Of a stretch of DNA of 64,000 bases, positions 1 to 64,000 are shown piece after piece. The DNA is taken from NCBI RefSeq assembly GCF_020514095.1, contig NZ_VTKY01000001.1, positions 248,001 through 312,000 of the forward strand, read 5' to 3'. The position numbers and the translations under genes were made by a program. Origin of the DNA: Synechococcus sp. MU1643 (GTDB lineage: Bacteria > Cyanobacteriota > Cyanobacteriia > PCC-6307 > Cyanobiaceae). Under the pieces are notes generated by a model, which saw nothing but the letters and a program-made list of their open reading frames with translations, had not been told where the DNA came from and ran no database searches. Each line of letters begins with the position of its first letter. Within the stretch, counting starts at the first letter, position 1.

Positions 1-1058
1 GCTAGCCCCAGGCAGAAGGTGAGGGTGGCTGGTTCCGGTAATTCGCCCACCAGCCCGCGTGGCAGAAACCAATCGTCGGCATCCAGGCCGGTGATTCCCG
101 CCTGTCCCGTGTGCAGGATTAGGCGCAGCGGATCCTGGTTGTTCAGCAGAGGCACGCCGCTGTTGCGTAGGCCCTCGCCGAGCTCTTCGGCCTCCTGCAG
201 ACGTCGCAGCAATTGCCGGCGTCCCCTGCGGCGCTGCCAGTGTTGAAGGGCTTCTTCGCAGGAGGCCAGCAGCAGCGCACTAGGGCTGGTGGTCTGCAGT
301 AATCCCAGGCTGCGTTCCACCCGCACGGGATCCAGACGCTCCCCCTGCAGCCAGAGCACCGCCGTTTGTGCGAGAGCAGCAGCTGATTTCTGCAGGGAAT
401 GCACCACCAGATCAGCTCCGCAATGCAGGGCGCTTGGGGGGAGGGGGTGATCCACTCCTGCGGCGAAATGACAGCCGTGGGCTTCATCCACCAGCACGCA
501 ACAGCCCTGTTTCTGCAGCCGCTGAATGACCGCCCTCGGGTCATTGGCATAGCCCTGGTAGGTGGGATGCACCAGAACCGCAGCACGGATGGGTGTTCCG
601 TCAGAGGGCAGCGCCTCCAGCACCCTTTCGATCCAAGCTGCATCTGCCGGTGCCGGCTGGCCGCGGTCGCTTTGGAAGGGGAGATCGAACAGGACCGGCC
701 GCAGGTCGCCAAGAACGCAGGCCTGAATCAGGCTGCGATGGACATTGCGGGGCAGCAGGACCCGCTCTCCTGGCCGGACCATGGCCAGCAGTGCAGCTTG
801 CAGCAACCCCGTGGCCCCGTTCACCCCATACCAGCAGCGCGCCACACCCATCTGTGCAGCGGCGGAGCGTTGGCTTGCTGCGATGGCGCCGTCAGCTTCC
901 AGCGGACCGCCAAGGGCTGGCAGTTCCGGCAGGTCCCAGATGCCAGCTCGGCGGCGCAGCAATTGACGGAGTCCATCCGGAAGGGCAGCCCCCCGTCCAT
1001 GGGCCGGCAGAAACAGGGGCTGACCGATTCGACGGGTGAGCTGGGGCAGAAGCGCCAT
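1..1058 (-). CDS. Orn/Lys/Arg decarboxylase family PLP enzyme (3' end outside window)
   Basis: Read on the minus strand, an open frame starts at the ATG at 1058 and runs off the window, giving about 352 residues with no stop. It has the fold-type I PLP layout of the Orn/Lys/Arg decarboxylase family: a glycine-rich stretch near residues 78-84 (YGVNGATG), LVDEAHG near 189-195 whose Asp would contact the PLP ring, and HSLQKS near 220-225 whose Lys224 would form the Schiff base. Family members decarboxylate basic amino acids and feed polyamine synthesis; the substrate cannot be told here. It is divergent from the ABC1 kinase at 1109. The missing C-terminus prevents any check of length. Confidence 0.85.
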   Translation of the reverse strand, partial: MALLPQLTRRIGQPLFLPAHGRGAALPDGLRQLLRRRAGIWDLPELPALGGPLEADGAIAASQRSAAAQMGVARCWYGVNGATGLLQAALLAMVRPGERVLLPRNVHRSLIQACVLGDLRPVLFDLPFQSDRGQPAPADAAWIERVLEALPSDGTPIRAAVLVHPTYQGYANDPRAVIQRLQKQGCCVLVDEAHGCHFAAGVDHPLPPSALHCGADLVVHSLQKSAAALAQTAVLWLQGERLDPVRVERSLGLLQTTSPSALLLASCEEALQHWQRRRGRRQLLRRLQEAEELGEGLRNSGVPLLNNQDPLRLILHTGQAGITGLDADDWFLPRGLVGELPEPATLTFCLGL

Positions 1059-1108
1059 CGAATCCGTCTGATCTCCTTAAAGTCTCCCTCTGTACTAATC
1101 GCGTTGCG

Positions 1109-2758
1109 ATGCGTTACGACCCCGGGCGGGATCTGGGCTGGTTACTGCTGCGTCCCTGGGTTGCCATCCCGCGCCTAGTGCATGTGCTGTGGTCCTTGGC
1201 GGGGCTTGTGCTGGTCTTGCTGCTGCGTGGAGGCAGCAGTGACCCCGCCGTTCAGCAGGGGCTGGCGCGTCGCATTCTCAACACCCTGACGGGGTTGGGG
1301 CCCTGCTTCATCAAGCTGGGGCAGGCCCTCTCCACCCGACCGGATCTGGTGCGTCGGGATTGGCTGGAAGAACTGACGCGCCTGCAGGACGATCTGCCGG
1401 CCTTCCCCCATGCCATCGCCCTGGCCTGCATCCGAGAGGAACTCGGTGCTCCGGCCGAGGAGTTGTTTGAGGAGTTCCCCGACACGCCGATCGCCGCCGC
1501 CAGTCTTGGCCAGGTTTACAAAGCCCGTCTGCAGGGCCAGCACTGGGTTGCGGTGAAAGTGCAGCGCCCCAATCTCACCTTCATTCTGCGACGGGATCTG
1601 GTATTGATCCGGGCTCTGGGGGTGATGACGGCGCCGCTGCTGCCGCTCAACCTTGGTTTCGGTCTAGGCGGAATCATTGATGAGTTTGGCCGCAGCCTGT
1701 TTGAGGAGATCGATTACGGCCTGGAAGCGGCCAATGCCGAGCGGTTCTCGACTCTTTTCGCGGACAACGATGCGGTCTACATCCCGAAGGTGGAGCGGAT
1801 GCTCAGCTCCACTCGAGTGTTGACCACCACCTGGATCGATGGCGCCAAGATGCGCAACAGCGAAGAGCTGCGCTCTCAGAGTCTTGATCCAACGGCGTTG
1901 ATCCGCACCGGCGTGATCTGCGGCCTACAGCAACTGTTGGAGTTCGGCTATTTCCACGCCGATCCTCACCCCGGTAACCTCTTCGCCCTACCCGGTCGCA
2001 CCGGCGATCTTGGCCATGTGGGTTATGTCGACTTCGGGATGATGGACTCCATCAGCGACAGCGACCGGCTCACCCTCACTGGTGCTGTGGTGCACCTGAT
2101 CAATGGTGATTTCTCCGAGTTGGCCAAGGACTTCCAATCCCTCGGTTTTCTCAGCCCTGCGGCCGATCTCACACAGATCATTCCTGCTCTCGAGGAGGTG
2201 CTCGGCGGCAGTCTCGGCGACTCGGTTGGATCGTTCAACTTCAAGGCGATCACCGATCGTTTTTCGGAGCTGATGTTTGATTACCCCTTCCGGGTGCCGG
2301 CTCGCTTCGCCCTGATCATCCGTGCCGTAGTTAGCCAGGAAGGTCTTGCTCTGCGGCTCGATCCGAACTTCCGGATCATTGCTGTGGCCTATCCCTATGT
2401 GGCCCGTCGACTGTTGGCGGGAGACACCAGCGAGATGCGCGAGAAGCTGCTGGAGGTGATCTTTGATGAATCAGGCCGCCTGCGCCTGGATCGGCTGGAA
2501 AGTCTGTTGGATGTGGTGGGTCAGGACGCTCCCGCTCCCGGCAAGGAACTGATCCCTGTGGCCGGGGCAGGACTGCGGCTTTTGTTCAGCCGAGATGGTG
2601 CTGACCTGCGCAAGCGGCTGCTTATGACCCTGATCCGTGACGATCGTCTGCACACTGACGACGTGCGTGCACTGGTCGGACTGCTCGGACGCACCTTCGG
2701 CCCTCGGCGTTTGGCCGGTGGGCTGTTGAGGGGTCTCAATCCCCTGGCGGCAGCGTGA
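1109..2758 (+). CDS. ABC1/UbiB family atypical kinase
   Basis: The 549-residue protein carries the ABC1/AarF/UbiB hallmarks: KLGQ near residues 69-72, the Ala-rich loop AAASLGQV near 129-136 that replaces the usual P-loop, VAVKVQRP with Lys150, then HADPHPGN and a DFG-like VDFG. Such proteins are unorthodox ATPases/kinases tied to isoprenoid quinone biology; cyanobacteria hold several paralogs, so no gene symbol is given. The hydrophobic segment near residues 22-40 suggests membrane association. The ATG at 1109 lies only 50 bp from the divergent decarboxylase start, so both promoters must overlap. Confidence 0.9.
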   Translation: MRYDPGRDLGWLLLRPWVAIPRLVHVLWSLAGLVLVLLLRGGSSDPAVQQGLARRILNTLTGLGPCFIKLGQALSTRPDLVRRDWLEELTRLQDDLPAFPHAIALACIREELGAPAEELFEEFPDTPIAAASLGQVYKARLQGQHWVAVKVQRPNLTFILRRDLVLIRALGVMTAPLLPLNLGFGLGGIIDEFGRSLFEEIDYGLEAANAERFSTLFADNDAVYIPKVERMLSSTRVLTTTWIDGAKMRNSEELRSQSLDPTALIRTGVICGLQQLLEFGYFHADPHPGNLFALPGRTGDLGHVGYVDFGMMDSISDSDRLTLTGAVVHLINGDFSELAKDFQSLGFLSPAADLTQIIPALEEVLGGSLGDSVGSFNFKAITDRFSELMFDYPFRVPARFALIIRAVVSQEGLALRLDPNFRIIAVAYPYVARRLLAGDTSEMREKLLEVIFDESGRLRLDRLESLLDVVGQDAPAPGKELIPVAGAGLRLLFSRDGADLRKRLLMTLIRDDRLHTDDVRALVGLLGRTFGPRRLAGGLLRGLNPLAAA

Positions 2759-2829
2759 TGCTGAGATCACGACTCCAGCGAGATTGCCGAACTCACCGCT
2801 AAGGTCTCAGATCTTTGAGATCGGCTTCG

Positions 2830-3249
2830 ATGCCTGAGGAGATCAGCGCCCAGGAGCTTGAGCAGCTGCTCCAGATGATGACCCTGCCCCAGCCCCCCTA
2901 CCTGCTGGCTGGCATTGGTCTGTTGATGGGTGTGCTCTGCGGCCTGACCTTCGGTCGTCAGGTGCAGAACAAGTTGGATGGCTGGAAGCAAGACCGGCTC
3001 CCGCTTTTGCCACTGGGGACAGCCGAGATCAACCTCAGCTATGCCGGCACCCTCATCGGGGTGACTTTGTTCATCGGCTGCTGTCTTCAGATCTTCGGAT
3101 TTGCCGCAGGCGCTGCCCTGCTGGTTGCACTGCTGCTATCGCTGCTGACCGGTGGAGCTTTGTTTTCTCAACTCGAGCGCCTGATGCAGCAGGTTGAAGC
3201 TGGCAAGTTCAAAGCGGTTGACTTCGACAACTTCGACGAATTCTTTTGA
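2830..3249 (+). CDS. Conserved hypothetical membrane protein
   Basis: I chose the ATG at 2830 (139 aa, starting MPEEISAQ) over an upstream in-frame TTG at 2815. The N-terminus is acidic, followed by one hydrophobic helix near residues 25-45, a basic linker with conserved-looking charged residues, and two closely spaced helices near residues 75-115, ending in an acidic tail rich in Asp, Asn and Phe. No domain was recognised. It follows the ABC1 kinase on the same strand by 71 bp and could be co-transcribed with it. Confidence 0.75.
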   Translation: MPEEISAQELEQLLQMMTLPQPPYLLAGIGLLMGVLCGLTFGRQVQNKLDGWKQDRLPLLPLGTAEINLSYAGTLIGVTLFIGCCLQIFGFAAGAALLVALLLSLLTGGALFSQLERLMQQVEAGKFKAVDFDNFDEFF

Positions 3250-3321
3250 GCTTCGTCTCAACGGAGCGTTTCGTTCGTGATTTGAGCCCTTAAGCGAAGC
3301 CGGTGTTCTGCCAGAAAGAGA

Positions 3322-4086
3322 GTGGCTGCTATTCACAATGAGTTTCAATCACTTTTGCCAGACGTGACAACCCTGTCTGCGGCTGTTTCCAAAAGTCGTC
3401 TCCTCGTGGTGGAAGACGACGACAGTATTCGGGAAACAGTTGGAGAGGCATTGCTTGGGGAGGGTTTCGAGGTTCACACCTGCGCCGATGGCGCCTCAGC
3501 CCTCAGCCTGATCACGGCTGACAGTTCAGACCAGTTGGATCTGATCGTGCTCGATCTGATGCTCCCGGGTTTGGGGGGGCTTGATCTTTGTCGTGAGCTC
3601 CGTCGCATCAACAACACCACCCCGATCCTGGTTATCAGTGCCCGTGACAGTGAGACCGATCGGGTGCTGGGGCTGGAGGTGGGTGCCGATGATTACCTGG
3701 TGAAACCCTTTGGGCTACGCGAGCTGGTGGCACGCTGCAGGGCCTTACTGCGGCGTGCCCGTCAGACGGAAAGGTCGTCGTACGAACCGAAATCCCTCAG
3801 TCACGCCAACCTTTGCCTGTTTCCCAGTGAATGCAGAGTCACCCGGGATGGCACGGACCTCACCCTCTCCCCCAAGGAATACAAGATCCTCGAGCTGTTC
3901 ATTCAGAACCCCAAGCGCGTCTGGAGTCGCGATCAGCTGTTGGAGAAAATCTGGGGTGTCGACTTCATCGGTGACACCAAAACCGTGGATGTTCACATCC
4001 GCTGGCTGCGGGAAAAGGTTGAGCAGGAGCCCTCATCTCCTCAATTGATCCGTACGGTTCGCGGCTTCGGGTATCGCTTCGACTGA
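3322..4086 (+). CDS. phoB: OmpR/PhoB-family response regulator (PhoB/SphR-like)
   Basis: The protein has an N-terminal receiver domain (acidic pair EDDD, phospho-acceptor Asp in LIVLDLMLPG, signature Lys in LVKPF) and a C-terminal winged-helix domain (LTLSPKEYKILELF to VRGFGYRFD). This is the OmpR/PhoB class. The histidine kinase gene begins 7 bp after the stop, so they form a two-component operon. The kinase architecture (short hydrophobic N-terminus, PAS, HisKA) matches cyanobacterial SphS/PhoR, hence the phosphate assignment, which is inference. The start is a GTG at 3322; an internal GTG near 3364 would give a shorter product with the receiver intact. Confidence 0.75.
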   Translation: MAAIHNEFQSLLPDVTTLSAAVSKSRLLVVEDDDSIRETVGEALLGEGFEVHTCADGASALSLITADSSDQLDLIVLDLMLPGLGGLDLCRELRRINNTTPILVISARDSETDRVLGLEVGADDYLVKPFGLRELVARCRALLRRARQTERSSYEPKSLSHANLCLFPSECRVTRDGTDLTLSPKEYKILELFIQNPKRVWSRDQLLEKIWGVDFIGDTKTVDVHIRWLREKVEQEPSSPQLIRTVRGFGYRFD

Positions 4087-4093
4087 GGGCGCT

Positions 4094-5212
4094 GTGTTGA
4101 TCTCTGCCGCACTTGGCTTTGCAGCTGGCATCGGAATCACGCTTCTGCTGCAGCGTCGACGCCGTGCCCTGGTGTCCAAGGATCGCTTCATCGTCTTGAA
4201 CGCTCCCCAGCTGCTGGCCTGGATTGATGCGGCCACCCAGGGCTGGATAATCCTGGCCCCGGATCACTCCATTGCCTACATCAACGATCGGGCCGAACGG
4301 CTGCTGCACATCCCTTCCAATCGCCTGGTTCGTGGCATGAAGTTCAGGGATGTCCTCGACATTCCTGCCTTGGAGGAGTTGATCTTCAGCAACCGCTATC
4401 AACTTCGTCCCCAGCGTTGTGAATGGGATCAACAGGGGACCCCGCTGGAGGCCGTTGTTCTGCTGGGCATTGATGAATGCAGGCTGGTGCTGATCCAGAG
4501 CCGTCATTCCCTCGAAGCCCAGCAACAGCAACAGGAGCGTTGGGTGAGTGATGTGGCCCATGAGCTCAAGACTCCCCTAACGGCCCTGATGCTGGTGAGC
4601 GATCGGTTGGAACTTGCCGTCAAGGAAGAAGACACGGCTCTAGTGCAACGGCTGCAGAAGGAACTCCGGCGTCTTCAGCTACTGGTGGAAGACCTGCTGG
4701 AGCTGTCGCGGTTGGAGAACAGCCTGCCCCAGGACGACAGCGACCACGTTCCCCTCACCCTGAAGGATCTGGTGGACAGTGCCTGGGGATCCATTGGCCC
4801 GATTGCGGAGGAACGGCGAGTGACGCTACAGCTGGACCGCAGCGAATGCGGACCACTGCGTGGCGATCGGCGCCGTTTACACCGTGCGGTGCTCAATCTT
4901 CTCGATAATGCATTGCGCTACTCCCCTGAGGACAGCAGCGTTGATGTGAGTGTGCGCCAGAACGGCGGTTGGTGGTTGCTCAGCATTCGTGACCATGGCC
5001 CTGGATTCAGTGAGATCGATTTCACGCGCATGTTTCAACGCTTCTATCGAGGAGATCCTTCCCGCGCCCGTTCCAAGCGCAGCGGTAGTGGCCTTGGACT
5101 GGCCATTGTTCAGCAGATCGCCGTGAACCATGGCGGCCGCATCGAAGCCCAAAATCATCCCCTCGGCGGAGCCTGCATGGAGCTGCTGCTGCCCCGAGAT
5201 CCCCTGGGATGA
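4094..5212 (+). CDS. phoR: Sensor histidine kinase (PhoR/SphS-like)
   Basis: A hydrophobic N-terminal stretch (about residues 2-17) anchors the protein, then a PAS-like segment near residues 55-100, a HisKA H-box with the phospho-acceptor His in VAHELKTPLT near residue 156, and a HATPase domain with N-box (NLLDNALRYSP), G1 (RDHGPGF) and G2 (GSGLGLAIV). There is no large periplasmic loop, as in cyanobacterial SphS, so the signal may come through a partner. The start is GTG at 4094 or TTG at 4097. The gene overlaps rluB by 4 bp (ATGA), suggesting translational coupling. Confidence 0.8.
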   Translation: MLISAALGFAAGIGITLLLQRRRRALVSKDRFIVLNAPQLLAWIDAATQGWIILAPDHSIAYINDRAERLLHIPSNRLVRGMKFRDVLDIPALEELIFSNRYQLRPQRCEWDQQGTPLEAVVLLGIDECRLVLIQSRHSLEAQQQQQERWVSDVAHELKTPLTALMLVSDRLELAVKEEDTALVQRLQKELRRLQLLVEDLLELSRLENSLPQDDSDHVPLTLKDLVDSAWGSIGPIAEERRVTLQLDRSECGPLRGDRRRLHRAVLNLLDNALRYSPEDSSVDVSVRQNGGWWLLSIRDHGPGFSEIDFTRMFQRFYRGDPSRARSKRSGSGLGLAIVQQIAVNHGGRIEAQNHPLGGACMELLLPRDPLG

Positions 5213-5961
5213 CGCGCCAGCGCCTGCAGAAACTGATCGCTGCTGCCGGGCTCTGCTCCAGACGCCGGGCTGAGGAATGGCTGCAGGCCGGCCGTGTGAC
5301 GGTGGACGGCCAGGTTGCCCGCGTTGGCGACCAGGCGGATTTGCAGCAGCAAACAATTTGTGTGGATGGTCAGCCCTTGCCTTGCCGAAGTGTGGCAAGG
5401 GTGCTGCTGATGAACAAGCCGGTGGGTGTGATCTGCAGCTGTGATGACCCGCAGGGTCGCCGCACGGTTCTTGACCTGCTGCCTATGGAGCATCGGGCTG
5501 GTCTTCACCCCGTTGGCCGCCTAGATGCCGACAGCCATGGCGCGCTTCTGCTCACCGATCTGGGTGAGCTCACCTTGAAACTCACCCACCCGCGTTACAG
5601 CCACGCGAAGATTTACCGGGTGTGGGTCAAAGGTGTGCCACCGGAGCCGGTTCTGGACCGCTGGCGTAGTGGTCTGCCCCTAGACGGGCGCTTGACCCGC
5701 CCCGCCAGGGTGCGTCGGTTGCGGGCTTGGGGTGACCGTTCGCTTCTGGAGATTGAGCTGCGGGAAGGTCGCAACCGACAGATCCGCCGGATGGCGGAAG
5801 TCCTGGGCCATCCGGTGCTGGACCTCCAGCGCACGGCGATTGCCGGGTTGCGGCTCGGTGATCTGGCCGAGGGGTGCTGGATCTGGTTGAGCGAGGGAGA
5901 ATGGAAGCCCTTGCTCGAGCGGGCTGATTCGATGGATCTGCCCAAAAGCCCATGCGACTGA
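5209..5961 (+). CDS. rluB: RsuA/RluB-family rRNA pseudouridine synthase
   Basis: An N-terminal S4 RNA-binding domain (QRLQKLIAAAG to GRVTVDGQV, about residues 3-40) precedes the synthase domain. The catalytic Asp lies in GRLDADSHG, and the family motifs MNKPVG, LLTDLGEL and EGRNRQIRRM are all present. RluB/RsuA-type enzymes isomerise a uridine in rRNA; which position is modified cannot be decided by eye between RluB and close paralogs. The start ATG overlaps the kinase stop, and the 3' end overlaps the next gene by 10 bp, so it sits in a tight run of four genes. Confidence 0.88.
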   Translation: MTRQRLQKLIAAAGLCSRRRAEEWLQAGRVTVDGQVARVGDQADLQQQTICVDGQPLPCRSVARVLLMNKPVGVICSCDDPQGRRTVLDLLPMEHRAGLHPVGRLDADSHGALLLTDLGELTLKLTHPRYSHAKIYRVWVKGVPPEPVLDRWRSGLPLDGRLTRPARVRRLRAWGDRSLLEIELREGRNRQIRRMAEVLGHPVLDLQRTAIAGLRLGDLAEGCWIWLSEGEWKPLLERADSMDLPKSPCD

Positions 5962-6872
5962 AGCGTCCAGGACTTTGGTTGCGACGTCCTCGTAATGGGG
6001 GCAGCCCTGATGCCGACACGGTTGAGGCCCAGGAGCAGCAGCGTCTGGATCTGGGGTTGATGCTGCTGCGGCGCCGAGAGGAACTGGGCCTCTCGCTTCG
6101 TGATCTGGCGAATGAGACCCGGATCACCACCACCGTGATTGAGGCCCTGGAGCGGGGCTGGCGTGATCCCCTGCCAGAGCGGGCCTATCTCGCCTCGATG
6201 CTCCCTCAGATCGAGCGTCGCCTGTCCCTGCCCGGTGGATGCCTCGACCCCCTGCTCCCACCGCCGGTATTGCTCCGCCGCGGACGCGCCCAAGCGGGTT
6301 TGGGCCGCTTCACCCTGGGCAACATCGATGTCTTCACCACCTGGCAGGGAACGGTCGTTTATGCGGCGGTGATCGCCTTCAGCCTGCTGGCCATCAATCG
6401 TCAACAGCAGGACCTGGCCCTGCGCAATAGCCTCAGCCTCGAGCCCATGCGTGCTGACGTTGAGGCGATCACCCGAGGCCCGAACCTTGCAGGCTCAGAC
6501 GAAGCCATCGCGGCCTTGCGACCCCTGGAACAGGTCCAGCAACGCACGCTTCAGCATTGGCTTGAGCTGGTGCGGGGTGCCCTGCCGCAGTCCCAGGGTG
6601 TGCTGGAGGTTGTGGTGGCTGAGCCGAGAGAGCTGCACCTCTCCAGCGGTGGGGGAGATCGGGTCCAATTCAAGGCCAGTGCCGGCAGGTTGACGCTGCA
6701 GTTGCAGGCTCCGATTGAAGTCCGCCTGGATCCCCCGGCTGGTGCTGAGGATCAGGTGCTCTGGAACGGTGAGCCTCTGCCTGTGGATCAAGAGCGGCCG
6801 GGGATCTACCGGGTCAACAAATTGCTGGCTCCTGAGAGCGACCGTCCCCAGACTCCTCCCCTGCTCCCGTAG
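5952..6872 (+). CDS. RodZ-like helix-turn-helix membrane protein
   Basis: The N-terminal half holds a Cro/cI-type helix-turn-helix (LGLMLLRRREELGLSLRDLA to VIEALERG, about residues 35-75), then a basic juxtamembrane stretch and one transmembrane helix near residues 130-150 (TVVYAAVIAFSLLAI). The outer part ends in a beta-rich region resembling DUF4115. This order is that of RodZ, which couples MreB to the membrane and helps set cell shape. The overlap with rluB suggests co-expression. Its last 67 bp overlap malQ on the other strand. Confidence 0.75.
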   Translation: MRLKRPGLWLRRPRNGGSPDADTVEAQEQQRLDLGLMLLRRREELGLSLRDLANETRITTTVIEALERGWRDPLPERAYLASMLPQIERRLSLPGGCLDPLLPPPVLLRRGRAQAGLGRFTLGNIDVFTTWQGTVVYAAVIAFSLLAINRQQQDLALRNSLSLEPMRADVEAITRGPNLAGSDEAIAALRPLEQVQQRTLQHWLELVRGALPQSQGVLEVVVAEPRELHLSSGGGDRVQFKASAGRLTLQLQAPIEVRLDPPAGAEDQVLWNGEPLPVDQERPGIYRVNKLLAPESDRPQTPPLLP

Positions 6873-8374
6873 CCGCCAAGGGCATTCCCCAGTGCGGTAT
6901 CAAAGCTGCGAAGCCTCCAGCTCCAGTTGCCTGTGCTGGTACCGGGTGTGTTGAACCTGGCCCGGTCGTCCAGGTGCATCAGGTCCTGCAGTGGGGCGAT
7001 CACCAGGCCTGCGGTCGTGGCAAAAGCCATGTCGAGCAGATGCCAGGCCGGAGCCGTGATCTCGCCATTCACCCGAGCAGCGATGCGGCCCCGGCTGTCG
7101 GCATCCAAAGCGTTCCACCAGCCCAGGGTTGTGGGGTTGTCGTGGGTGCCGGTGTATACAACCCATCGATGCCCATCGGTGTTTTCCGGCAGATAGGGGT
7201 TGTCGCGCTCGCCGTCGAACGCGAATTGCAGCACTTTCATTCCTGGGAACCGGAAGGCATCGCGGAGTTCCTCCACATCCGGTGTGATCACGCCGAGATC
7301 CTCGGCAATCAAGGGGAGGGCACCACCGGCATCCCTGCAAAGTTTGCTCAGCAGGGCATGACCTGGGGAGGGCTGCCACTTTCCGTTCTCAGCGGTGGCG
7401 TCACCACCGGGGACGGCCCAGAAGGCCGCAAGGGCCCGGAAGTGATCCAAGCGCAGCAGATCCACCATCTCCCGCTGGCGCGCAATTCTTCGTCGCCACC
7501 AACTGAAGCGCGTGATCCGATGCTGTCCCCAGCGGTACACCGGCGAGCCCCACAGCTGTCCGGTTTCCGAGAAGTAATCGGGCGGCACACCGCTCTGGGT
7601 GGTGAGTTGTCCGTTCTCTTTGACTGTGAATAAGGAACGGTTGCTCCAGACATCGGCGCTGTCACTGCTTACGTAGAAGGGCAGATCGCCAAACAGCTGG
7701 ATGCCCAGGTTGGCTGCTTGATGGCGGATCGCCTGCCACTGCCGATCGAGGTGCCACTGGATCAGTTTTTCGCGTAGCAGCGCGTCATGGTGTTGCTCCG
7801 CCCAAGCCCGCAGGGCTTTACTGTCGTGCCGTGCAAGGGGGAGCGGCCACTCCCACCATGCTTTGTGGTTTTGATCGTGTAGGACCTGGAAACGGGCGTG
7901 GTCATCCAACCAGGAGCGCTGCTGTTGCGTCCAGCGCTTGAAGTCGGCATGTCGCGCTGAATCCTGATCAGGCCAGGCTTCAAGCAGTGCATCCCCCAGG
8001 GCACTGGCCCGTTTCTGGGCGAGGTTGAACTCCACACGCTCCGCTCCCTCCAGCGGTGCATCAGCCCCTGGAGCGGCCCTGAGGGCTTCATCGCCGATGA
8101 ACCCCTCGTTGGCCAGGTCCTGGCCGTCGAGGAACCAGGGGTTCAGGGCATTGCACGAGGGAGAGCTGTAGGGCGAGCCGGTGGGATCCGGCGGGGCCAG
8201 GGGGAGCATTTGCCAGACGCCGATGTCATGGTCGGCCAGCAGCTGGAGCCATCGGCGACAGGGCTCTCCGAAGCTTCCACAGACGGGGCTGCCCGGCAGG
8301 GCGGTGGGATGCAGCAGCACTCCGGTACTGCGCCCAGGTCCAGCCTTGGCCGGGTCAACAGTGGACTGATCCAT
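6806..8374 (-). CDS. malQ: 4-alpha-glucanotransferase (GH77)
   Basis: The 522-residue protein (ATG at 8374) has the GH77 motifs: GSPYSSPSCNALNP near the substrate site, RLDHFRAL with the nucleophile Asp, IAEDLG with the acid/base Glu, and GTHDNPTTLGW. It transfers glucan segments between alpha-1,4 chains and works in glycogen turnover. The open frame extends upstream to 8524, but that would invade bciA and lacks family character, so I chose the internal ATG. Its 3' end runs 67 bp into the convergent RodZ-like gene. Confidence 0.93.
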   Translation of the reverse strand: MDQSTVDPAKAGPGRSTGVLLHPTALPGSPVCGSFGEPCRRWLQLLADHDIGVWQMLPLAPPDPTGSPYSSPSCNALNPWFLDGQDLANEGFIGDEALRAAPGADAPLEGAERVEFNLAQKRASALGDALLEAWPDQDSARHADFKRWTQQQRSWLDDHARFQVLHDQNHKAWWEWPLPLARHDSKALRAWAEQHHDALLREKLIQWHLDRQWQAIRHQAANLGIQLFGDLPFYVSSDSADVWSNRSLFTVKENGQLTTQSGVPPDYFSETGQLWGSPVYRWGQHRITRFSWWRRRIARQREMVDLLRLDHFRALAAFWAVPGGDATAENGKWQPSPGHALLSKLCRDAGGALPLIAEDLGVITPDVEELRDAFRFPGMKVLQFAFDGERDNPYLPENTDGHRWVVYTGTHDNPTTLGWWNALDADSRGRIAARVNGEITAPAWHLLDMAFATTAGLVIAPLQDLMHLDDRARFNTPGTSTGNWSWRLRSFDTALGNALGGYGSRGGVWGRSLSGASNLLTR

Positions 8375-8406
8375 GGGGGCCTCTTCGTCTCCCAAGGATG
8401 GCTGCT

Positions 8407-9435
8407 TCAGAAAAGTGCGGCATCCCCAAGATCCTGCCCAGCCATGCCCTCCCGGGCCACGCGCTCGAAGAACTGTTCCAGCGTGTCGGTTCCATAGGAC
8501 GGCGTGGCATCCGCGTCGTAGCACTGCTTTTGCTCGTCCCAGACGAGCATCGATTCGCTGGCGTAATAGCGGCCGATTCGACCAAATTCCGCCGTGTCGT
8601 TGATGCCCGGGAATAGCTGAGCCAGGGCGTCCAGTAGAGCGATCGGTGCATCCATCAAGGCAATCGGCACCGACAGCATTCGTTCTGGCTTGTTCAGCGC
8701 GCGGAAGAGCATTTCTCCCTGCTGCCGGGCGCTCAGTGCTGGACCCGGCCCCCCGATGGGCAGTACTTGGTTGCGTTTGGACTCGTCATGGATGCAGTCA
8801 GCCATGAAACGGGCCAGATCTGCTTCGCTGATCGGCTTGCAGCTTGCCAGGGTTCCGCCTCCGAACATCACGTAAGGCCCACCCTTGCGGCAGCTTTCCA
8901 ACTGGCCCCCCAGGCTTTTGAAGAAGGCGGTGGGGCGAACGATGGAGTGGGTCATCTCCTTGTCCGCCTGCAACGCGGCTTCGAAGGCCAGCTTCGCCTT
9001 CTGAAATTCCAGCAGTGGTTTCTGCACGCAGATGGCTGAGAGCAGCACGAAATGGGCCGCTCCGGCAGCTCGTCCTTGCTCGTAGGTGTTGAGGGTCGCT
9101 GCGTGGTCGATGGCCCAGGAATCTTTGCGGCCGCCCGTGCGCGAGGCCAGGCAGCTCACTACCACATCCGTGGGTTGATCGAAGGCCTCGGCTGAGATCG
9201 AGGCTGGATCGGTGACATCCCCGAAGCGCACCTCAGCTCCAGGGAATTCGGCGATGACTTCGTCCCTGCTTTGGCGACCACCGATGCCGCTGCGCTCGCG
9301 GGCGAAGGCGATCACCTGGTAGCCACGGTCCACCAGCTCCTTCACAATAAAGCGGCCGATGTAGCCCGTGGCTCCGAACACCACCACGCGCACCTGTTCG
9401 GGTGGTCGGCTGCGGTAGTCGTGGCGGAGGGACAT
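8407..9435 (-). CDS. bciA: Divinyl (proto)chlorophyllide 8-vinyl reductase, NAD(P)H type
   Basis: The protein has an N-terminal Rossmann motif ([12 protein letters not shown], about residues 18-29) and the atypical short-chain-dehydrogenase layout of Bci[19 protein letters not shown] and [12 protein letters not shown]. BciA reduces the C8 vinyl group in chlorophyll synthesis, giving monovinyl chlorophyll. The ATG at 9435 (MSLRHDY) fits better than the upstream extension to 9588. The gene ends 32 bp before malQ starts and both face the same way. The presence of this enzyme argues for Synechococcus rather than Prochlorococcus. Confidence 0.88.
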
Positions 9436-9514
9436 CGATGACGGCTTCACGGGGCCCAGGCTAGGAACTGGAGATCTGGGCGAAACTAAGCGCCATTGCT
9501 GTTGGTCCAGCGAA

Positions 9515-10447
9515 ATGAACTGGTTGTCGCCACCCCGAGTTCGTGGTGCGCTGCGTGTCGGTTCCGCCGTGCTGGGGATTGGTGTCACCGGGTGGTTGCT
9601 GGCGACGCTTTGGCCTGAACCCGATCGTGTTGCCGCGGGTGCTCCGCTGAGTGCGGATCAACCTGAAACTCTGGCCCCCTTCCCCGAGATCCCCGTCACG
9701 GTGTTGCTGATTGGTGTTGATGCGGATCGGCTGGGTGCGGCCTCCAATCAAGCTGCGCCCAAAGGGCCTGCCAATGCTGATGCACTTCTGTTGCTTCGCA
9801 TTGCGGCCCAGGAGCCGCTTCAGGTGCTCCAGATCCCAACGGAGCTCGGCGTTCAGCTTCCTGGTGAGAAGGATCCTGGCAGCCTTGCCCATTTGTGGCG
9901 ACGGGGTGGCGTCGGTCTTCTCAGCGATGCCATCCGCGACATTGTTGGCCTCCAGGAGGGTGATCCCAAGCGCTATGTGCTGATGCCCCGAGCCGCCCTT
10001 CGCCGCCTGGTGGATGGACTGGGCGAGGTGGAGGTGGTGTTGAGCGACTCCTACAAGCGCCAGGACAAGACGCAGGGCTACACCGTCCTGCTCCAGGCGG
10101 GGCGACAGCGTCTGAATGGCGCCCAGGCGGAACAGCTGGTGCGCCACCTGCCCGATCCCAAGGCTGTCTCCCAGCGTCGCCAGCGCCAAAACATCCTCGT
10201 TGAGGGTCTAGTCGAACAGGTCAAGGACCCCAGTGGCATCGCGGTGATTCCTGCGCTGGTGAACCAACTGAACATCGAGGTGGAGACCAACCTGAGTCTT
10301 TCGGAACAGCTGAGCTTGGCAGCGGCGCTCATCTCCAGCCCTGGACCCTCACGGATCAGCCGCCTGCCCCTGGCCGACCGGGCTGGTGAGCAGACCTTGC
10401 GCCAGATCAAAGCCGGTGCCAGCCGTCCCCTCTGGCCCCAGCCTTAA
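9515..10447 (+). CDS. LytR-CpsA-Psr (LCP) family protein
   Basis: One transmembrane helix near residues 12-30 is followed by an LCP-type domain: VTVLLIGVD, a segment with [11 protein letters not shown], and [10 protein letters not shown] with a downstream stretch (SQRRQRQN) holding the Arg cluster typical of the family. LCP enzymes attach polyisoprenyl-phosphate-linked glycans to the cell wall. The protein lies outside the inner membrane by prediction. It is divergent from bciA (79 bp apart) and convergent with the next gene, overlapping it by 41 bp. Confidence 0.8.
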
Positions 10448-10943
10448 GCAGGGCTGCGGAGTGAAGTCTCCGGGCGAGGGCGTCGATGCATTCGGCCTGA
10501 TTCGGGTGATGTTGATCGGGAATCCAGCCCAGCCAGCTGAGGCCATCCCGGCGTCGCGCTGGGCCGTTCCAGGAGCCCTGGAGCTGCACCAGGCCGAGCA
10601 GCGGTACATGGAGTTCCCGGCAGAGGGCGGCATAGGCCGCGGCTGCGCCAGGGATGGCGCCGTCGGGTTCTGCACTGGTTAGCAGCAGCACCGGCTGACG
10701 CCAGTCGGCTAGGGCCTGCAGCCAGCTGGTATCTCCTCCTGGGGTCGCTCTGGCTGCGTCACCGCTGAGCCGCACCAGCCCTGTGGCCGCCGGGTTGGTC
10801 TGCAAAATTTCAGCGGGTGAAGCACCACTTGCCACGGTGGTGAGAGTGCATCGGCAAGCCCGGGCCAGGGCTTCGCAGGCTTGACGCATTTTGAGTTCTG
10901 GAAGGGGGCCCGCACCCACCAACAGTGGGAAACCTGTGGACAT
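10407..10943 (-). CDS. Conserved hypothetical protein
   Basis: The ATG at 10943 gives 178 residues. The C-terminal half (PVLLLTSAEPDGAIPG, VPLLGLVQLQGSW, LGWIPDQHHPNQAECI) has the beta-strand and loop rhythm of the dethiobiotin-synthetase/ParA fold, but no P-loop was seen, so enzymatic activity of that kind is not supported. Function unknown. It is divergent from prs, whose GTG start is 56 bp away, and overlaps the LCP gene 3' end by 41 bp. Confidence 0.65.
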   Translation of the reverse strand: MSTGFPLLVGAGPLPELKMRQACEALARACRCTLTTVASGASPAEILQTNPAATGLVRLSGDAARATPGGDTSWLQALADWRQPVLLLTSAEPDGAIPGAAAAYAALCRELHVPLLGLVQLQGSWNGPARRRDGLSWLGWIPDQHHPNQAECIDALARRLHSAALLKAGARGDGWHRL

Positions 10944-10999
10944 GGGGGCACTACTCACCTCTACCATCGGATTACAGCAGAATTCGTTCCGCGGGCGCC

Positions 11000-11995
11000 G
11001 TGACCAGTTTCCTGACAGCAGCCCGTTCCGATCAGGAGCAGTTAGCCCCTGATAGTCGCCGCCTGCGTCTTTTCAGCGGCACTTCGAACCCTGCTCTAGC
11101 CAAGGAGATCTCCGCCTATCTCGGGGTGCCTGATGGTCCCCGCGTCTGCAAGCGTTTTGCGGACGGTGAGCTCTATGTGCAGATCCAGGAGTCGATCCGG
11201 GGCTGTGATGTGTTCCTGATCCAGCCCACCTGCGCGCCAGTGAACGACCACCTAATGGAGCTGCTGATCATGGTGGATGCCTGCAGACGGGCCTCCGCAC
11301 GGCAGATCACCGCTGTGGTGCCTTACTACGGCTACGCCAGAGCGGATCGTAAGACCGCCGGTCGTGAATCGATCACCGCCAAACTCACGGCCAACCTGCT
11401 GGTGAAGTCCGGTGTTGACCGCGTGCTGGCGATGGACCTGCACTCCGCCCAGATTCAGGGCTACTTCGATATCCCCTGCGATCACATCTACGGATCCCCC
11501 GTGTTGGTGGACTACCTCTCCACGCAGGACCTTGGAGATGTGGTCGTGGTGTCTCCTGACGTGGGGGGTGTGGCGCGGGCCCGGGCGTTTGCCAAGCAGA
11601 TGAACGATGCTCCGCTGGCCATCATCGACAAGCGCCGCACCGGTCACAACATGGCTGAAAGCCTCACGGTGATTGGTGATGTGGCGGGGCGGACGGCGAT
11701 CCTGATCGACGACATGATCGACACCGGCGGCACGATCTGTGCGGGTGCACGGTTGCTACGGGAGCAAGGGGCCAAACGGGTTCTGGCCTGCGCCACCCAT
11801 GCCGTGTTCTCTCCCCCCGCCAGCGAACGTCTGTCCTCCGAGGGGCTGTTTGAGCAGGTCGTGGTGACCAACAGTATTCCGATCACGCAGGATCGGGTCT
11901 TCCCTCAGCTGAAGGTGCTCTCCGTGGCCAACATGTTGGGGGAGGCCATCTGGCGCATCCATGAAGAGAGCTCCGTGAGCTCGATGTTCCGCTAA
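11000..11995 (+). CDS. prs: Ribose-phosphate pyrophosphokinase
   Basis: It makes PRPP from ribose 5-phosphate and ATP for nucleotides, histidine and tryptophan. Visible motifs are LFSGTSNPALA near the N-terminus, the catalytic flexible loop YGYARADRKTAGRESI, and the PRPP-binding loop ILIDDMIDTGGT. The frame is open upstream to 10925, but a GTG at 11000 gives 331 residues, the usual length, and the sequence before it has no family character. Confidence 0.95.
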   Translation: MTSFLTAARSDQEQLAPDSRRLRLFSGTSNPALAKEISAYLGVPDGPRVCKRFADGELYVQIQESIRGCDVFLIQPTCAPVNDHLMELLIMVDACRRASARQITAVVPYYGYARADRKTAGRESITAKLTANLLVKSGVDRVLAMDLHSAQIQGYFDIPCDHIYGSPVLVDYLSTQDLGDVVVVSPDVGGVARARAFAKQMNDAPLAIIDKRRTGHNMAESLTVIGDVAGRTAILIDDMIDTGGTICAGARLLREQGAKRVLACATHAVFSPPASERLSSEGLFEQVVVTNSIPITQDRVFPQLKVLSVANMLGEAIWRIHEESSVSSMFR

Positions 11996-12070
11996 TCACT
12001 GGCTTGCGGGCCATGGACTGTTGAATGAGCGGGCTTGGTTCGGCTTGATTACGGTTGATCCGAGTCATCG

Positions 12071-13246
12071 TTGGGGCCCGGTGCTTCAACGGCGTTGTCT
12101 CAGCGGTGGAGGCCTCTAATTGGTTGTGCTCTGGCCAGCCTGATGGCGGGGCTCCCAGCCCCTCTGATGGCAGAGTCTCGAGTGGGTCGTCTGCTCCGGA
12201 ACCGCAGCACCATGGGGGTGTGGCTGACCAACAGCCCCAGTCCGCTCTATTACGACCGGAAGCGCATCAGCGCTGCAATGCAGCAGCTGCAGGATGCGGG
12301 GTTCAATCGCGTTGTGCCCAATGTCTGGAGCCGAGGCACCACGTTCCATCGCAGCCGCTTCGCTCCCGTGGAGCCACCGCTGCAGAAGGCTGGGATTGGT
12401 CTTGATCCCGTCTGCACCCTGGCCGAGGAAGGTCGGCGCCGCGGCATCAAGGTGATGCCCTGGTTTGAGTACGGCCTGATGGAGCCGGCCGATTCATCCG
12501 TTGTGCGCGATAACCCCAGCTGGGTCTTGGCCAAAGCCAATGGCCAGCGTTGGATGAAGATGCACGGCAACCATCGGATGGCTTGGCTCAATTCAGCCCA
12601 TCCGGAGGTTCGTGCCCGCTTCATCGGGTTGGTGGTGGAAACCTTGAAGCGCTGTCCAATGGATGGCCTGCAACTGGACGATCACTTCGCCTGGCCGGTT
12701 GAGTTCGGTTATGACCCCACCACCGTGGCGCTGTACGAGCAGGAGACGGGATTTGCACCTCCTCGGGATCACAGCAATCGACAGTGGATGAAATGGCGCC
12801 GCAATCAACTCACGTCTCTCTTGCGTGAGTTGCGGCAACGTCTCAAGCAGGAGCGCCTCTCCACCAGAATTAGCCTTTCTCCAGGCCCCTTCCGTTCGGC
12901 CTACAACCTCTGGCTGCAGGATTGGGAGCTCTGGGCTTTGGGCGGGTTGATTGAAGAGTTGGTGGTGCAGAACTATGCCTATTCCGTTCAAGGATTCGCC
13001 AAGGACTTGGATCAGCCGGCTCTGCGCAAAGCCCGCGACTGGGGCATTCCCTCGCAGATTGGCGTGTTGGCAGGATTCGGCAGACGCACCACCTCGATGG
13101 CTGTTCTAGAACAAAAGGTTCGCCTGGCACGCCAGCGCGGTCATGGCGTGATCTTCTTCTACTGGGAAGGGCTATGGGGCAAGCATGTGGCGGAGCGGTA
13201 TCGAGATCCTCGTCGCGCAGCATTCACTCGACTTGCATCTGATTGA
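12071..13246 (+). CDS. Secreted glycoside-hydrolase-like protein (GHL10/DUF187 type)
   Basis: A signal-peptide-like N-terminus (PLIGCALASLMAGLPAPLMA) is followed by a TIM-barrel-like domain: GVWLTNSPSP, VVPNVWSRG, IKVMPWFEYGLM, MAWLNSAHPEVRAR, MDGLQLDDHFAWP and VIFFYWEGLWG. This pattern belongs to the glycosyl-hydrolase-like family 10 (formerly DUF187). The paired acids in LQLDDHF would be the candidate catalytic residues. The substrate is unknown, probably a periplasmic or surface glycan. No ATG precedes the signal peptide in frame; TTG at 12071 or TTG at 12095 are the available starts. Confidence 0.82.
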   Translation: MGPGASTALSQRWRPLIGCALASLMAGLPAPLMAESRVGRLLRNRSTMGVWLTNSPSPLYYDRKRISAAMQQLQDAGFNRVVPNVWSRGTTFHRSRFAPVEPPLQKAGIGLDPVCTLAEEGRRRGIKVMPWFEYGLMEPADSSVVRDNPSWVLAKANGQRWMKMHGNHRMAWLNSAHPEVRARFIGLVVETLKRCPMDGLQLDDHFAWPVEFGYDPTTVALYEQETGFAPPRDHSNRQWMKWRRNQLTSLLRELRQRLKQERLSTRISLSPGPFRSAYNLWLQDWELWALGGLIEELVVQNYAYSVQGFAKDLDQPALRKARDWGIPSQIGVLAGFGRRTTSMAVLEQKVRLARQRGHGVIFFYWEGLWGKHVAERYRDPRRAAFTRLASD

Positions 13247-13281
13247 CCAGCAGATGTTGCTTGACACTATTTTTGGATTGC

Positions 13282-13473
13282 ATGAAACAGTTCACCGAAA
13301 CCAGTTTCGAACCCTATGACCGTCACCACTACCGCGTGTGGTTGAGCGATGGATCGTTCAAGGATGTCGAGAGCTATGACGAAGCGCAGCGTGTTTGGTA
13401 TTCCAGTAAGACAAGGCCAAAGACAATAGACGTGATGCAACCGAAGCGAAGAAAGAGTTCTAAAGGCTTTTGA
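13282..13473 (+). CDS. Small conserved hypothetical protein
   Basis: The ATG at 13282 gives 63 residues (MKQFTETSFEPYDRHHYRVW), aromatic- and acid-rich in the first half and strongly basic at the end (KRRKSSKG). The frame is open back to 13243, overlapping the previous stop, but the ATG is preferred. No domain was recognised. The 200 bp after it hold no other gene that I can support. Confidence 0.6.
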   Translation: MKQFTETSFEPYDRHHYRVWLSDGSFKDVESYDEAQRVWYSSKTRPKTIDVMQPKRRKSSKGF

Positions 13474-13690
13474 GGATTTTGATGAACTTGCTGTTAATTA
13501 GTCAAGTTTCGATCGATTCACTTGGCTGCAGTGAGCTGTCCGGGTGAACCGCATTAAAAATGCAATCTCGCTAAGATGTTCATCCTCAATTACCTGCTTG
13601 GCCCTTTTTGCTCATGATTGATATATTCCACATCAGTTTTTTCGGAACAGCTATTTAGCATTCGATAACCATGAAGCTATGGGATTTTGA

Positions 13691-13927
13691 ATGATGAATC
13701 AGTTTGAGCTCAACCAGCTTCGCTCCAAGCTTCGCCGGCTCGATCTCGATGATCAGTTTATCGAGCGGTACATCGATAAGCTAATCAAAAACAAAGAACC
13801 GTTCGGTACGGCATCGAAGGCTATTGATCGTTGGGAAAAGAAAGATTCAGGCCAATTTGTTCTTCAAGCACTCGCTTGTGGCTTGATTGCTGCCCTGGCC
13901 GGTGGTTGGTTTGCCGTTGTTCAGTAG
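13691..13927 (+). CDS. Small hypothetical protein with C-terminal membrane helix
   Basis: The 78-residue product has a charged helical N-terminal region (LRSKLRRLDLDDQFIERYIDKLI) and one hydrophobic helix at the C-terminus (ALACGLIAALAGGWFAVV), as in tail-anchored small proteins. Two ATGs in a row (13691, 13694) are possible starts. It is followed 16 bp later by another small membrane protein on the same strand. Confidence 0.6.
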   Translation: MMNQFELNQLRSKLRRLDLDDQFIERYIDKLIKNKEPFGTASKAIDRWEKKDSGQFVLQALACGLIAALAGGWFAVVQ

Positions 13928-13943
13928 CGCGGTGGATGGAGCC

Positions 13944-14108
13944 ATGAGCGAAGCAAGCTTGATTGCCCTGTTCAGCGTGGGGATGGCGTCGACCTCGACA
14001 GTTTTGTTCCTGGCCTTTCGACGTACTTACCGCCTGGAGCAAGAGCGCACATTGATGCGGAGAATGAGGCGACGCCTTGATCGGATGTTCTTAAATCAAA
14101 AGCCATAA
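13944..14108 (+). CDS. Small membrane protein, 54 aa
   Basis: From the ATG at 13944 the product has an N-terminal hydrophobic helix (SLIALFSVGMASTSTVLFLAF) and a very basic tail (RRTYRLEQERTLMRRMRRRLDRM). The positive-inside rule would place the tail in the cytoplasm. Function unknown. It converges on znuB, 14 bp away. Confidence 0.5.
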   Translation: MSEASLIALFSVGMASTSTVLFLAFRRTYRLEQERTLMRRMRRRLDRMFLNQKP

Positions 14109-14122
14109 ATCAGGCCTTTCAA

Positions 14123-14917
14123 TCACTTTTGCTCTGCGGTGTTGGCCTTGTAGGTGAACAGAAGTGCCAAGCACAATGTTCCGATCAGTGGACCCGGGGG
14201 TAGGTCAATAGCAATCGCCAGCATCATCCCGCCGCCACACAGAAGCAGGCCCGTGCTCGCGCTGCGCAGCATGAGTTCTTTCAGGCTTCGGCTGCGTTCC
14301 ACGTGCATCAGCACCGGAGCGCAAAGCAGGCCAATGACCAGAATTACGCCCACGGCAGTGATGGCGCTGATCACCACGAGGGCAGTGATCAGGCTGCAGA
14401 TCAGCCGAATCAAGAGCACCGGTCGTTTGGCGATGGCTGCTCCCTCGGGGTCGATGCCAACGAACACCAGGTCGCGGTAGCCCCACACCAACATTGCCAA
14501 TAGGGCACTGGCTGAGATGGTTGTACGCAGTAGATCTGTTGTGGTGCCAGCCAGCAGATCACCGAACAGAATTGTCTCTAGGTCCACCCGTGCCTCCAGC
14601 AGGGGCACCAACAGCACGCCTAGGGCGGTGAAGCCTGCCAGCACGGTGTTCATAGCGCCCTCTTCCCTGCCCTTGAAGCGCCGGTTCAAGCGTTCAGCCA
14701 CCAGGGCGCCCAGCAGTCCACTGATCAGGCCGCCGATGCTTGGGTCGATACCGATAGCCAGGGCGACTACCAAGCCGGGAAGAACGGAATGGGCCATCAG
14801 GTTGGCCAGCAACACCCTGCGTTGGGTGATCAGCAACGCTCCAGTTGCTGGACAGATTGCTCCGATCAACAGAGAGATCATCAGAGGCAGAAGCCACCAG
14901 ATGTCGGGTTCAGCCAC
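14123..14917 (-). CDS. znuB: Zinc ABC transporter permease
   Basis: The 264-residue, strongly hydrophobic protein has about seven to eight membrane helices and the family stretches PATGALLITQRRVLLANLMAHSVLPGL and ERLNRRFKGREEGAMNTVLAGFTALGVLL typical of ABC-3 metal permeases (ZnuB/MntB/TroC). It overlaps the ATPase gene by 8 bp. Zinc rather than manganese is inferred from the Zur-type box and the adjacent znuA. Confidence 0.88.
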   Translation of the reverse strand: MAEPDIWWLLPLMISLLIGAICPATGALLITQRRVLLANLMAHSVLPGLVVALAIGIDPSIGGLISGLLGALVAERLNRRFKGREEGAMNTVLAGFTALGVLLVPLLEARVDLETILFGDLLAGTTTDLLRTTISASALLAMLVWGYRDLVFVGIDPEGAAIAKRPVLLIRLICSLITALVVISAITAVGVILVIGLLCAPVLMHVERSRSLKELMLRSASTGLLLCGGGMMLAIAIDLPPGPLIGTLCLALLFTYKANTAEQK

Positions 14918-15599
14918 AGCAGTGGCTCCCCATCATGCAAGTAAGGTCGCTCAGTTTTTCTCGAACCATGTTGGGTGATCCGTTGGCCAGGATTTGGCCG
15001 TCCATCACAACAACCTGGTCGTAGCTGTCGAGGGCGCTGCCCCAGTCGTGGCTGCTCACCAGCAGCGTCTGACCTGCTTCCGCTTGATCCCGCATCACCT
15101 TGAGTAGATGGCCTCGCGTCGGTGGATCGATGGCGCTGCAGGGTTCATCCAGCAGCAGGATTTCGGTTTGCTGCATCAATCCTCTGGCCAGCAGGACGCG
15201 TTGTTGCTGGCCGCCGGAGAGCTGGTTGAGGCGTCGTGATCCCATGTCTCCCATGCCGACGCGTTCCAGCAGCTGTTCGCAGTGGTCCGCTGCTGTGGCT
15301 TTGCCCTTTTTGGGAGTACCCAGCTGAACCATGTCGCGGGCGGTGATCGGAAACGACCAATCAATGGCTGCCCGTTGGGGCATTAGGCCGATTGGCTTGC
15401 TGGTGTTGACCGTTCCTTGGCTGGGTTTCAGTCGCCCTTCGATCAGATGCAACAGCGTTGACTTGCCGGCTCCGTTGGGCCCCACTAGCGCCGTCAGTGT
15501 TCCCTCTTGGAGTTGCAGGTTGACGCGGTCGACGGTGTTGCGACCTCCATAGCTAAAGCACAGCTCTGTTGTGCTCAGCACGCACGACGAATGGCTCAT
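14910..15599 (-). CDS. znuC: Zinc ABC transporter ATPase
   Basis: Walker A (GPNGAGKST), Q-loop, the ABC signature LSGGQQQRVLLARGL, Walker B (ILLLDEPCSAID) and the switch His (VSSHDWG) are all present. The frame is open to 15665, but the ATG at 15599 is preferred, since the upstream part would overlap the regulatory region shared with znuA. It energises uptake through ZnuB. Confidence 0.92.
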   Translation of the reverse strand: MSHSSCVLSTTELCFSYGGRNTVDRVNLQLQEGTLTALVGPNGAGKSTLLHLIEGRLKPSQGTVNTSKPIGLMPQRAAIDWSFPITARDMVQLGTPKKGKATAADHCEQLLERVGMGDMGSRRLNQLSGGQQQRVLLARGLMQQTEILLLDEPCSAIDPPTRGHLLKVMRDQAEAGQTLLVSSHDWGSALDSYDQVVVMDGQILANGSPNMVREKLSDLTCMMGSHCCG

Positions 15600-15678
15600 C
15601 AACTCTTCGGTGGCCGGACTTGGGCCTCTTGAGGTTTTGCACACCCCATGTTGGCGAGTGATCAAGTGCTCAGCAAAA

Positions 15679-15693
15679 TGATAATCATTCTCA
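15679..15693. promoter_or_regulatory. Zur-type operator between znuCB and znuA
   Basis: TGATAATCATTCTCA is an imperfect 7-1-7 palindrome of the Fur/Zur type. It lies between the divergent znuC start (15599) and the znuA start (15705), where one bound Zur dimer could repress both units when zinc is plentiful. Zur rather than Fur is inferred from the target genes. Confidence 0.8.
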
Positions 15694-15704
15694 CCAAGAC
15701 GTCC

Positions 15705-16622
15705 ATGCGTCCTGTTTTGGCACGATCGGCGGGGGTTAGTTTTGCTCTAGCCCTTGGAGCTGCCCTTGTTCCGGCTCATGCGGCTCAACCTGTGGTGGTG
15801 GCCGTCGACGGCACGCTGTGTGATCTCACCAAGACCCTGGCTGCGGGTGCCGCCTCGGTCACGTGCCTGATCCCCCCTGGTGGTGATCCCCACTCCTATC
15901 GCTTGAAGCCCAGTGATCGCAGTCAGATCGCCAAGAGTGATCTGGTTTTTCACATTGGTTTTGGGCTGACCCCGTCCGCCAAAAAGCTCAAGTCACCAGG
16001 AACGGTGGTGGCCGTCGGTGAAGTCGCCCTGCCGTCCTATGGCGGCAGCGACCCCCATGTCTGGCACGACCCGGCCAATTCCGCTGCGATCGTGCGGGTC
16101 ATCTCAAGTTCTCTGGCCCCCGTTCTGCCGGCCAGTGATCGTGCGGCATTGCAGCAACGCACGGCGCGTGCTTTGGAAGTTTTCCAAGCTCTTCAAGCCT
16201 GGGGAGCCAATCAGTTCAGCTCTTTGCCCTCCGCGCAGCGAGTCATGGTTACCGATCACAAGACCTACAGCCATCTCGCAGATCGATTCGGAATGGTCGA
16301 GATTGCGATGTTGGATAGCCACACAACCGGTGGTGTTCTGCGGCCCTCCAGTCTCAAAACTATCACCAAAGAAGTAAAAGAATCAGGGGCCAAAACAATT
16401 TTTTCTCCTGCGGCATTGGCCAACAAAACTCTGAAGCGTATTAGCAAGAGCACTGGTTTGCCGATTTGGACAACACCGCTCTACGGAGAAGGAATTGCTG
16501 CTGGTCGCAATGCTGTTTCGACGGCGACGCTTAATGTTTGCACTATTGTTAATGGTCAGGGTGGTTCCTGTGATATCTCAGGTGCTAACTCGTTGAACTC
16601 TCAATGGTCATCTATTCGTTGA
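15705..16622 (+). CDS. znuA: Zinc ABC transporter substrate-binding protein
   Basis: A signal peptide (residues about 1-26, ending AHA) precedes a cluster A-1 binding protein. Candidate zinc ligands are His in PPGGDPHSYRLKP, His in SDPHVWHDP, and His in VTDHKTYSHLADRF. The frame is open to 15648, but that extension would contain the Zur box, so the ATG at 15705 (MRPVLARS) is chosen. The usual His/Asp-rich loop seen in many ZnuA proteins is absent here; instead the downstream gene is His-rich. Confidence 0.9.
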   Translation: MRPVLARSAGVSFALALGAALVPAHAAQPVVVAVDGTLCDLTKTLAAGAASVTCLIPPGGDPHSYRLKPSDRSQIAKSDLVFHIGFGLTPSAKKLKSPGTVVAVGEVALPSYGGSDPHVWHDPANSAAIVRVISSSLAPVLPASDRAALQQRTARALEVFQALQAWGANQFSSLPSAQRVMVTDHKTYSHLADRFGMVEIAMLDSHTTGGVLRPSSLKTITKEVKESGAKTIFSPAALANKTLKRISKSTGLPIWTTPLYGEGIAAGRNAVSTATLNVCTIVNGQGGSCDISGANSLNSQWSSIR

Positions 16623-16664
16623 CCAAGCCTAAGTTCAAATTCCACGTTCAATTTTTTCTATTTC

Positions 16665-17621
16665 ATGTTCCGTTCTCGTCTTCTTCTTCTGACTCTATTT
16701 CTGAGTCCTGTTGCGTCCATGGCTCCAGTTCATGCGCACGGTTCACATGGAGGTGGTGCCGAATTGAAGGCTGGTGAATTCGATTTCACTCCCCTTATTA
16801 CAGTTGAGGGGCATGCTGGATTTGACGATAATCTTGAAAATCCAGAAAAGCATTATGCGGCTGACTTTTTGATTGGCGGCGAATTTGCTTGGGGCCTTGG
16901 CGATGGAAAGCAATTTTCTTTGGCTGCTTTCGTAGGGCCAACTTTGACCAGAGGTGGCGCAGAGCATTTTTATGGAGAAATCCATGCGCACGCAGAGGAA
17001 GAGGGGCACGAGCACGAGGAAAGCGAAGGTCATCCAACTCGTGAAAGAGTTGATTTCAAGGCTTTCTTAGAGGCTAGATACAAACACTCAGATAGGTTCA
17101 ATATTCAGGCATATTGGAATCCATACATTGTCACAAGTGATGAGTTGGAATTCCATGCTGACGAAAATGAATGGGAAAAGTTTGAGTCAAAAGGTGTTAA
17201 GAATGAGTTGGGTGCCAAAGTGAATTATGCTTTTGGAGATGGCGATGTTGATTTTGGTCTAGGGGATTCCTTGTCTGATTTGATTGATGGAACTTATCTT
17301 TCAGTAGATCATCGACAAGGTTGGGGCGTAGATGGTGTTTATATTGGGAACTATACAGATCCCCGCGTTGGAGTTAGCTTTAATTATGGTGAAACATCTT
17401 TTCAGATAGAAGCAGGTCCTCGTTTTTACACCCCAGGAAGCTACGCAAGTGATCTAGATTCGCGAACTGATTTTGCTGGTGAGATAATGATATCAAGGCC
17501 TGTCAGCGACAAAGTTGATTTCTTTGCGCATTGGAAGGTTGTGTATACATGGGAGGATGTTGAAGGCTGGGGAGATGGCTACCAGCACCATGTAGGTACT
17601 GGTATTACCTATAAGTTGTGA
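16665..17621 (+). CDS. His-rich outer-membrane beta-barrel-like protein, probable zinc uptake partner
   Basis: A signal peptide ends near residue 24; the mature protein starts HGSHGGG. A second cluster, HAHAEEEGHEHEESEGHP, lies near residues 107-125. The rest is made of alternating aromatic/charged strands ending in Leu after a Tyr (GTGITYKL), as in outer-membrane barrels. Known fact: His-rich stretches bind zinc. Inference: it passes zinc across the outer membrane or stores it in the periplasm. It follows znuA by 42 bp and is probably in the same Zur-regulated transcript. Base composition is AT-richer than the zinc transporter genes. Confidence 0.7.
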   Translation: MFRSRLLLLTLFLSPVASMAPVHAHGSHGGGAELKAGEFDFTPLITVEGHAGFDDNLENPEKHYAADFLIGGEFAWGLGDGKQFSLAAFVGPTLTRGGAEHFYGEIHAHAEEEGHEHEESEGHPTRERVDFKAFLEARYKHSDRFNIQAYWNPYIVTSDELEFHADENEWEKFESKGVKNELGAKVNYAFGDGDVDFGLGDSLSDLIDGTYLSVDHRQGWGVDGVYIGNYTDPRVGVSFNYGETSFQIEAGPRFYTPGSYASDLDSRTDFAGEIMISRPVSDKVDFFAHWKVVYTWEDVEGWGDGYQHHVGTGITYKL

Positions 17622-17638
17622 GTTGATTGCAACTTTGG

Positions 17639-17667
17639 CCTCTCCGGTTGTATCGGAGAGGTTTTTT
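17639..17667 (+). terminator. Rho-independent terminator after the znuA operon
   Basis: The 8-bp stem CCTCTCCG/CGGAGAGG with a 7-nt loop is followed directly by six T. It closes the znuA and His-rich protein transcript. Confidence 0.88.
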
Positions 17668-17703
17668 ATTGTTTTGCTTTTGACGGTGATCAGGGGCTGT
17701 TGT

Positions 17704-19026
17704 TCAGCCTGCAGAAAGCCACTGCGCTTCACTAACAGGCGTGTTGATCACCTTGATGAGCTTCAAGCTGTCGCCATCGATCAGGCCAGCTCGGGCATGG
17801 GTTCGGTTCGGTCGCGTCAGCGTCATCAACAGCTGGTTGGTCACAGGGTTCCACTGGATGGGGCTGCCCGCCTTGAGCGTCCATGGCTCCAGGGCCCTAC
17901 GTTTTGTCACCTCTCCCGCGTCGCTGAAAAGCACCAGTTCGTGATTGCCCCGTTGCTGCTTCCAGCGCCCCAGCACGGCCCAGATTTGTGTACCGCGGTT
18001 ATTGCAGGCGACCCCCAGCACCGCCTGATCACCGAGGTGCAATTGCTTCGGCGCTTGCCCAGGAACCACTAGCTCGATCGAGCGCCTGTAATCCGGCCAG
18101 TGCCGGATCAGCACGGCCCGTCCTGAGGCACCGCAGAAGGCCCCCACCTCCCTGCTCCCCGGCAGCATCTGCGGCTTTTGCTCAGTTGCTTGCAGGGGGC
18201 GGAGGCTCAGGCCGTTGTAGGTGGGCATCACCACGCCTCCTCCAGCCGGCAGCAACTGCATCGGCCCGGATGGTTTCAGATCAAGAGCCTTCCGTTTGCC
18301 ATCGGCCTGTAGCAAAAGGGCCTTGTCGCTGCCTGGCTGGAAGCCACCGCTCTGTACCAGCAGATCACCGTTGAGATTACTGCTGAGATGGGCGAAGAGC
18401 ACCTCCCCTTTCAACAGCGGTTCCGTGCGGCTCAGCGTCGGCGGCCCCAATGCCGCCAGGCTTTTGGCGGTGCTCATGGGCGTCAGTTGGTCCCACCAGA
18501 CTTGTTCGGTGCCGTTCTGATCGCTTCCCACCAGCGCAATACCTCGACCATTTCCCAGGGGCACGACGCTGGGGATTGCGGGCCAGACCCGACTGATCGG
18601 CATCCACTTTCCCGATCGCGCCTGCAGTTGAACCTGCTCGCCTCCCGGCACGGGGCGCGTCGCGATGAGCCAGGGTCTCGGGTCCCACCACCATTGCTGC
18701 GGCTCCAGCTGCAGACCGCGTTGGTCCGCCCCTGTGATCGATAGCTCGAGCGGACCCGTGAGCATTACATCCGCATCGATCACCATCCGCAGTGGTGTCG
18801 TCTCCCCAAGCCACTGATGGGGCACGGCCGGAGTGATTCGGGTGGCCTCGCTGACCCGGGGGCGATCCATCGGGCGACTGAACTGCAGATCCAGAGCTGC
18901 GCTGCCGCTTTGCACCTGCTGGGGCACCAGGCGCAGCATCCGGGGAGGCTGTCGTAACAGCAGTTGTTGCTGCGCCAGAACAGCGGCGCAGGCCATCAGC
19001 ATCAGCAGCAAGAACCGCCGCGTCAT
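17704..19026 (-). CDS. Secreted hypothetical protein
   Basis: From the ATG at 19026 (MTRRFLLLML) the 440-residue product starts with a signal peptide or anchor and then a beta-rich region. The N-terminal part (LDLQFSRPMDRPRVSEATRITP) resembles a bacterial Ig-like (SbsA) domain, and the rest may be a WD40/TolB-like propeller; both are impressions, not clear matches. The start overlaps the stop of the TIGR03943 gene by 4 bp, so three leftward genes form one operon with the permease. Confidence 0.65.
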   Translation of the reverse strand: MTRRFLLLMLMACAAVLAQQQLLLRQPPRMLRLVPQQVQSGSAALDLQFSRPMDRPRVSEATRITPAVPHQWLGETTPLRMVIDADVMLTGPLELSITGADQRGLQLEPQQWWWDPRPWLIATRPVPGGEQVQLQARSGKWMPISRVWPAIPSVVPLGNGRGIALVGSDQNGTEQVWWDQLTPMSTAKSLAALGPPTLSRTEPLLKGEVLFAHLSSNLNGDLLVQSGGFQPGSDKALLLQADGKRKALDLKPSGPMQLLPAGGGVVMPTYNGLSLRPLQATEQKPQMLPGSREVGAFCGASGRAVLIRHWPDYRRSIELVVPGQAPKQLHLGDQAVLGVACNNRGTQIWAVLGRWKQQRGNHELVLFSDAGEVTKRRALEPWTLKAGSPIQWNPVTNQLLMTLTRPNRTHARAGLIDGDSLKLIKVINTPVSEAQWLSAG

Positions 19027-19679
19027 GGTTCCAGGGGGCGCTTGGGCCTGGCAATTGGCGTGATGTTTTGGGGGATCACGACGGGGATGCGCCGTTCGTT
19101 GCGTGTTTGCACGCTCATCATTCCCTCGATGGCCAACCACTGGTTGGTTTTGGGGCTGAACGACTCCGGCCACTCCACCGCCAGGCCAGCGGGCGTGGCG
19201 TCGGCCAGGCAACAGCGCACCGTGAGCCGGGCGATCAGCGGCGGGCCCTGGGGTTGCCTCCAGACAAAACCGCTGATGCGCACAGGATTGCCGGCCACAA
19301 GATCAGGGTCGGGCTGGCTGCGCAGCAAGCGTACCCATTCCGTGAGGCTGCGTTGTTCGGGGGGTAGAACAAAGGCCAATTCCGGTGGATCGGGCAGGCC
19401 CTGGGGGCGGTTGCTGGCCAGATCGCTGAAGGAGGGGCTCGGCGGAAGTATCAGCACCAGCGCAGCCATCATGCCGCTGAGCAGCCAGGGCCAGCGCCAG
19501 CCCTCGTTTTGTTTCTCTCTTTTCAGCAGAAGGGCCACGCCCAGCATCAGCAAGACCAGGCCGGTGACCCCCACCAGGCCATGGAAACCCCCCCGCAGCA
19601 GCAGATCGAGCCGACCGCTGTGGAAGCTCCACAACAGCGTCAGGCCCCAGAGCAGCAGCAGGGTTCCGCGCTTCAACAC
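19023..19679 (-). CDS. TIGR03943/DUF1980-family protein
   Basis: Two to three N-terminal membrane helices are followed by an outer domain with the family pieces RISGFVW, IARLTVRCCLADA and IEGMMSV. Proteins of this family almost always sit beside a COG0701 permease, as here (10 bp away). The pair's substrate is not known to me; proximity to the zinc genes hints at metals. Confidence 0.78.
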   Translation of the reverse strand: MLKRGTLLLLWGLTLLWSFHSGRLDLLLRGGFHGLVGVTGLVLLMLGVALLLKREKQNEGWRWPWLLSGMMAALVLILPPSPSFSDLASNRPQGLPDPPELAFVLPPEQRSLTEWVRLLRSQPDPDLVAGNPVRISGFVWRQPQGPPLIARLTVRCCLADATPAGLAVEWPESFSPKTNQWLAIEGMMSVQTRNERRIPVVIPQNITPIARPKRPLEP

Positions 19680-19689
19680 GACCGGCCCC

Positions 19690-20646
19690 TCACAGCAGCC
19701 ACAGGTTGATCCACTGACCGATCAGCAGCACGCCAAGACTGGCACCGACCGCCGTGATCAGGATCGCCCTTGGCCGCATCAGCACGGTGAACAGGCCTGC
19801 GAGTTTGAGATCCACAACGGGCCCCAGCAAGAGGAAGGCCAGCAGGGCCCCTGGGGTGATCTGAGCGGCAAACCCCAGCGCAAGAAAGGCATCCACGCTG
19901 GAGCAGACCGACACCACCACGGCCAGCAGCATCAAGGCCAGGATCGATGCCGTCGGCGCGCCCCCTACGGCCAACAGCCAACTGCGCGGCAGCCAGGTCT
20001 GCACTAGGGCCGCAATCACGCACCCCAGCACCAGTAGTGCCAGAAGATCGAGAAATTCGCGGCAGCTCTGGTCCAGCACCTGCCAGACCTTCAGGCGCCT
20101 GCCGCTCACGGATCGGGGAGGGCTGGGTGATCCGCCGATCACACCACTGCTGCGCTGCAGTAGCCCCAGGTTGCTGAGGGGCTGGCTCATGCGGCGCTCC
20201 TCCAGAAGCGCTGTTGCCAGGAGCTGCGTCTCGGGCAGTTGCACCAGCAACAGACTCAGCAGGATCGCCAGCAGAAAGGCCCCCAATGGGCGGGCCACCA
20301 GCAACCAGGGCTGATTAGGAAACGCGGCCCAAGTGCTGGCAAGCACGATGGGATTCAGCACCGGGGCTGCAAACAGAAAGCCGAAGGCCGTGCCCATCGG
20401 TGCCCCGCTGGCCAGCAGACGGCGGGCGACGGGAACGTTGCCGCATTCGCAGGCCGGGAGGGCAAAACCCATCAGGGCCCCGATGATCGGAGCCAGCACA
20501 GGATTCTTGGGGAGCCGTTCAATCCAGGCACCCGGGGGCACCGCCCATCGGGCCAGCCCTGCTATGGCAACGCCGAGCAGCAGAAACGGAACGGCTTCCA
20601 GCAGCAACCCCTGAAAGATCGCCCAGGCCGTGGCGGGCTTGTCCAA
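19690..20646 (-). CDS. COG0701-family permease
   Basis: The 318-residue protein has about eight membrane helices. Signature parts are GALMGFALPACECGNVPVARRL, the Cys-containing segment of DUF318/COG0701 permeases, and VSVCSSVDAFLALGFA. Related proteins have been linked to metal or arsenic transport, but substrate cannot be read from this sequence. It is first in a three-gene leftward unit. Confidence 0.82.
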   Translation of the reverse strand: MDKPATAWAIFQGLLLEAVPFLLLGVAIAGLARWAVPPGAWIERLPKNPVLAPIIGALMGFALPACECGNVPVARRLLASGAPMGTAFGFLFAAPVLNPIVLASTWAAFPNQPWLLVARPLGAFLLAILLSLLLVQLPETQLLATALLEERRMSQPLSNLGLLQRSSGVIGGSPSPPRSVSGRRLKVWQVLDQSCREFLDLLALLVLGCVIAALVQTWLPRSWLLAVGGAPTASILALMLLAVVVSVCSSVDAFLALGFAAQITPGALLAFLLLGPVVDLKLAGLFTVLMRPRAILITAVGASLGVLLIGQWINLWLL

Positions 20647-20783
20647 GCGTTCGGGCGGCAGTTGCCTTTCAACGTTCTCAGTTTGTGCTGTGAATGGAAA
20701 GACAGGAAACGCTTTGTTGAGTGGATCTTGAGACGCACAAGATCAATGCTTGGATCCTTAAGGGATGTTTAAGGAGGTAAAGG

Positions 20784-21287
20784 ATGTGGGACCTCGGCTT
20801 ATCTGTTTTCTTGGCGTTGTCCGGTGCGAGTGTTGTCGACAGTCCCCGTGACTGCCGCGATCAACCGGGCCTGATGGGTGGCTACATCACGGGCACGAAT
20901 CTGATTGAGCTCTGCCATGACAACGTTCATCGTGCTGATCAGGACCTCGAACGGGTGCTGCGCCACGAGATGGCGCATGCCATTCAGGAAAATTTCGATC
21001 TTCGGGAGTCGCTGATTCCAGAGCCACTGCTCACCTGGCTGGTCCGCTGGACCATGGATGACCGTGAGGTGATGACGGTGCTGCTTTACGACGAGCACGA
21101 GACGGACCAGGAATTCGAGGCCCGGCTCCTAGCCAACCTTCCTAACTGGGTTGTGGGCTCTCTGCTCTGGATCAGTGAGCACCGGCACCGTGCGGTTCAT
21201 GCTGGTCTTCAGCTTCCTCAGCCCTGGGAGGTGCTCCCTGTGGAGGCGATCCTGTGGAGGGATCAGTACGCCCTGGCCCGTCGTTGA
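20784..21287 (+). CDS. Putative zinc metallopeptidase-like protein
   Basis: The 167-residue protein has a short hydrophobic N-terminus and HEMAHAIQE near residues 61-69, matching the HExxH zinc-peptidase motif, with acidic residues downstream (for example DDRE, DEHETDQEFEAR) as possible third ligands. No known family was recognised. RBS-like AAGGAGG lies 8-14 bp before the ATG. Confidence 0.65.
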   Translation: MWDLGLSVFLALSGASVVDSPRDCRDQPGLMGGYITGTNLIELCHDNVHRADQDLERVLRHEMAHAIQENFDLRESLIPEPLLTWLVRWTMDDREVMTVLLYDEHETDQEFEARLLANLPNWVVGSLLWISEHRHRAVHAGLQLPQPWEVLPVEAILWRDQYALARR

Positions 21288-21329
21288 GTCGGCGCGGCAA
21301 GGTGGATTCCAGTCGTCAGTCGCCTTGCG

Positions 21330-24300
21330 ATGGGGTGGTGCTTCTGGATTGATCGCGGTGGCACCTTCACCGATCTGATCGGTTGCGATCCAGAAGGGCG
21401 GCTGCACGTGCGCAAGGTGCTCTCGGAGCAGGCCGGTGCTGGAGACCCTGCGGTCTCGGTCATGGAAGCGATGTTGGCGTCGGCTTCTCCACCCATGGAG
21501 TTGGGGGACGTCGACGATGTGCGCATTGGCACCACCGTGGCCACCAATGCGTTGCTCGAGGGGGCTGGTGCGCCATTGCTGTTGCTAACCAATGCCGGGC
21601 TGAGGGATCAGCTGTGGATCGGCGATCAACATCGTGACGATCTGTTCGCGCTTGAGCAGCCCCAGCGCCCCTTCCTGGCGCAAACGGTGCTGGAGCTGGC
21701 CGGTCGGCTCGATGCCCAGGGTGAGGAGGTGGAGCCCTTGGTACTGGATCAGCCGCTGCAGTCGCGTCTCGAGGAGCTGCGCCGTTCCGGCCTGGATGTT
21801 GCCGTGGTCGCGTTATTGCATGCCCAACGCAACGCAGCCCATGAGCAGCGCTGCGCCGCATTGTTGCGGGAGCTTGGCTTTCGCACCGTGGTCTGCTCCC
21901 ACCAGGTGAGCGTGATGCCCCGGTTGGTGCCGCGCGGGCAGACGGCGTTGGTTGAGGGGGCTGTGCATCCGGTGCTGGATGGCTACCTGCAGCAGGTGCA
22001 AGGGGCGCTCGGCGCCGCCACACCACTGCGGGTGATGACCTCCAGCGGAGCGTTGCAGGCTCCAGACAGACTGCAAGCGAAAGACACCATCCTTTCGGGG
22101 CCAGCGGCCGGGATGGTCGGGGCGATAGCAGCGGCGCGGATGGCCGGCTTTGACGGGGTACCGGTGCTTGGTTTTGACATGGGCGGCACGTCGACGGATG
22201 TGTTCTGTGTGGCTTCCGCCGATGCGCAGGCCTTGCGGCAAGTGAAGGAGCAGACCGAGATCGCCGGCTTGCAGTTGCTGGCCCCACGTCTGCCGATTGA
22301 AACCGTGGCGGCCGGAGGCGGATCGGTGCTGGAGCTGCAGGGGGAGCGGCTGCGGGTGGGGCCCCGCTCCGCCGGAGCGCAACCGGGGCCGGCCTGTTAT
22401 CGGGCCGGCGGACCGCTCACCGTCACCGACGCCAACCTGCTGCTGGGGAGGCTTCAGGTGGACTGCTTCCCGGCGGTGTTCGGCCTGTCCGGGGATCTGC
22501 TACCGGATGTGGAGGTGGTGCGGTATCGCTTCGCCAATCTCGCGGCAGCGCTAGGCCAGACCCCGGAGCGGGTGGCATGTGGGGCGTTGCAACTGGCGGT
22601 GGAAACCATGGCCGCTGCGATTCGCCGGGTGTCGCTGCATCGCGGTGAGGACATTCGCGGCGGGGTTTTGTTGGCCTACGGAGGGGCTGGTGGTCAGCAC
22701 GCCTGTCGCCTGGCGGATGAACTGGGGCTGAATACGGTGCTGTTGCATCCCATGGCCGGAGTCCTCTCCGCCTTTGGCATGGGCCAGGCCCGCCAGCGCT
22801 GCCGGCGGCAGGTGCATCTCGGTGCTGCCCTCTCGCCTGATCTGTTGGCGGCTCTTCCCGATCAAGTTGTGCAGCTGACGTGTGAAGCGCAGGAGACCTT
22901 GCGTCGCCAGGGGGATGGCACCGACACCAACGATGATGCGCCGGAGGTTTGGGTCAGCTTGGCCCTGCGTTATCCCTCTGCCGAGCAGACCCTGGTGCTT
23001 CCCTGGTTCGCTGAGCAAGGCGTTGATGCCGTGATCTCGGCTTTCCAGGCGAGCCATCAGCAACGCTACGGCTACTGCATTGATGCCGATCAGGCCCTAC
23101 TAGTCGAACAGCTCAATGTTGAGGTCACAGCACCCCAACAGTTCGATGCCACAGCCACAGCTGAGATGGCCGAACCATCGCTAGGGGTGGAGACATCCTC
23201 GAAGGTGTCGATGCACCTGGAGTCGAGCGGTTGGATGCAGGTTCCGTTGCTGGACCGCAGTGCCCTGCGGCTGAATCAGCGGATTGAAGGCCCTGCCCTG
23301 ATCGCTGAAGCCACTGGCTGCACGGTGCTGGAGCCGGGCTGGCAGGCCCGGGTGGCTGAGGAGGGCACGCTGTTGCTGGAGCGTCGGCAACCCGCGGTCG
23401 GATCACCTGTGCTGGCACAGGCTGATGCCCACGACCCGTTGCAGGCGGAACTGTTTCGCCACCGCTTCATGGCGATCGCTGAACAGATGGGGGAACAGCT
23501 GCGGCAGAGCAGTCGCTCCGTGAACATCCGCGAGCGCCTGGATTTCTCATGTGCGTTGTTCGATGCCTCGGGTGCCCTGGTGGCCAATGCCCCCCACATT
23601 CCGGTGCACCTCGGATCGATGGGCGACACCGTGCGCGACCTGCTGGCCCAGGTGGCGACCGGTGATGTCGCATCGCTGCAGCCCGGCGACACGCTGCTCA
23701 GCAACGACCCTTTTCATGGCGGCACTCACTTGCCCGACATCACCGCCATCTCGCCGGTGTTCTGCAACGGCAATCATCCCAGTTTCTTTGTAGCCAGCCG
23801 TGGCCATCACGCCGATGTGGGTGGCATCGCTCCTGGGTCGATGCCGTCCTTCAGTCGCACCATTGCCGATGAGGGCCTGCTGCTGCGCAACCAGCTGTTC
23901 GTGCGCCAGGGCCGGGTTCTCGCCGCTGATTTGGAAGCGGTGTGGAGCGGCATGGCGACGCCCCCCCGCAACCCTCCGGAACTGCTGGCCGACCTGCAGG
24001 CGCAGGTGGCGGCCAATCAGGCGGGGATTGTGGCGATGCAATCTCTCGTGGAGAGGGAGGGGCAGACCCTGGTGCAACGGCATATGACCCTGCTGCAGAA
24101 GGATTCAGCCCGCAGTGTTCAGCGGCTGCTGTTGCGCTTACCGGACGCCCGGCATCAGTTGGCGCTGGATGACGGCTCCTGCCTGGTGGTGCAGCTGTGC
24201 CTCGACCCGCAACGCCAACGCTTGCGTTTGGATTTCAGCGGAACATCGCCGCAACGGCCGGGCAATTTCAATGCCCCCTTGGCGGTGACGCGGGCGGCCG

Positions 24301-24965
24301 TGCTCTACGTGATCCGTTGTCTTCTCGACAGCGACATCCCCTTAAACGAGGGCTGTTTCGCGCCTCTCGATCTGGTGGTGCCAGCGGGCTGTTTGTTGAA
24401 TCCGCGGCCCCCCGCCGCTGTGGTGGCCGGCAACGTCGAGGTGTCTCAGGCTCTCTGCAATCTGCTGTTCGTTGCTTTCGGTGCCCAGGCGGCCGGACAG
24501 GGAACGATGAACAACGTCAGCTTCGGAAATGGCCGCTGTCAGTACTACGAAACGGTGGCGGGTGGTGGCGGCGCTGGTGAGGGCTTTGCCGGATCGGTGG
24601 GGCTGCAGTCGCACATGACCAACTCGAGGCTGACGGATCCCGAGGTGCTGGAGAGCCGTTATCCGGTGCGGTTGGAATCCTTCGCGGTGCGTTCTGGCAG
24701 TGGCGGCCAGGGCCGATGGCCTGGGGGCGACGGGTTGGAGCGCACGATCCGTTTCCTCGAGCCAATGAGTGTCTCGTTGATCAGTGGCTCGCGGCAGGTG
24801 GCCCCGATCGGCCTCAACGGCGGGGCCAGTGGTGCTTGTGGCCAGAACATGCTGCTGGACCGTGAGGGTGTGGCCCATCCCTTGCCCGGTGCCGTGCAGC
24901 TTGAGCTCCAAGCGGGCGAGGCCATTCGCATGCTCACCCCAGGGGGAGGCGGCATGGGACGTTGA
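21330..24965 (+). CDS. 5-oxoprolinase (fused HyuA-HyuB form)
   Basis: The 1211-residue protein joins a hydantoinase A half (WIDRGGTFTDLIG at the N-terminus, GFDMGGTSTDVF, YGGAGGQHAC) to a hydantoinase B half (FSCALFDASGALVANAPHIPVHLGSMGD, ASRGHHADVGG, YYETVAGGGGAG). Full-length fused proteins of about 1,200-1,300 residues hydrolyse 5-oxo-L-proline to glutamate with ATP. A gamma-glutamyltransferase gene lies at 53.5 kb, so both ends of a glutathione salvage path are in the window. Separate hydantoinases have similar halves, but the fusion favours oxoprolinase. Confidence 0.88.
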   Translation: MGWCFWIDRGGTFTDLIGCDPEGRLHVRKVLSEQAGAGDPAVSVMEAMLASASPPMELGDVDDVRIGTTVATNALLEGAGAPLLLLTNAGLRDQLWIGDQHRDDLFALEQPQRPFLAQTVLELAGRLDAQGEEVEPLVLDQPLQSRLEELRRSGLDVAVVALLHAQRNAAHEQRCAALLRELGFRTVVCSHQVSVMPRLVPRGQTALVEGAVHPVLDGYLQQVQGALGAATPLRVMTSSGALQAPDRLQAKDTILSGPAAGMVGAIAAARMAGFDGVPVLGFDMGGTSTDVFCVASADAQALRQVKEQTEIAGLQLLAPRLPIETVAAGGGSVLELQGERLRVGPRSAGAQPGPACYRAGGPLTVTDANLLLGRLQVDCFPAVFGLSGDLLPDVEVVRYRFANLAAALGQTPERVACGALQLAVETMAAAIRRVSLHRGEDIRGGVLLAYGGAGGQHACRLADELGLNTVLLHPMAGVLSAFGMGQARQRCRRQVHLGAALSPDLLAALPDQVVQLTCEAQETLRRQGDGTDTNDDAPEVWVSLALRYPSAEQTLVLPWFAEQGVDAVISAFQASHQQRYGYCIDADQALLVEQLNVEVTAPQQFDATATAEMAEPSLGVETSSKVSMHLESSGWMQVPLLDRSALRLNQRIEGPALIAEATGCTVLEPGWQARVAEEGTLLLERRQPAVGSPVLAQADAHDPLQAELFRHRFMAIAEQMGEQLRQSSRSVNIRERLDFSCALFDASGALVANAPHIPVHLGSMGDTVRDLLAQVATGDVASLQPGDTLLSNDPFHGGTHLPDITAISPVFCNGNHPSFFVASRGHHADVGGIAPGSMPSFSRTIADEGLLLRNQLFVRQGRVLAADLEAVWSGMATPPRNPPELLADLQAQVAANQAGIVAMQSLVEREGQTLVQRHMTLLQKDSARSVQRLLLRLPDARHQLALDDGSCLVVQLCLDPQRQRLRLDFSGTSPQRPGNFNAPLAVTRAAVLYVIRCLLDSDIPLNEGCFAPLDLVVPAGCLLNPRPPAAVVAGNVEVSQALCNLLFVAFGAQAAGQGTMNNVSFGNGRCQYYETVAGGGGAGEGFAGSVGLQSHMTNSRLTDPEVLESRYPVRLESFAVRSGSGGQGRWPGGDGLERTIRFLEPMSVSLISGSRQVAPIGLNGGASGACGQNMLLDREGVAHPLPGAVQLELQAGEAIRMLTPGGGGMGR

Positions 24966-24990
24966 GGGGGAGATGCCTTCTGGTGGTGTG

Positions 24991-25275
24991 ATGCCGATGC
25001 GATCACAGGTTTGGTGGTTGGGCGTGCTGCTGGGCTGCAGCCTCAGCGGGGCTGCCCACGCCAAAAGCCTCGACCAGCAGGTGTTCCAGTTGCAGCTGGT
25101 GATGGATCAGATCCGTCTGGCCCATTCCCTGGGGGATCGCGTTGGCGTTTGCGTTGAATCCCGCCGGGCCAACAATCTCGTGCTCGATCTTCTCCCGGCC
25201 CTGCAATTGCACCGTCCTGGCCTGAATCACGCTGCCTTGCAAGACAGGATCCTGTTGGGATTTGATCAGTGTTGA
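24991..25275 (+). CDS. Small secreted hypothetical protein
   Basis: The product (94 aa from the ATG at 24991) has a signal peptide ending AHA near residue 26, then a helical segment and a Cys at residue 48 and another at the C-terminus that could form a disulfide. Alternative starts are 24973 and 24997. It begins 26 bp after the oxoprolinase. No family recognised. Confidence 0.6.
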   Translation: MPMRSQVWWLGVLLGCSLSGAAHAKSLDQQVFQLQLVMDQIRLAHSLGDRVGVCVESRRANNLVLDLLPALQLHRPGLNHAALQDRILLGFDQC

Positions 25276-25406
25276 TTACTTCTGTAGATCGCGCCTTTGA
25301 TCGTTTTGTCCTGAACGGCCTTGGGGCTGCTGTTTGAAAACCAGCATGACGACCCATTGTCGAACGGCATTTGCGGATTCAATCTGAATGCAGCAAAGCT
25401 GATGGC

Positions 25407-25712
25407 ATGGGTTTGCTTCAAACGATCCAGGGACGGTTGCTTCAGTACGACTCACCGTCGCGGCAGGTGCAACAAGACCATTTCGGCGCAGCTCGACGCC
25501 TGGCCCAGGCTCAATTTCAGCTGGCTGATGCTGAATTAAGCCAACGCCTCTGGCAGGACGTGGCTGATCGAGATCTCGATGTTGATCGGATCCTGAATCT
25601 TCTCTATGGCTGCTGGTTCCAGGATGATCCCGCTGCGCTGCGTGCTGCCGACGCTGAGTTTCAGGCGCGCCTTGAGCGGGAGTTGATCCCCGGGGTGTTC
25701 GCACACTGCTGA
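25407..25712 (+). CDS. Hypothetical helical protein
   Basis: From the ATG at 25407 the 101-residue product is mostly helical and acidic (MGLLQTIQGRLLQYDSP..., ending ELIPGVFAHC). It contains Gln-rich heptad-like runs suggesting a helical bundle. No domain recognised. Confidence 0.6.
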   Translation: MGLLQTIQGRLLQYDSPSRQVQQDHFGAARRLAQAQFQLADAELSQRLWQDVADRDLDVDRILNLLYGCWFQDDPAALRAADAEFQARLERELIPGVFAHC

Positions 25713-25793
25713 GGATTGTGGCCTTCGGAAATTGTTGTGCTGAACTGACGGATCTGTTGGTGGTGGTGTGCTGTTGATCCCAGAGATCCAGCC

Positions 25794-26498
25794 ATGAACA
25801 TCGTTGTTCTCAACCGTTCGGATTGGCTGGATGAACGGAATGTTCGTCTTATCGATCGGCGGGCGGATCACATCCGTTCGGTGCTTGGGACCGCAGTGGG
25901 CGACAGCATCCGGGTTGGTGAGCTGAATGGCGATCTGGGTCAGGGCCGAATCTGTGCGCTGGATGCAGATGCCGTGGTGCTGGAGGTGGACCTCAACCAG
26001 CCACCGCCGCCCCGCCATCGGTTCGATATTGTTCTGGCCTTGCCAAGGCCCAAGGTGCTGCGCCGTCTGTTCCGCACCGTGGCCGAATACGGAGTGGCCA
26101 ACCTGCATCTGATCAACAGTGCCCGGGTTGAAAAGAGCTATTGGCAGTCGCCTTTGCTTGCACCCGAGAAGGTGCACGATGCCCTGCTTGCTGGGATGGA
26201 GCGCGCCAGCGACACGGTGGCGCCCCGGGTGCATCAGCACAGGCGCTTTCGCCCCTTTGTTGAAGACCAGCTCAAGGAGCTTTGTGCCGGGCGCCCCTGC
26301 TGGATGGCCCAGATGGGGGCCTCTCTTCCGTTACGCGACACCCCACCGGGGGCTGCCGTGGTGATGGTGGGGTCGGAGGGTGGTTTTGTGCCGTTTGAAC
26401 TGGAGTTGGCTCAGGCGGTGATCGCGCAGCCTGTGCATCTGGGATCGCGCACCTTGAGCGTGGACACGGCCCTCACCACCGCGCTGGCCCAGGGATGA
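25794..26498 (+). CDS. rsmE: 16S rRNA m3U1498 methyltransferase
   Basis: The SPOUT-family protein has an N-terminal PUA-like domain (DHIRSVLGTAVGDSIRVGELNG) and the knotted C-terminal domain with VMVGSEGGFVPFEL and HLGSRTLSVDTALTTALA, the SAM-binding knot of RsmE. It methylates N3 of U1498 in 16S rRNA. It is 234 aa, near the usual size. Confidence 0.92.
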   Translation: MNIVVLNRSDWLDERNVRLIDRRADHIRSVLGTAVGDSIRVGELNGDLGQGRICALDADAVVLEVDLNQPPPPRHRFDIVLALPRPKVLRRLFRTVAEYGVANLHLINSARVEKSYWQSPLLAPEKVHDALLAGMERASDTVAPRVHQHRRFRPFVEDQLKELCAGRPCWMAQMGASLPLRDTPPGAAVVMVGSEGGFVPFELELAQAVIAQPVHLGSRTLSVDTALTTALAQG

Positions 26499-26532
26499 TG
26501 GTGATGCGTGTGTTGCTTCAACGGCGACGGCA

Positions 26533-26841
26533 ATGAACGATCTAGCTGGATTGCAAGCTCTTGTGGAGGACGTCGGGTCCGGCAACGTCATCGATGCCGA
26601 ACTGCTCGATGGGTGTCCGGTGGAAGCCCACGAACTGGATGAAATGGATGCGTCCCAGGCCGCGCAGGTCGCCGCCCATTGCTTCGGCCTGCTCTTCGAT
26701 CACAAGGTGGAGCAGCTGGAGGGAATCGAGGCGGATCTCGATGCAGGCCTGTGGACCGGAACCGTTGATGGCTTCGGGTTTCGGATCAGTCGTGATGACG
26801 TCGGCGATCTGGTGCTCGATTTCTCGAGCCAGCAGGCGTGA
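26533..26841 (+). CDS. Small acidic hypothetical protein
   Basis: The 102-residue acidic protein (MNDLAGLQALVEDVGSG) has no recognised domain. Its stop overlaps the GTG start of the next gene by 4 bp, so the two are probably co-translated. Confidence 0.6.
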   Translation: MNDLAGLQALVEDVGSGNVIDAELLDGCPVEAHELDEMDASQAAQVAAHCFGLLFDHKVEQLEGIEADLDAGLWTGTVDGFGFRISRDDVGDLVLDFSSQQA

Positions 26842-27089
26842 CGGTTGATGAGCTGCGCAGCGACCTGACGGCCCGGCTTGGTGAGCAGGTGGAGCAGGTC
26901 TTCACCCGGGATGGAGCCCCTGTTGACGACATCACCGAGCTCTATCAGCCGTCTCCGGCTGGGTTTGGCGGCCAGCTGCGATTGAAACGGAGCGGCCGCC
27001 GCCTGGCCTGGGAGCTCTGGCTGGAAGACGGTGATCGCTGGAATTTCCACACCACCGATCTTGCCGATGCATCGTCACAGACCGAATAA
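26838..27089 (+). CDS. Small hypothetical protein
   Basis: An 83-residue product starts with GTG at 26838 overlapping the previous stop. It is rich in charged residues with a Trp-containing C-terminal half (LAWELWLEDGDRWNFHTTD). No domain recognised. Confidence 0.6.
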   Translation: MTVDELRSDLTARLGEQVEQVFTRDGAPVDDITELYQPSPAGFGGQLRLKRSGRRLAWELWLEDGDRWNFHTTDLADASSQTE

Positions 27090-27124
27090 ACGTTGATCAG
27101 GCGCGAAGGCCAGGCGCCGGTAGG

Positions 27125-27265
27125 GTGGAGTGCTGGTTTCAGCGGGGAACAGCCGCTGGAGGAAACGGGGAAAGAGCAGTGAAAATCTGCCGCTGTCCCG
27201 CAGCTGTGAAACGTCGGCTCTCCGCCAACGTCAGTCAGAACGCCCGCCAGATCAAACCGACGAGG
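27125..27265 (+). promoter_or_regulatory. Cobalamin riboswitch
   Basis: The leader shows the B12-box core: GGGGAAAGAGCAGTGAAAA, then CCGCTGTCCCGCAGCTGTGA, and after a variable stem GTCAGAACGCCCGCC, close to the class consensus. It sits directly before the hupE ATG. Known behaviour of this RNA class is to shut expression when adenosylcobalamin or another cobalamin binds. The exact ends were set by eye. Confidence 0.88.
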
Positions 27266-27273
27266 ATCGACTT

Positions 27274-27906
27274 ATGAATTCTTTGCCACTGGCCCTGCGC
27301 AGGCCGCTGCAGATCGCCGGCCCTTCGCTTCTGGCGGTTCTTCTCCTGGCCAGTCCGGCGTTTGCCCACCATCCCTTTGGCATGGGCGACAGCGCTGCTC
27401 TCACCCCCCTGCAGGGATTACTCAGTGGCATTGGTCACCCGCTGCTGGGTCCTGACCATCTCCTGTTTCTGCTGGCCATCGCCTTCATCGGCCTGCAACG
27501 TCCCCGCGCCTGGGTGATTCCTCTGCTGGCTGCTGGCCTGGGCGGCAGTGTTCTGTCGCAGTTCATCCCCCTGCCGGATGCCGTGGCTCCCTGGGCGGAG
27601 GCCATGGTTTCCCTCAGCCTGGTGGCGGAGGGTTTGATGGCTCTCACCGTGGCCTCCACCCGTTGGTTGCTGCCGCTGGTGGCCCTGCATGGTTTTCTGC
27701 TTGGCAGCACCATTGTTGGAGCAGAACCCACCCCCCTGTTCACCTATTTCTTGGGCCTTCTGATCGGCCAAGGCGCACTGCTGCTGGTGGTGAGCAACTG
27801 GTCCAAGAACCTGCTGGAGCGCCTCGGCTCCCAGGGGCAAAGGCTTGGTGCTGGTATCTGGATGGGCATCGGCATGGCCTTTGCCTGGGTAGCTCTGATC
27901 GACTGA
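27274..27906 (+). CDS. hupE: HupE/UreJ-family cobalt transporter
   Basis: A signal-like N-terminus is followed by HHPFGMGD and six membrane helices with HPLLGPDHLLFLLAIAFIG, the His/Asp metal motif of HupE/UreJ, and a second His motif in VALHGFLLGS. With the B12 riboswitch in front, the likely substrate is cobalt for cobalamin synthesis; nickel is the alternative in this family. Confidence 0.88.
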   Translation: MNSLPLALRRPLQIAGPSLLAVLLLASPAFAHHPFGMGDSAALTPLQGLLSGIGHPLLGPDHLLFLLAIAFIGLQRPRAWVIPLLAAGLGGSVLSQFIPLPDAVAPWAEAMVSLSLVAEGLMALTVASTRWLLPLVALHGFLLGSTIVGAEPTPLFTYFLGLLIGQGALLLVVSNWSKNLLERLGSQGQRLGAGIWMGIGMAFAWVALID

Positions 27907-27957
27907 AACCCCTTGTTGCGTCTTGCCCAGATGGCTTGACGCCAAGAGAGGGATGTT

Positions 27958-27984
27958 GCGTCATGGGCACATCGCCCATGACGC
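27958..27984. repeat. Perfect 11-bp inverted repeat abutting the porin start
   Basis: GCGTCATGGGC and GCCCATGACGC are perfect complements separated by ACATC, and the last base is directly before the porin ATG at 27985. There is no T run, so it is not a standard terminator. It would hide any ribosome-binding site. Confidence 0.75.
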
Positions 27985-29550
27985 ATGACGCTTGTTCGGC
28001 AACTGTTGATGGCTCCCGCCGCCCTTTGCCTTCTGGCCACCGGCGCCGATGCCGCCGAGCTGAACATCGACGGCGTTTCTGATTACGCGGCCACTTCCAG
28101 TGGCAACAGCCTTAATCAGGTCACCAGCGTCACCCAATTCTCCGACGTTGACCCCACCGACTGGGCCCATCAGGCTCTGGCCAACCTGGTGGAGACCTAC
28201 GGCTGCGTCGCCGGCTACCCCAACGGCACCTTCCGTGGCAACTGGGCCATCACCCGCTATGAAGCGGCTGCCCTGCTGAACGCCTGCCTCGACCGGATCT
28301 CCGAAGTGACCGACGAGCTGCGTCGCCTGCTCAAAGAATTCGAAACCGAGCTGGCCATCCTCAATGGTCGCGTTGACGGCCTCGAGGCCCGCGTTGGCGA
28401 ACTGGAAGCAACCCAGTTCTCCACCACCACCAAACTCAAGGGCCAAGCCACCTGGGTGTTCGGAGCCAGCCGCTTCAAGGGCTCCGCATCCCGGTTGCGT
28501 TCGGAGAGCAATGAAGCGTTGGGCGGCACCACGTTCAATTACGACCTTCAGCTTGGGTTGGAGACCTCCTTCACCGGCAAGGATCAATTGACCACGGTGT
28601 TGCGTGGCGGCAACTTCGACGGAGACGGAAACGTCTTCGGCAGTGGAGGGCCGTCAGGTCTGGCCACACTGGAAATTGCGTTTCAGGCGGGTTATCGCCC
28701 CAATCTGGTGGCGATCGACAAACTCTTCTATTCCTTCCCGTTGGGGGATGAGATCACCATCACCACCGGCCCGATTGTTGGCCAGGAAGACATGCTCGCG
28801 ATCTGGCCGAGCGTCTATCCCAGTGATCCGATTCTCGATGTACTCACGGTGAATGGAGCTCCGGGGGCCTACAACAAAAACAAAGGTGCGGGCTTGGGCA
28901 TCAGCTGGGCCTCGGAAAGCGGAGCCAGCGCGTCAGCTAACTATGTGGCGGCCAATGGTGCATCAAGCGACACCCGTTCCGGTGGTTTCGCCACCGACGA
29001 GGCGGGGGGCACCGGCACGCTGCAGCTGGGTTGGGAGGGTGACAACTGGGGCGTTGCTGCCCTCTATTCCAAGGTTCAGAACGGTCAAGACCTGATCGTG
29101 TATGCCTCGCCCTTCGTCAGGGATCGCTTCAGTGCTCGGGCCTTGACCAACGCCTATGCCCTGGGTGGTTTCTGGCAGCCATTGGAGAGCGGCTGGCTTC
29201 CTTCTCTATCGCTCGGTTGGGGCATCAATCAATCCGACACCCAGCGCAAGGGCCAGGTGAGCACCAGTCAGTCCTGGAGGGCTGGGCTGGAGTGGAACGA
29301 TGTGTTGATGGCGGGGAACAACGCCGGAATGGCTGTGGGCCAGCCTGTTTTTGCGACCGATATGCGAGGAGGTGACACCCCTGCTGATGGTCAGTACATC
29401 TGGGAGTGGTGGTACCAGTTCCAAGTGACCGACAACATCAGCGTCACCCCGGCGCTGTTCTATCTGTCGCGACCCATGGGTGAGCTCACACCGGACGGTT
29501 CAAGCTTCCAGCAACTTGGCGGCCTGATCAAGACGACATTTATGTTCTGA
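27985..29550 (+). CDS. SLH-containing OprB-like porin
   Basis: A signal peptide (ending ADA, about residue 24) precedes an SLH domain (VTQFSDVDPTDWAHQALANL to ITRYEAAALLNACL), a coiled-coil (VTDELRRLLKEFETELAIL to GELEATQF), and a beta-barrel of OprB type ending in Phe. This is the layout of cyanobacterial SomA/SomB porins. The first 150 residues are nearly the same as in the porin at 42.8-44.3 kb, while the barrels differ. It lies 78 bp after hupE and may share the B12-controlled transcript. Confidence 0.88.
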   Translation: MTLVRQLLMAPAALCLLATGADAAELNIDGVSDYAATSSGNSLNQVTSVTQFSDVDPTDWAHQALANLVETYGCVAGYPNGTFRGNWAITRYEAAALLNACLDRISEVTDELRRLLKEFETELAILNGRVDGLEARVGELEATQFSTTTKLKGQATWVFGASRFKGSASRLRSESNEALGGTTFNYDLQLGLETSFTGKDQLTTVLRGGNFDGDGNVFGSGGPSGLATLEIAFQAGYRPNLVAIDKLFYSFPLGDEITITTGPIVGQEDMLAIWPSVYPSDPILDVLTVNGAPGAYNKNKGAGLGISWASESGASASANYVAANGASSDTRSGGFATDEAGGTGTLQLGWEGDNWGVAALYSKVQNGQDLIVYASPFVRDRFSARALTNAYALGGFWQPLESGWLPSLSLGWGINQSDTQRKGQVSTSQSWRAGLEWNDVLMAGNNAGMAVGQPVFATDMRGGDTPADGQYIWEWWYQFQVTDNISVTPALFYLSRPMGELTPDGSSFQQLGGLIKTTFMF

Positions 29551-29673
29551 GCTGAGCGTCCTTTCATTGGATTCGATGTCAACCGAGGCTGACTGTTGTC
29601 ATCGGTTTGTTGGCCTGCGCCCCCTACCGTTCATGTATAGGGCTGATGAAGTGGATATTTGCTTGAATGGCGA

Positions 29674-29712
29674 AACAAAAAATGAAACCCCCCATCTCAA
29701 TGAGATGAGGGG
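29674..29712 (-). terminator. Terminator after isiA (minus strand)
   Basis: Read leftward, a CCCC-A-TCATCTC-type stem (29690-29698 with 29702-29712, one bulge) is followed by an A-rich stretch on the plus strand, that is a T run on the minus strand. It lies just beyond the isiA stop. Confidence 0.75.
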
Positions 29713-29734
29713 TACATCAGAAACGGCAGATCAA

Positions 29735-30772
29735 TCAGGCACTGACCTTGGAATTTCCCATGTTGTCAAGCGCTTCGGAAACGCGCTTGAAGTTAAATCC
29801 CATGCCGCGCAAGGCATGCCAAAAATGACCTTGCAGGAAAAAGAATGCAAGGTAGAAATGCGTATTGGCCAGCCAAGCCCGGGCTGAGTGGGCACCACCC
29901 TCAAGAGCAGTTGCGTCGCTGAAGTAGGGAGAGAAAGCGAAATTCAATTTCAATGGATCTCCATACAACTCAACGGGATAAATTGTTGTGTTTTGAGCAC
30001 ACCAAATGGCTGTCACAAATCCCATTAGAGCTACACCTGCAAGCGAGTAAGACAAGATCGACTCGCCGTTGTAGATCAAGACCTTTTTGAAAGGACCGAA
30101 AGGACTGGAGATGATATGCCAAACACCACCAATCGTGAGAATGAAGGCTAAAACAGCATGACCACCCATCACGTCTTCAAGACTACTGATGGAGAGAAAA
30201 TTAGACTGATAACCCCACACCATCCCGAGGTCAATGTTTGGTTCAACCCGTCGAACAGCTCCGATGGCGCTGTCGTAAATTCCATGGCGCTTTGCCCATT
30301 CAACGAAGGCAATGACTCCCAGGCCGAGAAAAATCAGATGATGACCCAAGATGAAAGTGAGCTTTTTTCCATCACTCCATTCAAAATGAAACTTTTGCGC
30401 GCGCCCTTCAGCCTCGGAAAGGTCCTTAGGCGCTCGAAGCGTATGCCAGATTCCAGCTGCTCCAAGTACAGCAGATGAAACCAGATGGAATGCTGCGATC
30501 GCGATAAGGGGTTCTTGGTCAATGATTACTCCACCTTCTCCTACGCCGAAGCCAAGGCCGGCGAGGTGTGGAATCAAAATCAGCCCTTGTTCTCCCATTG
30601 GCATTGTTCCGTCATAACGGGCCAACTCAAACAAAGTGAATGCACCTGCCCAAAACATGATTAAACCTGCATGGGCAGCGTGAGCTGCAATGAAAGAACC
30701 GCTGCGCTTCGCGACTCCTGCATTTCCAGCCCACCAGTCATAACTGACTGACGAACTTCCGTAAGACTGCAT
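29735..30772 (-). CDS. isiA: Iron-stress chlorophyll-binding protein IsiA (CP43')
   Basis: The 345-residue protein matches IsiA/Pcb-type six-helix antennas along its length: SYDWWAGNAG at the N-terminus, AHAGLIMFWAGAFTLFELARYD, GHHLIFLGLG, SSLEDVMGGH, SSPFGPFKKVLIYNGE, CAQNTTIYPVELYG and HFWHALRGMGF. Chlorophyll-ligating His residues are conserved in these blocks. IsiA forms antenna rings around PSI when iron is short. The ATG at 30772 is chosen over the longer frame to 30793. Flavodoxin is not directly adjacent as in many genomes but 5.7 kb away. Confidence 0.95.
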   Translation of the reverse strand: MQSYGSSSVSYDWWAGNAGVAKRSGSFIAAHAAHAGLIMFWAGAFTLFELARYDGTMPMGEQGLILIPHLAGLGFGVGEGGVIIDQEPLIAIAAFHLVSSAVLGAAGIWHTLRAPKDLSEAEGRAQKFHFEWSDGKKLTFILGHHLIFLGLGVIAFVEWAKRHGIYDSAIGAVRRVEPNIDLGMVWGYQSNFLSISSLEDVMGGHAVLAFILTIGGVWHIISSPFGPFKKVLIYNGESILSYSLAGVALMGFVTAIWCAQNTTIYPVELYGDPLKLNFAFSPYFSDATALEGGAHSARAWLANTHFYLAFFFLQGHFWHALRGMGFNFKRVSEALDNMGNSKVSA

Positions 30773-31145
30773 TTTCAGAAAGATGCGACACAAGAAACAT
30801 AATGAGTGCTCTCTGTCGAATAAATCTGCTTTTACATAGCTTTGCAGCCGTAAATCATATTTAACTTGTCAAGGAGTCATTTGATTGCAACGTTTTTTGT
30901 TTAATCCTGTGAGTTATCGATTGGGATCATTTGATTCTCTGGTTTGAATTCTTTGAGCTGCCTAATGAAAAATTATTTGCTTTGGTAAGAATATCAATTT
31001 GGTACTTGATTGCAGCCAATTGATGGCAGATGTCGTATCAAATATTCCCACCACACTAATTTAGTGCCAACTGGATTACGTATGAGTATGCATGATTTGC
31101 CAAACCACGTTTCAGTCATACATGGCTTGTTCTCGCCAAATCTAT
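30773..31145 (-). promoter_or_regulatory. isiA upstream region
   Basis: About 370 bp of AT-rich noncoding sequence precedes isiA. No convincing Fur box was found close to the start; a weak match (TGAGAATTATC) lies farther up at 31219-31229 inside an inverted repeat. Confidence 0.4.
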
Positions 31146-31181
31146 AAAAAAATCTATCTCCCGAAATAACGAGAGATAGAT
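31146..31181 (-). terminator. Rho-independent terminator (minus strand)
   Basis: ATCTATCTC (31152-31160) pairs perfectly with GAGATAGAT (31173-31181), and the plus strand carries an A run just left of the stem, so it terminates leftward transcripts such as that of the histidine phosphatase gene. Confidence 0.8.
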
Positions 31182-31206
31182 CACGTTGATTTTTGTCGAA
31201 ACCCGT

Positions 31207-31248
31207 CCAAGGCCGACATGAGAATTATCTTATTCTGTATGGCCTTGG
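31207..31248. repeat. 8-bp inverted repeat around a Fur-like core
   Basis: CCAAGGCC (31207-31214) and GGCCTTGG (31241-31248) flank an AT-rich segment containing TGAGAATTATC. No T run follows on either strand. Confidence 0.5.
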
Positions 31249-31329
31249 ATGTTGGCAGCGCATCAAGTGAGTGTTAAATACTGAACATCTTTGAAGTCAA
31301 ATGATAAAGGATCAGAGTGGCTGTCGTGC

Positions 31330-32028
31330 TCATAGTGTTGCCCACTCAGAAGGCAACACACTAGCGATGAGCTTGAAGCTCTTTCCCCCATCGGGCTGAA
31401 TGATGTATGCGATTCCTTGTGGTTCAGGATAAATTCCTGTTACTGCCTCAAAAGGATCATCATGTCCGACAATGACTGTATTGATTCCTGATAGTGGTGG
31501 GCGCGTTAATAAAGGCATGACATTCTTTTTCATCAGTTCAATGTGATCTTCGGTGTAATTCTCATAAGGCAAAAAGTTTAACCGGGAATCTTTTTGGGTC
31601 CATTCTCCAAATGCGTGGTTTGCTGTTTTCCAAGACCTGCAATATTCACTAACAATAATTTCACCGACTGGGATTTCTTTTGAAGCAAATGATATGCCAA
31701 TTTCGTAAGATTCTTTGATGCCCTGAGTGCTCAGCTTTCTCTGAGAACTGCAATCATCAAGGCGCATCAGAGGATCAGCTTGGTCTGCATAATCCCTCTC
31801 CGTAGTTGCATGACGGAAATAAATGACATAGCCTCCATCCTTGAGCGAAGCAAGCAACGTTGATTTGTCAATATTCGGTTCTGAAGACAGAGCAAAGGAT
31901 AGTTTTTTAGTTTTTTGATCTGCTGGGGTTACAGCCTGACCATCATTTGAGGAGGCACCAGTTTCTCTATTGAGTCCGCATGCACTCAATAGTAATGCAG
32001 TAAACAATGGAATAAGAATCTTAGACAT
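31330..32028 (-). CDS. Histidine-phosphatase-family lipoprotein
   Basis: The N-terminus has a lipobox (LLLSAC, Cys17), so the protein should be lipid-anchored. The catalytic RHA of the histidine phosphatase superfamily is at residues 72-74 (YFRHATTE), and the second His is in VGHDDPFEAV. Function could be phosphate release from an organic ester in the periplasm; substrate not known. It is alone between noncoding stretches. Confidence 0.78.
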   Translation of the reverse strand: MSKILIPLFTALLLSACGLNRETGASSNDGQAVTPADQKTKKLSFALSSEPNIDKSTLLASLKDGGYVIYFRHATTERDYADQADPLMRLDDCSSQRKLSTQGIKESYEIGISFASKEIPVGEIIVSEYCRSWKTANHAFGEWTQKDSRLNFLPYENYTEDHIELMKKNVMPLLTRPPLSGINTVIVGHDDPFEAVTGIYPEPQGIAYIIQPDGGKSFKLIASVLPSEWATL

Positions 32029-32278
32029 GAGATTGGTGATTGAAATACTTACTTTGCTTTCAGCGAAGCTGGGTTTTTGTTGCCACCTTTTCTTTTTTAG
32101 GAGTTGATGGCATGGCTTTGGCTGCTACTTCTTGATCTTAAAGTTTGCTCGCCTCCAGTCATTTTTCGCCAAATATTTTGTAGAGATGTAGAGCCAAGCT
32201 GTTTGTTGATGGAATAGATGTAATTCCACTTGCAGAAGTTTTGAATCCTGATAAGGACATGGAGAAACTGAAATAATC

Positions 32279-32479
32279 TCAAAAATAAATGTTTAATTTA
32301 TGATCATGTGTTTCTGTTGACCTCAATACACGTTGGCGCTCAATGACATTTTGAACTGTGGTCCGATGGGCTTCTGCAATTGCATCAACAAGACCTATCG
32401 GCCATTCCGTTCCGCAGCGCATTTGCGCTTCTAATACCGATGCGTCAAGTTTTGACAACCGGCTTGTTTTTCGAGACAT
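32279..32479 (-). CDS. Small hypothetical protein
   Basis: The 66-residue product (MSRKTSRLSKLDASVLEAQ) is basic with a helical centre (EWPIGLVDAIAEAHRTTVQNVIERQR) that could be a helix-turn-helix fragment. No family recognised. Confidence 0.4.
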   Translation of the reverse strand: MSRKTSRLSKLDASVLEAQMRCGTEWPIGLVDAIAEAHRTTVQNVIERQRVLRSTETHDHKLNIYF

Positions 32480-32560
32480 TGTGTTGATGGTGAGAAGTAG
32501 AAAGCATCAACGCCAGTTATTGATGGGCAAAGATAAGACCAATCAATTGTCCTGGTTTGG

Positions 32561-32641
32561 TTAAATCGCCACTCTGGCTCTTGAACCTGGAGGGAAGAAG
32601 AGCCAGATAACGCCCAATGCAACTGACATCGTCAGATTCAT
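32561..32641 (-). pseudogene. C-terminal piece of a small membrane protein
   Basis: In this frame the sequence reads coding-like from about 32710 (RENYIGQFTPAGAVQTMNLT) to the stop at 32561, with a short hydrophobic helix (VALGVIWLFF). The only in-frame ATG (32641) leaves 26 residues. A one-base shift would join it to an ATG near 32715, so it may be a decayed gene. Confidence 0.3.
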
Positions 32642-32940
32642 TGTTTGAACAGCTCCGGCTGGAGTGAACTGCCCAATATAATTTTCGCGTTGCGAATAAG
32701 TCCGTGTCTTTCACATGCCGCAGTACCACGTTTTAATTGATGCACTCCCGTGTAGTGATGCCAAATTAGTTTTCTGGAATTTTACGCTTCATGAGCAGCC
32801 TATTACTCTCCGCAAGCCTTTGGTTTTTTTGTTGCCATTGATGTCTTGGATGAATATTGTTATGTTCAACCCTCACTGTGTACATATAGAATGCTTATAG
32901 CCGTATTTATCAGTTTCAAAAAAATCAATGTTGATTAATG

Positions 32941-33162
32941 TTATTCGTTCTTTACTTCTTTGCTGCCTTGTTCTTTCGCTTTGAGTGTGTGATTCTCAAG
33001 TCGCTCTATTACGAGTTGCCTAAAATCGCAATAATCAATATCTTCCGTCTTTTTGTCGCGCATGATTTCCTGCGCCTCCCTCATTAAATACTCGTAAGTA
33101 GCTGCATCACTTGTTCTATTAGCGAGATCAATAATGTGTGCGAATGCTTCGATGTTGGTCAA
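32941..33162 (-). CDS. Small hypothetical protein
   Basis: The 73-residue charged helical protein (MTNIEAFAHIIDLANRTSD) has no recognised domain. Codon use and charge pattern look coding, but support is only from the reading frame. Confidence 0.45.
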   Translation of the reverse strand: MTNIEAFAHIIDLANRTSDAATYEYLMREAQEIMRDKKTEDIDYCDFRQLVIERLENHTLKAKEQGSKEVKNE

Positions 33163-33540
33163 GATCTGATTGCTGATTCTTGAAGTATAGATTCTGCCAG
33201 ACTAAGCTCTGTTATAAATTCTACCAATCGATGGTTGCATTGATCGATTTGCATTTATTAGTAATGCTTCAGTAATCCGTATCAGTCTTTGAGCCCTATC
33301 TGGCAGTCAGCTATTCGTGTTAATGAATTAGACTCGTTTGTCAAGAGATGATTATCTTTATTTGGTAAAAGTATTGGATCTCTTGATTCCAATATGAACA
33401 GGGCTTGATTGATGATTCTGGTATTTCTAATGATCCTTTTTTCTTTGTCACCTATATTATTTCGCGATGAAGAAATATCCTGTTGAGTTAAGGGCAGAAT
33501 TTCATCAATTCGAGCCTTTCTGGATTGTTTCTTCGGTTTT

Positions 33541-33678
33541 TTGTTGTTGTATAGCGGGAGACCCCAGGTCTGCGTTTTCAGCAGCGGTCGCTGTTCTGCA
33601 TTCGGTGCATTCGAGTGTGACAACGACGCGTACGCCTTTGCTTTTGGCCATAATAATTCAATGCAATTCTGGGAATAA
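33541..33678 (+). CDS. Possible small Cys-containing protein with TTG start
   Basis: The frame encodes GRPQVCVFSSGRCSAFGAF and ends MQFWE, with three Cys in 45 residues. No ATG is present; three TTG codons in a row start at 33541. It ends 10 bp before the first hairpin of the repeat array. Weakly supported. Confidence 0.25.
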   Translation: MLLYSGRPQVCVFSSGRCSAFGAFECDNDAYAFAFGHNNSMQFWE

Positions 33679-33682
33679 GTAA

Positions 33683-33760
33683 CTGGACTGACTCCTCTAG
33701 TTGAGCAGAGGAGTCAGTTGTAACCCCAGCGCGATGACCCGGATAAGCCATCGGATGAAG
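33683..33760 (+). repeat. Family 1 hairpin element, copy A
   Basis: A perfect 11-bp hairpin (CTGACTCCTCT at 33688-33698 with AGAGGAGTCAG at 33707-33717) is followed, 9 nt later, by CAGCG and a second small stem CGATG/CATCG. Compared with copies C and D, the second stem keeps pairing through a compensating change. Likely a small RNA or RNA-based element. Confidence 0.6.
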
Positions 33761-33864
33761 GTGCCTCGCAGGAACCCCTCCATTTCATTCTGACTGATTT
33801 TCTCAGAGCGCGAGTACAAACCATCTATCCTCAGCCATCAAATGAATCGATGATTGGTTTTCTT

Positions 33865-34060
33865 CTCCTCTGTGCCCTTGGTCTCTCGCCCTGTCAAGTC
33901 ATTTGAGAGGAGTCAGTGTTGTGACCAGCGTGAAATGGCTCTGGATAAAATCCTTTAAGCAGATGTTACGAGTGAATTTCACTGAGTAGTTTCAATCCAT
34001 TTCATGGGTCACTCCAGATAATGTCAGTGCCTGCGTCAAATCAGATTTGGCAATTTTTTT
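33865..34060 (+). repeat. Family 1 hairpin element, copy B
   Basis: CTCCTCT (33865-33871) can pair with AGAGGAG (33906-33912); then GAGTCAG, 9 nt, CAGCG as in the other copies. A weak stem CAAAT/ATTTG with seven T ends at 34060 and could terminate the unit. This is the most diverged copy. Confidence 0.45.
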
Positions 34061-34071
34061 GTATTAAAGTT

Positions 34072-34180
34072 ACGCTGATATGACTCCCCGCATCTTCAGA
34101 AGGGAGTCAGTGGTGTTATCAGCGCCCAATGGTGATTGCCCCCACCATTGGTTGGAGGTTTCCTGCGAAGGAAACATTAA
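34072..34180 (+). repeat. Family 1 hairpin element, copy C
   Basis: ACGCTGA precedes a TGACTCCC/GGGAGTCA stem (34081-34088 with 34102-34109), then CAGCGCCCAAT, and a stem CCAATGGT/ACCATTGG. Two overlapping short frames are open here: one from ATG 34080 (MTPRIFRRESVV...) and one from ATG 34129 (MVIAPTIGWR...). The latter shares A-x-TIGWR with copy D. Confidence 0.55.
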
Positions 34181-34267
34181 TCAATATGGGCTGGAATAAG
34201 GATTCAGCTGCTCCAGATGATGCAGATCATCGAATCAAATGAGCCTTTGTAAAGTTGTTGGGTTAAA

Positions 34268-34388
34268 ACGCTGAACTGACTCCTTCGGTTGAGGAGAGGA
34301 GTCAGCTGACACTCAGCGCCCAATGCTCACTGCAGGAACCATTGGATGGAGGATTCGATGCTCCATGGGAAGCTTCTCCCTGTTTTTT
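34268..34388 (+). ncRNA. Family 1 hairpin element, copy D (best-formed)
   Basis: ACGCTGAACTGACTCC begins the unit, with a CTGACTCCT/AGGAGTCAG stem, CAGCGCCCAAT at 34314-34324, a CCAATG/CATTGG stem and CCATTGGATGGAGG. It ends with GGGAAGCTTCTCCC plus six T (34367-34388), a plausible terminator, giving a unit of about 120 nt. A short frame from ATG 34323 (MLTAGTIGWR) is also open. Confidence 0.6.
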
Positions 34389-34423
34389 GGCTGAGTGCTG
34401 TGCTGATGTGCCGGTTGTGACTT

Positions 34424-34540
34424 ATGAGAGGTTGCAAGGTATCGGTGGGTGACCCCCCTTCGCACCAGACAGTTCTGGTTGCTGGACCAAGAGTTGATGT
34501 TCCGTCCTCCTGTCAAAATCCAGTAATAGACAGGGGTTAG
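34424..34540 (+). CDS. Possible 38-aa protein
   Basis: ATG at 34424 opens a 38-residue frame (MRGCKVSVGDPPSHQTVLVA) with no close ribosome-binding site. Coding nature is uncertain. Confidence 0.25.
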   Translation: MRGCKVSVGDPPSHQTVLVAGPRVDVPSSCQNPVIDRG

Positions 34541-34573
34541 TTGGTTGATGTGATAGATCCATGTGATGCTGAT

Positions 34574-34605
34574 ACACCTGGTTGCTTACGCAACTAGCCA
34601 GGTGT
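34574..34605. other. Strong two-part hairpin
   Basis: ACACCTGG pairs with CCAGGTGT, with an inner TTGC/GCAA stem. No long T run follows, so it is a structured leader or weak terminator. The rest of 34606-35022 holds no gene I can support; it contains the start of the Crp-type gene. Confidence 0.5.
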
Positions 34606-35022
34606 TTGTACCCGGTCGTGACGACAGACAGCATCTGCGTTATCTAGGTCTGCTTTTGTCTCTAATTACTTTTTTTGAGTTCTCTCCCGTTTGAGCATGA
34701 GGGTTGGCTGATTAACACCGTAGTTGTGTGCCTTGTGGTTATGACAAGGAAATACAGAGAAAACGCTCAATAAGAACACCTCAGCGTTGAAAGCGATCCA
34801 CTGGTCTCTCAGCGGTCGAGGTGTACTAGGCCTAGAGACATCAGGGCAATGCTTCGAATTCAGGGAGATGCGCAGCTGCTCCGTTCACTTCTTCTGTGTG
34901 CGGAGGGAGCCTCCTCGCAGCGTATTGAGAAAGAACTCCAGTTTAAGAGCCTTATTGAGAATGACTTGCAATATCGACAGGAAGTCTGTACTCTTGCGAG
35001 TAATTCTCATTCGCGATAGTTC

Positions 35023-35625
35023 GTGACGACGTCTGCCTACCGTTTCCTGCCGGAAGATCCAGCGGCACCTTTGTCGATGCCCAGGCTTCAGACCGTTCTG
35101 CTGGATCCTGCTGGTCGAGACCAGGCCACCGTTCTGGAAGTGTTGGAGGGTGTCTGCCGGGTGTATTGCCCTTGCGAGGAGACCGAGGGAATGACCTTGG
35201 CGTTTTTGCAGTCAGGCGACAGGCTTCGCACTGATCGCATGTGCAGTGACGGGGCCTGTGTTGAGGCACTCACGGCGCTCAAGTTTCGCCGTGATTCCGT
35301 CTCCACTGACGAATTCGGCATCGACGCAGTCAATGAGTGGACGTTACAGCTCTTGAGAGTCCGTCATCTGGGTCAGGCAGAACAACGGCTTCACGCTCTT
35401 TTGGCGCTATTGGTCAACCGGCTTGGACTTCGTTGCAGCGATGCTTATCAGCTTCCCTTCCGTCTAACCCATGATCGTTTTGGCGAGTTGATTGGTGCTA
35501 CCCGGGTGACCACTACCCGTCTTCTTTCGAAATGGCGTCAAGCCGATTTGATCGCCATGTCGTCTGGTGATGTCACGATGCGTATTGCACCTGACCTCAT
35601 CAACTCTTCACCTCTCCAATTCTGA
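35023..35625 (+). CDS. Crp/Fnr-family transcription regulator
   Basis: The 200-residue protein has a shortened, diverged cNMP-like N-terminal region, a helical dimerisation segment (VNEWTLQLLRVRHLGQAEQRLHALLALLVNRLG) and a C-terminal winged helix with recognition region RFGELIGATRVTTTRLLSKW. This is the Crp/Fnr fold common in marine picocyanobacterial islands. No iron-sulfur Cys cluster or cAMP-binding set was seen. Start is GTG. It is followed 5 bp later by a small gene. Confidence 0.82.
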   Translation: MTTSAYRFLPEDPAAPLSMPRLQTVLLDPAGRDQATVLEVLEGVCRVYCPCEETEGMTLAFLQSGDRLRTDRMCSDGACVEALTALKFRRDSVSTDEFGIDAVNEWTLQLLRVRHLGQAEQRLHALLALLVNRLGLRCSDAYQLPFRLTHDRFGELIGATRVTTTRLLSKWRQADLIAMSSGDVTMRIAPDLINSSPLQF

Positions 35626-35630
35626 GGATC

Positions 35631-35912
35631 GTGAATTCCTTTGGTGTACTTGGCGATCTCTGCAGAGAGGCTGAATGGATTCAGCGGCGAATTCAATGTG
35701 CCAGTCGTTCAATTCAGTATTGCCAGCACGAGCAGCTAAAAGATCGTCTCGTTGCGGAGATATCTTTTTACCGTCATAGATGTTTGGCGATGCAAACAAC
35801 TTTGGCAGAGCTCAACAGTTTTCTTGATTCTGAATCTATACAGAAATATTTGTTAGAAGAATTGCTCTCTCGTTGTCTATTGACGATTCGGTTCCAACAT
35901 CGTGTTTTTTGA
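35631..35912 (+). CDS. Hypothetical helical protein
   Basis: GTG at 35631 gives 93 residues, rich in Leu, Gln, Arg and Cys in a helical pattern (REAEWIQRRIQCASRSIQYC). It directly follows the Crp-type regulator, so it may be co-expressed. No family recognised. Confidence 0.5.
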   Translation: MNSFGVLGDLCREAEWIQRRIQCASRSIQYCQHEQLKDRLVAEISFYRHRCLAMQTTLAELNSFLDSESIQKYLLEELLSRCLLTIRFQHRVF

Positions 35913-36082
35913 GCTTATGTTCTAATCTTGCAGTCCAGTCTATATGGCCATCTCATTTGAGCTTGCTGCCATAATAATGCTTTGTTAAATAAAGTATGCT
36001 TATAGCCTGAGGGCTTTTGGTAATTAGATTGACATTTCAAGTATTCTTTTCTCAAAAGTAGCTAAACAAAAACTTCTTAGAT

Positions 36083-36220
36083 TTAATCTGCTCTATAACT
36101 TGATCTTTTTATAAATTGCTCAAGTCGAGCATCACTTAAGATCAAGTGAAAAGCATCATTTGCCTCATTGTAATTCAAAGCATTCTTTAAAGTTCTACAT
36201 TGGTCTTCAGAGTTTGACAT
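36083..36220 (-). CDS. Possible 45-aa protein
   Basis: From ATG 36220 the frame reads MSNSEDQCRTLKNALNYNEA... with a plausible amphipathic helix. No ribosome-binding site is obvious. Its start codon shares the CATG palindrome with the rightward gene at 36219. Confidence 0.35.
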   Translation of the reverse strand: MSNSEDQCRTLKNALNYNEANDAFHLILSDARLEQFIKRSSYRAD

Positions 36221-36374
36221 GCTTGTTGGATCAGAAATCCTCGAAGAATTTATTGACCACTTAGAGCGTGACGACCTGGTTCGTCTCCGTTGGCTCAAAC
36301 GCATTCGTGAGACAGGATTTGATCAAGCACTCTCCGAATATCGCGAGTCTTTGAATATTCTGAGACATTCTTAG
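36219..36374 (+). CDS. Small charged protein, 51 aa
   Basis: ATG at 36219 opens a frame reading MLVGSEILEEFIDHLERDDL, then a basic segment and an acidic helix ending LNILRHS. The composition looks coding. No family recognised. Confidence 0.45.
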   Translation: MLVGSEILEEFIDHLERDDLVRLRWLKRIRETGFDQALSEYRESLNILRHS

Positions 36375-36417
36375 ATAAAATTTCTTATGGCGTATCCAGG
36401 TGAATGAGTTCTTCTGA

Positions 36418-36433
36418 TGTGATCTATCTCACC
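36418..36433. promoter_or_regulatory. CRP-type operator before isiB
   Basis: TGTGATCTATCTCACC fits the CRP consensus TGTGA-N6-TCACA with one mismatch at the last base. It lies 69 bp before the flavodoxin ATG. One of the Crp/Fnr-type regulators in the window may bind it; this is inference. Confidence 0.6.
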
Positions 36434-36501
36434 TGTAGTTGAAACAAGCTTTAATCGGGAATAAAGAGTATTTGCGATTCTTGTAGGGTGATTTCTTTTG
36501 C

Positions 36502-37011
36502 ATGACTTTCACCATTTTCTTTGCCACCTCTACGGGCAAAACTGAAGACGTGGCTGATCGACTGAAGGAGCTTCTTCCTGGTACAGAAGCGAAGGATGTC
36601 GACAACATTGATTCAATTGACGAGTTGGTTTCAGCTGAGTCGTTGATTTGTTGCGTTCCAACCTGGAATACCGGTGCTGACGAGGCAAGATCCGGAACAG
36701 CATGGGATGATCTAGTTCAGGAAATTCCAGATAAGGATTTTGCCGGAAAATCAGTTGCTATCGTTGGACTAGGCGATTCCTCCGGTTATTCCGATTTTTT
36801 CTGTGATGCTATGGAGGAATTGTATACGGCCTTCCTTCAATCTGGTGCCAAGTTGATCGGTAAGGTCTCCACAGAAGGGTACACCTATGATGAATCAAAG
36901 AGCGTTATTGACGGTAAGTTCTGCGGACTCGCAATCGATGAAGACAACGAGTCGGAATTAACGGATCAACGATTGCAAGCCTGGGTCCAGCAAATAAACG
37001 CGGAGTCTTGA
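36502..37011 (+). CDS. isiB: Flavodoxin
   Basis: The 169-residue long-chain flavodoxin has the FMN phosphate loop FFATSTGKTEDVAD at the N-terminus, the aromatic FMN loop VPTWNTGADEARSG, and VGLGDSSGYSDFFCDAM. It replaces ferredoxin as PSI electron acceptor when iron is low. A CRP-type site lies upstream, and a terminator follows. Confidence 0.95.
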   Translation: MTFTIFFATSTGKTEDVADRLKELLPGTEAKDVDNIDSIDELVSAESLICCVPTWNTGADEARSGTAWDDLVQEIPDKDFAGKSVAIVGLGDSSGYSDFFCDAMEELYTAFLQSGAKLIGKVSTEGYTYDESKSVIDGKFCGLAIDEDNESELTDQRLQAWVQQINAES

Positions 37012-37034
37012 ACCAAGTTGATTGCTGAACCATA

Positions 37035-37056
37035 AGCGCCCGAAAGGGCGCTTTTT
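37035..37056 (+). terminator. Terminator after isiB
   Basis: AGCGCCC/GGGCGCT with a 4-nt loop and five T. It sits between the convergent isiB and the thioredoxin-reductase-like gene. Confidence 0.85.
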
Positions 37057-38015
37057 CATCGATGGACCCAATCCACTCGAATGTCTTTACGCTGGTTCAG
37101 ATATTTATCAATTGCCATCGCTGCTATGCATCCATCAGCGCAAGCAACAACAGCTTGTTTAAAGGGTGTATTACGGATATCACCGATTGCCCAGACCCCT
37201 CCAAGATCTGTCATCATGTCGTTGTTAACTCGAATTCCACCATTCTGGTTGACCGGGATTTGTTCTTGTAGATAATCAGTGATAGGGAGTGAACCTGTGG
37301 AGTAGACAAAAGCACCTTGAACTTTGACGATTTGCTCTTCACCTTTTCCGGTTGATTGCACTATGACACTATTCACTCCTTGATCATCCCCTTGTATGGA
37401 GGTGACTCTTGTTCGCTTCCAGTGTTTTACTTTGTCTGATTCGAGAAGAATTTGTGCTTCTGGAGAGCTTACACTTGGCTTACTGTTAGTAATCCAATGA
37501 ACTGTTGATGCAAATTTTGTGAGTACAAGTGCCTCATCAATTGCTTCCTGATTTGAACCATAGACGGCTACGTCTTGGTTCTTATAAAAAGCTCCGTCAC
37601 AAGTTGCACAATAACTAACTCCTCTACCAAGAAATTCATTCTCACCGGGAAGTGTTGATGCTCTTCCCATTGCGCCCGTTGCTAGTACCAATGTCTTTCC
37701 GACGAATGTACCCTCTGGTGTGTAGACAGTCTTCTCAGAATCTGTCATGCTGATTCCATATACTTGAGCTTGCTTGTATTCTGCTCCATAGTTAATTGCT
37801 TGAGTTCTCATTGTTTTTAATAGCTGTTCACCTGAAGTATCTCCTTCTACTCCCGGATAGTTCGCAATTTTGTGAGTGATTGCAAGTGCACCAACAGCCT
37901 GATTTTTATCCAGGATAATTGTTGATATATTTGATCTTGCTGTATACAGTGCACACGAGCATCCTGCGGGCCCTCCACCAATGATAATTACGTCGAAGTT
38001 ATTCATCTGATTCAT
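37056..38015 (-). CDS. Thioredoxin-reductase-like flavoenzyme without NADPH motif
   Basis: The FAD site is intact (IIIGGGPAG near residues 10-18; late GD motif in VWAIGDIRN) and the redox pair is CATC (Cys136, Cys139). The second Rossmann loop, which in NADPH enzymes reads GxGxxA, is YGSNQEA at 152-158, and the HRR phosphate-binding motif is replaced by HWITNSK at 173-179. Known: ferredoxin-linked or pyridine-nucleotide-independent relatives exist in some bacteria and cyanobacteria. Inference: reductant may be the ferredoxin encoded 1.1 kb upstream on the same strand. The start overlaps the hydrolase stop by 4 bp. Confidence 0.85.
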   Translation of the reverse strand: MNQMNNFDVIIIGGGPAGCSCALYTARSNISTIILDKNQAVGALAITHKIANYPGVEGDTSGEQLLKTMRTQAINYGAEYKQAQVYGISMTDSEKTVYTPEGTFVGKTLVLATGAMGRASTLPGENEFLGRGVSYCATCDGAFYKNQDVAVYGSNQEAIDEALVLTKFASTVHWITNSKPSVSSPEAQILLESDKVKHWKRTRVTSIQGDDQGVNSVIVQSTGKGEEQIVKVQGAFVYSTGSLPITDYLQEQIPVNQNGGIRVNNDMMTDLGGVWAIGDIRNTPFKQAVVACADGCIAAMAIDKYLNQRKDIRVDWVHR

Positions 38016-38779
38016 GAATTGGCTTTACTAATACTTAGATTTTTGTAGTAATCAGGTGCAAGATCAAGACTTTTGTCTGGCACCATTTTGATAAATGATT
38101 CGATTATATTTGAGGTTTTACTCCATTCCGTAAATGGGAAGAAATGGCGTCCATTTGAAATTTTTTGGTAGCAGTCTCCAGGCTTTAGGTAGTGTCTCCA
38201 TCTGTCACAACTCTGTTCGTCAACAACAAAATCTTTTCCCCCGTTTATTACGAGTATGGGAACGTTGGCTTTATTTATATTCTCAATTTTTTCCCTCTTA
38301 ACGATAGACCCATGTACAAAATCATTGTCTAAACATCTTGCTAATAGTCTCGTCATAACACTTCTAACCTCCTCTGAATTTCCATTTACCAAAAGCTTAC
38401 TTAGATGATTTAAAATATGAAATCTGGAGCAGGGCAATTGGCTGCGCATACTCTGATAGTGACTAGTCCATTGATTTGTTGAATGGGTATCTACTGATAA
38501 CGCTGAAACCGAGGATATATTATTTGGATATTTTTGAGCGTACAAATATGCAATTGTACCGCTTATCCCGTGGCCAATGAGATGAACTGGTCTTGAAGTA
38601 TTATCTATTGTTTGCCTCAGTAGCCCGTGGACTGTATCAACATCACATGATTCGTCAAGATCATGTTCGAAGGACCATCTCTTGACTTTAAAATTCTGTC
38701 CTAGGCTCTGTGTTGTTCGTTTGAATAGGCAATACAGTGACGGTTGAAGATCTATCCAAAGTATATTGCTGTTTTTCAT
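38012..38779 (-). CDS. Alpha/beta hydrolase
   Basis: The nucleophile elbow is GHGISG (residues 69-74, Ser73), the acid is probably Asp in INGGKDFVVDE, and the His is in SNGRHFFPF. Substrate unknown. It is translationally coupled (ATGA) to the thioredoxin-reductase-like gene, which suggests a shared pathway. Confidence 0.8.
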   Translation of the reverse strand: MKNSNILWIDLQPSLYCLFKRTTQSLGQNFKVKRWSFEHDLDESCDVDTVHGLLRQTIDNTSRPVHLIGHGISGTIAYLYAQKYPNNISSVSALSVDTHSTNQWTSHYQSMRSQLPCSRFHILNHLSKLLVNGNSEEVRSVMTRLLARCLDNDFVHGSIVKREKIENINKANVPILVINGGKDFVVDEQSCDRWRHYLKPGDCYQKISNGRHFFPFTEWSKTSNIIESFIKMVPDKSLDLAPDYYKNLSISKANS

Positions 38780-38888
38780 CTGATTCTATTTTTCTTATCT
38801 TCTTATGCTTTTGATTATGTTCCCTCTCAGAGTAGACGTCCTGCTGTATTCTTTATCACATCTAAGCCGATCAGCTTTTATCTTTTGA

Positions 38889-39080
38889 TCAAGAAGAAAG
38901 CACAACTTTTCCGAGTCTGACTTGTTCTTTCATCCTTATAATCAACTTCCTTTCGATTGGGTCGGCTTTTGATTCGTACTTCAGCATGCTTTGATATGTA
39001 GTATCGCTTATTTTGTTGAAGCATGACGCATTAAGATACTGATCCACCAAGCTAATTTCCTTTTTCCTATGTGCTTTCAT
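38889..39080 (-). CDS. Small basic hypothetical protein
   Basis: A 63-residue charged helical product (MKAHRKKEISLVDQYLNASC) lies between the ferred oxin and hydrolase genes, 109 bp upstream of the latter and same strand. No family recognised. Confidence 0.5.
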   Translation of the reverse strand: MKAHRKKEISLVDQYLNASCFNKISDTTYQSMLKYESKADPIERKLIIRMKEQVRLGKVVLSS

Positions 39081-39110
39081 TAGTCGTGGATTTTTTCGCT
39101 TTATCTATTT

Positions 39111-39404
39111 TCACCAAAGCTCTTCTTCGCAATCAGTCTTTACGATCAAATTTGATGTTGCATAAGTTACGCATAGAAGTGAATAGCCTTCCTCCATTTG
39201 CTCATCATCGAGAAAACTTTGATCAGACTGGTCTACTGTTCCTTCAATAATCTTTCCCACGCATGTACTGCATGCCCCTGCTCTACATGAATAACTCATA
39301 TCAATTCCAGCTTGCTCTGCTGCTTCTAGAACGTATTCATCATCTGGACAATCAAAGTATTTGATTCCATCAGGCATCCTTAATTCGACCTTGAATGCAG
39401 GCAT
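39111..39404 (-). CDS. Plant-type [2Fe-2S] ferredoxin
   Basis: The 97-residue protein has the cluster ligands Cys40, Cys45, Cys48 and Cys78 ([11 protein letters not shown] ... LLCVTY). It is a PetF-type electron carrier. ATG at 39404 (MPAFKVEL) fits the family better than the extension to 39446. It heads a leftward group with the small protein, hydrolase and thioredoxin-reductase-like gene. Confidence 0.93.
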
Positions 39405-39607
39405 CACTCCAATTAAAAACTTATGATAAACATTCTTAATTGTCACCGCGAATATATGTATCTTATACGTGCTTCATTGACTACATTTGAGATTGATCAC
39501 AGGCATGTATCGACCATGCTTTCATCATCATCACTAGTTACATCTAATCGATGCCTACCTCGAAATTATGATTCAATTTAAATATTATGAACTAAAGCCT
39601 TATTCTT

Positions 39608-39811
39608 ATGAATCCTATTTCAACCTCTAGAGTTTCGCACTATTTAGGGACTCCAAATGGTTGGCGTAAAAAGCGTCTGAAGATTGCATTGGCATTGCGG
39701 AACCAAGGGTGGTCCCACCGACTAATTGCTGAATATTTGGAAGTGTCACCTAAATCCTTGATGCGAGATATCAAATGTTTCGTAATTGATCCGCAGGGAT
39801 TAAATATTTGA
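39608..39811 (+). CDS. Small helix-turn-helix protein
   Basis: The 67-residue protein has a helix-turn-helix-like segment (ALALRNQGWSHRLIAEYLEVSPKSLMRDI). It is alone on the plus strand between ferredoxin and ferritin and could be a small regulator; no known family. Confidence 0.55.
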   Translation: MNPISTSRVSHYLGTPNGWRKKRLKIALALRNQGWSHRLIAEYLEVSPKSLMRDIKCFVIDPQGLNI

Positions 39812-39854
39812 TTTCGCAATATTTATACGTATTGATAAACTATTCGTTACTGCT

Positions 39855-40445
39855 TTAGACCTGCCCTTGTAGGGAAGCAGGTTTATTGTTGCCTTGTTCC
39901 AATTCGTTGTCGATGATCAACAAGGCTGTTGCTTGATTGTCTGCAAACTTCACTCGTCCCAGCAGGTGAGCAAATTCGTGCTCTGAATGAGTTTGCATTT
40001 CTACCATTGGGTCGAGGAACACTGTTGTACGTGTATCATTCACTCTTTCTGCCATGGAATAGAGCTGCTGCAACGAGGTTGTGACATCAACTTCCATTTG
40101 GAATGCCGAAGCCATGACATCTGCAGGTGAAGTCCAGTTTTGGAATGGAGCATCGACTGCTTTTAGAGCAACACTTTGTCCCCTCGCAATGATGTATTCC
40201 GCGAACTTTGCAGCATGCTTGTGCTCGCTACTTGATTCATCTCGGAAGAAACTTGAAAATCCTCTCAATTCACGTTCTGCAAACCAGATTGCTGCGGCAA
40301 AATAGGAGGCATGGGCTTGCCTCTCCATGTTGAGATGGTCTTGTATGGCGTTCAGTAGTTCAGAGTCGATCCCTTCTGCAATTGCCCGACCTGATGGGCC
40401 GCAAGCGATAGACGAAGCGGGACTTGAGTTGGTTGTGCTCAGCAT
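39855..40445 (-). CDS. Ferritin
   Basis: The four-helix ferritin-like protein shows LLNAIQDHLNMERQAHASYFAAAIWFAERELRG with the Glu and His ferroxidase ligands, then SSEHKHAAKFAEYI and MVEMQTHSEHEFAHLLGRV. It oxidises and stores iron. A Fur-like box lies 80 bp before the start. Confidence 0.9.
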   Translation of the reverse strand: MLSTTNSSPASSIACGPSGRAIAEGIDSELLNAIQDHLNMERQAHASYFAAAIWFAERELRGFSSFFRDESSSEHKHAAKFAEYIIARGQSVALKAVDAPFQNWTSPADVMASAFQMEVDVTTSLQQLYSMAERVNDTRTTVFLDPMVEMQTHSEHEFAHLLGRVKFADNQATALLIIDNELEQGNNKPASLQGQV

Positions 40446-40524
40446 TTTTTACCTGTCGATGTCCAAATGATACGCATAGACAGATCGGTGCGCTTGATTG
40501 GTGTGTTGATTGCACCAAGTTAAA

Positions 40525-40539
40525 TGAGAGTCATTATCA
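40525..40539. promoter_or_regulatory. Fur-like operator before ferritin
   Basis: TGAGAGTCATTATCA matches the 7-1-7 Fur pattern with two or three mismatches. It sits between the futA stop and the ferritin start, so the ferritin gene is the likely target. Confidence 0.6.
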
Positions 40540-40588
40540 AAAGCTTTTAATTCCGTATTCCGTTCAACTTATCGTTAATCCCTGTAGG

Positions 40589-41593
40589 TCAACGCCAGCC
40601 AGCATTTGCCATCACTTTGATTGCGTCTTTCTGTGTTGCGCCAAGAGCACTAATTGAAATATTGTCTGGCGTAAATGTCCCAAATGCTTTCAATTCCTTT
40701 GATGTCCCAAGGTTGTTTAGCGGATATTCAAAGGTTGGGTCTGCAATTAGACGACTACCTTTTGGTGACGAAATAAACTCAATGAATTTAATCGCCTCCG
40801 CTTTGTTTTTTGCTGAATTTGCAACTCCTGCGGCACTGATATTCACATGGGCTGGATTAGGCATGACCAATTTAATATTTGACGTTACATTCTGATCATC
40901 CTTCCCACTCGAACCTGCCTGCATTCGTGCCAGATAATAATGATTGACTAGCCCGACTCCACACTTACCTTGTCCAACTGCACGAATCAGTGATACATCA
41001 CCACCGAAGTAAGGCTGACTTACATTTCTGACCATCCCTTTGACCCAAGCTGAAGCAGCAGTTTCACCCTTCAATATGATTTGATCGGCTACAAGTGATT
41101 GATTGTAGACGTTTTTCCTTTTGCGCAAACAGACTTTTCCTTTGAGAACTGGATTTGCAAGATCGGAATACGTTTTAATCGTATTTGGATCCACGATTTT
41201 AGGATTTACAATGATTGCTCTAACTCGCCTTGTGAAGCCAAACCACCGATTTAATGGATCCCGATAACGTGAGGGTACATTCGTCTGAAGTTCTTTAGAG
41301 GGTACGGGTTGCAGAAGACCAGCCTCCGCAGCATTGTTGATTCTCGCTGCATCAACCAATAAGATCACGTCCGCATTTGAATACTTTCCCTCTCGTTTAA
41401 GACGTTCAACAAGTGATATCCCTGTGGCCTCGATCAGTCTTACTTTGATTCCAGTCTCTTTACTAAATTGTTTGTAGGCTTTCCGATCAGTGTTGTAATG
41501 CCGCCCTGAGTAAACCCTTACTTCCTTTGCCTCTACTGAAGGTATGGCAGCAAATGGTGCCACTAAACTCAGCGCCACAAGGAACCTAACCAT
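40589..41593 (-). CDS. Iron(III)-binding ABC transporter protein IdiA/FutA
   Basis: A signal peptide (ending VEA, about residue 22) precedes a family-1 binding protein starting KEVRVYSGRHYNTDRKAYKQF. Matches to FutA/IdiA run throughout, including NADVILLVDAARINNAAEAGLL and the Tyr-rich iron site (YFGGD, NHYYLAR). No permease or ATPase gene is adjacent. Confidence 0.92.
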   Translation of the reverse strand: MVRFLVALSLVAPFAAIPSVEAKEVRVYSGRHYNTDRKAYKQFSKETGIKVRLIEATGISLVERLKREGKYSNADVILLVDAARINNAAEAGLLQPVPSKELQTNVPSRYRDPLNRWFGFTRRVRAIIVNPKIVDPNTIKTYSDLANPVLKGKVCLRKRKNVYNQSLVADQIILKGETAASAWVKGMVRNVSQPYFGGDVSLIRAVGQGKCGVGLVNHYYLARMQAGSSGKDDQNVTSNIKLVMPNPAHVNISAAGVANSAKNKAEAIKFIEFISSPKGSRLIADPTFEYPLNNLGTSKELKAFGTFTPDNISISALGATQKDAIKVMANAGWR

Positions 41594-41706
41594 GTCTCTA
41601 GACTAAGTTCTTTTATACTAATCCAGCGATTCACTCTGTCAGTTGTGTTTGATGGTTCGTTTTGTAGCATTTGTTAAAGGCTTTTATCCTTGAGACTCTT
41701 TGAACG

Positions 41707-42375
41707 ATGGATTTTCTGACGCATTCTCTTTTGCCTCTTCCTGCAGTTCGTGACTTTCAGCAGCGCCTTAGTGCTCCCAACCTTCCCTGGCGAGATGGTC
41801 GATTGACCGCAGGTGATCATGCTGCACTGGTGAAGAATAATCATCAGCTTGATCCAAATGCTGAGCTCACTCTTGCGATTAGTAATTGCATTACTTCAGC
41901 TGTTACGAGCGATCCCCTGATCAAAAGTTTTTCACTTGTTCGCAAGGTCCACAGCTTGTTGGTTTCTAGATCCAGTGCTGGTGATTCTTATGGATGGCAC
42001 GTTGATAATCCTTTCTCACGTCATGGTCGTCGGGATTTGTCTTTTACCTGTTTTCTGAGTGATGAAGACACCTATGAGGGTGGATCTTTAATGATCCAAA
42101 GCGGTGGGGAGGAAACAAAGGAATTTCGATTGCCTTCTGGTCAAATCGTCATTTATCCGTCCTCTACGCTCCATTGTGTTGAACCGGTTTTGAGCGGTGT
42201 CCGTTATGTTTGCGTTGGCTGGATTGAGAGCTATGTCAAGGTTCCTGACGACCGCTCGATTTTGTTCAATATAGATGCCGGAGCGCGTGGTTTGTTGGCA
42301 CGCTATGGCCGATCCGATGAACTTGATCTGATTTTCCAGAGTTACTCGAATGCTGTTCGCCGACTTTCGAGCTGA
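41707..42375 (+). CDS. PKHD-type 2-oxoglutarate/Fe(II) dioxygenase
   Basis: The iron triad is His98, Asp100 (GWHVDNPF) and His156 (STLHCVEPV), with Arg166 for 2-oxoglutarate. Length (222 aa) and order match PiuC/YbiX-type hydroxylases, which in other bacteria are co-regulated with iron uptake. It is divergent from futA, 113 bp apart. Confidence 0.88.
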   Translation: MDFLTHSLLPLPAVRDFQQRLSAPNLPWRDGRLTAGDHAALVKNNHQLDPNAELTLAISNCITSAVTSDPLIKSFSLVRKVHSLLVSRSSAGDSYGWHVDNPFSRHGRRDLSFTCFLSDEDTYEGGSLMIQSGGEETKEFRLPSGQIVIYPSSTLHCVEPVLSGVRYVCVGWIESYVKVPDDRSILFNIDAGARGLLARYGRSDELDLIFQSYSNAVRRLSS

Positions 42376-42454
42376 CTTGTATATTTTGATATAGTCCTTA
42401 TTTGTATTTCCTGCCCTTATCTTTCCTACAATCGGATCAGTTCAAATTTATTTC

Positions 42455-42679
42455 ATGCCAAAGCCTTCTGCTATTTCAGTTTTCGTCGCTGCGACCTCAC
42501 TTCTTGTTGCGTCTGCACCAGCCTTGCATGCTCAGGATGCAGGAGGTCTTAAGGAATGGACTACAGATCAAGCTGTTGATGAGGAAAGTATTTTGGACGC
42601 TGATGCTGCTGCTTTAAAGAAAAAGGCTGAGCAAGAAGATATCTGCGTCCCTATTGGAGAGGGCGAGAACTGCTGGTGA
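42455..42679 (+). CDS. Small secreted protein with terminal Cys pair
   Basis: A signal peptide ends near residue 26 (ALHA), followed by an acidic mature part and DICVPIGEGENCW at the end, so a disulfide loop is possible. The gene is followed by a terminator. No family recognised. Confidence 0.65.
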   Translation: MPKPSAISVFVAATSLLVASAPALHAQDAGGLKEWTTDQAVDEESILDADAAALKKKAEQEDICVPIGEGENCW

Positions 42680-42699
42680 CTTCAATCCTTTTTTAGATT

Positions 42700-42722
42700 A
42701 AGGGGGCATTTGCCCCCTTTCT
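42700..42722 (+). terminator. Terminator after small secreted protein
   Basis: GGGGGCA/TGCCCCC inverted repeat followed by TTTCTTTT. Confidence 0.8.
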
Positions 42723-42728
42723 TTTGCT

Positions 42729-42754
42729 AAAAAAAAAGCGCCCCGAAAGGCGCC
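42729..42754 (-). terminator. Terminator after the second porin (minus strand)
   Basis: GCGCC/GGCGC stem with a run of nine A on the plus strand to its left, so a T run on the leftward transcript. Confidence 0.8.
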
Positions 42755-42773
42755 TGTATTGTTCACTAAAGGA

Positions 42774-44303
42774 TCAGAATTTGAAGGTGGTTTTGATCAA
42801 GCCACCAAGGCGGTTTGAACCATCAACAGCTGCTGCACCATCAGCATCTTCAATCCAGAAGATTGCAGGAGTTACAGTGATGTTGTCAGAGACTTGGTAG
42901 TCATAGTAGGCCTCGATGGCGAAGTTTTCGTCATCGGGGGCACTGTCACCTTTCATTTCTGTTGCATAGCTGGAGTAGCTGCCGAAAGCTACACCCAGCT
43001 TATTTCCATCAATGAAGGCATCCTTCCAATTGAGGCCAACCATCCAGCCGAAGCTTTCTTCGACTTGACCATTGGCTTTAGCATCATTGAACCCGAAATC
43101 GATGCCTGCGCTGACAGTAGGCATCAGGCCCGAATCTTCTGGTGACCAGTAGCCGCGAATGCCGAATGCATTCAGTGCCGCGTCATCCTTGTTAACTGCA
43201 GGAGTCGAGTAACCTTCTGCAGGATCTGATCCTTGCTCACCTTGTTTGTGAGCGTACAGACCTGAGATGTACCACTTCCTGTTTCCGTAGCCGATTTGGC
43301 TCAGGAACAGGCCGTCGGTATCTTCACCAAACAGACCTTTCTTGGAAGAAGAGCTAGCACCCTCGTTTCCATCAGCTACGTAGCTGATGGCAGCATTCCA
43401 AGCTGCTTCTCCAGGAGCTACATTTTGACGCCATTGGATGCCAGCACCTTGACCAGTACTTGCGCCCATTGTGATGCCATAACCACCCAGTTTGAAGGCC
43501 TTGAGGATTGGCTTATAGCGAGTAGGTGTTTCCACCATGTAGTAGTTCTCGACCAATGCACCTACCGTGACTTTGAACTCGTCACCGACAGGGAAGGTGT
43601 ACCAAAGTTTGTCAACTTTGAGTGAATTCGTGCCTGATTTTGCGTCTGACAGGTATGAGTTGTCCTGCGTCCACACATTGGACATGTTGCCCGTACGAAT
43701 ACGGGTGTACAGCAGATCCTTGCCGGTAAATGTTGTGTTCAGATTCAGTGTGTAGCGATAAGAGAACGAAGTAGCGTCGTCTTCGCACTCACCCGCCTTC
43801 GCTGCATTGCAGTCATCCCGATCTTCATAGGAGACAGCACCAATGAAGAAATCGGCTTGCCCCTTGAGCTTGGTGGTGGTGGAGAACTGGGTTGCTTCCA
43901 GTTCGCCAACGCGGGCCTCGAGGCCGTCAACGCGACCCTTGATGATGGCCAGCTCGGTTTCGAACTCAGCCATCAGGCGACGCAGCTCGTCGGTCACTTC
44001 GGTGACGCGATCGAGACAGGCGTTCAGCAGGGCAGCCGCTTCGTAGCGGGTCATGGCACGGTTGCCACGGAAGGTGCCGTTGGGGTAACCGGCGACGCAG
44101 CCGTAGGTCTCAACCAAACCAGCCAAAGCCTGATAGGCCCAGTCGGTGGGGTAGACGTCGGAGAACTGGGAGACGCTGGTTACCTGATCAGCGGAAGCCG
44201 CGTAATCAGAAACGCCGTTGATGTTCAGCTCGGCGGCATTGGCGCCGGTGGCCAGAAGGCCAAGGGCGGCAGGAGCCACCAGCAGTTGCTGGAAAAGCTT
44301 CAT
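42774..44303 (-). CDS. SLH-containing OprB-like porin
   Basis: Signal peptide (ending NAA), SLH domain, coiled coil and barrel ending IKTTFKF. The first 150 residues are almost the same as in the porin at 28.0 kb, and their coding DNA is GC-rich; past that point the sequence differs completely and is AT-richer, as in the island around it. It lies among iron-stress genes, so it may serve nutrient entry under low iron; specificity unknown. Confidence 0.88.
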   Translation of the reverse strand: MKLFQQLLVAPAALGLLATGANAAELNINGVSDYAASADQVTSVSQFSDVYPTDWAYQALAGLVETYGCVAGYPNGTFRGNRAMTRYEAAALLNACLDRVTEVTDELRRLMAEFETELAIIKGRVDGLEARVGELEATQFSTTTKLKGQADFFIGAVSYEDRDDCNAAKAGECEDDATSFSYRYTLNLNTTFTGKDLLYTRIRTGNMSNVWTQDNSYLSDAKSGTNSLKVDKLWYTFPVGDEFKVTVGALVENYYMVETPTRYKPILKAFKLGGYGITMGASTGQGAGIQWRQNVAPGEAAWNAAISYVADGNEGASSSSKKGLFGEDTDGLFLSQIGYGNRKWYISGLYAHKQGEQGSDPAEGYSTPAVNKDDAALNAFGIRGYWSPEDSGLMPTVSAGIDFGFNDAKANGQVEESFGWMVGLNWKDAFIDGNKLGVAFGSYSSYATEMKGDSAPDDENFAIEAYYDYQVSDNITVTPAIFWIEDADGAAAVDGSNRLGGLIKTTFKF

Positions 44304-44695
44304 TTGAATTCCTCACACAGGAAAGCCCAAAATGGGCAATCTCATTTTGCTCTTCTGCTGTGTTGCTTGCTACTCGTTTAGTTCATTCTGGTGTAGCTTT
44401 CTATACATCTCGAAGTTCTTTTGATTCGCGATTTTCTTAGCACTTATCATCATTGATAGCGCTCTCTGTTGGCTGTCGGCCCTCTTGATTGGGATCAGAT
44501 GAGTTGCTAGCTTGTGCTTTTTGCTACTCCTGCAAGGTGGTTTTAGCTCTTGGTGAAGCAGTATTGTAGTTTTCTTGATTGCATACGATTTTGGCCGAGT
44601 CTTCCGAAAAGTTTCTTTCAGTAAGTAAGAAAAAGGGTTGTAAGAAATCAAAGTGCTCTAAGTGGAAGGGTGGAACATGCCGTTGCGGGCGTTAA
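44304..44695. other. Noncoding gap upstream of the second porin
   Basis: An open frame at 44370-44651 on the minus strand (MISYNPFSYLL...) lacks family character. I see a palindromic segment (CCCAAAATGGG) at about 44323, just ahead of the porin leader, and nothing else. Confidence 0.4.
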
Positions 44696-45271
44696 TTAGT
44701 CAACAGGCATGATGACTTGATTTTTTAATTCATCAATATAAATTTTTTGGCTCTTTCTAAGGTTGCTGATTGTTCTTGATACTGTCGATCTTGTTGATCC
44801 AATGATTTCAGCAATGCGCGCATGAGGAAGTGTGTGTTCCAGTAATAATCCTTCCGGTGTTCTCTTGCCTAGTCTGGTCATCAATAACTCAAAAAATTTC
44901 ATTAGTCGTCTTTCCACATTTGCTTCATGCCTCACTATATGTAGTTGAATCAACCAGTCCAGGATATCGTCGCTTTTATTGGAGTCTCTTTTATTTGTCG
45001 ATTCCACCAAATAAGTTGTGTCTGTTATGGCTTCTATTGTGATTTCTAGATCTCTGGGGTAGTTGAATTTAAAAGCATCTGCCCTGCATGCAAAAGCTAA
45101 AGTTATATCTTCTGTATTCTGGGATTGTTTGGCGGCAATCCTTATAACGCCCATCTTTACTGTTATTTCTATTTCCTCTCCTATGTTAGCTTTTTTTAAG
45201 CGAGCTGTTTCGGACGAATTCAGAGATATTGGCCCACCTCTTTTATCTCGATTGCTGTGCTGAGTATTCAT
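44696..45271 (-). CDS. Crp/Fnr-family transcription regulator
   Basis: The 191-residue protein has a weakly conserved sensing domain and a clear C-terminal winged helix (LPHARIAEIIGSTRSTVSRTISNLRKSQKI). It shares the general shape of the regulator at 35.0 kb but is far diverged. Its own AT-rich composition matches the island. Confidence 0.82.
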   Translation of the reverse strand: MNTQHSNRDKRGGPISLNSSETARLKKANIGEEIEITVKMGVIRIAAKQSQNTEDITLAFACRADAFKFNYPRDLEITIEAITDTTYLVESTNKRDSNKSDDILDWLIQLHIVRHEANVERRLMKFFELLMTRLGKRTPEGLLLEHTLPHARIAEIIGSTRSTVSRTISNLRKSQKIYIDELKNQVIMPVD

Positions 45272-45489
45272 TGACGCATTGACTTGTACTTTTTGTTACA
45301 TTGGCTAGTGCTTAATTATCTTGTTAATATTTTTTTGCTATGTATGAACAGGTATTGCAAGATTTCGTGCGCATTTGATGTCTTTTATAGCACGGTGTGG
45401 CTTTTTGATTTTGTCTCTTCTTGTAATTTTTGCTCTTTTTGAGGTCAGGTACGACACAATGCGTCGTCGCGATAAAGGCGCTGTGCCTG

Positions 45490-45669
45490 TTAATTCTCAA
45501 TCCACAGTATATTTTTGGTGTTAATATTTTGGAGTGATTCCATGTGCTCTTCCGTTAGGGCTTGCGCTGCCTTGTCCTCACCAGTGATAGAAAGGTGTGA
45601 TGCTCGTTGGTAGCACCATGCATTGATTTCTTGAAGCGTCTTGTTTCTGAGTTGATTGATTTTGTTCAT
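45490..45669 (-). CDS. Small hypothetical protein, 59 aa
   Basis: ATG at 45669 opens MNKINQLRNKTLQEINAWCY and continues with a polar helical region to NILWIEN. Coding-like composition; no family. Confidence 0.55.
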   Translation of the reverse strand: MNKINQLRNKTLQEINAWCYQRASHLSITGEDKAAQALTEEHMESLQNINTKNILWIEN

Positions 45670-46134
45670 TGGTTTTGAACCTCTGTTCTGATTATTTTTC
45701 TATTCCCCGATTGATTCCCGGCGGATTTAATTGCTTCTGCGTGTGTCATATGGTTTGTTTCGCCGTGATTATTCACCTTTCTTCTTTTGGTTGTTGCTTG
45801 TTGTTGCTGTTTGAGTCAACTCTTTTCCGCCAATTTCTCTATGTTATGAGAGCTGTTAACAATATCCGCATGAATTGTGTGTGGGAATGGTGTGTTCTTT
45901 CTGGGATCTTCTGTTTTTCGGCTTATGCAACAGAAAGTTGATTGGTTTTGATGGCTTCCGCTAATCCCTGTGCTTGTCTCCTTGCTTCTGCGAGGTGCAG
46001 ATGTCTCAGGCTTTTGTTCGCGACGGTCAGAGTTTCTTTTCAGAGGCTTGTGCCACTGGTCACCCCAATCATGAATCGTGCTGTGGCATGGCTCATGCAG
46101 CTTCACTTGCGCGGAGTGTGGTCGTCGGGTGATC
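45670..46134. other. Gap with no supported gene
   Basis: Frames on both strands exist but none has a domain, a good ribosome-binding site or coding-like composition. It marks the transition from the AT-rich island to GC-richer DNA. Confidence 0.4.
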
Positions 46135-46419
46135 TCAACCCCCTTTCGCTCGGGCTGGCCTGACCAGCATCGTCAGCCCAGACACAGTCACAACAATTGT
46201 CAGGCCTCCCAGCAGGATTGGGTACATGGGCTGAAGGTTGAGCCAGCCGAACTGTCCTGTGTGCAGCTTGAGCAGCCAGAAGGCGTCAATGTTCTGCTCC
46301 AGCAGCAGGCTGTAAAGGGAGCCGGTTCCAGCGGTGATTAGCAACGGTGCTGCGGCGATCGGCACCAGCCAGCGATGGATGCGCCGCGCCTGTCGGCTGG
46401 TTGTTCTTGAGGCTTTCAT
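46135..46419 (-). CDS. PepSY-associated membrane-helix protein
   Basis: The 94-residue protein has RRIHRWLVPIAAAPLLITAGTGSLYSLL, typical of the first helix of PepSY-associated TM proteins, then HTGQFGWLNLQPMYPILLGGLTIVVTVSG. It overlaps the DUF3721 gene by 4 bp. Confidence 0.7.
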   Translation of the reverse strand: MKASRTTSRQARRIHRWLVPIAAAPLLITAGTGSLYSLLLEQNIDAFWLLKLHTGQFGWLNLQPMYPILLGGLTIVVTVSGLTMLVRPARAKGG

Positions 46420-46637
46420 TGCTTTCGCAGCTGTTGGTGCAGTTCCCGTTCATCAGTGCAAGGCATCCAGCGACCGTTGTTCTCGTGAACGCTGCTACAA
46501 CCGATTTCATCTGCCCGCTGCTGGGCTTCGATTTCCGTTGTGTACATCCCCTTGCCGTGGGCCATTCCTGGCGTTTGGTTTACCATCAGGGCCAAAATCC
46601 CGAAGCTGAGAGTTGATAAATGGTGGATGGCGCGCAT
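46416..46637 (-). CDS. DUF3721-family small secreted protein
   Basis: A signal peptide precedes HGKGMYTTEIEAQQRADEIG and HENNGRWMPCTDERELHQQLR, the pattern I know as DUF3721 in marine cyanobacteria. One Cys in each half could bridge. Function unknown. Confidence 0.7.
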   Translation of the reverse strand: MRAIHHLSTLSFGILALMVNQTPGMAHGKGMYTTEIEAQQRADEIGCSSVHENNGRWMPCTDERELHQQLRKQ

Positions 46638-46641
46638 CGGT

Positions 46642-46827
46642 TCAGAAGCCTTCGCAGTGTTCGACGGCTTTGAGGTAGTTCATCTTGCCGCGAGCTGTGT
46701 CTCCCTCTGGATTGATGCTGGCCCGCATGGCGATTTGCGCATCGATGCAGCGGTTGTAGCGATGGGTTCTGACGGCTTGTGGAATCAGCAGAACCGCGAT
46801 GCTGAGCAGGCTGAGCCTGCTTACCAG
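46642..46827 (-). CDS. Small membrane/secreted protein with non-canonical start
   Basis: An open frame reads LVSRLSLLSIAVLLIPQAVR, then HRYNRCIDAQIAMRASINPE and ends KAVEHCEGF, which looks like a real secreted protein with two Cys. No ATG, GTG or TTG exists upstream in frame; CTG at 46827 is the only usable start. The stop lies 4 bp before the DUF3721 start, so the three small genes form one unit. Confidence 0.4.
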   Translation of the reverse strand: MVSRLSLLSIAVLLIPQAVRTHRYNRCIDAQIAMRASINPEGDTARGKMNYLKAVEHCEGF

Positions 46828-46966
46828 TCGCCAATACGGGGTAGGCGTGGGCTCGGACTATCTGGCGAGCTGTGAGCTTTTGTTGGCTGTGGTCAACCAT
46901 GCGTTTTTGTCTGGCTCCAGCGTATGGACAGCCTTACGCGTTGAATGAGCTCGAGCAACGTGGTTA

Positions 46967-47677
46967 TCAGCCAAAGCCCCGGCCCGCAGCATGGGAGGGT
47001 TCTCCCGCAATTCGAAACTCGATGTGATCCGTGGCGGGGTCGTAGAGGGTGTAGTGCTTCCCCCCGCCAATGCCGATCACGCTTCGTTTGGGCACATCCT
47101 GTTCGCTCTGCTGTTCACCGACATGGTCTTTGACGTGGGATTGGATCGATCCTCCGGAAAGCTCCAGTCGGAACTGACGCTGACATCGCGCCGTAAACAG
47201 TCGGTTCACATCCAGCCGAGTTAGCCGATCCAGCAGCACTAGGGCTGAAGTGTCTTCCGTCAGCCGGTCGCCGACGTCAGCGGAGCTGCCATGAATCAAT
47301 GCGCAGTCGAGTTCGATGAAGCCGAACTGCAGCGATGCCAGCCAGTTGAGATGGTCGGCGTCTACCGCAGCCAGAAGCTCTCCGACCGCCGCCTCGCCTT
47401 TCTCTGCTCTCAGGCTTTCAGCCTTGCGTTCGCCGCGGTAACCGCACTCCGCCAGAAGTTGCTCTTCCCACCAGCCATAGATGCACTCGGGCTGAAGATC
47501 AGCGCGCTTCGGCTGCCTCAGGCGCTCGAGCAGTGCATTGCACTTGCTTTCTGATCCGACTACATCACCGAGAACGAACAGGTTGGCGACACCCCGCTGT
47601 TGCTTCAACTCCTTCTGAATCTGCTCGTACAGATCCAGGTCTCCTTGGAGACCACTCACCAGGGCCCAGCGTTCCAT
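46967..47677 (-). CDS. Calcineurin-like phosphoesterase, degenerate
   Basis: The protein keeps the second metal motif (LFVLGDVVGSES) but the first, usually DxH, reads GLQGD, so one metal site may be lost. CALIHGSSADVGD could supply a later His. It starts 1 bp into the previous gene's stop and is the last of the leftward trio. Confidence 0.6.
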   Translation of the reverse strand: MERWALVSGLQGDLDLYEQIQKELKQQRGVANLFVLGDVVGSESKCNALLERLRQPKRADLQPECIYGWWEEQLLAECGYRGERKAESLRAEKGEAAVGELLAAVDADHLNWLASLQFGFIELDCALIHGSSADVGDRLTEDTSALVLLDRLTRLDVNRLFTARCQRQFRLELSGGSIQSHVKDHVGEQQSEQDVPKRSVIGIGGGKHYTLYDPATDHIEFRIAGEPSHAAGRGFG

Positions 47678-48492
47678 CAGCGCTCACACACATGGCTGGC
47701 ATCTTCAGCCCGCTCGGCGTATTCGAAGCCGTGGCTGAGCCTCCAGGCAAACACCTCAGGTAAGCCCGCATCAACGATCGCTCGACAGGTTTTGGCGACG
47801 TCGTAGTCGACCTCACGAATCGTCACCTCTCCGGTGTTGTCGTTATGGATGACGTAAGTTGCTTTGGTGCTGCCATGACGCGGTTCTCCCACGGAACCAG
47901 CGTTAACGATCCGCCGCATTGGCAGTTCCAGCTCCTGCTCGGTTGGTGCACCTTGATCGCGTTGTTGCACCTTCACCCGAATGGACCCCTGCCGTAGTTC
48001 GCGCACATAGGGCTGGTGTGTGTGGCCGCAGAACAAGGTTTCCGCCCCTGCTGTTTCCACCCGCTCAAGGGCCGCAAAAGCGTTCATGTCAGGCAACAGA
48101 TATTCGTGCTGACTGTTCGGACTGCCATGTACAAACAGCAGCTTGTCGCGCCGCAGGGTCATCGGAAGTTCAGCCAGAAAGGCCTTGTTCTCCTCCGTCA
48201 GCAGCTCGGCTGTCCAGTGATGGGCGCGATGGCCTCGTCGTTCCGCCAGCTGGGAGGGATAGCTGCATTCACAGGCGTTCAGGCCGTCAATGATGTCCTC
48301 GTCCCAGCACCCCTGGCAAGTGGGAATCTCACGCTGACGCACTAGCTCCACCACTTCATTGGGCTGGGGGCCATAGCCGAGAAGGTCGCCAAGGCAGGTG
48401 ATGGTTTGGATGCCCTGGGAGTCGATGTCGTCGAGCACGGCCTCCACGGCAGCAAGGTTGGCGTGCAAACAGGAGATGACGGCTTGGTTCAT
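47677..48492 (-). CDS. Calcineurin-like phosphoesterase (YfcE-type)
   Basis: GDxxGYGP (CLGDLLGYGPQP), FVHGSPNS and FCGHTHQPYV motifs place this in the YfcE/DUF2437-like phosphoesterases. The first motif reads SCLHANLAAVEAV, with Cys in place of the usual Asp of DxH. It lies 5 bp after the CobW-like gene. Confidence 0.75.
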   Translation of the reverse strand: MNQAVISCLHANLAAVEAVLDDIDSQGIQTITCLGDLLGYGPQPNEVVELVRQREIPTCQGCWDEDIIDGLNACECSYPSQLAERRGHRAHHWTAELLTEENKAFLAELPMTLRRDKLLFVHGSPNSQHEYLLPDMNAFAALERVETAGAETLFCGHTHQPYVRELRQGSIRVKVQQRDQGAPTEQELELPMRRIVNAGSVGEPRHGSTKATYVIHNDNTGEVTIREVDYDVAKTCRAIVDAGLPEVFAWRLSHGFEYAERAEDASHVCER

Positions 48493-48497
48493 GTCAA

Positions 48498-49277
48498 TCA
48501 GCCTCGCGATGTGGGTTGTTGTTGCTGGAGCTGTTGTTGCTGCATGGCGAGCACGTCATCCGCGAGAAGACAGTCGTTGATGGTGGCTTGAATGCCTTCA
48601 GGGTTGAGTGCCTTTCCCTGAACAACGAGCTCTGAGGTTCGACTGGGGCGACCTTGTGGGGGTGCTGTGGTGTCTAGGGGCAGGAACTGGGATGACTCCT
48701 GGCTCACCATCCAATTGCAGAAAAATGCCCGCCCGTCGGGAAGATTCATCAGGCCTTTGGCGCGGTACACATCGCCGTAGGCACCGTTGACGAGTTCAAA
48801 CCAGAAGCTGCTCAGGCTGTTGGGATCCCAGACAAAGCCCGAAAGGGAGTTGTGCCAGGCCTCGAGCTTTCTGAACTCCAAGGTGTCATTTGAGGGCAAT
48901 TCAGGGTCTCGCCCGAAGTGCAGGAATTGGTCGGGTTGCAGCTGCAAGGCCTCCAGCTTGGAACGAACGTCGTCTCCGAGCCCTTTGACGCCCTCCTGGT
49001 TGGGGGGATGGAACTGCTGCACTTCAATCAGGGTCAGCCCATCGTTTGCCTGCTTCAGATCTGTCGTGCCGGCTGTCGCCGCCTCTTCAAGTCTGGGCAC
49101 CTGGTCCTTAAGCCAGGCCAGGTCGATTCCGCTGTCTGCCCCCTGCTCGAGCCCTGCCTCCTTGTTTCCCTCCAGCCGCAGATAGGCGCAGGGGCCTTGA
49201 TGCTGCTGAAGCCTTTGGAGCGCCCAGGTTGTTTTCCCGCACCCCGGAGGACCTGAAATCAGGCACACCTGGCCCAT
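48498..49277 (-). CDS. CobW/COG0523-like P-loop protein
   Basis: The P-loop is GPPGCGKTT (residues 9-17). A CobW-like C-terminal region is suggested by SSFWFELVNGAYGDVYRAKGLMNLPDGRAFFCNW. The metal-binding GCxCC motif of COG0523 metallochaperones is absent. The C-terminus is Gln-rich. A strong Zur/Fur-type palindrome sits 19 bp upstream, so it is probably zinc-regulated and heads a three-gene unit. Confidence 0.7.
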   Translation of the reverse strand: MGQVCLISGPPGCGKTTWALQRLQQHQGPCAYLRLEGNKEAGLEQGADSGIDLAWLKDQVPRLEEAATAGTTDLKQANDGLTLIEVQQFHPPNQEGVKGLGDDVRSKLEALQLQPDQFLHFGRDPELPSNDTLEFRKLEAWHNSLSGFVWDPNSLSSFWFELVNGAYGDVYRAKGLMNLPDGRAFFCNWMVSQESSQFLPLDTTAPPQGRPSRTSELVVQGKALNPEGIQATINDCLLADDVLAMQQQQLQQQQPTSRG

Positions 49278-49295
49278 CGCAATCTCCTCGAAGTT

Positions 49296-49310
49296 CGAGA
49301 ATCATTCTCA
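49296..49310. promoter_or_regulatory. Zur/Fur-type operator
   Basis: CGAGAATCATTCTCA contains the perfect 6-1-6 palindrome GAGAAT-C-ATTCTC, matching the box before znuA in the right half. Zur is preferred because the next gene is of the COG0523 class. Confidence 0.75.
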
Positions 49311-49427
49311 TTATGAGCCGTCGTCGCTGCCCTGTCTCGTCCTCTTCGTGCCTTTGGAAGCTTGGTATCGCTTGCTATGGCGCCACCTGCTTCTCTCGCT
49401 AGTGTCATCGGAACTCGGTTTTGATTT

Positions 49428-49697
49428 ATGCAGGCCTTGGAGTTCCTCGCCTTGGTGCTGGTGAACTTGGCTCTGGCGGTTTACCTGGTTGAAAAGGGAT
49501 ACAAGTTCTGGAAAGAGAAGCGCCGGCTGAAGCGACTCGTCAATCAGCATCCCGAAATGCAGGGTGTTCATCCCGATGAGGATGGGCTGTTTGTTTTTGA
49601 GAGCGATGATTCGCTCAAGTTGCTCGTGCTGGAGAACGATCAGCCCGGTGCCGATGAACCCTTTTACGTCAGAGAAGAGGATCTCGAAGAGGAGTGA
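49428..49697 (+). CDS. Small membrane protein with acidic tail
   Basis: One N-terminal helix (FLALVLVNLALAVYLV), a basic stretch (KFWKEKRRLKRLV), and a long acidic tail ending REEDLEEE. It overlaps the next gene by 4 bp. Confidence 0.65.
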   Translation: MQALEFLALVLVNLALAVYLVEKGYKFWKEKRRLKRLVNQHPEMQGVHPDEDGLFVFESDDSLKLLVLENDQPGADEPFYVREEDLEEE

Positions 49698-49882
49698 ATG
49701 GATTGGTGCAGGAATGGAACGATGAATTCATCACCCAGGCTCAGCATGAGCTCAGGGGGATGGTTGCTGACTGGAAATATGACTACGGCGTGAGTGACAG
49801 AGATTGTTCGGCCATGTTGCTTTGGATGCTGATCAGGCTCAATCCCGATGCCAAGATTGACGAACGCCTGTTGGATCGATGA
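49694..49882 (+). CDS. Small hypothetical protein
   Basis: GTG at 49694 gives 62 residues (MNGLVQEWNDEFITQAQ) with an amphipathic helical pattern. Coupled to the previous gene through GTGA. Confidence 0.6.
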   Translation: MNGLVQEWNDEFITQAQHELRGMVADWKYDYGVSDRDCSAMLLWMLIRLNPDAKIDERLLDR

Positions 49883-49970
49883 GCTGACTGCTGGCTAGGT
49901 GCAATCACTGATACCGTTAGGTTCCAGAAGATACACAATGAACGAATAACTCCCCATCCCCAGCTCAGAA

Positions 49971-50026
49971 CAGGGGGGGGAACTGCCTAGAAAAGGGGAT
50001 GTATTGGGACCCCCCCCCTCTTTTTT
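49971..50026 (+). terminator. G/C-run terminator
   Basis: A run of eight G (49973-49980) can pair with nine C (50010-50018), followed by TCTTTTTT. Unusual homopolymer stem, but terminator-like. Confidence 0.6.
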
Positions 50027-50074
50027 GTGACCTGCCTGCAGTGTGTTGGTCCGGCGCTAGATCTGGTGTCTTGC

Positions 50075-50312
50075 TACAAAAAGCCCGCCGAAGTGGCGGG
50101 CAGGGTGATGGGGGCTCCAAATGTAACGACCATGGCCACTATATGAAGCGTTTGTCTGTGATCAAGGGCGCTGCATAAGTGATATCGATCTCCTAGATCT
50201 GGGGCTGGATAAGTAATTTCAGGCCATCGCATCAACATCTGGTGCTATCGGCTGGGTGATGGGGATTGCCCCGGCTTCATGATTCGCTCCATGGCTGGAG
50301 CGAATTTTTTTG
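50075..50312 (+). ncRNA. Family 2 structured element, copy 1
   Basis: The segment starts GCTACAAAAAGCCC, holds a leftward-facing CCCGCC/GGCGGG stem, two GGGTGATGGG motifs, GGGTGATGGGGATTGC at 50254-50269, and ends in a rightward terminator (CGCTCCA/TGGAGCG plus seven T). It matches 61.2 kb block by block. No ORF is shared, which suggests an RNA. Confidence 0.55.
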
Positions 50313-50447
50313 TCATCGATTTGAGCAGTGTTTGTGTTCCACCTCAGGCACGTTGCGGCTCAGGTAGAGGGCGTTGCTGAGCCCCATTGCAACGGCGCAC
50401 CCGGCTGGTTCGCAGACCCGATACAGGTGATTGCCGATCGATTCCAC
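50313..50447 (-). CDS. Possible 44-aa protein or remnant
   Basis: The frame reads coding-like (NHLYRVCEPAGCAVAMGLSN to VEHKHCSNR). The in-frame GTG at 50447 is the only start; upstream coding-like residues suggest a lost N-terminus. Confidence 0.3.
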   Translation of the reverse strand: MESIGNHLYRVCEPAGCAVAMGLSNALYLSRNVPEVEHKHCSNR

Positions 50448-50492
50448 GGTTCCGTTGCCTTGAACGGAGTAGGGGCAGGCGCAGGGTCTCGG

Positions 50493-50803
50493 TCATGGGA
50501 TCTCACTTGAAACTGGAGCCCTTCTACGGATTCGTGATTGGACTGGGCTGCGACAACCGACACGGGCTTGACTTTCTTTGTGTGTCTCAGCATTCCTTAA
50601 GAATTGCGCTCCCGTGTCCTCGAGGCCCCAGGTGTCTGGCAAATGGCTTGCCCTGAGGCGATCGAGGTGGTTGCGCGTCTCCAGATCCGGCATGCGCATC
50701 ACCCGTTGCATCAGGTTCTGCCGATGGGCGTAGATCCCTTTGCGTCTCCTAGCGGTTCGATCAGCAGATCGAGCAGTTGAGCTTTCGCAGTTGTGTTGGT
50801 CAT
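50493..50803 (-). pseudogene. Frameshifted small gene
   Basis: ATG 50803 opens MTNTTAKAQLLDLLIEPLGD and stops at 50711; the continuation reads on in another frame as HRQNLMQRVMRMPDLETRN and ASHLPDTWGLEDTGAQFLRN. A single indel would join them. Confidence 0.35.
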
Positions 50804-50930
50804 GCTCTTGGGTTGTCCACACATCACCCACTCGAGGGGGTGTGGTCGCGGATCCAAGGCGATGTCTACCTTATTCGAGGGGACGTCGTCTCATTACTCC
50901 CTCTAACGTGGCATGTCTTCTAGGGTTCCG

Positions 50931-51350
50931 ATGAAGGTTCTGCAATCCGTTCTGGCGTTGCTCTTGGTGCTGGGGCTGGGTTGTGCAGCAACCTCAACGG
51001 TGTCTGCTGCAACGATTGAGGAGTCGGCCAGTGTTGATCTGATTGCCACGCTGGAAAAGGCTCGGGATGTGCGCGAGCAGGCAGACCTCAAGATTCGGGA
51101 AAACCTGAAATTGATGGCGTCGAGTTGTCTGTATATGAGTGATTCGTTGAAGGAGTTGATGGCTCTGGAGAATCAATTTGAAGACCGCCAGATCGAAGAT
51201 TTCACCGTGGGAATGGCGGACGCGGTTGAGCTGGAATTGCTCGATGAGGAGTCACGCAAGATCAAAGCGCTTTACCGCAGATCCCATTGTGATGATCCGA
51301 TCATCCTGCGGGAGCAACTTCGGCAGGCTGATCAAAAGCGCAATGCCTGA
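50931..51350 (+). CDS. Secreted helical protein
   Basis: ATG 50931 gives a signal peptide (MKVLQSVLALLLVLGLGC, possibly a lipobox at LGLGC) followed by a helical charged domain with two Cys. No family. A strong hairpin follows the stop. Confidence 0.65.
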   Translation: MKVLQSVLALLLVLGLGCAATSTVSAATIEESASVDLIATLEKARDVREQADLKIRENLKLMASSCLYMSDSLKELMALENQFEDRQIEDFTVGMADAVELELLDEESRKIKALYRRSHCDDPIILREQLRQADQKRNA

Positions 51351-51359
51351 TTCGGCAGC

Positions 51360-51397
51360 AGACCCCCGGTCCCTGTGACGGAGGGGGCCGGGGGTCT
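51360..51397 (+). terminator. Strong hairpin after secreted protein
   Basis: A perfect 9-bp stem GACCCCCGG (51361-51369) with CCGGGGGTC (51388-51396). There is no T run, so termination is only probable. Confidence 0.5.
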
Positions 51398-51499
51398 GTG
51401 CCTGAACGGTGTTGTTCAGGGTTGACGTGGCCGTCCCGTTCCGATGAACAGGCGGCCTAAATCGCTCGTTTGTGCATGACGCAATCCATCAGGTGTGGC

Positions 51500-51664
51500 T
51501 GAGGAAGGTCGAAGCGACTGGCTTATGGCGCCTGGGGCCATGTTCCAATGGGTCGGGTGATGGGAGCTCCTTAGGGCACCTGGTACGGTGCAGATGGATT
51601 GCCGATCGGCCTGGCCTTTCGCACAAGGCCTGTCGAAGGGTGCACCCAACAAGAGGTGTGAAAA
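51500..51664 (+). repeat. Family 4 element, copy 1 (upstream part)
   Basis: Shares CC-purine-GGGCCATG, GGGCACCT and ACGGTGC blocks with the minus strand near 63.4-63.3 kb. GCACC/GGTGC forms a small hairpin in both. It directly precedes a small ORF with RBS AAGAGG. Confidence 0.55.
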
Positions 51665-51856
51665 ATGTTGGAGCAGGGGCCTGAAAGTCAGCTTGCTTCT
51701 GACGTCTGCTCGGTTGGACCGTCGTCTCGCATGGACGCCTCCGATCTCGATGCACACAGTCTTGGGGCTGGGTTAGGCCCTGGCAATCCGCACGAACACG
51801 CATTGCCTTTCAGTGGAGAACCAGCTGAAAGTGGTGTTGGTGTGGGTGCGATCTGA
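51665..51856 (+). CDS. Family 4 small protein, copy 1
   Basis: ATG 51665, 8 bp after AAGAGG, opens a 63-aa frame (MLEQGPESQLASDVCSVG). Over about 130 bp it aligns without gaps to the minus strand at 63281-63153, sharing SDLD, GPxSQ and a Cys. Gapless alignment across frames supports coding. Function unknown. Confidence 0.5.
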   Translation: MLEQGPESQLASDVCSVGPSSRMDASDLDAHSLGAGLGPGNPHEHALPFSGEPAESGVGVGAI

Positions 51857-51900
51857 TTAACCTGACCCATCATGTGTGGCTGATAACCATTCCCTTCGGC

Positions 51901-52047
51901 ATGCCTGAGCCTTCGGATGGTCTGCTTAACAAGTCGGTGTCATCCACCCGATTGCGCGCCTGGTTGAACACCCGCCTGCGCCAGCTCGCAGTGGGGCAGC
52001 GGATCCAGGATGCGCGGGCCTTACGCAGCGAATTTCTGGTGGAGTGA
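51901..52047 (+). CDS. Small basic protein, 48 aa
   Basis: ATG 51901 opens MPEPSDGLLNKSVSSTRLRA and runs to RALRSEFLVE, basic and helical. No family recognised. It ends 12 bp before the convergent GNAT gene. Confidence 0.5.
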   Translation: MPEPSDGLLNKSVSSTRLRAWLNTRLRQLAVGQRIQDARALRSEFLVE

Positions 52048-52058
52048 TCCTTCAGCGT

Positions 52059-52934
52059 TCAACCCAGCTCGAGGCAGGCCAGGCCGTAAACGTTGCGGTC
52101 GTGCCCCCTTGACATCACGCCCTTGTACATCCGCACCGTTGACGTCATGGGTTTGAAGCCCCTGGCGCTGAGGATGGTTTTGGCGCTCGGGTTGTGGCCG
52201 GGGGTGTCGATCAGCACAACACCGTTGTGGTGAATCAGGGCGTTGTTCAGCAACAGCGAGGCCATGCCGGGGTCTTCGGCGAGCCAGGGGCCCACCCGCC
52301 ATCCTTCGCCGATCGGCAGCAGGCAAGGCCGAATGCGCACGTAGCCATGGCATTCGCCCTCGGCATCTCTCGCCGCGAACACATCTCCCGCTCTATGGCG
52401 GAGCCATAATTCAAGGAAGTGGGGCCTTGGGCTGATCTCATGGCGTTCGTCGTAGCGCTGAATCGCATCCAGCGACACCTCGCGCAAGGGCACGACGGCA
52501 ACGTCGCTGCGCTGGCTGTGACTTGCGTCAAGTGATCCCTCGTTGCGGAACAGCATCTGCCGGCGTGTGGTGATGCAGTTTTTCTGAAATCCAGCCTGTT
52601 CGTAGAAGTCCACCATCTGCACCGCGGCCTCCAGCCCGATGCACTGCACGCCGCTGAGGGTTTTTAAGGCGTGTTGCCAGAGGCGACGGCCGATCCCCTG
52701 GCCCCGATGCTCCGGCTTCACCACGAAAAGGCCAATGAAGGCGTAGTCGGGGTTGTAGGTGACCGCCGCGATACACCCCACCGGTGCGTTGTCTTGCCAG
52801 GCGAGCCAAACCCCCTGGCGATCGGTGTTGGCATAGATCTCGATGTCGCCGACACCTGGAGCGAAATCCTGCTCACGGGCCAGGGCCGTGACCACCTCGA
52901 GGTCGGCTTGGGTGAAAGGCCTGATCTCCAGCAT
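52059..52934 (-). CDS. GNAT-family N-acetyltransferase
   Basis: The N-terminal GNAT domain shows IGLFVVKPEHRGQGIGRRLW (acetyl-CoA Q/RxxGxG/A loop). The C-terminal half holds a second, diverged acetyltransferase-like region (YitH/HolE type). Substrate unknown. Start ATG 52934 has a normal length for tandem GNAT proteins. Confidence 0.85.
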   Translation of the reverse strand: MLEIRPFTQADLEVVTALAREQDFAPGVGDIEIYANTDRQGVWLAWQDNAPVGCIAAVTYNPDYAFIGLFVVKPEHRGQGIGRRLWQHALKTLSGVQCIGLEAAVQMVDFYEQAGFQKNCITTRRQMLFRNEGSLDASHSQRSDVAVVPLREVSLDAIQRYDERHEISPRPHFLELWLRHRAGDVFAARDAEGECHGYVRIRPCLLPIGEGWRVGPWLAEDPGMASLLLNNALIHHNGVVLIDTPGHNPSAKTILSARGFKPMTSTVRMYKGVMSRGHDRNVYGLACLELG

Positions 52935-53104
52935 CGACAGCTCGGCCCATCCCGACCCTGCTGAACTCCGTCTTACCGCCTTTGACGGCTGATCTCCATC
53001 CCTGAATCAGCTCATCCTCTGGTGGCGCATGAATGTTCTTGCTGAACAGTTGCTCTCTAGGGTGCAGGTCACGACTCCTCTGCCCCTGCGGGCTACTGAT
53101 CTCC

Positions 53105-53497
53105 ATGACTGCTTCAAAGCTGTTCGATTTCCTCGGCCGGGTGCTGATGGCGGCCGTATTTGTGAATGCCCTGCCGGCCAAGTTCACCAACTTTGGTGAA
53201 ACCGCAGGTTTCATCGCTTCCAAGGGAATTCCCGAACCCCTGGCTTCTTTGCTGTTGGTGGCGTCGATTGTGGTGCTGATCGCTGGATCGATCCTGCTGG
53301 TGTTCGGCAGCAACACGGTGCTGGGGGCCTCGCTGCTGCTGCTGTTCTTGGTACCCACCACGCTGATCTTTCACACCTTCCCGGTGGACAGCGGCTTTGC
53401 GATGAACCTGGCCCTGATCGGGGCGCTAATCCTGGCCATCACCCGTGCCTGGGGCAATGGCGTTCCCAGCTTCAAGCACCTGCGCTCCAAGGGCTGA
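53105..53497 (+). CDS. DoxX-family membrane protein
   Basis: ATG 53105 gives 130 residues with four helices and the DoxX pattern FLGRVLMAAVFVNALPAKF, GIPEPLASLLLVASIVVLIAG. Members act in membrane redox or are of unknown role. Confidence 0.82.
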   Translation: MTASKLFDFLGRVLMAAVFVNALPAKFTNFGETAGFIASKGIPEPLASLLLVASIVVLIAGSILLVFGSNTVLGASLLLLFLVPTTLIFHTFPVDSGFAMNLALIGALILAITRAWGNGVPSFKHLRSKG

Positions 53498-53513
53498 TCG
53501 GCGGTTGGCGGCA

Positions 53514-55277
53514 TTAGGGCAGGGCCAGGGCCGTTCCTTCTCGGCGCGGATCAGCGGCCCCCTGCCAGCCAGCATCGTTTTTTTGAATCAGAGCGGTGCC
53601 GCTGCCGATGCTCTGACGCCGCAGGCTTGCCTCGCCCGTGAGCTGCTCCAGTGGAAACGGCCAGGGCAGCGGCGGATCGCTTTCCACCACCAAAGTTGCG
53701 CCCCGGCGGGAGAGATGGGGAAGAGCTACCGCCCGTGCGGGAGGTTCGCTCCAGGCCAATGACGCCAGCAGCACCCGGCTGATGAGATGCGGAATGCTGC
53801 GGCCGCCGGGGCTGCCGAGGGCCAGCACCGGCTCGCCGTTGCGAAACACCAGCGTCGGTGCCATCGACGACATCGGCCGCCGTCCGGGCAGGCGGCGGTT
53901 GGCGACCGGTTTGCCGCCAAGGCTGGGCTTGAAAGCGAAATCGGTGAGCTGATTGTTCATCACCATGCCTCCCACCAGGTGCCGACTCCCGAAGATCGTC
54001 TCCACCGAAGAGGTGTAGGAGGCGATATTGCCGCCCACGTCCACGATTGTGATCTGGCTGGTGCCCTGTTCAGTGCCGCGTTCCGGCCGGCCGTAGGGAT
54101 AGCGATCGATGCCTGGCGGCAAACCCGGCGTTGGCCTTGAGCCGTTCTCGCGTCGCACGGCTCTGGCTCGGCTGGCGATGTAGGCCGGATCCAGCAGGGC
54201 TGTGCTGGGAACCGCGCCATCAATGGGGTCATGCACCCAATAAAGGCGGTCGGCATCTGCCCAGGCCTGGGCGCGGGCCAGCTGCCGCCACACCTGCGGC
54301 TCACCAGCGCTGGAGCCGGCCAGGTTGGTGGTCTTGTTCAGCAGCGCCAGGGTTTGCAGCAGCGCCAAGCCACCGCTGCTGGGGGGCGGCATCGTGCAGA
54401 TCCGGTGCTGCAAACCCTGGCTGCAGAGGGGGGGGCGCCGGACCACGGCATAGCTGCTCAGATCAGCGGAGCTCCAGCCAAGGAAGTTCGGCTCGCTGGC
54501 TTGCAGGGCGTTGATCCCACCAAGGATTTGCTGTGCCAGAGGCCCCTGATAAAAGGCTGGGCCCCCTTCTTTGGCCAGTAGCCTCAGGGTGCGAGCCAAG
54601 GCTGGGTTGCGGAAGGGTTGATCCGCTGCTGGTGGCTTGCCGCCGGGCAGGTAGAGCGCTTGAAATCCAGGGCTGTGGGCGACACCGAAACGCTGAGCCA
54701 GGCGAATGGAGCGCAACAACCGCGGGCTCGGCAGGAAGCCAGCACTAGCCAGGTCGATCGCCGGTTGCAGAGTCTGTGCCCAGGACAGACGGCCGTGGTT
54801 TTGATGGGCCTCCCAGAGCAGAGCCACGGTGCCGGGAATACCGATGGCGTTGGCTTGGCTGGTGGCCTGACGCCAGGGGAGGGGATCCCCTGCGGCGTCG
54901 AGTAGGTCCCCGGGGCGGCTGCGTTCGGGGGCCACTTCACGGCCATCCAGGGCTGAAAGCTGTCGTTGTTGGGTATTCCAGTGCAGCAGAAAACCGCCAC
55001 CAGCCAGGCCGGAGCTCTGGGGTTCAACCACCGCCAGCACTGCTTGCGCTGTGATCAGAGCATCGATGGCGCTGCCGCCGTTGCTCAACGCCGCCAGCGC
55101 CGCCCTGCTGGCGAGGGGATTGGCGGTGACCACCACGGCAGACCCGCTAGCGCTTGAGATGTCCTTGCGGCCAGGGTCGGTGGATTCCGGATCGTCGCGA
55201 CTGATCGGGGTTGCAGCTGCGGGGAGGATGCTCCAAAGGCTCAGCGCCAGCAGCAACGCTTTGAGCGGGTGGAGCAC
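53514..55277 (-). CDS. ggt: Gamma-glutamyltransferase
   Basis: A signal peptide (LKALLLALSLWSILPAAA) precedes the GGT fold. The autoprocessing Thr is in EQGTSQITIVD, and PMSSMAPTLVF and GSPGGRSIPHLI form the substrate site. It transfers or hydrolyses gamma-glutamyl groups of glutathione outside the cytoplasm. GTG at 55277 places the signal peptide at the N-terminus; the frame is open to a TTG at 55340. Confidence 0.92.
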   Translation of the reverse strand: MLHPLKALLLALSLWSILPAAATPISRDDPESTDPGRKDISSASGSAVVVTANPLASRAALAALSNGGSAIDALITAQAVLAVVEPQSSGLAGGGFLLHWNTQQRQLSALDGREVAPERSRPGDLLDAAGDPLPWRQATSQANAIGIPGTVALLWEAHQNHGRLSWAQTLQPAIDLASAGFLPSPRLLRSIRLAQRFGVAHSPGFQALYLPGGKPPAADQPFRNPALARTLRLLAKEGGPAFYQGPLAQQILGGINALQASEPNFLGWSSADLSSYAVVRRPPLCSQGLQHRICTMPPPSSGGLALLQTLALLNKTTNLAGSSAGEPQVWRQLARAQAWADADRLYWVHDPIDGAVPSTALLDPAYIASRARAVRRENGSRPTPGLPPGIDRYPYGRPERGTEQGTSQITIVDVGGNIASYTSSVETIFGSRHLVGGMVMNNQLTDFAFKPSLGGKPVANRRLPGRRPMSSMAPTLVFRNGEPVLALGSPGGRSIPHLISRVLLASLAWSEPPARAVALPHLSRRGATLVVESDPPLPWPFPLEQLTGEASLRRQSIGSGTALIQKNDAGWQGAADPRREGTALALP

Positions 55278-55334
55278 GGCGGTGGATCGGCTGCTTTCAG
55301 TCTTGTGGCTGGTGAAGCGGACTGCTGACCTTCT

Positions 55335-55400
55335 CCTCAAAAAGAAGAGCCGGCCCCTCAGCCCGCTCTTGCTTGACGCATTGAAGGCACCACTGCCTTC
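55335..55400 (-). repeat. Family 3 terminator-associated module, copy 1
   Basis: On the minus strand GGCAGTGGTGCC and AATGCGTC lead into GAGC-GGGCTGAGGGGCC-GCTC and a T run. The same order of blocks is found at 61950-62012. Confidence 0.6.
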
Positions 55401-55440
55401 ACCTCAAGAGTGGATCAGCTGAGCTCTGCTTGCGGGACGA

Positions 55441-55623
55441 GTGGAGCGTTTCTCAGAGAACTCTCAGGAGACGAAATTGGCATTACTGCTGAATGAGAAT
55501 CATCCCCGCCTGATCGATGATTGTGTTGACGCGAGCGCCACGGCAATCGCTTTTGGAGGAAATAGGCAGCAGGTTCCTTCCCCTGCTCCGTTCCGCTGTT
55601 ATGGAGAAGCGGCCCACAGATAG
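55441..55623 (+). CDS. Possible 60-aa protein
   Basis: GTG 55441 opens MERFSENSQETKLALLLNEN, plausible helical start but no family. The sequence GAATGAGAATCAT inside is a half match to a Zur/Fur box. Confidence 0.3.
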   Translation: MERFSENSQETKLALLLNENHPRLIDDCVDASATAIAFGGNRQQVPSPAPFRCYGEAAHR

Positions 55624-55684
55624 GAAGAGATGTATCCGCAGGCCCACCTACGGGATACATCGCAGTCCTGATGCGAACTTACCC

Positions 55685-55720
55685 AAAAAAAAGTTCCCAA
55701 AGAGCCCACTCCTCGGGAAC
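55685..55720 (-). terminator. Rho-independent terminator (minus strand)
   Basis: GTTCCC/GGGAAC stem with eight A on the plus side at its left. A second perfect 9-bp repeat, GATGTATCC/GGATACATC, lies just left at about 55627-55660. Confidence 0.7.
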
Positions 55721-55858
55721 GACTCATGCATGCGCCGAGAACTTAATGCTGCGCAATCTCCCTTAACAATGAGCAATTGTGCTCGGTCTGAGAGGGCTGG
55801 GTCTCGCTTTGGCTGCTCTTGCGCCTGCGTCGCATTTAATGCGTCGCCACCCGCCAAT

Positions 55859-55885
55859 AAAAAACCCCTGCCATGGGCAGGGGTT
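55859..55885 (-). terminator. Rho-independent terminator (minus strand)
   Basis: ACCCCTGCC/GGCAGGGGT stem with an A run to its left; ends the leftward 59-aa membrane gene. Confidence 0.85.
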
Positions 55886-55915
55886 GAAGAACGTGGTTGT
55901 TCTTGGCTGATCGGT

Positions 55916-56095
55916 TCAGAGGCCGAGGAATTTGGCCGGAATTCCATCCAGGCTGTTGTTGCCCATCATCTGGAAGATGACGTTGATCAGCATTCCTCCG
56001 ATGTGGAAGGCTCCCACCAGAGCCAGGCCTCTCCAGAGTTTTTCAGCTGCTGCTGGGGGCTGATTGTTGGTCCAGGTGCCGGATCCGTTGGTCAT
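55916..56095 (-). CDS. Small membrane protein, 59 aa
   Basis: ATG 56095 opens MTNGSGTWTNNQPPAAAEKL followed by one helix (GLALVGAFHIGGMLINVIFQMM). It has its own terminator. Slight likeness to high-light-inducible proteins in AEKLWRG was noted, but the chlorophyll motif is absent. Confidence 0.6.
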   Translation of the reverse strand: MTNGSGTWTNNQPPAAAEKLWRGLALVGAFHIGGMLINVIFQMMGNNSLDGIPAKFLGL

Positions 56096-56279
56096 CGGTT
56101 GATCGCAACTTCAATCACGTTGGCGAAAGAATTTGCAGGGGTCCAGCAGTCGTCACTGACATTCACCAGCGCAAGGTTGGAGATCATTGGCGAGCACCAA
56201 GGCAAGTAGGTACTGCTGCTCTTGAATTACTCGATCAATCCGTCCTAGGGATCGAATCATCAGCCCAAAGGAGGCTGTC

Positions 56280-56465
56280 ATGTTTCAGGTCCTCAAGGGT
56301 CATACCGGTAGCTGCCAGCGCAGAACCTGTCTGAAGTGGGAAATCAACGGTGAGTTGTCAGCTCTTGATCGAAAAAACCTGATGCAGCTGTTGTGTCAAG
56401 CCGACAAACAAGCCTGCATCGACGATGTCGGCCTCGATTCCGATGCAGGCCTCGATGGAAATTGA
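56280..56465 (+). CDS. Small hypothetical protein
   Basis: ATG 56280, behind AAGGAGG-like sequence (AAAGGAGGC), gives 61 residues with three Cys, basic at the N-terminus and acidic at the end. No family. Confidence 0.55.
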   Translation: MFQVLKGHTGSCQRRTCLKWEINGELSALDRKNLMQLLCQADKQACIDDVGLDSDAGLDGN

Positions 56466-56578
56466 TTGACGCTTCTATCTCCACTTCTGATCGCCCTTTC
56501 GTCAAGGCGCCATGGCGCTCATGCTTCCCCTCTTGCACCCAAGCCACAACTGTGGAGTCCAACGGAAAGGGCTAAGGC

Positions 56579-56725
56579 CTAGCTGATTGTTTTTGATGCC
56601 ATCAGCGCACGGGTGGTGAACAGCTCCGCCAGCCTGTTTTGAGCATCGTGTTTCAGGCTTCTATCGAGTTGTGCCGCAGCATCCGCCGCCGGTTCTGGGG
56701 CGCCGGTGGATTGGGCGGAATCCAT
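56579..56725 (-). CDS. Small protein, 48 aa
   Basis: ATG 56725 opens MDSAQSTGAPEPAADAAAQL, then a charged helix and ends ALMASKTIS. The composition is coding-like. It overlaps the DUF1651-like remnant in another frame. Confidence 0.45.
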   Translation of the reverse strand: MDSAQSTGAPEPAADAAAQLDRSLKHDAQNRLAELFTTRALMASKTIS

Positions 56726-56849
56726 CTGTATGTGCGCACCGCCACCCATTGGGCATGAACGGTGGCTGCGTCTCGTTTGAACTGCACCACCTTCTGCTGC
56801 TCTGGGTTTACCAGCCAGCCTTCCCCTCAGGTCTGTTGCGGTGGTTCAT
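56653..56849 (-). pseudogene. Frameshifted DUF1651-like gene
   Basis: GWLVNPEQQKVVQFKRDAA and the Arg-rich NRRRMLRHNSIEA follow the DUF1651 pattern known in marine picocyanobacteria. The ATG at 56849 (MNHRNRPE) is in another frame, the break lying in a GGGG run, and the C-terminus is cut by a stop. Confidence 0.4.
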
Positions 56850-57336
56850 GTGTGGCGCGGTAAGGGGCAAGGGGGCTGGGGCGACGGCAAAAGAAGACAG
56901 CTCTGCAAAGCACTGCTGCCGGAGCAACTCCCCGGCTTCACGATGGCGAATTCGCAGCTTGGGCGGTGGCCCGATTCGAGCAGGAAGCCTTTCGGGCCTC
57001 AATGCCTCAAGGGCGCTGGCGAGTCCAACAGAACATTGATGGGTGCGTTTGTTGTGCTCGAGAAAAAGAAGCTTGTCTCAGTCAAAACGAGGCTTGAGAG
57101 AAGCTTCTGGTGACCTTGGCTTGCGACCACAGTCCAACCAAGGCGAACCACCTTTGCACTGGTAGATGCGTGAGTCCAGGTTCTCGAGCAAGATCTCGAG
57201 GATCTTTTTTCTCTAAGAAAAACATAAAGTTTTGTTGTTGATCGATAAGCAAGAATTCGAAGTTTAAATCATTGGTCGAAAAAGTTATTGGTGCTTCATT
57301 GTTTCCTTCCGTACATTCCGGGAAATCCAGAAAGCG

Positions 57337-57624
57337 ATGCCCTGCCATCAGGTTGAAGATTTTTCCCAAAAAATCGCCTCAGACTTTGCCTCAGCCTGCA
57401 GAAGTGATGAGGAGAGTGAGGATTGTTTTGGTACTGCTTACAACTATGGTCGCGACCATGTGACCCGTTTGACGCACGACATCATTCGACTTCAGCGAGA
57501 GAGTGGTTTGTCGCGAAAGAAGATCGTCGCATCGATCAAAGATCTGGCCAGTCATATGAATGCACTCTCCTATGTATTTCTTGTGGCGGCCGATGTTGCA
57601 GAGAAAACCTTGGATCATGATTGA
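57337..57624 (+). CDS. Hypothetical helical protein
   Basis: ATG 57337 gives 95 residues, mostly helical (DHVTRLTHDIIRLQRESGLS). It overlaps the next gene by 8 bp. Confidence 0.55.
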   Translation: MPCHQVEDFSQKIASDFASACRSDEESEDCFGTAYNYGRDHVTRLTHDIIRLQRESGLSRKKIVASIKDLASHMNALSYVFLVAADVAEKTLDHD

Positions 57625-57871
57625 ACCTGAGGACGCGCCCGCGCATAACAACTCAGGTGAAGCTCCTCCTTGTTATGCCCCGCGGGGCGATTTTCTGATC
57701 GGCCTTGCTCAGGAAGCGCTTTTCTTCACCAGGAGACGGAAGCTTGAGAAGGAGATTGCTGTGATCAAAACAGCATTGAAGTGCCATGGCGACAAACCCA
57801 CAACCCGTCGTGCGAAGCAACTCACAACGCGTCTTGACAAGCTCAAGAATGAACTAAACAGCAACTCGTAG
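57617..57871 (+). CDS. Hypothetical protein with basic coiled C-terminus
   Basis: ATG 57617 opens MIEPEDAPAHNNSGEAPP, a disordered start, then KLEKEIAVIKTALKCHGDK and a basic helix. No family. Confidence 0.55.
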   Translation: MIEPEDAPAHNNSGEAPPCYAPRGDFLIGLAQEALFFTRRRKLEKEIAVIKTALKCHGDKPTTRRAKQLTTRLDKLKNELNSNS

Positions 57872-57913
57872 GCATCACTTCCACTACTTGAGCGATGTTT
57901 TTAGCCAGGTTCT

Positions 57914-58303
57914 TCAGACTCTGCTGTAACCGAGCTTGGTTTTAAAGATCTTGAGTGGAAGTCCAAACGACTCCATCAGCTGCCGGCATTCATCGCCGAC
58001 CGTGCCGTAAACCTCAACGGTGAAGCCATCGCCAAGCTCCGCGTGCTTCTGCAGATACTCCTGGACAGGAGGATTGGCGACATGGGCACTGAACGCCTCG
58101 TCGTTGGCGTAGACCTCCGACCACACGAACGCCTGGGGATCGTCTGGGTCCTGATCAAAGGTGTGGTGAATCATGCCTGGCTCTGAAGCCTGAACGGCTT
58201 CATCGGTGACGCGGGCGAGCTCCAAGTACTGGTCAACACAACCGGGTTTGACGTGGATTCGCGCCAGCAACATGAAGGGTGTGGACTTGTCGAAGCTGGC
58301 CAT
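57914..58303 (-). CDS. Antibiotic-biosynthesis-monooxygenase (ABM) domain protein
   Basis: A single ABM/YgiN fold: MLLARIHVKPGCVDQYLELA, PGMIHHTFDQDPDDPQAFVW, EVYANDEAFSAHVANP. Such small dimers act on quinol-like compounds or have no known role. Confidence 0.82.
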   Translation of the reverse strand: MASFDKSTPFMLLARIHVKPGCVDQYLELARVTDEAVQASEPGMIHHTFDQDPDDPQAFVWSEVYANDEAFSAHVANPPVQEYLQKHAELGDGFTVEVYGTVGDECRQLMESFGLPLKIFKTKLGYSRV

Positions 58304-58415
58304 TGGCTCTCAGGCGGTGCCCAAGTGTTCCATGGATTCAGGTTGAAAAAAACCCGGAGGTGCACTCTCCAGGGGAACCCATGCTTCTGTTCAAGTCAGG
58401 TTCAAATGGAAATGA

Positions 58416-58661
58416 TCAGGCAGCTAGAGGCTGTTGTTTCAGTGATAAGCGACCGCCGGCCATCGAGTTGTGAACCAAGTCTTCGGCGTAGCGGCGGCCT
58501 GCTTGTTGGGCTTCTCGAACGCTTTTGAAATTGCCGACAAAGTCGTATTCCTTTCCATCAACCGTCGCCGCAACCGCATAAAGCCTGTCAGCAACCTTGC
58601 TCACAGACCAGCGTAAAAAGCAGGCTGGGGAGTTCTTCTGACTGTGCATACTGTCCTCCAT
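58416..58661 (-). CDS. Small hypothetical protein
   Basis: ATG 58661 (MEDSMHSQ) or 58649. The product has a beta-rich centre (WSVSKVADRLYAVAATVDGK) and a helix. No family. Confidence 0.55.
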   Translation of the reverse strand: MEDSMHSQKNSPACFLRWSVSKVADRLYAVAATVDGKEYDFVGNFKSVREAQQAGRRYAEDLVHNSMAGGRLSLKQQPLAA

Positions 58662-58746
58662 GAAATAACGGGATGACTTAAGCACTTGCTTGCCTGCTCG
58701 TTTTCAAAGCTTTAAATATCGCAAATGGGTAATTATATTTCTTTCA

Positions 58747-58845
58747 TTATTTTCTCATCAAGGCCTCGTTCGACCGAATGGTTCTCAGGGCGTGACTGGC
58801 GTTTTCGAGCAGCTCCTTCTGCCGCGATGGCTGACCTTCAACCAA
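58747..58845 (-). CDS. Possible 32-aa protein or gene remnant
   Basis: The frame ends KELLENASHALRTIRSNEAL..., coding-like, but only TTG at 58845 can start it and the frame is open farther up without a start. Confidence 0.3.
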   Translation of the reverse strand: MVEGQPSRQKELLENASHALRTIRSNEALMRK

Positions 58846-58967
58846 GCTGCGACTTAACGATGTGGAGCCACGGAACCGCGAAGAGAAACTGGTCCTCCCC
58901 GAGCGATGCGAGTCCGTCTAATCATGTTCGCTCCTTCATATCGATTTGTGACTGATTCACTGGATTT

Positions 58968-59201
58968 CTACAGCTTTAAGATACGGAGGGGTTTCTCTAT
59001 CGATTGCTCTCGATGGGGAAACTCTTCTGCTAGCGCTAAGCTCGCTCTCCCCGTACTGCTCAGCACCACATCTGGCGTGCAGGCAACTGAGGGTCCAATG
59101 ATCAGGCCATTCAGCAGGCTTGCGGGGAACTTCTGAAGATGTTCTGATCCTCCAAAAATTTCGGTAGATCCAGATGATGGTTGCGATTGATACGGACTCA
59201 T
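58968..59201 (-). CDS. Possible 77-aa protein
   Basis: ATG 59201 opens MSPYQSQPSSGSTEIFGG and ends SIEKPLRILKL. Coding-like but unsupported by domain or ribosome-binding site; a frame at +1 (58957-59205) also stays open. The remainder of 58850-59420 shows only hairpins, such as GGACCCA/TGGGTCC near 59290-59320. Confidence 0.3.
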   Translation of the reverse strand: MSPYQSQPSSGSTEIFGGSEHLQKFPASLLNGLIIGPSVACTPDVVLSSTGRASLALAEEFPHREQSIEKPLRILKL

Positions 59202-59420
59202 TCAAGCCTCGATTGCCCCCACCTTGTGAAGAGGTTTCTACAGGCCTTTTGATTGATGGGGAACGGGATCCCGGCTGGATTTACTGGACAAACGGACCCA
59301 GCAGTTGCCGCTGACATGGGTCCGCGTCCCGGGCTAGGTGCATGAGGCCAGGACTGGCCGTGCTTAAGCCACAAAAGCCAGTCGATTCAGCGAAATTCGT
59401 TATTCACATGGCTCCACTGG

Positions 59421-59645
59421 TCAGGCGCGTGCTTTGCAGAAATTGGTTGAATAAGGGAACCGGTAGCCAAGTTCCATTTCCTCCAGCTGCTCCTCGGCGA
59501 GATAGAGGCTGCGCGTGAAGAAGCACACGTTTTCGCTATCGCACACCAGAAACTTGCCGGCTTCGATTTTTTGGATGGACGAACCGCGCGGGGTCTGAGC
59601 GATTAAGTCTGCGTGAGCCATTGAGCTTTCTGGCAAATCACCCAT
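59421..59645 (-). CDS. Small hypothetical protein
   Basis: The 74-residue product (MGDLPESSMAHADLIAQ) has a beta-hairpin-like centre (KIEAGKFLVCDSENVCFFTR) and an acidic helix. No family. Confidence 0.55.
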   Translation of the reverse strand: MGDLPESSMAHADLIAQTPRGSSIQKIEAGKFLVCDSENVCFFTRSLYLAEEQLEEMELGYRFPYSTNFCKARA

Positions 59646-59811
59646 GTCATGGCTTCCATCGTTGTTATCTGGGCGTTACAACGCTCACACTTCGACAATG
59701 TCATTTGTTCAAGCCTCTTGGTAACAATAGATACTTGAGTTAAGCGTTAAAAAGAATCTCTCTTTTCAGCCCCAATATGGGTTATCTACTGTTTCGGTTG
59801 AAAACCATGCG

Positions 59812-60306
59812 ATGAAATGGCTCCTCTCTAGGCTTGGTTGGCTCAACCAGGACAAAAAGGCCCAGAACCGGAAGGAAGATCTCTCGTTTTTCAAGACCTC
59901 GGTTGGCCCCAATTCCATTTCGTGTCAATGGGTTTTGAGGAAGCAAACTCAGCTCCTGCTGAGGCAAAGTAAAGGATCAGCGTTGATGATCAGAATCAGA
60001 GACGCATGCGGCGATGGAACTGTTGCGAGCAAGCTGGAGGAGCTCAGCCTCAATGCAACGCAAGCACAGATTGATAATCCATCTGCAAGTGGTCAGATGC
60101 TTTGTGAGCTTGGTTATCGAACTGTTGGAGGTGATTTCATCACGCTTGAGTATTCATTCGTTGATCTGGGCCCCAAAAAAGTTGTGCAGCCAGTGTTGGC
60201 CAATTGGTTCAACAAGGAATCAGATAACATTCACCAAGAAATGTATGATTTGGCGACCAAAGGAAGAGCCCTTGGCGGATCAGAAGTCATGCCTATGGCC
60301 CGGTAG
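59812..60306 (+). CDS. Hypothetical protein
   Basis: The 164-residue protein starts with a basic segment (MKWLLSRLGWLNQDKKAQNR) and a mixed alpha/beta body (GYRTVGGDFITLEYSFVDLG). No family recognised. Confidence 0.6.
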   Translation: MKWLLSRLGWLNQDKKAQNRKEDLSFFKTSVGPNSISCQWVLRKQTQLLLRQSKGSALMIRIRDACGDGTVASKLEELSLNATQAQIDNPSASGQMLCELGYRTVGGDFITLEYSFVDLGPKKVVQPVLANWFNKESDNIHQEMYDLATKGRALGGSEVMPMAR

Positions 60307-60427
60307 GCAAGATCGTTATGCTGAATGGATTGAGTGTGGGGGAGAGAATGGTGTGAGTGATGAGAACAACATCTACTGACCTGGTCATTAAGACGGTAAG
60401 ACGAACGCAAAAGGGCGGTCTCCTCCT

Positions 60428-60580
60428 TTGTATTTCTGTGCGGCAGATTTAGCCAAAGGTCAGGCGAAGGGAGGCTCAGATGCATACACCCTCTTCCTCA
60501 CCGCTGCAGCCTGCGCGGTAATCATTGGTGTGATGGCCTTTGTCTACGGCACTGTTCGATGGATGCAGAACACACAGTGA
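60428..60580 (+). CDS. Small membrane protein with TTG start
   Basis: The frame carries YTLFLTAAACAVIIGVMAF, one helix, with a basic end. TTG 60428 is the only start after an in-frame stop. Confidence 0.4.
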   Translation: MYFCAADLAKGQAKGGSDAYTLFLTAAACAVIIGVMAFVYGTVRWMQNTQ

Positions 60581-60625
60581 CGTCGACGTATTTGAGGAGC
60601 TCGGCGGCTCTGTTTTAGAAAGCAT

Positions 60626-60880
60626 TCAGGCATTGAGCGCAGCTGAGCCTGGGCTTTCATCTCTAGCCGTGGACGCCTCAGCATCCTTCAAGAAAAGACC
60701 TGTGTAAGTGATCCATTCGCAGTGGTCTGCCCCTCGTTTGATGCTCCTTGACACTGCTTCTTGTTCTGTTGAAGCGATAGGAGGGGAACCCCACAGGTGG
60801 ATTTGGTTGGACGCCAGCGGAACAGCAGTAACGGTTGAGCCATAAGGGTCTGATCGACTACCCCTATGGCAATGAGCCAT
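60626..60880 (-). CDS. Possible small protein
   Basis: ATG 60880 opens MAHCHRGSRSDPYGSTVT and includes CEWITYTGLFLKD. Coding-like composition only. Confidence 0.35.
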   Translation of the reverse strand: MAHCHRGSRSDPYGSTVTAVPLASNQIHLWGSPPIASTEQEAVSRSIKRGADHCEWITYTGLFLKDAEASTARDESPGSAALNA

Positions 60881-61012
60881 TAGGCCGATTTCTTTTGTAT
60901 CGGAAGGGCACAAACTAATTGAGGGGCAAGTTTGGCGGCTTGCCTGCGTCGTGAAAAGGGGAGGCAGGGGAACGACCTTGCCTTTTTATTCACTTGCTCT
61001 TCTTCCAGACAG

Positions 61013-61174
61013 ATGGACTTTCAGTGGTTTATGGCAGCTCGCAAGATTGGTAAACGCCTGGCATCACTTGAGCCACCAACTCTCATCGAACTGAGCGACG
61101 AGACCCACGAAGTGATCTGTGGTGTCGCTGGCTGTGTGGTCAAAAAAAAGAAGTTCAGACGCATCATTGAGTAA
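61013..61174 (+). CDS. Small basic protein, 53 aa
   Basis: ATG 61013 opens MDFQWFMAARKIGKRLASLE, two Cys in the middle, and a Lys-rich end. Confidence 0.5.
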   Translation: MDFQWFMAARKIGKRLASLEPPTLIELSDETHEVICGVAGCVVKKKKFRRIIE

Positions 61175-61197
61175 CTGCTCCCCAATATTTGGTGTCG

Positions 61198-61472
61198 AGC
61201 TACAAAAAAGCCCACTTCAAGAGCGGGCCAGGTGATGAGGGGGCTGAAAATCTAAAGCTAGTAACCGCTACATGCAGCGTCGCATCAACCTCAAGAACAA
61301 ACGAGTTTGAAGGGCACCGCACCCTTAAGTGACTGTGGAGGGAGCCATGTCTAGGTGATCTATGGGTACTATTTGACCAGTGCATCGATGTCTGGTGCAG
61401 ACAGCCGGGTGATGGGGATTGCACGGCTTCGACGAACCGCTCCACATCTAGGGGCGGTTTTTTTTGTCTGCA
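61198..61472 (+). ncRNA. Family 2 structured element, copy 2
   Basis: Shares with copy 1 the GCTACAAAA...AGCCC start, a GGTGATG-GGGGCT motif, GGGTGATGGGGATTGC (61407-61422), CTGGTGC, CGGCTTC and a terminal stem ending in eight T. Central parts differ. Confidence 0.55.
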
Positions 61473-61556
61473 CCTTGGATTTATGGTTTTCTCAGCTGTA
61501 AAGCCGCACCCACGGACCTTGCGAGCCTCAAACAATGTCCATCGATTCGCTTCAGG

Positions 61557-61685
61557 TTAGATCTCATTTTTTTTGAGCTTTTCGAAAGCTGCCATCACGT
61601 TTGCAGTGGCTACCGCTAGAGACTCTCCAGTGTTTTGCATTCGTCTCTCTACAAGCTTTTTTATGAGTTTCTGCGTCGAGTCCAT
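61557..61685 (-). CDS. Small helical protein, 42 aa
   Basis: ATG 61685 opens MDSTQKLIKKLVERRMQNTG and ends FEKLKKNEI, an amphipathic helix. No family. Confidence 0.5.
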   Translation of the reverse strand: MDSTQKLIKKLVERRMQNTGESLAVATANVMAAFEKLKKNEI

Positions 61686-61706
61686 TCAGTCGTCGGTGCT
61701 CAGAAC

Positions 61707-61889
61707 TCAACGGTGAGCCAGGAACGCTAGGACGTACCCGATCACTAGACCTTTGCCGAAGGTGAGCCAGAGCATTTGGTACTTGCTCAGACCAAACCGC
61801 TGCCTGATCCGCTTGATGAAAGTCTGATGCCAGAGAAGGACCGAGTTGGTCGCCTTGGCCTTTTTCGCTTCTTTGGTTTTCTTGCCCAT
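61707..61889 (-). CDS. Small membrane protein, 60 aa
   Basis: ATG 61889 opens MGKKTKEAKKAKATNSVLLW, very basic, then one C-terminal helix (GKGLVIGYVLAFL). Positive-inside rule puts the basic part in the cytoplasm. Confidence 0.6.
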   Translation of the reverse strand: MGKKTKEAKKAKATNSVLLWHQTFIKRIRQRFGLSKYQMLWLTFGKGLVIGYVLAFLAHR

Positions 61890-61949
61890 GCGCCAAGCAT
61901 GGCAGCGATTCTCTGGAACGCCCAATCTGCTCGACGGGTGGGTGACATA

Positions 61950-62012
61950 ACAAAAAAGAGGGCGGCCCCTCAGCCATCCCTCTAGACGCATTCGGAGGCA
62001 CCACTGCCATTG
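61950..62012 (-). terminator. Family 3 terminator-associated module, copy 2
   Basis: GGCAGTGGTGCC, AATGCGTC, and a GAGGG-GGCTGAGGGGCC-CCCTC stem ending in a T run on the leftward strand. Ends the copy E transcript. Confidence 0.65.
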
Positions 62013-62095
62013 CCCCATTGGGTCGTCACTGAACCGATGGCCTCGGCGACGGTGCCGTTGGAGCGTCCATCACCTCCATCCAATGGAACCTGCAT
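61982..62095 (-). CDS. Possible 37-aa peptide inside family 1 copy E
   Basis: ATG 62095 opens MQVPLDGGDGRSNGTVAEAI, acidic, and ends SECV just before the terminator stem. Coding is possible, not proven. Confidence 0.35.
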   Translation of the reverse strand: MQVPLDGGDGRSNGTVAEAIGSVTTQWGNGSGASECV

Positions 62096-62160
62096 AACTA
62101 TTGGGCGCTGACAAGGAAGCTGGCTTCTCTCTGACCAGGGGTGAGTCAGTTCAGCGTGAT
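62015..62160 (-). repeat. Family 1 hairpin element, copy E
   Basis: On the minus strand it carries ACGCTGAACTGACTC (62143-62157), CAGCGCCCAAT (62100-62110) and CCATTGGATGGAGG (62073-62086), all identical to copy D and in the same order and spacing. Its first stem is CTGAC/GTCAG, shorter than in the others. Confidence 0.65.
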
Positions 62161-62245
62161 TGGCGTCTGAACAGCGCTACGTGATATTTGCAAGTGCGGT
62201 TTGCTCATGCAGTGGTCTTGTGGAATCAATAGTGGATCTTGTGAC

Positions 62246-62332
62246 ATGACTCCTCTTGTGTTGCCCCTCGCTGGCCTGGTGCTGTTTTTGGTTCAAATTA
62301 TCTACGGGTCTCAAACGCAAAGCCAAGACTGA
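62246..62332 (+). CDS. Possible 28-aa membrane peptide
   Basis: ATG 62246 opens MTPLVLPLAGLVLFLVQIIY, a single helix. Tiny, no other support. Confidence 0.35.
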   Translation: MTPLVLPLAGLVLFLVQIIYGSQTQSQD

Positions 62333-62651
62333 GGACTCCATGAATCAGGCATCCACCGCGACGTTGCTTGGGCTCAAGGGATACTCCCCCTATTTAGTCT
62401 GAACCGCTCTCAACCCATAGCCGGGATGGTGGTGTCTTTGAACGTTCTGCGGCAACGGAATCTAAATCCAAGGGGCGCCAAGTCCACTGCACGCTCACAA
62501 CACCACTGACACCTCTGCCAGTGAAATGTCCTGGGAGTCAGCCCAGTGTTGTGGGAAGGGTGCTGAAAAGCATCAAGCATCTCTCGTGATTCGATTAGCA
62601 GTTGAAAGGAACGACGGCTTGAGCCACAACTGGTTTGTCGCAACAACTCAG

Positions 62652-62840
62652 ATGGGTTTCAGTACTGAGCAACGCAAAGCAGAAACCACGAGCTCCATTC
62701 GCATTGCAGCTGGACTCATTCTCGGGTTGAGTTGTTTCGCTGTGGTGTTGACCGGTGGGATCTTTGTTGGGCAGTCCATCGGTGAGGCGTTGAACACGCT
62801 CCAGACCATTGCTCCGGTTGAGGTTGACCCTCTTCGCTGA
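62652..62840 (+). CDS. Small membrane protein, 62 aa
   Basis: ATG 62652 opens MGFSTEQRKAETTSSIRI followed by one helix (AAGLILGLSCFAVVLTGGIFVG). No family. Confidence 0.55.
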   Translation: MGFSTEQRKAETTSSIRIAAGLILGLSCFAVVLTGGIFVGQSIGEALNTLQTIAPVEVDPLR

Positions 62841-63152
62841 TTCGTCTGATCAGATCAGGCTGATGGCCCTCCACTGATCTCTGCATAATCACTTAACTGA
62901 TGGGCAGTGGGGTGGTTGGAGCTGGTGTAAATCCTGAGGGTCAGCGTTGGGGTTTCTCGCCGCTGCTGCCACTTTGCTCTCAGTTACAGAAACAGATCGG
63001 ATGTCCGATGTGTCCGGTTAGTCCCCCAAGAAAAGTCCTATGGCTTCCTGACGGGCTGGCACTCCTTGATCGCCAAACTGCTTGCCCCTGCCTCCCTGGC
63101 AAAGCAAATCGAAACCAACATCGGATGGTTAGGGCCTGAAAGGCAATGAGCG

Positions 63153-63281
63153 TTAAGGCTGATTGCCTCGTGCGTGACCGCTGCCGAGAGTGAGTCCATC
63201 GAGATCGGAGGAGCCAATGACGGCCGACACTCCACCTGAGCAAGCTGTAGAAGTCGCCTGACTTTTAGGTCCCTTCTCCAA
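63153..63281 (-). CDS. Family 4 small protein, copy 2 (shorter)
   Basis: TTG 63281, after GGGTGG, opens a 42-aa frame with EKGPKSQATSTACSGG and SSDLDGL, aligned without gaps to 51665-51800. It ends early at a TAA; beyond it the two copies still share CATTGCCTTTCAG. Confidence 0.4.
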   Translation of the reverse strand: MEKGPKSQATSTACSGGVSAVIGSSDLDGLTLGSGHARGNQP

Positions 63282-63379
63282 CAGTTTCCACCCAACCGTG
63301 GGCTACTCGTCTGTGACGACACTGCAGTACGTCAGAACAGTCGACTCTCTCCTCCGCACCGTTCGTAGGTGCCCAGTAG

Positions 63380-63547
63380 GAGACCAGCCCAACACCTGGA
63401 CGTCATGGCCCTAGGTACCTGAAAGACCGACGCTTCGCCCGACGTCAGCAATGACATACGGCATGGCCCCTGATCTGCCACTTCAGGGGTGTCGGAAGCG
63501 AGCCATAGGAGAGGTCACCCCATTCCTGTCGTAGGTGGGCTGGTCTC
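63380..63547. ncRNA. Candidate structured RNA with a 12-bp closing helix
   Basis: GAGACCAGCCCA and TGGGCTGGTCTC are perfect complements 144 nt apart. Inside, CGCTTC/GAAGCG and a CCCCTGA/TCAGGGG hairpin suggest a rod-like fold of about 170 nt. The strand is unknown. It overlaps the family 4 copy on the minus strand. Confidence 0.45.
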
Positions 63548-63745
63548 TCAACCCTTGATCACATCATGGGTTTTAAAGATGCACAAGCGAGCGAGCTAGG
63601 CCGTCTCTTCCACCTGGGAGGGGCGGCCTCCATTTTTATATCGATCCAGAATTGGACTTTGCTAAGCCGCCAAGACACCCCCTATCGGTAACAAAAGCGC
63701 CAATCGTTAGTGACTAGCTAGAAACTCATCAACCGTTAGTTATCC

Positions 63746-63853
63746 ATGAATACTTCTCAGGTGCTGATCGCATTTCTCGCGTTCGGTGCTTCTGCAAGTT
63801 CAATCGTCGCTTGGCGTTTTGCTGCCTCACAACTATGGAAGGACGAGTCATGA
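63746..63853 (+). CDS. Small membrane peptide, 35 aa
   Basis: ATG 63746 opens MNTSQVLIAFLAFGASASSI, one helix. It overlaps the next small gene by 4 bp (ATGA). Confidence 0.5.
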   Translation: MNTSQVLIAFLAFGASASSIVAWRFAASQLWKDES

Positions 63854-63981
63854 TTCCCGTCTCAACCTCAGTGCTGATGGTGCTTCTCAAACCGTTGCTA
63901 ATTTTTTCCGCCGTGCAGCATGTGTTTGGTTTTGGACCACGTAAAGGTAATGATAGTGAATCTTCGAATCCTAAACTTTAA
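63850..63981 (+). CDS. Small membrane peptide, 43 aa
   Basis: ATG 63850, coupled to the previous gene, opens MIPVSTSVLMVLLKPLLIF, then a polar tail. No family. Confidence 0.5.
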   Translation: MIPVSTSVLMVLLKPLLIFSAVQHVFGFGPRKGNDSESSNPKL

Positions 63982-64000
63982 CGTTTCAAGAGTTCATTTC

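Follow-up and report, generated by a model that had tools for sequence, protein, structure and literature searches.

A repeated element with a conserved RNA fold at iron- and metal-related loci of marine Synechococcus

Marine Synechococcus strains are major primary producers of the ocean, and in large regions iron and other metals limit them. In the window examined here, a stretch of 64,000 nt from Synechococcus sp. MU1643 (G000:C1:248001-312000), a row of hairpins lies on the same strand as, and upstream of, the iron-stress gene isiA. The question is what these repeated elements are: RNA, coding sequence or mobile DNA, and what relation they bear to the genes beside them. Genomes are given below as G numbers and fetched stretches as L numbers.

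Extent and copies of the repeat unit

Four tandem hairpins in a common order, with a fifth copy near 62.1 kb, had been described in an earlier note made from the letters alone. All are present, with a spacing of 194-199 nt in the array. The core palindrome, CTGACTCCN{4,30}GGAGTCAG, was found at 7 places in the 2.07 Mb genome and a reversed control pattern at 0, and the recurrence is therefore not due to chance. A blastn search with a single unit returned 22 matches in the same genome at E values up to 10, 8 of them with E above 1. Iterated profile searches of the fetched loci yielded 99 distinct copies, each at least 130 nt long, of which approximately 80% of all pairs share 50-70% identity.

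Alignment of the copies from this genome gave a unit of approximately 190 nt. The earlier proposal of an RNA of about 120 nt ending in a terminator after unit D had to be abandoned, because homology continues past that length and through the proposed terminator region, and a scan of 32200-35000 found no terminator there (two terminator-like sites lie elsewhere, and shuffles average 2.2). Promoter- and terminator-like sites in the window array occur at chance level; one of the three promoter-like sites in the array scan is on the minus strand, within unit C.

The units of the window and the genes beside them are collected in Table 1. Copies A, C and D were recovered by the covariance model R1. 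Copy B, absent from the R1 matches, is a decayed unit seen with the sequence profile. The fifth copy was likewise recovered, and the earlier list was incomplete by two diverged units, S and F. Units C, D and E belong to the training set of R1. Unit A forms 23 of its 24 scored pairs, and orthologs of unit S were found in 8 other genomes.

Table 1. Repeat units and neighbouring genes in the window (positions counted from the first letter of the window)
Feature	Position	Strand	Basis or remark
Unit D (structured RNA element; copy D of the earlier note)	34267..34449	-	Covariance model R1, 124.0 bits, E 2.6e-36
Unit C	34071..34264	-	R1, 122.9 bits, E 5.5e-36
Unit B, decayed, lacking one P2 arm	33905..34044	-	Sequence profile only, 30.5 bits
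Unit A, 29 nt 5' of second L33 gene	33681..33867	-	R1, 55.6 bits, E 9.7e-16
Unit S, diverged	32565..32762	-	R1, 38.6 bits, E 1.3e-10
Unit E (fifth copy of the earlier note), sense strand +	61966..62158	+	R1, 110.7 bits, E 2.6e-32
Unit F, diverged	62352..62550	+	R1, 31.8 bits, E 1.4e-8
28-aa small membrane-protein gene (T2), 87 nt after unit E	62246..62332	+	tblastn to L040 T2 peptide, E 3e-7
62-aa small membrane-protein gene, 101 nt after unit F	62652..62840	+	Ortholog in L151
Second L33 gene (rpmG paralog), frameshifted	33458..33651	-	PF00471 in intact ortholog
66-aa small gene (S66), start 85 nt after unit S	32279..32479	-	Nine loci including the window
isiA (CP43'), downstream, same strand as array	29735..30793	-	PF00421, 181.2 bits
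CRP-type regulator bordering array	35023..35625	+	PF13545, PF00325; same place in L075, L077, L087, L088, L147

Pairing and sense strand

The supported helices are four: hairpins P4 (GGAGG/CCTCC type) and P3 (CCAATGG/CCATTGG type), and the closing stem P1 (CGCTGA/TCAGCG), which holds hairpin P2 (CTGACTCC/GGAGTCAG). The 5' domain (CTCATTTG, TCATC) is conserved without supported helices. Two candidate helices in this domain, P5 and P6 (CCATCGCC/GGCGATGG and CGGC/GCCG), were rejected, as only 242 of 384 and 79 of 176 cells, respectively, pair in 48 copies.

The strand assumed in the earlier note proved to be the wrong one. On that strand, the non-Watson-Crick cells of 99 rows, stem ends included, comprised 165 A.C and 77 G.U, and because A.C on one strand is G.U on the reverse, the sense strand of the array is the minus strand of the window. 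RNAalifold applied to 58 copies gave -1.2 kcal/mol for the strand read earlier and -15.5 for its reverse. In the sense alignment of 48 copies, G.U cells numbered 43 and A.C cells 10. Counted on a tree, independent gains on the sense strand were 33 for G.U and 9 for A.C (p=0.00027), a test that presumes similar transition rates on both strands. In 60 columns outside the helices, G>A differences (149) and C>T differences (118) were too close for transition rates to explain the wobble bias. Together, the wobble asymmetry and the folding energies rule out the earlier strand as sense.

Pairing was assessed in an alignment of 58 copies (chosen from 85 listed, plus window copies D and E), from which ten, including badly aligned rows and near relatives, were omitted to leave 48. 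In the sense orientation, the four helices hold 26 pairs, and 95.0% of the 1248 cells were paired, against 32-47% in slid controls. Covariation was 0.107 versus 0.082, a value reached by 0 of 500 shuffles. Two-sided changes were seen in 7 pairs, with a shuffle average of 3.4 and with 9 and 8 in two slid controls. Further pair types were not above shuffles (126 of 500), and two of the five measures on this alignment failed to exceed every control.

The same quantities were determined for 143 matches aligned with the covariance model, an alignment that leans toward the model by its construction and that includes lineages outside model building. Here, 93.8% of cells were paired (slid controls, 26-45%), two-sided changes occurred in 20 of 26 pairs (slid controls, at most 12), and covariation was 0.214 versus 0.126, again reached by 0 of 500 shuffles. 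The top three covarying column pairs were model pairs, and 8 model pairs fell within the top 45. The earlier note had taken a stem that changes sequence while keeping its pairing to point to RNA structure and had named covariation in further homologs as the test; the 48-copy and 143-match alignments both bear this out.

Orthologous sets were fitted to the model in the same manner, and the following counts lean toward it accordingly. Orthologs of unit A in 8 genomes formed 22-24 of 22-25 scored pairs, with 4 compensated. The corresponding values were 19-22 of 22-23 with 2 compensated for unit S in 9 genomes, 25 of 26 with 8 compensated for the metallothionein units of 4 genomes, and 24-26 of 24-26 with 6 compensated for seven units of G012. 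Such near-complete pairing in copies preceding the same gene speaks for selection on individual copies. The above results strongly support the unit as a structured RNA read from the minus strand of the window, in which pairing is kept while the letters change.

Some units, such as those at L041 6762-6983 and L040 7348-7581, have an additional P1 strand or extra sequence inserted between P2 and P1. These mosaics suggest recombination inside the hairpin region.

Recurring loci and readings of the unit

The array, the second L33 gene, unit S and S66 lie on one strand in nine genomes (Locus 1), with L33 present in eight and not detected in the L153 version of the block. In seven of the nine, isiA follows; these are all seven of the stretches that reach that far, as L146 and L147 end before isiA, and those of L145 and L153 cut the gene. 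A CRP-type regulator and flavodoxin border the array in six genomes. At a second locus, seen in five genomes, units are found among flavodoxin, phycobilisome linker, ferredoxin and metallothionein genes, with no flavodoxin detected in the L076 version. The element is thus placed at recurring iron and metal loci, and the iron-stress location given in the earlier note holds as a statement of position. Array length varies among syntenic loci, with rows of seven model matches on the isiA side in L075 and L077 (T1 genes occupying some gaps) and five nearly contiguous matches in L147. Alignment breaks fall within units, and the two observations together fit recombination between copies.

The second L33 gene is an extra copy, as the carrier genomes also have another L33 gene. 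It is full length and free of stops in G001, G003, G005, G009, G014 and G029, and is broken or incomplete in G031 and in the window, where it is in two pieces. We note it as an accessory ribosomal protein gene at an iron-stress locus. Two other RNA matches were observed in this part of the window. A match to IsrR inside isiA, at 30208-30379 (+) with 53.4 bits (threshold 52), fits control of isiA by an antisense RNA in marine Synechococcus, and a cobalamin riboswitch at 27117-27265 (+), with 49.1 bits, lies upstream of a porin-type gene (27985-29550).

Units were found 5' of the start codons of nine unrelated small-gene families in one relative orientation; a few entries listed as "same" in the survey of downstream genes reflect the P2 palindrome as it reads on the opposite strand. 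The gap from unit to start codon is near-constant within most families. It measures 11-15 nt for T1, 15-30 nt for the Y family, 25-31 nt for the second L33, 53-65 nt for DUF3104, 85 nt for T5 (40 after a decayed unit in L071), 85-86 nt at seven of nine S66 loci and about 95-96 at the other two, 87-89 nt for T2 (35 in L082), 87-103 nt for metallothionein in seven genomes, and 101 nt for the 62-aa gene. The T2 cluster comprises 6 loci. The L151 ortholog of the 62-aa gene also begins 101 nt after its unit, and identity between the two longer reading frames is 92%. Pfam identified DUF3104, L33 and metallothionein and returned no family for Y, T1, T2, S66, T5 or the 62-aa protein. For the T3 and T4 peptide queries, whose N-terminal ends mixed two reading frames, only the matching cores were used.

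The best single reading, which we hold tentatively, is that the unit is a repeated, co-transcribed, cis-acting 5' leader RNA. It is preferred because the co-orientation with start codons and the short, near-constant gaps of L33, Y and T1, which leave little room for a promoter, need explaining. Units would share a transcript with the small gene downstream. The P1/P2 hairpin, whose end lies 11-31 nt ahead of the start codon in three families, would tune translation or stability, and extra tandem units would be duplicated leaders added or removed by recombination. Transcription, processing and regulation by the units, and a response to iron or zinc, are steps that we infer.

Several observations run against a leader. 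Many units precede another unit and not a gene, and the metallothionein gene of G012 is on the other strand at the 3' side of its unit. The neighbourhood tests used 131 of the 143 model matches (12 partial ones omitted), or 129 without duplicates. Compared with the control side, reading frames downstream in the sense direction showed no greater length (p=0.31, 83 units), and the codon-score bias was weak (15 versus 8 among 129 units).

Promoter-like motifs bear on the same issue. In some DUF3104 copies, a CTAATACAGnTGTACTAG-type motif lies between unit and ATG, and it is present in unit-less loci too, so that the unit there may lie upstream of the promoter. This motif looks like a dyad operator or promoter, perhaps of LexA-like type. 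It sits shortly before the start codon in L042 and L105-L110. The DUF3104 gene itself is multi-copy, its part of the query matching many places in several genomes. The metallothionein gaps could also be wide enough for a promoter. For metallothionein in WH8102, one study reports activation by Zur at the promoter (PMC9337993).

The metallothionein gene at L040:12521-12880 and its orthologs are convergent with the Y family. Y-family proteins mostly end in a cysteine-rich tail of CCE type, and a role as a metal-related partner of metallothionein is possible.

A family of trans-acting sRNAs, transcribed as long tandem precursors that are processed into single units whose 5' domain pairs with targets or holds a protein, ranks close behind the cis-leader reading, as a possible but less probable explanation. 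The long rows in L075, L077 and L147 and the large number of matches per genome would be expected of such a family, as would the conserved 5' domain that lacks supported helices and the units found upstream of promoter-like motifs. It is weakened by the chance-level promoter-like sites of the window array and by short gaps between many neighbouring units, with little room for separate promoters, and it leaves the repeated co-orientation with downstream start codons unexplained.

We consider it unlikely that the unit is a non-autonomous island DNA repeat, mobile or spread by recombination, with a single-stranded DNA fold recognised by a transposase or recombinase. Copies are dispersed in gene-poor, variable stretches, the changes in length of syntenic arrays and the breaks inside units are those expected from recombination between copies, and matches are present in some genomes of the genus with none detected in others. 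However, the unit ends share no terminal inverted repeat (flanks judged by eye), and the low identity of most copy pairs argues against a recent burst, a few close pairs excepted. Orthologous copies keep their pairing with some compensated changes (in the model-fitted alignments), and the wobble asymmetry fits RNA, though G.T forms in folded DNA too. A scan of 40 neighbouring reading frames found one serine recombinase (L081) and no transposase. In two empty-site queries for target-site duplication, the flanks met were themselves multi-copy. An integron attC array, which would be marked by GTTRRRY/RYYYAAC core sites and an integron integrase, was also considered as a possibility because the arrays look cassette-like.

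Slightly more doubtful is a new kind of regulatory RNA array, in which rows of up to seven copies of a single sensor-like RNA would be maintained at both loci, the number of units setting the strength or dose-response of the metal-stress genes as a rheostat that varies between ecotypes.

It is improbable that the unit is a 3' element, such as a terminator or an RNA-stability or processing hairpin after small genes. Stop codons do lie close upstream in the sense direction (T1, mostly 22-26 nt; T2, 29-39; DUF3104, 56-57), but the distances to downstream starts are as regular, no U-run follows P1/P2 in the flanks examined, and some units have a divergent gene next to their 5' end (L079, L073, L136). 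In L090 and L154, the stop codon of genes ending in WGSIDWID-x-YGQK coincides with the 5' end of the unit or falls just within it.

Short peptides of A-x-TIGWR type, which the earlier note had left as an explanation on account of open frames in some copies such as C and D, have practically no chance of being the encoded product and were ruled out: variation lacks three-base periodicity, one-base indels are common and indels are not multiples of three, and minimal stop counts are near those of shuffles (1.40 versus 1.24 on the strand read earlier, 0.97 versus 1.12 on the other). In a separate check of 94 units, those that follow plus-strand genes gave no consistent reading frame.

Known RNAs and distribution across genomes

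Among known systems, riboswitch-type 5' leaders, taken as a kind and not as a family, are also multi-helix RNAs just 5' of the start codons of unrelated genes, with structure more conserved than sequence. The units differ from them in forming rows of up to seven, in being dispersed in islands, and in that many have no gene downstream. We take the multicopy sRNA families Yfr2 and Qrr to resemble the unit in having several structured copies per genome, with a copy number that is presumably lower; no promoter or terminator was recognised in the scanned unit array. A resemblance to the REP/RAYT and IS200/IS605-derived repeats presumably lies in their being dispersed, palindromic and intergenic, whereas the unit has four helices in 190 nt with compensated changes and, as above, no transposase among the neighbouring frames.

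Two RNAs of these organisms invite closer comparison. Yfr103, the closest published RNA encountered, is described as a multi-copy ncRNA of marine picocyanobacteria with very high abundance and unknown function (PMC5069720). By that account, it shares with the unit several copies in marine Synechococcus and a conserved secondary structure. It differs in length (290-328 nt) and in copy number (seven paralogs in CC9605), and apparently in distribution, being reported from Prochlorococcus too. The unit may be distinct from it. Cyano-2 (RF01702) is likewise a structured RNA of approximately 200 nt from marine Synechococcus. It has a different consensus, and none of the units in the window or in the permissive scans matches it. 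One copy lies in the window at 58863-59060 (-) and another at G000:C1:504270-504470, about 86 nt from a pair of units, where a functional or positional link is possible. Identity of Cyano-2 with Yfr103 was considered and rejected, as the distribution does not fit (Cyano-2 matches in 3 of 81 family genomes).

The comparison with Rfam proposed in the earlier note returned, for the units, no family of Rfam 15 at gathering threshold in the window scan or in permissive scans of the array, L079 and L140 units, the permissive scans giving only chance-level matches to eukaryotic families. Among the papers listed by the literature searches, titles and abstract openings held no description of the element.

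The covariance search, also proposed there, gave 151 matches, fragments among them, distributed over 18 of 34 same-genus genomes, that of the window included. The most were found in G029 (28, five of them fragments), and the genome of the window has 21, three of them fragments. Counts per genome are lower bounds, as the initial search missed unit S of the window as well as copies in G016, G011 and G013 that were recovered in L166, L168 and L169. No convincing match was obtained outside the genus. A sample of 292 genomes of the phylum, in which 8 of those listed are of the same genus, held none beyond it, and 36 other genomes of the family gave weak matches in 7 (E 0.005-0.044) by a search that may lose weak matches. 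Phages and plasmids gave no blastn match to one unit, and IMG/VR gave none to one exact pattern. The sole non-cyanobacterial match in a pattern scan of contigs, in a beta-proteobacterial MAG (L100), looks like chance when the sequence is inspected.

A structured RNA is present at isiA, flavodoxin, ferredoxin, metallothionein and second-L33 loci, with the copy number of a genome reaching about two dozen. If regulatory, it would constitute a sizeable unrecognised layer of gene control, and otherwise a structure-constrained repeat of a new class. Copy number varies from genome to genome, and for this reason either answer can be tested in existing strains. Carriers named by one pattern scan are Synechococcus sp. 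MU1642, AG-670-A05, AG-670-B23 and one MAG.
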